A stretch of DNA of 10,544 bases from Candidatus Mcinerneyibacteriota bacterium (GTDB lineage Bacteria; AUK180; JAQVHJ01). The stretch covers positions 1 through 10,544 of the forward strand of contig DAOVMD010000067.1 in the NCBI GenBank assembly GCA_030630935.1. The letters are read 5' to 3'. Below are positions 1 through 10,544 of the stretch, piece by piece. The translations under genes and the position numbers were made by a program. Within the stretch, counting starts at the first letter, position 1. Each line of letters opens with the position of its first letter. Below the pieces are notes generated by a model that saw only the letters and a program-made list of their open reading frames with translations, was not told the DNA's origin and ran no database searches.

Positions 1-166
1 CAAAATCTTTTTCTATAAAAATACTACTTCCACGTACTGATACCCTAACGAAGTGCGTACTGCGTCATGCATCCTTGTGGTGCATGGGTTCTGTGTCAGG
101 TCTCAGATTGGAGTGCTCTTTTCAATAGATTGCGGGGCTACTTTCACTTTATCCCTATGGGATAAA
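1..166. other. GC-richer, hairpin-rich noncoding segment at the window edge
   Basis: This stretch is visibly richer in G and C than the AT-rich DNA on its right, and I find no convincing reading frame in it. It holds two clear inverted repeats. At 66-86, CATGCATCC and GGTGCATG pair around a TTGT loop with one bulged T. At 148-166, TTTATCCC and GGGATAAA pair perfectly around TAT. CGTACTG occurs twice (33-39 and 56-62). The mix of hairpins and a sharp composition change suggests a structured RNA or the end of a mobile element cut by the window edge. I cannot name the family. From 167 to 231 and 250 to 335 I see only plain AT-rich sequence. Confidence 0.35.
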
Positions 167-231
167 AAAGATAATCAAAATATTGTTTCTTAAATTAATT
201 CATTATATGAAAAATAATTAAACAAAAAAAA

Positions 232-249
232 TAAGAGGTCAGCACCCTA
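232..249 (+). repeat. Left copy of 18-bp direct repeat flanking the R-M locus
   Basis: TAAGAGGTCAGCACCCTA here matches TAAGAGACCAGCACCCTA at 5693-5710 in 16 of 18 positions and in the same orientation. Both copies follow an A-rich run that includes ATATGAAA. The two copies bracket the whole mod-yhcG-res locus with its transposase-like remnant. They could be scars of an insertion or copies of a dispersed element end. Neither copy forms an obvious hairpin. Confidence 0.5.
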
Positions 250-335
250 TTCCAATTATCAATCATGAATGTCAAGTGAATCGAATCTATTATGAAAACA
301 ATAAAAAAATCATCATAAATCAATTATCTACTCAC

Positions 336-395
336 TGCGTAGACAATCCATTTCTATAATCATTTCCCAATTGTCGTATCATTGATACGACAATT
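336..395 (-). pseudogene. Fragment of a second yhcG/DUF1016-like gene
   Basis: Read on the minus strand from 394, this stretch gives IVVSMIRQLGNDYRNGLS and then TQ and a stop. The intact YhcG encoded at 3241-4341 has IVVTLSRQLVNDYGNGFS at residues 75-92, so 12 of 18 residues agree. At the DNA level 336-395 matches 4061-4120 at about 46 of 60 positions without gaps. A stop codon lies directly upstream of the matching frame and another ends it, so this is a remnant and not a gene. The match may extend weakly further left, to about 316. It lies about 180 bases beyond the res stop codon and suggests a second yhcG copy, or a duplicated piece, was once here. Confidence 0.6.
369..395. repeat. Perfect 12-bp-arm inverted repeat
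   Basis: AATTGTCGTATC and GATACGACAATT pair perfectly around a 3-base ATT loop. It coincides with the yhcG-like fragment and shares its outer arms AATTGTCG/CGACAATT with the two imperfect palindromes inside the intact yhcG gene (3986-4012 and 4094-4120). There is no T-tract on the minus strand after the stem, so it does not look like an intrinsic terminator for the res operon. Confidence 0.7.
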
Positions 396-436
396 CAAAT
401 ATTATAATAATCTTCAATAAAATAATTTAAGAAATT

Positions 437-529
437 GAGATTGCCGGAGGCACAGCCTCTTTGATATTTCCCAGACACAAGCTAGAGCTCCGATGCGCAA
501 TGACAAATAAAAAGGTTTCGGACAATCTC
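437..529. repeat. Palindromic dispersed-repeat-like element
   Basis: The segment starts with GAGATTGCC and ends with GGACAATCTC, which are reverse complements apart from one bulged A, giving about 9-bp terminal inverted repeats. Inside, GAGGC and GCCTC form a perfect hairpin at 447-459. GCAATGACA at 495-503 together with the opening GAGATTGC resembles a short palindromic repeat family scattered through many bacterial genomes, whose spurious translations read like GLLRRFAPRND. It is GC-richer than its surroundings and lies between the yhcG fragment and the end of res. Membership in that family is recognition by eye. No coding capacity is seen. Confidence 0.45.
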
Positions 530-572
530 CGTTGGATTCTTTAAAACGATTACTTATGCCTTTAAGAAATAT

Positions 573-3248
573 CTATTTATATTCAAACTTAAGACACAAT
601 GTTTCGAAACTCATATTAACTTTTACTGCGTTATGAGGAATTAAAATATATTTCCATTGCTTTTTATTATTCTCTTCAGCATATTTTGATGCATTTGAAC
701 AATAGTATAAAGCAGCTTTTGCTTTTTCAATGACTTCTGAACTTTCCATATCTTTCTGCTTTTTTGTTTCAACCATATATATCCAATTGTCTGTCTCAAC
801 AATAAAATCGGGATTATATTTCTGTGAGTTGTGATTCCATAACATATTAAACTGACCATCTGCAGGACGGAGCCACTTTTTAATATCTTTATCCTTTTCT
901 AAAATAATCGCGAAATCTTTCTCGGTCTTTGAATCAAACTTATACAAATTATGACATGCTTTTTTAAATCCGGTAAAGATTTTTGTTGGGATCGTAGAAG
1001 TAGGTTCTATTGTCTCTGTATATATATAAATAGAATCTGATTTATATTTGGAATAGTTATGCTCCTTAATTTCTGTAAAAGGATATACTTTAACATCTTC
1101 GTATTCAGGAATATCATAAAAGAAATTCTCCATTATCTGTGCATATATAAATTTTGCAATATCAAGTTTATTGAATTGAACAACATTTATAACATCATCT
1201 TTGTTCTGAAAATACGATTTAAAATGTGTCAATGCTTGGTTCGCCAATTTAAATAAAAGATCTGATTGCTCATCATAATCAATCTCCGGCAGGTTAACCA
1301 GTTCATTTACAATTAGATTATCCAATTTATCAGGGATAATTCTGCCTTTGCCTTTTATGTAACTTACTCCATCTTCCTGTTCCCTTAGTCTCTGAATTAA
1401 AATCTCCTCAGAAACAGGCTGGTAATTCAAGGAACCTATATCAAGGTCAAAATCCTTAATTCCTGATTTAATATTATCACTCTGCAAAATTGATATACGG
1501 GGAATTTCTATCGTTTTATGAATGAACTTCTCAACAACATCTTCATAAATAGATTCTGCTTCCTGAACTTTCTCTGCAGCAAAAAATTCCTGCTGGGGTT
1601 TACTTAGTATTCTTTCTTTAAATTTCTCAATCAGTATTTTCTTTGCTTTTTCTCCCGATAACTCATCTACACTCTTAACTTCCTGATTTAGTAAGGGAAT
1701 AAGCTCTGCAAGCTCACGTTCTAATTGAAGTTTCTCTTTTGCCTTTTCTCGTTCTCCTGAATCTTCAATTAATTCTATCTTCTCTTCCTGATTCTTAAAT
1801 TCCAGTTCCATTGGAGTTACAGCCGTTATGATTTCCTTATCTTTACTTAATTCGCCGGGGTCTATTTCAATAATATTTTTCTTCTTAATAATTGAATCCG
1901 GTTTATTTGCTGCATCAATTATCTCCTGAAATTTATCATGGGCAACAATTGTTAAAGTATCCACTTTTCTGTCGTTTGTTTTGAATCCGTAAGGTAATCT
2001 CAAGCCACGACCAATGGTTTGTTCACGTAGTGTAGTAGAAGCAGCAGTTCTTAATGGGATAATAGTATAAAGATTTGTGACATCCCAACCCTCTTTCAGC
2101 ATATTTACATGAATCACGATCTCAATCTGATTATCAGGATTCTCTAAAGATAAAAGCTTCTCAATATTCTCCGCTTTTTCACCACCTCTTTGATTTGAAT
2201 GGATTTCCATAACTTTATCTGCATATTTCCCTTCAAAGAATGCATTCGATTGAATTAGTGATTTAAGTTTTCCTGCATGAGTTGTATCTTTTGCTACAAC
2301 CAAAATAAATGGCTTAACGAGTTCTACTTTATTGTTCCTGGAATATATATCAAGAGCAAGCCTGGTATCTTCATGAATTCTAATGCCGTCCTCAAGTTTT
2401 ATAATATCAACTTCTTCAATTGATAATTTTGACGGGTCAAAATCTTTTCGGGTCGCAACAGCAGGCTCCTTTACAAAACCATCTTCTATTGCCATTGACA
2501 GTGGATATTCATATACCACATTCTTAAATTTAATTGTCTTACCGCTTCTCTCAACTTGGGGTGTTGCAGTTAATTCCAAACCAATAATCGGCTCAAGTTC
2601 ATTTATTACCTGCATCCCTCTATCTGCTCTATAATGATGTGATTCATCCATTAATAAAACAAGATCATCAAGATTAGATAAATAATTAAAATATGAATCT
2701 CCCAAGTACTCAGATAATCTTTTAATTTTCGGTTCATTACCGCTTCTTGTCTCGGCATTGATCTTGGAAATATTGAAAATATTAATATGTACTTCTGAAT
2801 GAAATATGGATAACTGTGATGCTTCAAGATAATTATCCCCGGTGATTATCCTGGGTGGTGTCTGTGCAAACTCGCCGATTCCTTTAAAAACATATTTGGG
2901 ATGAGCGGGATTTGAGAAATCTTCAATTAATTTATTATAAATTGTCAGGTTAGGTGCAAGAATAAAAAAGTTCTTTACTCCTTTTGATAAATACAGATAA
3001 ATAACAAACGCTCCCATTAGTCTGGTCTTACCTACGCCGGTTGCTAATGCAAAACAAAATGAAGGAAAATCCCTCTCAAAATCTGTACAAATCGGATATA
3101 AAGAATTAACTTTCTCAAGTTCAGCTGGTAAATCAATTCCTTTCCTAAACTCAAGGTCATCCAAAATGCGATTGAGAATTTCAAGGCTCCTTCTCTGGGG
3201 AAACCTGAGGCTTAACCGGTTTGATATTAATTGAGCTGTTCTATCCAT
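573..3248 (-). CDS. res: Type III restriction endonuclease subunit Res (helicase-nuclease)
   Basis: This 891-aa protein is the restriction subunit of a type III R-M system, which uses ATP to communicate between two Mod-bound recognition sites and then cuts DNA. The SF2 helicase motifs are in order: Walker A ATGVGKT (69-75), Walker B/DEAH-like DESHH (201-205), motif III LTATP (226-230), motif V MLKEGWDV (383-390) and motif VI QTIGRGLRLP (410-419). The C-terminus has a PD-(D/E)xK nuclease core, P813-D814-F815 followed by E827-T-K829. The length is normal for Res and no catalytic residue is obviously missing. The ATG overlaps the last 8 bases of yhcG, so translation is probably coupled. AAGAGA lies 6 bases upstream as a modest ribosome-binding site. 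Its normal partner Mod is truncated here, so I infer the enzyme has lost target recognition unless another Mod is supplied. The family call is firm; activity is doubtful. Confidence 0.93.
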   Translation of the reverse strand: MDRTAQLISNRLSLRFPQRRSLEILNRILDDLEFRKGIDLPAELEKVNSLYPICTDFERDFPSFCFALATGVGKTRLMGAFVIYLYLSKGVKNFFILAPNLTIYNKLIEDFSNPAHPKYVFKGIGEFAQTPPRIITGDNYLEASQLSIFHSEVHINIFNISKINAETRSGNEPKIKRLSEYLGDSYFNYLSNLDDLVLLMDESHHYRADRGMQVINELEPIIGLELTATPQVERSGKTIKFKNVVYEYPLSMAIEDGFVKEPAVATRKDFDPSKLSIEEVDIIKLEDGIRIHEDTRLALDIYSRNNKVELVKPFILVVAKDTTHAGKLKSLIQSNAFFEGKYADKVMEIHSNQRGGEKAENIEKLLSLENPDNQIEIVIHVNMLKEGWDVTNLYTIIPLRTAASTTLREQTIGRGLRLPYGFKTNDRKVDTLTIVAHDKFQEIIDAANKPDSIIKKKNIIEIDPGELSKDKEIITAVTPMELEFKNQEEKIELIEDSGEREKAKEKLQLERELAELIPLLNQEVKSVDELSGEKAKKILIEKFKERILSKPQQEFFAAEKVQEAESIYEDVVEKFIHKTIEIPRISILQSDNIKSGIKDFDLDIGSLNYQPVSEEILIQRLREQEDGVSYIKGKGRIIPDKLDNLIVNELVNLPEIDYDEQSDLLFKLANQALTHFKSYFQNKDDVINVVQFNKLDIAKFIYAQIMENFFYDIPEYEDVKVYPFTEIKEHNYSKYKSDSIYIYTETIEPTSTIPTKIFTGFKKACHNLYKFDSKTEKDFAIILEKDKDIKKWLRPADGQFNMLWNHNSQKYNPDFIVETDNWIYMVETKKQKDMESSEVIEKAKAALYYCSNASKYAEENNKKQWKYILIPHNAVKVNMSFETLCLKFEYK

Positions 3249-4341
3249 TTTTATTCTCTTTTTCTTTTTTTATACTTGAAATATGTTTTTGAGCATAGCT
3301 AATTGCTGCCTTTAATTTTTTCTTCAATAATTTCTTCGGCGGTAATTCTGTTAAATATTCTGCAACATGAATGCCGGATTTACTTAGTTGTAATAGTTCT
3401 ATCTGTTCTTTGCTTCCTTCAGTGCAGAGAATTAGACCCAAGGGAGGTTCTTCAGTAGATCCAGTTTCGTTTTTCTCAAGCCATCTTAAATAAAGTTCCA
3501 TCTGTCCTTTATATGCCGCTTTGAATTTTCCTAACTTAAGATCTATCGCGACTAATCTCTTTAGTTTACGATGATAAAATAGAAGATCAATATAAAAATC
3601 ATCACCATCAATAATTATTCTCTTCTGTCGTGCAATAAAGCTAAAACCTATTCCTAACTCAAGAATGAAGGATTCAAGCTCTCGTAATATTGCCTTCTCC
3701 AAATCCTTCTCTAAGTATGTATCTTTAAGTCCAAGAAAATCTAAAATATATGGATTTTTAAATACAAGATCGGGCGTAAGGATATCTTTTTTTCGAAGTT
3801 TATCTATTTCTTTGCGTATAAGTTTTTTTGGTTTTTTAGATAATACAGTACGCTCATATAGCATACCGCTTAATTTATTTCTAAGTATTCGTACACTCCA
3901 CATTTCTATACGGCACATTTCTGAATAGAAATCTATTTTAAGCTGATCTTTTATTGGAATAAGAGTAACAAAATGACTCCAGGTCAATTGTCGTGACAGT
4001 GTAACGACAATCTTTTCCTTAGGAAAAACCTCTGAAAATTGAATCATTCGTCGAATATTTTTCTCTGAAAATCCATTTCCGTAATCATTTACCAATTGTC
4101 GTGACAGCGTAACGACAATTTCTTCTCCATATTCCGCACGCTTGTTCTTTAATATTTCATCGTTGATTTTTTTACCAATCCTCCAATAAAGTATTGTAAG
4201 TCCCGAATTCACTACAACCGCAATTGCAGAACGAGTTTCCTCTATCAATTTACGAATATCAGAAACAAGAATTCTTGAGTTCAGTTTTTTAGATTTCTTT
4301 ATTGGTTTCTTTGATGATTTCTTAATCGCGCTTTTCTTCAT
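3241..4341 (-). CDS. YhcG/DUF1016 PD-(D/E)xK nuclease family protein
   Basis: This 366-aa protein belongs to the YhcG (DUF1016) family, which is often found beside restriction-modification genes. Its exact role is unsettled. After a lysine-rich start (about 1-20), the DUF1016 N-terminal helical domain spans roughly 25-170 and includes WSHFVTLIPI (121-130). The C-terminal nuclease-like domain follows, with E221, D252 in FYIDLLFYHRKLKRLVAIDL, and D267-L-K269, matching a PD-(D/E)xK core with D in place of the usual E. The peptide IVVTLSRQL occurs twice (75-83, 111-119), each encoded by an imperfect palindrome. The gene starts 9 bases after mod, with a strong AGAAGG site 5 bases before the ATG, and overlaps res by 8 bases. 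Its place between mod and res suggests it is part of the R-M operon as an accessory factor. The frame is intact, with no sign of decay. Confidence 0.9.
   Translation of the reverse strand: MKKSAIKKSSKKPIKKSKKLNSRILVSDIRKLIEETRSAIAVVVNSGLTILYWRIGKKINDEILKNKRAEYGEEIVVTLSRQLVNDYGNGFSEKNIRRMIQFSEVFPKEKIVVTLSRQLTWSHFVTLIPIKDQLKIDFYSEMCRIEMWSVRILRNKLSGMLYERTVLSKKPKKLIRKEIDKLRKKDILTPDLVFKNPYILDFLGLKDTYLEKDLEKAILRELESFILELGIGFSFIARQKRIIIDGDDFYIDLLFYHRKLKRLVAIDLKLGKFKAAYKGQMELYLRWLEKNETGSTEEPPLGLILCTEGSKEQIELLQLSKSGIHVAEYLTELPPKKLLKKKLKAAISYAQKHISSIKKEKENKNG
3986..4012. repeat. Palindromic repeat inside yhcG, copy encoding residues 111-119
   Basis: AATTGTCGT and ACGACAATC flank a 9-base centre, forming near-perfect 9-bp arms. 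This 27-base unit matches the one at 4094-4120 in 25 of 27 positions. It encodes the second IVVTLSRQL peptide. The repeated peptide is a normal feature of the family, as far as I recall, so the DNA repeat may simply follow the protein. The palindrome is an extra property that the codons do not require. Confidence 0.65.
4094..4120. repeat. Palindromic repeat inside yhcG, copy encoding residues 75-83
   Basis: AATTGTCGT and ACGACAATT form perfect 9-bp arms around GACAGCGTA. It encodes the first IVVTLSRQL peptide. The surrounding sequence 4061-4120 is the part that matches the yhcG-like fragment at 336-395, where the same arms have become a perfect 12-bp palindrome. Confidence 0.65.
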
Positions 4342-4346
4342 ATTAA

Positions 4347-4352
4347 CCTTCT
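4347..4352 (-). promoter_or_regulatory. Ribosome-binding site of yhcG
   Basis: AGAAGG lies 5 bases upstream of the yhcG ATG and overlaps the mod stop codon TAG. It supports the ATG at 4341 as the start and means that ribosomes finishing mod arrive on the yhcG initiation site. Confidence 0.75.
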
Positions 4353-5412
4353 AAAAAAGCTCGGGTTGGTTCTTATCTTTTTTCTTAACCTTTTTCTGCT
4401 TTTTTATATTCTCTTTTGGCGGGCCAACCGGTACAAATTCTGGTGCATCTTCATCCCCGGGCATATCAATTATATTTAAACTATAATCTTTCTTACCAAA
4501 CTCACACCGGCCCAAGAGCATATTGGGGATCTTTTTAACTGTAATATTGGGATACTTAGTTTCACATACTTTCTGAAATGATTTACAGCAGATTAAAAGA
4601 CTCTCATCATCTTTCATCTCATCATGAATAGTATCGATTAAATCTGCGGTGACAAATTGTGTAGTAGTAAAGATATAATCCTTCTCTGTGGACTGACCCT
4701 GCTTCCAGTAAATTTCTGGATTGGGGTAATATTTAAAACCTTCATGCTTTGACATCGAAGCAGCAAGCATATCTGCATTATAACATTCGTCTATTACCCA
4801 GTTATCATACTTATCCTTCTTAAGAAGACTCGGTGCAAGTTCATAAAACTTGAAACCACCCCCGCCCTGCCAGTTAACCTTCTTTGAAATACCTCCCTGA
4901 TCAGTTCCGTCACAAACCTGCTTTAAACGCGGAATACAATGTGTATAACAATGATCCCCCAACTCAACTCCTATCCATCTACGATTCATTTTGTGGGCGA
5001 CTGCTGAGGTTGTACCGGAACCAAGAAATGAATCGAGGACGAGATCGTTTTTGTTTGTAGACATCTGCAAGATTCTTCTTATTTGGCTTTCTGGTTTTTT
5101 GCTTTTAGGAAAAACAACATTGCCTTCCTTGGCTATCCCTTGATAATTCATATCAAGCCAAATATTTTTAACCAACTCAGCAGTAACTAAACTACCATTA
5201 ATTATTTTCATTTTATCTTTATAAAATAAAATTCGATCGCCTTTCCATAAATATATATCCTGATACTTTTCTCTTTGAAGCAAATAAACCTTAGTATCAT
5301 CTTTCTTTGATGCGTCAATTAAATCTCTTGTTTTTTGTCCAACACCACTATAATTTGGCTGAGATAGGGTGCCGGCCTCTGTCTTCTGTCTTGATAATCC
5401 ATTTTTTATCAT
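4351..5412 (-). CDS. mod: Type III DNA methyltransferase Mod, N-terminally truncated (probable pseudogene)
   Basis: This 353-aa frame is the C-terminal half of a type III beta-class adenine methyltransferase. The SAM-binding motif I is clear: DSFLGSGTT (127-135), followed by the family-typical stretches IGVELGDHCYTHC, NWQGGGGFKFYELAPSLL, EIYWKQGQSTEKDYIF and LLICCKSFQ, and a lysine-rich tail. In beta-class enzymes the catalytic DPPY motif comes before motif I. It is absent here, together with the whole N-terminal region and probably the target recognition part. Full Mod proteins are roughly 600-700 aa, so about 300 residues are missing. The 170 bases upstream cannot hold them. The ATG overlaps the stop of an unrelated helix-turn-helix frame as ATGA, with no good ribosome-binding site, so any translation would depend on coupling. 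I infer an inactive methylase. A separately encoded N-terminal half outside the window cannot be excluded. Confidence 0.85.
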   Translation of the reverse strand: MIKNGLSRQKTEAGTLSQPNYSGVGQKTRDLIDASKKDDTKVYLLQREKYQDIYLWKGDRILFYKDKMKIINGSLVTAELVKNIWLDMNYQGIAKEGNVVFPKSKKPESQIRRILQMSTNKNDLVLDSFLGSGTTSAVAHKMNRRWIGVELGDHCYTHCIPRLKQVCDGTDQGGISKKVNWQGGGGFKFYELAPSLLKKDKYDNWVIDECYNADMLAASMSKHEGFKYYPNPEIYWKQGQSTEKDYIFTTTQFVTADLIDTIHDEMKDDESLLICCKSFQKVCETKYPNITVKKIPNMLLGRCEFGKKDYSLNIIDMPGDEDAPEFVPVGPPKENIKKQKKVKKKDKNQPELF

Positions 5413-5585
5413 GATTCTATTTTTTTTATTAATTTTCTTAAGACTTTATCTAGTTTAAGTTTCTTTTTTAACTTGTAAATCCTATAGCAAACTGCATTGT
5501 TATTGGAAAGATTAAGTTTATCGACTATTTCAGATTGACTGAGATTGCTGTATTTCCAAAGAATATAGATCAATATATTATTATG
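5409..5585 (-). pseudogene. Helix-turn-helix remnant, possibly the C-terminus of a Y1/REP-associated transposase
   Basis: A 58-codon open frame without an ATG ends in a TGA that overlaps the mod start (ATGA). Its peptide includes YSNLSQSEIVDKLNLSNNN, a typical helix-turn-helix rhythm, then AVCYRIYKLKKKLKLDKVLR and a basic tail ending KKIES. The pattern resembles the C-terminal domain of some IS200-like/REP-associated tyrosine transposases, where a similar helix-turn-helix is followed by a KRLKKKL-like helix. No HUH or tyrosine motif is visible upstream. A short frame starting at the ATG at 5623 (MHYKYHKLLV) would join it after one frameshift, so a decayed small DNA-binding protein is an alternative. 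It sits where the missing half of mod should be, which points to a recombination or insertion junction. Confidence 0.45.
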
Positions 5586-5799
5586 TTATTTTGAACCAAA
5601 AGCTTATGATACTTATAATGCATTTCTGTGTAATCTTTACAGGGATTAAGCGGATTAAAGAGATTATTTTAAAATTTAAAATATGAAATAAGTAAGAGAC
5701 CAGCACCCTAAATCATAATAAACCATTGGTTAATGTAATTATAAACATTTATTCATTAGATTATTATATCATTTCTTTTTATAAAAGTCAAATAAATGA
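5586..5799. other. AT-rich intergenic region between the small gene and the R-M locus
   Basis: No gene is supported here. It contains the right copy of the 18-bp direct repeat (5693-5710) and a short purine-rich rhythm (GGATTAAGCGGATTAAAG at 5643-5660). I see no convincing promoter for the mod operon and no strong terminator for the gene that ends at 5800. Confidence 0.5.
5693..5710 (+). repeat. Right copy of 18-bp direct repeat flanking the R-M locus
   Basis: TAAGAGACCAGCACCCTA matches the left copy at 232-249 in 16 of 18 positions and in the same orientation, about 5.46 kb away. It sits about 110 bases beyond the end of the helix-turn-helix remnant, so the pair encloses the remnant, mod, yhcG, res and the downstream repeat debris. 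Confidence 0.5.
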
Positions 5800-6171
5800 T
5801 TATGAAATCATATAGATTTCTCTAATCAATTCAATTTCGAATTCATATTCTTGTTTTTTTAAAGTAATAAAAGTTACTGGATCTTTCTTTAAAAATTTTT
5901 CTATTTTTTCAAAATATTTAGTGTTACCATGAATAAAAATATCATTCTCATTTAAACCATGTCTTGCAATCCAATAACAAATTTTAAAAACGAATTTGCT
6001 CAATTTATCTATTTCTCCTTCCTTAAATATTTTGCTTTTTGTTATTTCTAACTTCTCTAAGTTAAGATTTTCTTTAAGAATTATTGCAGTTCTTATACTC
6101 TCAAAAACATTACTCTTGTTCTCTTTAATAATTTTTATATTTAAGTACCCTTTTCGTAGTTCATTATTCAT
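5800..6171 (-). CDS. Small hypothetical protein
   Basis: I do not recognise this protein. From the chosen ATG at 6171 it is 123 aa (MNNELRKGYL...), rich in K, E, I and N, with no signal peptide, no membrane segment and no catalytic motif I can name. Its alternating beta/alpha look (FVFKICYWIARHGLNEND, then IFIHGN, then FEKIEKFLKK) suggests a small soluble domain. The upstream in-frame ATG at 6186 would give 128 aa. I prefer 6171 because GAAGGA sits 7 bases before it and the promoter-like box at 6195-6202 would place the transcript start at about 6186-6190. It lies 48 bases after the giant gene but seems to have its own promoter. A palindrome overlapping that promoter allows for autoregulation or control by a small regulator. 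It does not overlap the R-M operon. Confidence 0.65.
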   Translation of the reverse strand: MNNELRKGYLNIKIIKENKSNVFESIRTAIILKENLNLEKLEITKSKIFKEGEIDKLSKFVFKICYWIARHGLNENDIFIHGNTKYFEKIEKFLKKDPVTFITLKKQEYEFEIELIREIYMIS

Positions 6172-6178
6172 TTTAATG

Positions 6179-6184
6179 TCCTTC
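6179..6184 (-). promoter_or_regulatory. Ribosome-binding site selecting the ATG at 6171
   Basis: GAAGGA is followed by a 7-base spacer and ATG (6171-6169). The alternative ATG at 6186 overlaps this site and has no ribosome-binding site of its own, so the shorter protein start is favoured. Confidence 0.55.
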
Positions 6185-6194
6185 ATCTTTGCGA

Positions 6195-6202
6195 CAAATA
6201 TA
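6195..6202 (-). promoter_or_regulatory. Bacteroidota-type -7 promoter box
   Basis: Read on the minus strand this is TATATTTG, which fits the TAnnTTTG -7 consensus of Bacteroidota-type primary sigma factors. The expected start of transcription a few bases downstream (about 6186-6190) leaves a leader of roughly 15-19 bases before the ATG at 6171. No clear -33 TTTG/TTG element is visible about 19 bases upstream, so the box is suggestive only. Confidence 0.4.
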
Positions 6203-6220
6203 TACTGATTTTAGTATATA
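6199..6220. promoter_or_regulatory. Operator-like palindrome overlapping the promoter box
   Basis: TATATACT and AGTATATA form perfect 8-bp arms around the 6-base spacer GATTTT. The left end overlaps the TATATTTG box, so a protein bound here would block the promoter. The DNA is very AT-rich and some chance palindromes are expected. No T-tract follows, so it is not a terminator. Confidence 0.4.
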
Positions 6221-6234
6221 ATTAATTATAAATC

Positions 6235-9200
6235 TTATACCTCCATAATTTCAACTAAAATTATTAGTTTAATAATACCTATTTTAATATTCGTTATCTC
6301 CACACTCTCCACTTTCTTTAGGATTTCTATTGCTTGGATTAGGGTTAGGATTGCATGTTCTTTTTGTTCGGGAGTGGTGATGCTGTTCAGGTCGAGTCTT
6401 TCAATTTTCTTGATTACGTTGTTTATGTGGTTCTGATCCTGATGGGTTTCGGGTGTGAGGTCATTTAGTTCTTCGAGGATGGCCTGCTTGATGTCTTCAC
6501 TGGTACCTGTTAGTTCAATGTCCTTAGTGAGCTGTGCATAGTTATACCATAATCCACTAACGAGATAATCAATGGTGGTTATGAATGTGTAGATGTCTGC
6601 TGAATCAGGTAATTTCACTATAAAGTGAAGCATCTTTTCTGAGTTAATAGAAGGCGGTGCTGACACCGCGAACTGCCATGTGATTGAGTTATTATCAACA
6701 TCACCGTCCTGGAAAACCTGAACTATTTCTACTCCGCCGGGAACTTCTTCTGTTACTTTGACAGTCAAAGGAACTACCAACGACTTTATTCTTATTTGTA
6801 ACGGGATTATTCCACCGGGGATTATCTGAACTTCCTGTGGCTTGACATATTCAATTGAACCTTTTAATAGTTCTGATAATTTCGACAGGTTATCCTCTGT
6901 AAGATTTAAGAACAAATCAAACGGAAGATATACTACCTTACCTTTTCCATAGTTGTTCAGGACAATTGCAGGTGTCGGGTCATGCGGTGCAACAGATATT
7001 GTTCCATAACCCACAGAATTACTGGTATCGTTCAGCTCTGCTTTATAAACCAATTCTTCCGCTGTAAATATTCCACCTGTGGATATCGGCGAATCATCGA
7101 GTGAAACCATAATCGGCATTGTGGGATAACTGCCGTGATAAACAATTCCCAGGGCTTCAGGCTTATTGCCTTCGCCATTGAAATGATAGTATTTAGACGA
7201 TATCAAACCCCTGCCTGCAAAAATATGCTCCCTCATCTCAAGCGAAGTGTGTCCTTCAAGATTTTTATAATTACCGAGAACGACATAAGTATTATACAGA
7301 CTGCTCCTGAATCCTTTAACAAAATCTTCCTGATTTGTAGTTATATTATACATTAATAATCCCGACTCATCAAGAATCTGTGTTAATCTCTCTAACTTTT
7401 CAGAAGTGACATCTTCAGGTTTCTGATTCAGCCAAATTAAAACACTTGAAGCTGTGGAAAGGTCAATCGAACCTTCAAACTCTTCTGATAACTGAACAGT
7501 TATACTCTTTTCCTGTTCGACCGTCCCAAGGTTATCAAAACTCCTGTAACTGATTATATATTCACCATAATTATACATCGCAAGATTAAACGGATTCAAA
7601 TAGTTAAGCCATCCGGTGTCTGTTGTTCCTGTGCTGTTCCTTATCATATATTCCGTCCTTTGGACTCCGGAATGCAATACAGGTTTATCAACTGTGGCTA
7701 ATGTAAACCCGGTTCCTTTGATTACATAGATAGTTCCGTTATCTTCCCTTGAAGGTGCATAGGCAATCGTTGTTTCGGGTGATGAGTCGTCAACAATAAC
7801 TGTAATCGTTTTTACCTGTTCGGTATTCCCAAGGTTATCAACTCCCCTGTAACTAATTGTATGCTGACCTTCTCCAAATCCTGAGAATGTGAATGCAGTG
7901 TTATATTCGATCCAATCTGAATTATCACCCTGTGAATCAGCACTTGTGCTGTATTGAATTTTATTCAATCCTGAGCCATTCTCAACGGTTGTAATAGTAA
8001 ACGGAGTATTGGATGTTACATATTTATTATTACCGGAAATATATTTCGGGATACCGATTGAAATACCGGAAACAGGTTTGGTGTTATCAACAATGACTGT
8101 GATCGACTTTTCCTCTTCCTGGTTATTCGCATTGTCTATGCTTCTATATATTATTAAATATTCATCATCACTATAACCATTTAATGTAAACGGCACTGTA
8201 TAAGTTATCCAAGCGGTGTTATCTATATCTTGTGCGCTTGCGCTCTTGAGCACTATTTTGTACTCTGTCTTCTTAACTCCTGAAATATCATCAGTTGCAG
8301 TTAGTGTGAATTCAGTAACACCCGTAACATAAACATTCTCTCCATCAACATATTTCGGTTCCCCTATCGAAATACTTGTCTCAGGAGGTGTGTTGTCAGC
8401 ATTAATAAAGACCATTACACTTTGAACTTCCTCGTCATTACCTAATCTATCAGTACTGAAATATTCAATGGTAACCTCAATCTCTTCTACCCCTTCCAAA
8501 TTAAACGCCCCGTCATAAATCTGCCAATCACCACCATTGATTCTATACATCGTAACAGAGATCCCGCATCCTGAATCAATTGCATTGAAAGTAAATGGAG
8601 TCTCATACCCAACATAAATATTTCCGTTTATAACTTCCTTCGGTTCACCAATCACAATCAATGTGGATGGGTCTGTCTTATCGAGAGTAACTGCCTTTGT
8701 ATTAACTGAGCTTTGGTTTCCTGCATTATCAGCAGCATAATAACTTACAACATAATCACCATCCGAATATCCTTCCAGAGTAAATGCTTCAGTATTATAA
8801 ACAGCCCAATTACCTAAATTAATTCTATACTTAATCTCATTAATACCTGAGAATGCATCGAATCCAAACATATAAATTTTAGTATTATCAGAAATAAATA
8901 AAATCTCATTTACTTCTAAATTAGGATACCCAAGATATGCTTCAACATAAGGTTTGGAATTATCAACCTTCAATATCATTGTATCGGGATTGGAATCCCC
9001 GGCAACTGAATCAGGACCATTACCGAGTGTATCAACAGCAGATATACTAATCACATGCGCACCATCCCATAGCTGAGTTGTGTCCACATTCATTGAATAC
9101 TCAGCTGCTAATGTATTTCCTGAAACCTTTGTCATCAGAACAGGTGTACTTATGTCAATACAAAAATCAACTGTCTCAATCCCTCGATAATCATCCGTAA

Positions 9201-10544
9201 TCAGGGCTTTGATATCAATTATTCCCCTATTCCAACTACCTTCAGTTGGCTCTGTAATCTGAACAACCGGTGGATTATATTCCCAACCAACCCTTGCAAT
9301 CACTTCATTTGACGGACTACTCTCCTCATTGAGATTGTTTAAACCTGTAACAGTATAATGATACTCACCATCTTTGAGGTTATAATCAATGAATGATGTC
9401 TCCGGAGGTGAAGCCAGATCTGTACCATAAATCTCAAATTCCCTAATTTGACAAGAAGAGATGTAGGATGGAGAAAGAGCTATAATATCAATCTTAATTT
9501 TGCTTGTTTGAATAGGTTCTGGTAATGTGTAATAATAATACATATTATTATTATAGACAACACTTTTGATTGATTTCCAGGTATTGTTCTCCCAAACAGA
9601 AATAGTAAATTCATTTTGGAAAAAACTTCCATTCCATATAATTCTAATTTGATGTACTAATTTCTCTTCATTGAAATCCATCTCTACATAACCATCTTTA
9701 ACTTGTGGAAATGAAGGATAATATGGAGTCCAGAAAGTACCTGGACTCCCGTCTTTTAATTTTATTATAAGCGAGTACGGCCACGGTCTTTCTCGATTCG
9801 AGGTTGCGATACAAGTACTATCAAGAGAGAGATTCCTAGCGCTTGTAGATGCTATCGTTTCAATCAGGTTATCATCCCTATAAACTTTATACCCGGAAAT
9901 ATCCGGATCGGGTCCCTGTTCCCAATCAAGGTGAACATCTTTATTATTTACTGCTGCAGTTAGATTTTGTGGTGGACACAGGTAATCCCAGATAACCGTT
10001 ACAGCATCTGAAAGTTGACTGACATTACCTTCATCATCATAACTCTTGAGCTTTACATACTTCGGAATATTCTTAATCAGGCCTGAAACCAGGTATTCTT
10101 CAACGGTAATATTTTCAAAATTATCGAAAGTGTTCGGATTATCACTTACATAGATTCTATATCCTGTAACATTCGGATCAATAGATTTATCCCATTTAAC
10201 AAGTGCTGTTTCACAGTTTTTCTCAACGGTTATATTCTCCGGAATCATTAAACCATAATGATATCGAACTATTTTCTCTTTTATATTTCCATCTTTCTCA
10301 AGGACAATCCTAACTTCGTTCCAGCCTTGTACTGAATCGATAAAAGTTACATTAAACTCTGTACTGAACGACGGTTGAATAATTTTCTTAAACTTAATCT
10401 TTTCATTCAGATAAATATTCAAGTTATAATCTATGTTCCCTCTTGTTTTACATGAGAAATTAACAGGTTCATTCCCTTCAGGATAAAATTCCTTATCTGT
10501 ACTCGCTTCAATAATTTCGAAGTCTGCTTTATTGATGTAATACA
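6235..10544 (-). CDS. Giant multidomain surface/secreted protein (FN3, discoidin-like, OmpL47 repeats), 5' end outside window
   Basis: The frame is open to the right edge. A TTG at 10422 is not the start, since 40 more codons precede it and read as a beta-rich domain (KEFYPEGNEPVNFSC). Numbering from the edge, 1435 codons are visible. An Ig-like start is followed by FN3 (about 97-186) and by a second FN3 whose first half (189-231, SGYKVYRDD) and second half (376-417, LKDGEYHYTVTGLN) are separated by a discoidin/F5-8C-like domain (234-376, ending IREFEIYGTD). Next come an Ig-like domain (421-524), about five OmpL47-like repeats (524-1017), a class I amidotransferase/ThuA-like fold (1024-1231, GKGKVVYLPFDLF), a DUF11-like sandwich (1232-1337) and a helical tail (1342-1424). 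The FN3, discoidin-like and Ig-like modules imply an extracellular, carbohydrate- or surface-binding role. The signal peptide and any enzymatic domain would lie upstream. Domain borders and the amidotransferase call are approximate. Confidence 0.85.
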   Translation of the reverse strand, partial: YYINKADFEIIEASTDKEFYPEGNEPVNFSCKTRGNIDYNLNIYLNEKIKFKKIIQPSFSTEFNVTFIDSVQGWNEVRIVLEKDGNIKEKIVRYHYGLMIPENITVEKNCETALVKWDKSIDPNVTGYRIYVSDNPNTFDNFENITVEEYLVSGLIKNIPKYVKLKSYDDEGNVSQLSDAVTVIWDYLCPPQNLTAAVNNKDVHLDWEQGPDPDISGYKVYRDDNLIETIASTSARNLSLDSTCIATSNRERPWPYSLIIKLKDGSPGTFWTPYYPSFPQVKDGYVEMDFNEEKLVHQIRIIWNGSFFQNEFTISVWENNTWKSIKSVVYNNNMYYYYTLPEPIQTSKIKIDIIALSPSYISSCQIREFEIYGTDLASPPETSFIDYNLKDGEYHYTVTGLNNLNEESSPSNEVIARVGWEYNPPVVQITEPTEGSWNRGIIDIKALITDDYRGIETVDFCIDISTPVLMTKVSGNTLAAEYSMNVDTTQLWDGAHVISISAVDTLGNGPDSVAGDSNPDTMILKVDNSKPYVEAYLGYPNLEVNEILFISDNTKIYMFGFDAFSGINEIKYRINLGNWAVYNTEAFTLEGYSDGDYVVSYYAADNAGNQSSVNTKAVTLDKTDPSTLIVIGEPKEVINGNIYVGYETPFTFNAIDSGCGISVTMYRINGGDWQIYDGAFNLEGVEEIEVTIEYFSTDRLGNDEEVQSVMVFINADNTPPETSISIGEPKYVDGENVYVTGVTEFTLTATDDISGVKKTEYKIVLKSASAQDIDNTAWITYTVPFTLNGYSDDEYLIIYRSIDNANNQEEEKSITVIVDNTKPVSGISIGIPKYISGNNKYVTSNTPFTITTVENGSGLNKIQYSTSADSQGDNSDWIEYNTAFTFSGFGEGQHTISYRGVDNLGNTEQVKTITVIVDDSSPETTIAYAPSREDNGTIYVIKGTGFTLATVDKPVLHSGVQRTEYMIRNSTGTTDTGWLNYLNPFNLAMYNYGEYIISYRSFDNLGTVEQEKSITVQLSEEFEGSIDLSTASSVLIWLNQKPEDVTSEKLERLTQILDESGLLMYNITTNQEDFVKGFRSSLYNTYVVLGNYKNLEGHTSLEMREHIFAGRGLISSKYYHFNGEGNKPEALGIVYHGSYPTMPIMVSLDDSPISTGGIFTAEELVYKAELNDTSNSVGYGTISVAPHDPTPAIVLNNYGKGKVVYLPFDLFLNLTEDNLSKLSELLKGSIEYVKPQEVQIIPGGIIPLQIRIKSLVVPLTVKVTEEVPGGVEIVQVFQDGDVDNNSITWQFAVSAPPSINSEKMLHFIVKLPDSADIYTFITTIDYLVSGLWYNYAQLTKDIELTGTSEDIKQAILEELNDLTPETHQDQNHINNVIKKIERLDLNSITTPEQKEHAILTLIQAIEILKKVESVEITNIKIGIIKLIILVEIMEV
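7490..8970 (-). repeat. Array of about five OmpL47-like protein repeats
   Basis: Five units of about 95-102 residues each begin near 8970, 8683, 8398, 8091 and 7792. Each opens with D(N/K/D)(T/S)xP, continues with a variant of xIGxPK and a YV strand, then FTLxAxDxxSG, Y(K/R)I, a W-x-x-Y turn, F(T/N)LxGY, and ends with ISYRSxDNxGNxExxKSITV. The order and spacing match OmpL47-type beta domains. The units are diverged at the DNA level, so this is an old duplication and not a recent tandem expansion. Confidence 0.75.
9530..9553. repeat. TAA/TTA microsatellite palindrome in the giant gene
   Basis: TAATAATAATA and TATTATTATTA form a perfect 11-bp-arm palindrome around CA. On the coding strand it encodes runs of Asn and then Tyr (NNNMYYYY) in the discoidin-like domain. 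It is probably a codon-level coincidence of N and Y runs, though it is a possible slippage site. Confidence 0.6.

Follow-up and report, generated by a model that had tools for sequence, protein, structure and literature searches.

A type III mod gene truncated at the edge of an IS200/RAYT-like element remnant beside an intact res gene

Can a type III restriction-modification locus that combines a complete Res with half a Mod still function as a reduced system, or has it been switched off? The locus raising this question lies on the minus strand of a 10,544-nucleotide stretch of DNA from a Candidatus Mcinerneyibacteriota bacterium. This stretch, referred to as the window, makes up the whole of contig C348 in a draft assembly of 471 contigs (3.16 Mb, 80% complete). 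According to the ORF listing the genes are ordered mod-yhcG-res, with a gap of 9 bases between mod and yhcG and an 8-base overlap between yhcG and res. Relatives and profiles show mod and res to be recognizable in one operon order and homologous to full-length type III systems. The features of the operon are as follows.

573..3248, minus strand: res, type III restriction helicase-nuclease, 891 aa, complete (PF04851, PF19778; PADLOC REase_III, E 1.5e-181; motif check)
3241..4341, minus strand: yhcG, 366 aa, intact; DUF1016 N-terminal domain and YhcG PD-(D/E)XK nuclease domain (PF17761 and PF06250, full length; PADLOC PDC-S02)
4351..5364, minus strand: mod remnant, ~337 codons; C-terminal part of the target-recognition region, motifs X/I-III and C-terminal domain
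5365..5412, minus strand: leading ~16 codons of the 353-aa Mod ORF, MIKNGLSRQKTEAGTL; 3′ end of a mobile element, not mod; identical to L064:897-946

A reading of this DNA made from sequence alone had described Res as undamaged in frame and equipped with all helicase and nuclease motifs. This is borne out by the presence of the Walker A, DExH, TATP, GRGLR and PD-ExK motifs, by the conservation of 158 of the 161 columns that are invariant among relatives, and by the lack of any stop in the frame. A functional type III Res combines SF2 helicase motifs with a C-terminal PD-(D/E)XK nuclease, and both are found here; Pfam gave a ResIII match, with Helicase_C and RE_endonuc slightly under their curated cut-offs. 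Internal stops and frameshifts are absent from all three frames (mod remnant, yhcG and res). The gene between mod and res varies between loci: it encodes a YhcG nuclease in the window (3241-4341), a Bro-N/DinD-like protein in L038 (8191-9039) and a RhuM-Fic protein in L092 (6798-7799). This position is an accessory slot in type III operons.

The 353-aa Mod ORF (5412..4351, minus strand) corresponds to the C-terminal part of a type III Mod. The PADLOC MTase_III profile covers it only at 255-563 of 575 positions (E 9e-90), Pfam N6_N4_Mtase only at positions 133-214 of a 221-position model, and alignment to a 587-aa Mod from a Sphingopyxis plasmid begins at residue 255 (50% identity over 309 aligned positions). 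The missing part thus amounts to about 254 residues, not the roughly 300 estimated at first. It was correctly noted that the C-terminal half and motif I (DSFLGSGTT) are kept and DPPY is lacking, as the profile match and a motif scan confirm: the window contains no [DNS]PP[YFW] motif, whichever of its six frames is read. A functional type III Mod carries both motif I and motif IV (DPPY), of which only the former is present.

We compared the remnant with relatives drawn from genomes and plasmids. Mod lengths in these relatives, taken as stop-to-stop frames and counted only where the N-terminal half is readable (n=13), range from 530 to 614 aa; all 13 carry DPPY or DPPF at residues 68-103, with motif I near residues 325-413. 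Close full-length relatives match the PDB entries 6k0w (Mod) and 4zcf (EcoP15I Mod). A stable family of short Mods in related genomes would have spoken against a disabled locus, and the relatives examined contain no example of one. A 425-aa Mod frame in L038 looked like a second truncated Mod and was rejected, being merely cut by the contig end. In the Lachnospiraceae locus L052 a frame change splits Mod, the first part of which retains DPPY; the change (within 4532-6171) lies near a run of seven A residues, and this mod may be phase-variable or broken. The viral contigs searched yielded no relative, and an intact allele of the locus itself, against which to compare it directly, was not found. 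Among the neighbours of the relatives, a SNF2-type helicase of ~950 aa is encoded directly upstream of mod in L048 (2284-5130) and L049 (1032-3896) and one gene further away in L093 (1-2592); the best PADLOC score of the L048 protein is to DrmD.

Mapping the breakpoint against full-length Mod proteins, as had been proposed, places it at 5364/5365. Homology to intact Mod starts precisely at this position, which is also the edge of a mobile-element segment, and the ATG of the 353-aa ORF overlaps the transposase stop codon (ATGA). The segment is made up of the following parts.

5363..5587, minus strand: 3′ end of an IS200/RAYT-like Y1 transposase gene, last ~58 codons and 3′ end; 219/225 identical to G000:C343 722-946
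5365..5380, plus strand: REP-like end TAGGGTGCCGGCCTCT at the mod junction; pattern present at 15 places in the genome
5587..5710, plus strand: dispersed intergenic repeat with a REP-like end, fused to the transposase fragment; 94% to G000:C288
5695..5710, minus strand: inverted partner TAGGGTGCTGGTCTCT at the far edge of the 346-bp segment, from the same pattern search

The 346 bp from 5365 to 5710 are therefore a transposase fragment fused to a dispersed repeat, derived from a RAYT/REP element. When the DNA upstream of the Mod ORF was searched against the genome, 5380-5587 came up on contig C343 with 97% identity; the match extends to 5363-5587 and stops two bases before mod sequence proper. 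The rest of the transposase gene, upstream of the last ~58 codons, is missing from the window. On C343 the gene is a 299-aa frame of the IS200-type Y1/HUH transposase family (Y1_Tnp, PF01797, above cut-off); against NF047646, the REP-associated tyrosine transposase, it scores 41.6 bits, below the cut-off of 80, with its 5′ end cut by the contig end. Weaker copies of the 5587-5710 repeat occur on C427 (three or more) and C208. The REP-like pattern has 15 matches in the genome against none for a reversed control, and the aligned copies are alike inside the repeat, not outside. RAYT genes have been described with inverted REPs on either side (PMC2817692), and two REP-like repeats in inverted orientation, both repeated in the genome, flank the segment here. 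The junction at 5573-5587 is similar to both partners, which would suit recombination at short homology.

Past 5710, upstream of mod, ~90 bases are followed by a 128-aa ORF (5800-6186) without a family match and then by a gene for a large protein with repeated Ig-like domains (6235-10542), whose frame is still open where the contig stops. A stretch at the 3′ end of this gene (6248-6300) recurs on contig C74 with 91% identity. The 128-aa ORF was also considered as displaced Mod sequence; its 24% match (E 0.045) was taken as chance.

These observations point, with good though not full confidence, to inactivation of a mod-yhcG-res operon by insertion of a mobile element plus a deletion. An IS200/RAYT-like element with REP-like ends would have inserted into the target-recognition region of mod, at what is now the 5364/5365 junction. 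Simple insertion would leave the N-terminal half of Mod beyond the element; it is absent there, and insertion followed by deletion or repeat recombination is thus the simplest path. This later step, suggested by the absent parts and the composite nature of the 346-bp segment, would have removed most of the transposase gene, the N-terminal 254 residues of Mod with DPPY, and upstream sequence. The leftover fragment would be unable to form the methyltransferase fold. Res1Mod2 is the established subunit composition of EcoP15I, EcoPI and PstII (PMC4005696), and Mod reportedly brings Res to its site and stabilizes it (PMC3874151). Here motif IV has been lost along with much of the recognition region. 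The remnant is therefore not expected to methylate, and Res, which depends on Mod for both site recognition and stability, should be inactive; judging from this biochemistry, it would be silent rather than lethal. Most likely the locus is an ordinary defence system that has been switched off. The sequence-only reading had offered a recently disabled locus or a half borrowed from elsewhere. Of these, a disabled locus is the best reading, and a cause is at hand: exactly where Mod homology stops lies a piece of transposase sequence between inverted ends that recur in the genome.

The second option, an N-terminal half encoded elsewhere and complementing the remnant in trans, found no support. A query with 221 N-terminal residues had no match at E <= 10 in the assembled genome, while it found its targets in three other genomes (G048, G124 and G001) with E values of 4e-121, 2e-92 and 2e-74. 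No intact type III Mod was found in the assembly, and a Res query matched only this locus. Two other PF01555 methylases score above cut-off, and neither is a type III Mod by its neighbours or family matches: one, of 308 aa and encoded on C89, lies two genes away from a type I-like helicase of the HsdR type, and the other, on C393, is a permuted methylase of 496 aa with motif I first. A candidate on C130 was rejected too, being a membrane protein whose weak match falls below the cut-off. The absence of the N-terminal half is strongly indicated, though not finally in a genome that is 80% complete, and with this incompleteness as the one point in its favour, and no direct support, complementation in trans has a negligible chance of being correct. 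A more serious concern is misassembly, in which mod would be interrupted by a full-length element, or be intact in most cells, and a wrong join would have been made inside the repeat. The draft is in 471 contigs and 80% complete, the junction lies in repeats, 64 identical bases (5363-5426) are common to C343 and the window, and C343 stops within the transposase gene that it carries. These points leave room for an assembly error within 5365-5710. Against it, 6 of 225 sites distinguish the window copy from C343, and no exact stretch across 5587 is known in common. The mod/REP edge is also not easily a misjoin, and is the safer part of the junction, because an undamaged mod would share no REP-like sequence with the repeat at this point. 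As an account of the whole locus, misassembly appears unlikely.

It could still be argued that the truncation created something useful: the 353-aa protein, started from the ATG supplied by the element, might serve Res and YhcG as a non-methylating recognition adaptor. Its frame is open, with the start codon overlapping the transposase stop, the genes are tightly spaced, and the three frames are undecayed. However, the short form is not a family in any relative, the protein has only half a Rossmann core and an incomplete recognition region, and restriction without methylation would need some other means of self-protection. We regard a reduced working system of this kind as very unlikely; that a transposon has in this way produced a methylation-free type III derivative, in which a short Mod fusion guides Res and YhcG, is a shade less probable again.

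Returning to inactivation by insertion and deletion, the intact frames of res and yhcG would then be frames that have not yet decayed, or yhcG may be kept for a function of its own. With recent loss, retention of the res frame needs no special selection. Neutral decay would predict 3.1 to 6.2 stops in the three genes, and a probability of 0.045 to 0.002 of seeing none, if all of the 2.7% difference between the element copies arose after insertion; the copies may have differed before. The absence of stops, a point against the disabled-locus reading, would thus be mildly informative on selection on Res/YhcG versus recent loss only if the divergence of the copies post-dates the insertion. We dropped the stop count as a clock, as it depends too much on when the copies diverged.

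A second case shows that breakage of Mod beside an intact Res recurs. The Mod of L042, an independent type III locus in another genome (G093:C115, 4644-6225), from another subfamily of type III Mods, is without the stretch equivalent to residues 207-461 of its G001 relative, including DPPY; the adjoining Res (6961-9543, 861 aa) aligns along its length. The frames between Mod and Res of L042 resemble, by eye only, a HEPN/nucleotidyltransferase pair. The locus in the window adds to the cases in which mod goes before res, an order to be expected if Res does no harm by itself. It also illustrates that the start codon and reading frame of half a gene can come from what is left of a mobile element, so that the half gene looks like a clean short member of its family. 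The lesion is an ordinary mobile-element lesion in a type III locus rather than a novel type of system; only evidence that the short protein is active would make the case more important.

Compared with known type III restriction-modification systems (EcoP15I, EcoPI; PADLOC RM type III), the locus is alike in that Res and the Mod remnant fall into the PADLOC families REase_III and MTase_III. It is unlike them in that Mod is without its N-terminal 254 residues, including motif IV, and in the YhcG nuclease gene between mod and res. The inserted segment resembles RAYT/REP units in its transposase fragment, whose intact copy on C343 belongs to the IS200-like catalytic family, and in its inverted bounding repeats that are dispersed in the genome. 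In contrast to RAYTs proper, the C343 copy falls below the NCBIfam RAYT cut-off (41.6 versus 80 bits), and the REPs are few here (15 exact pattern matches) and REP-like, without a demonstrated GTAG-type head.
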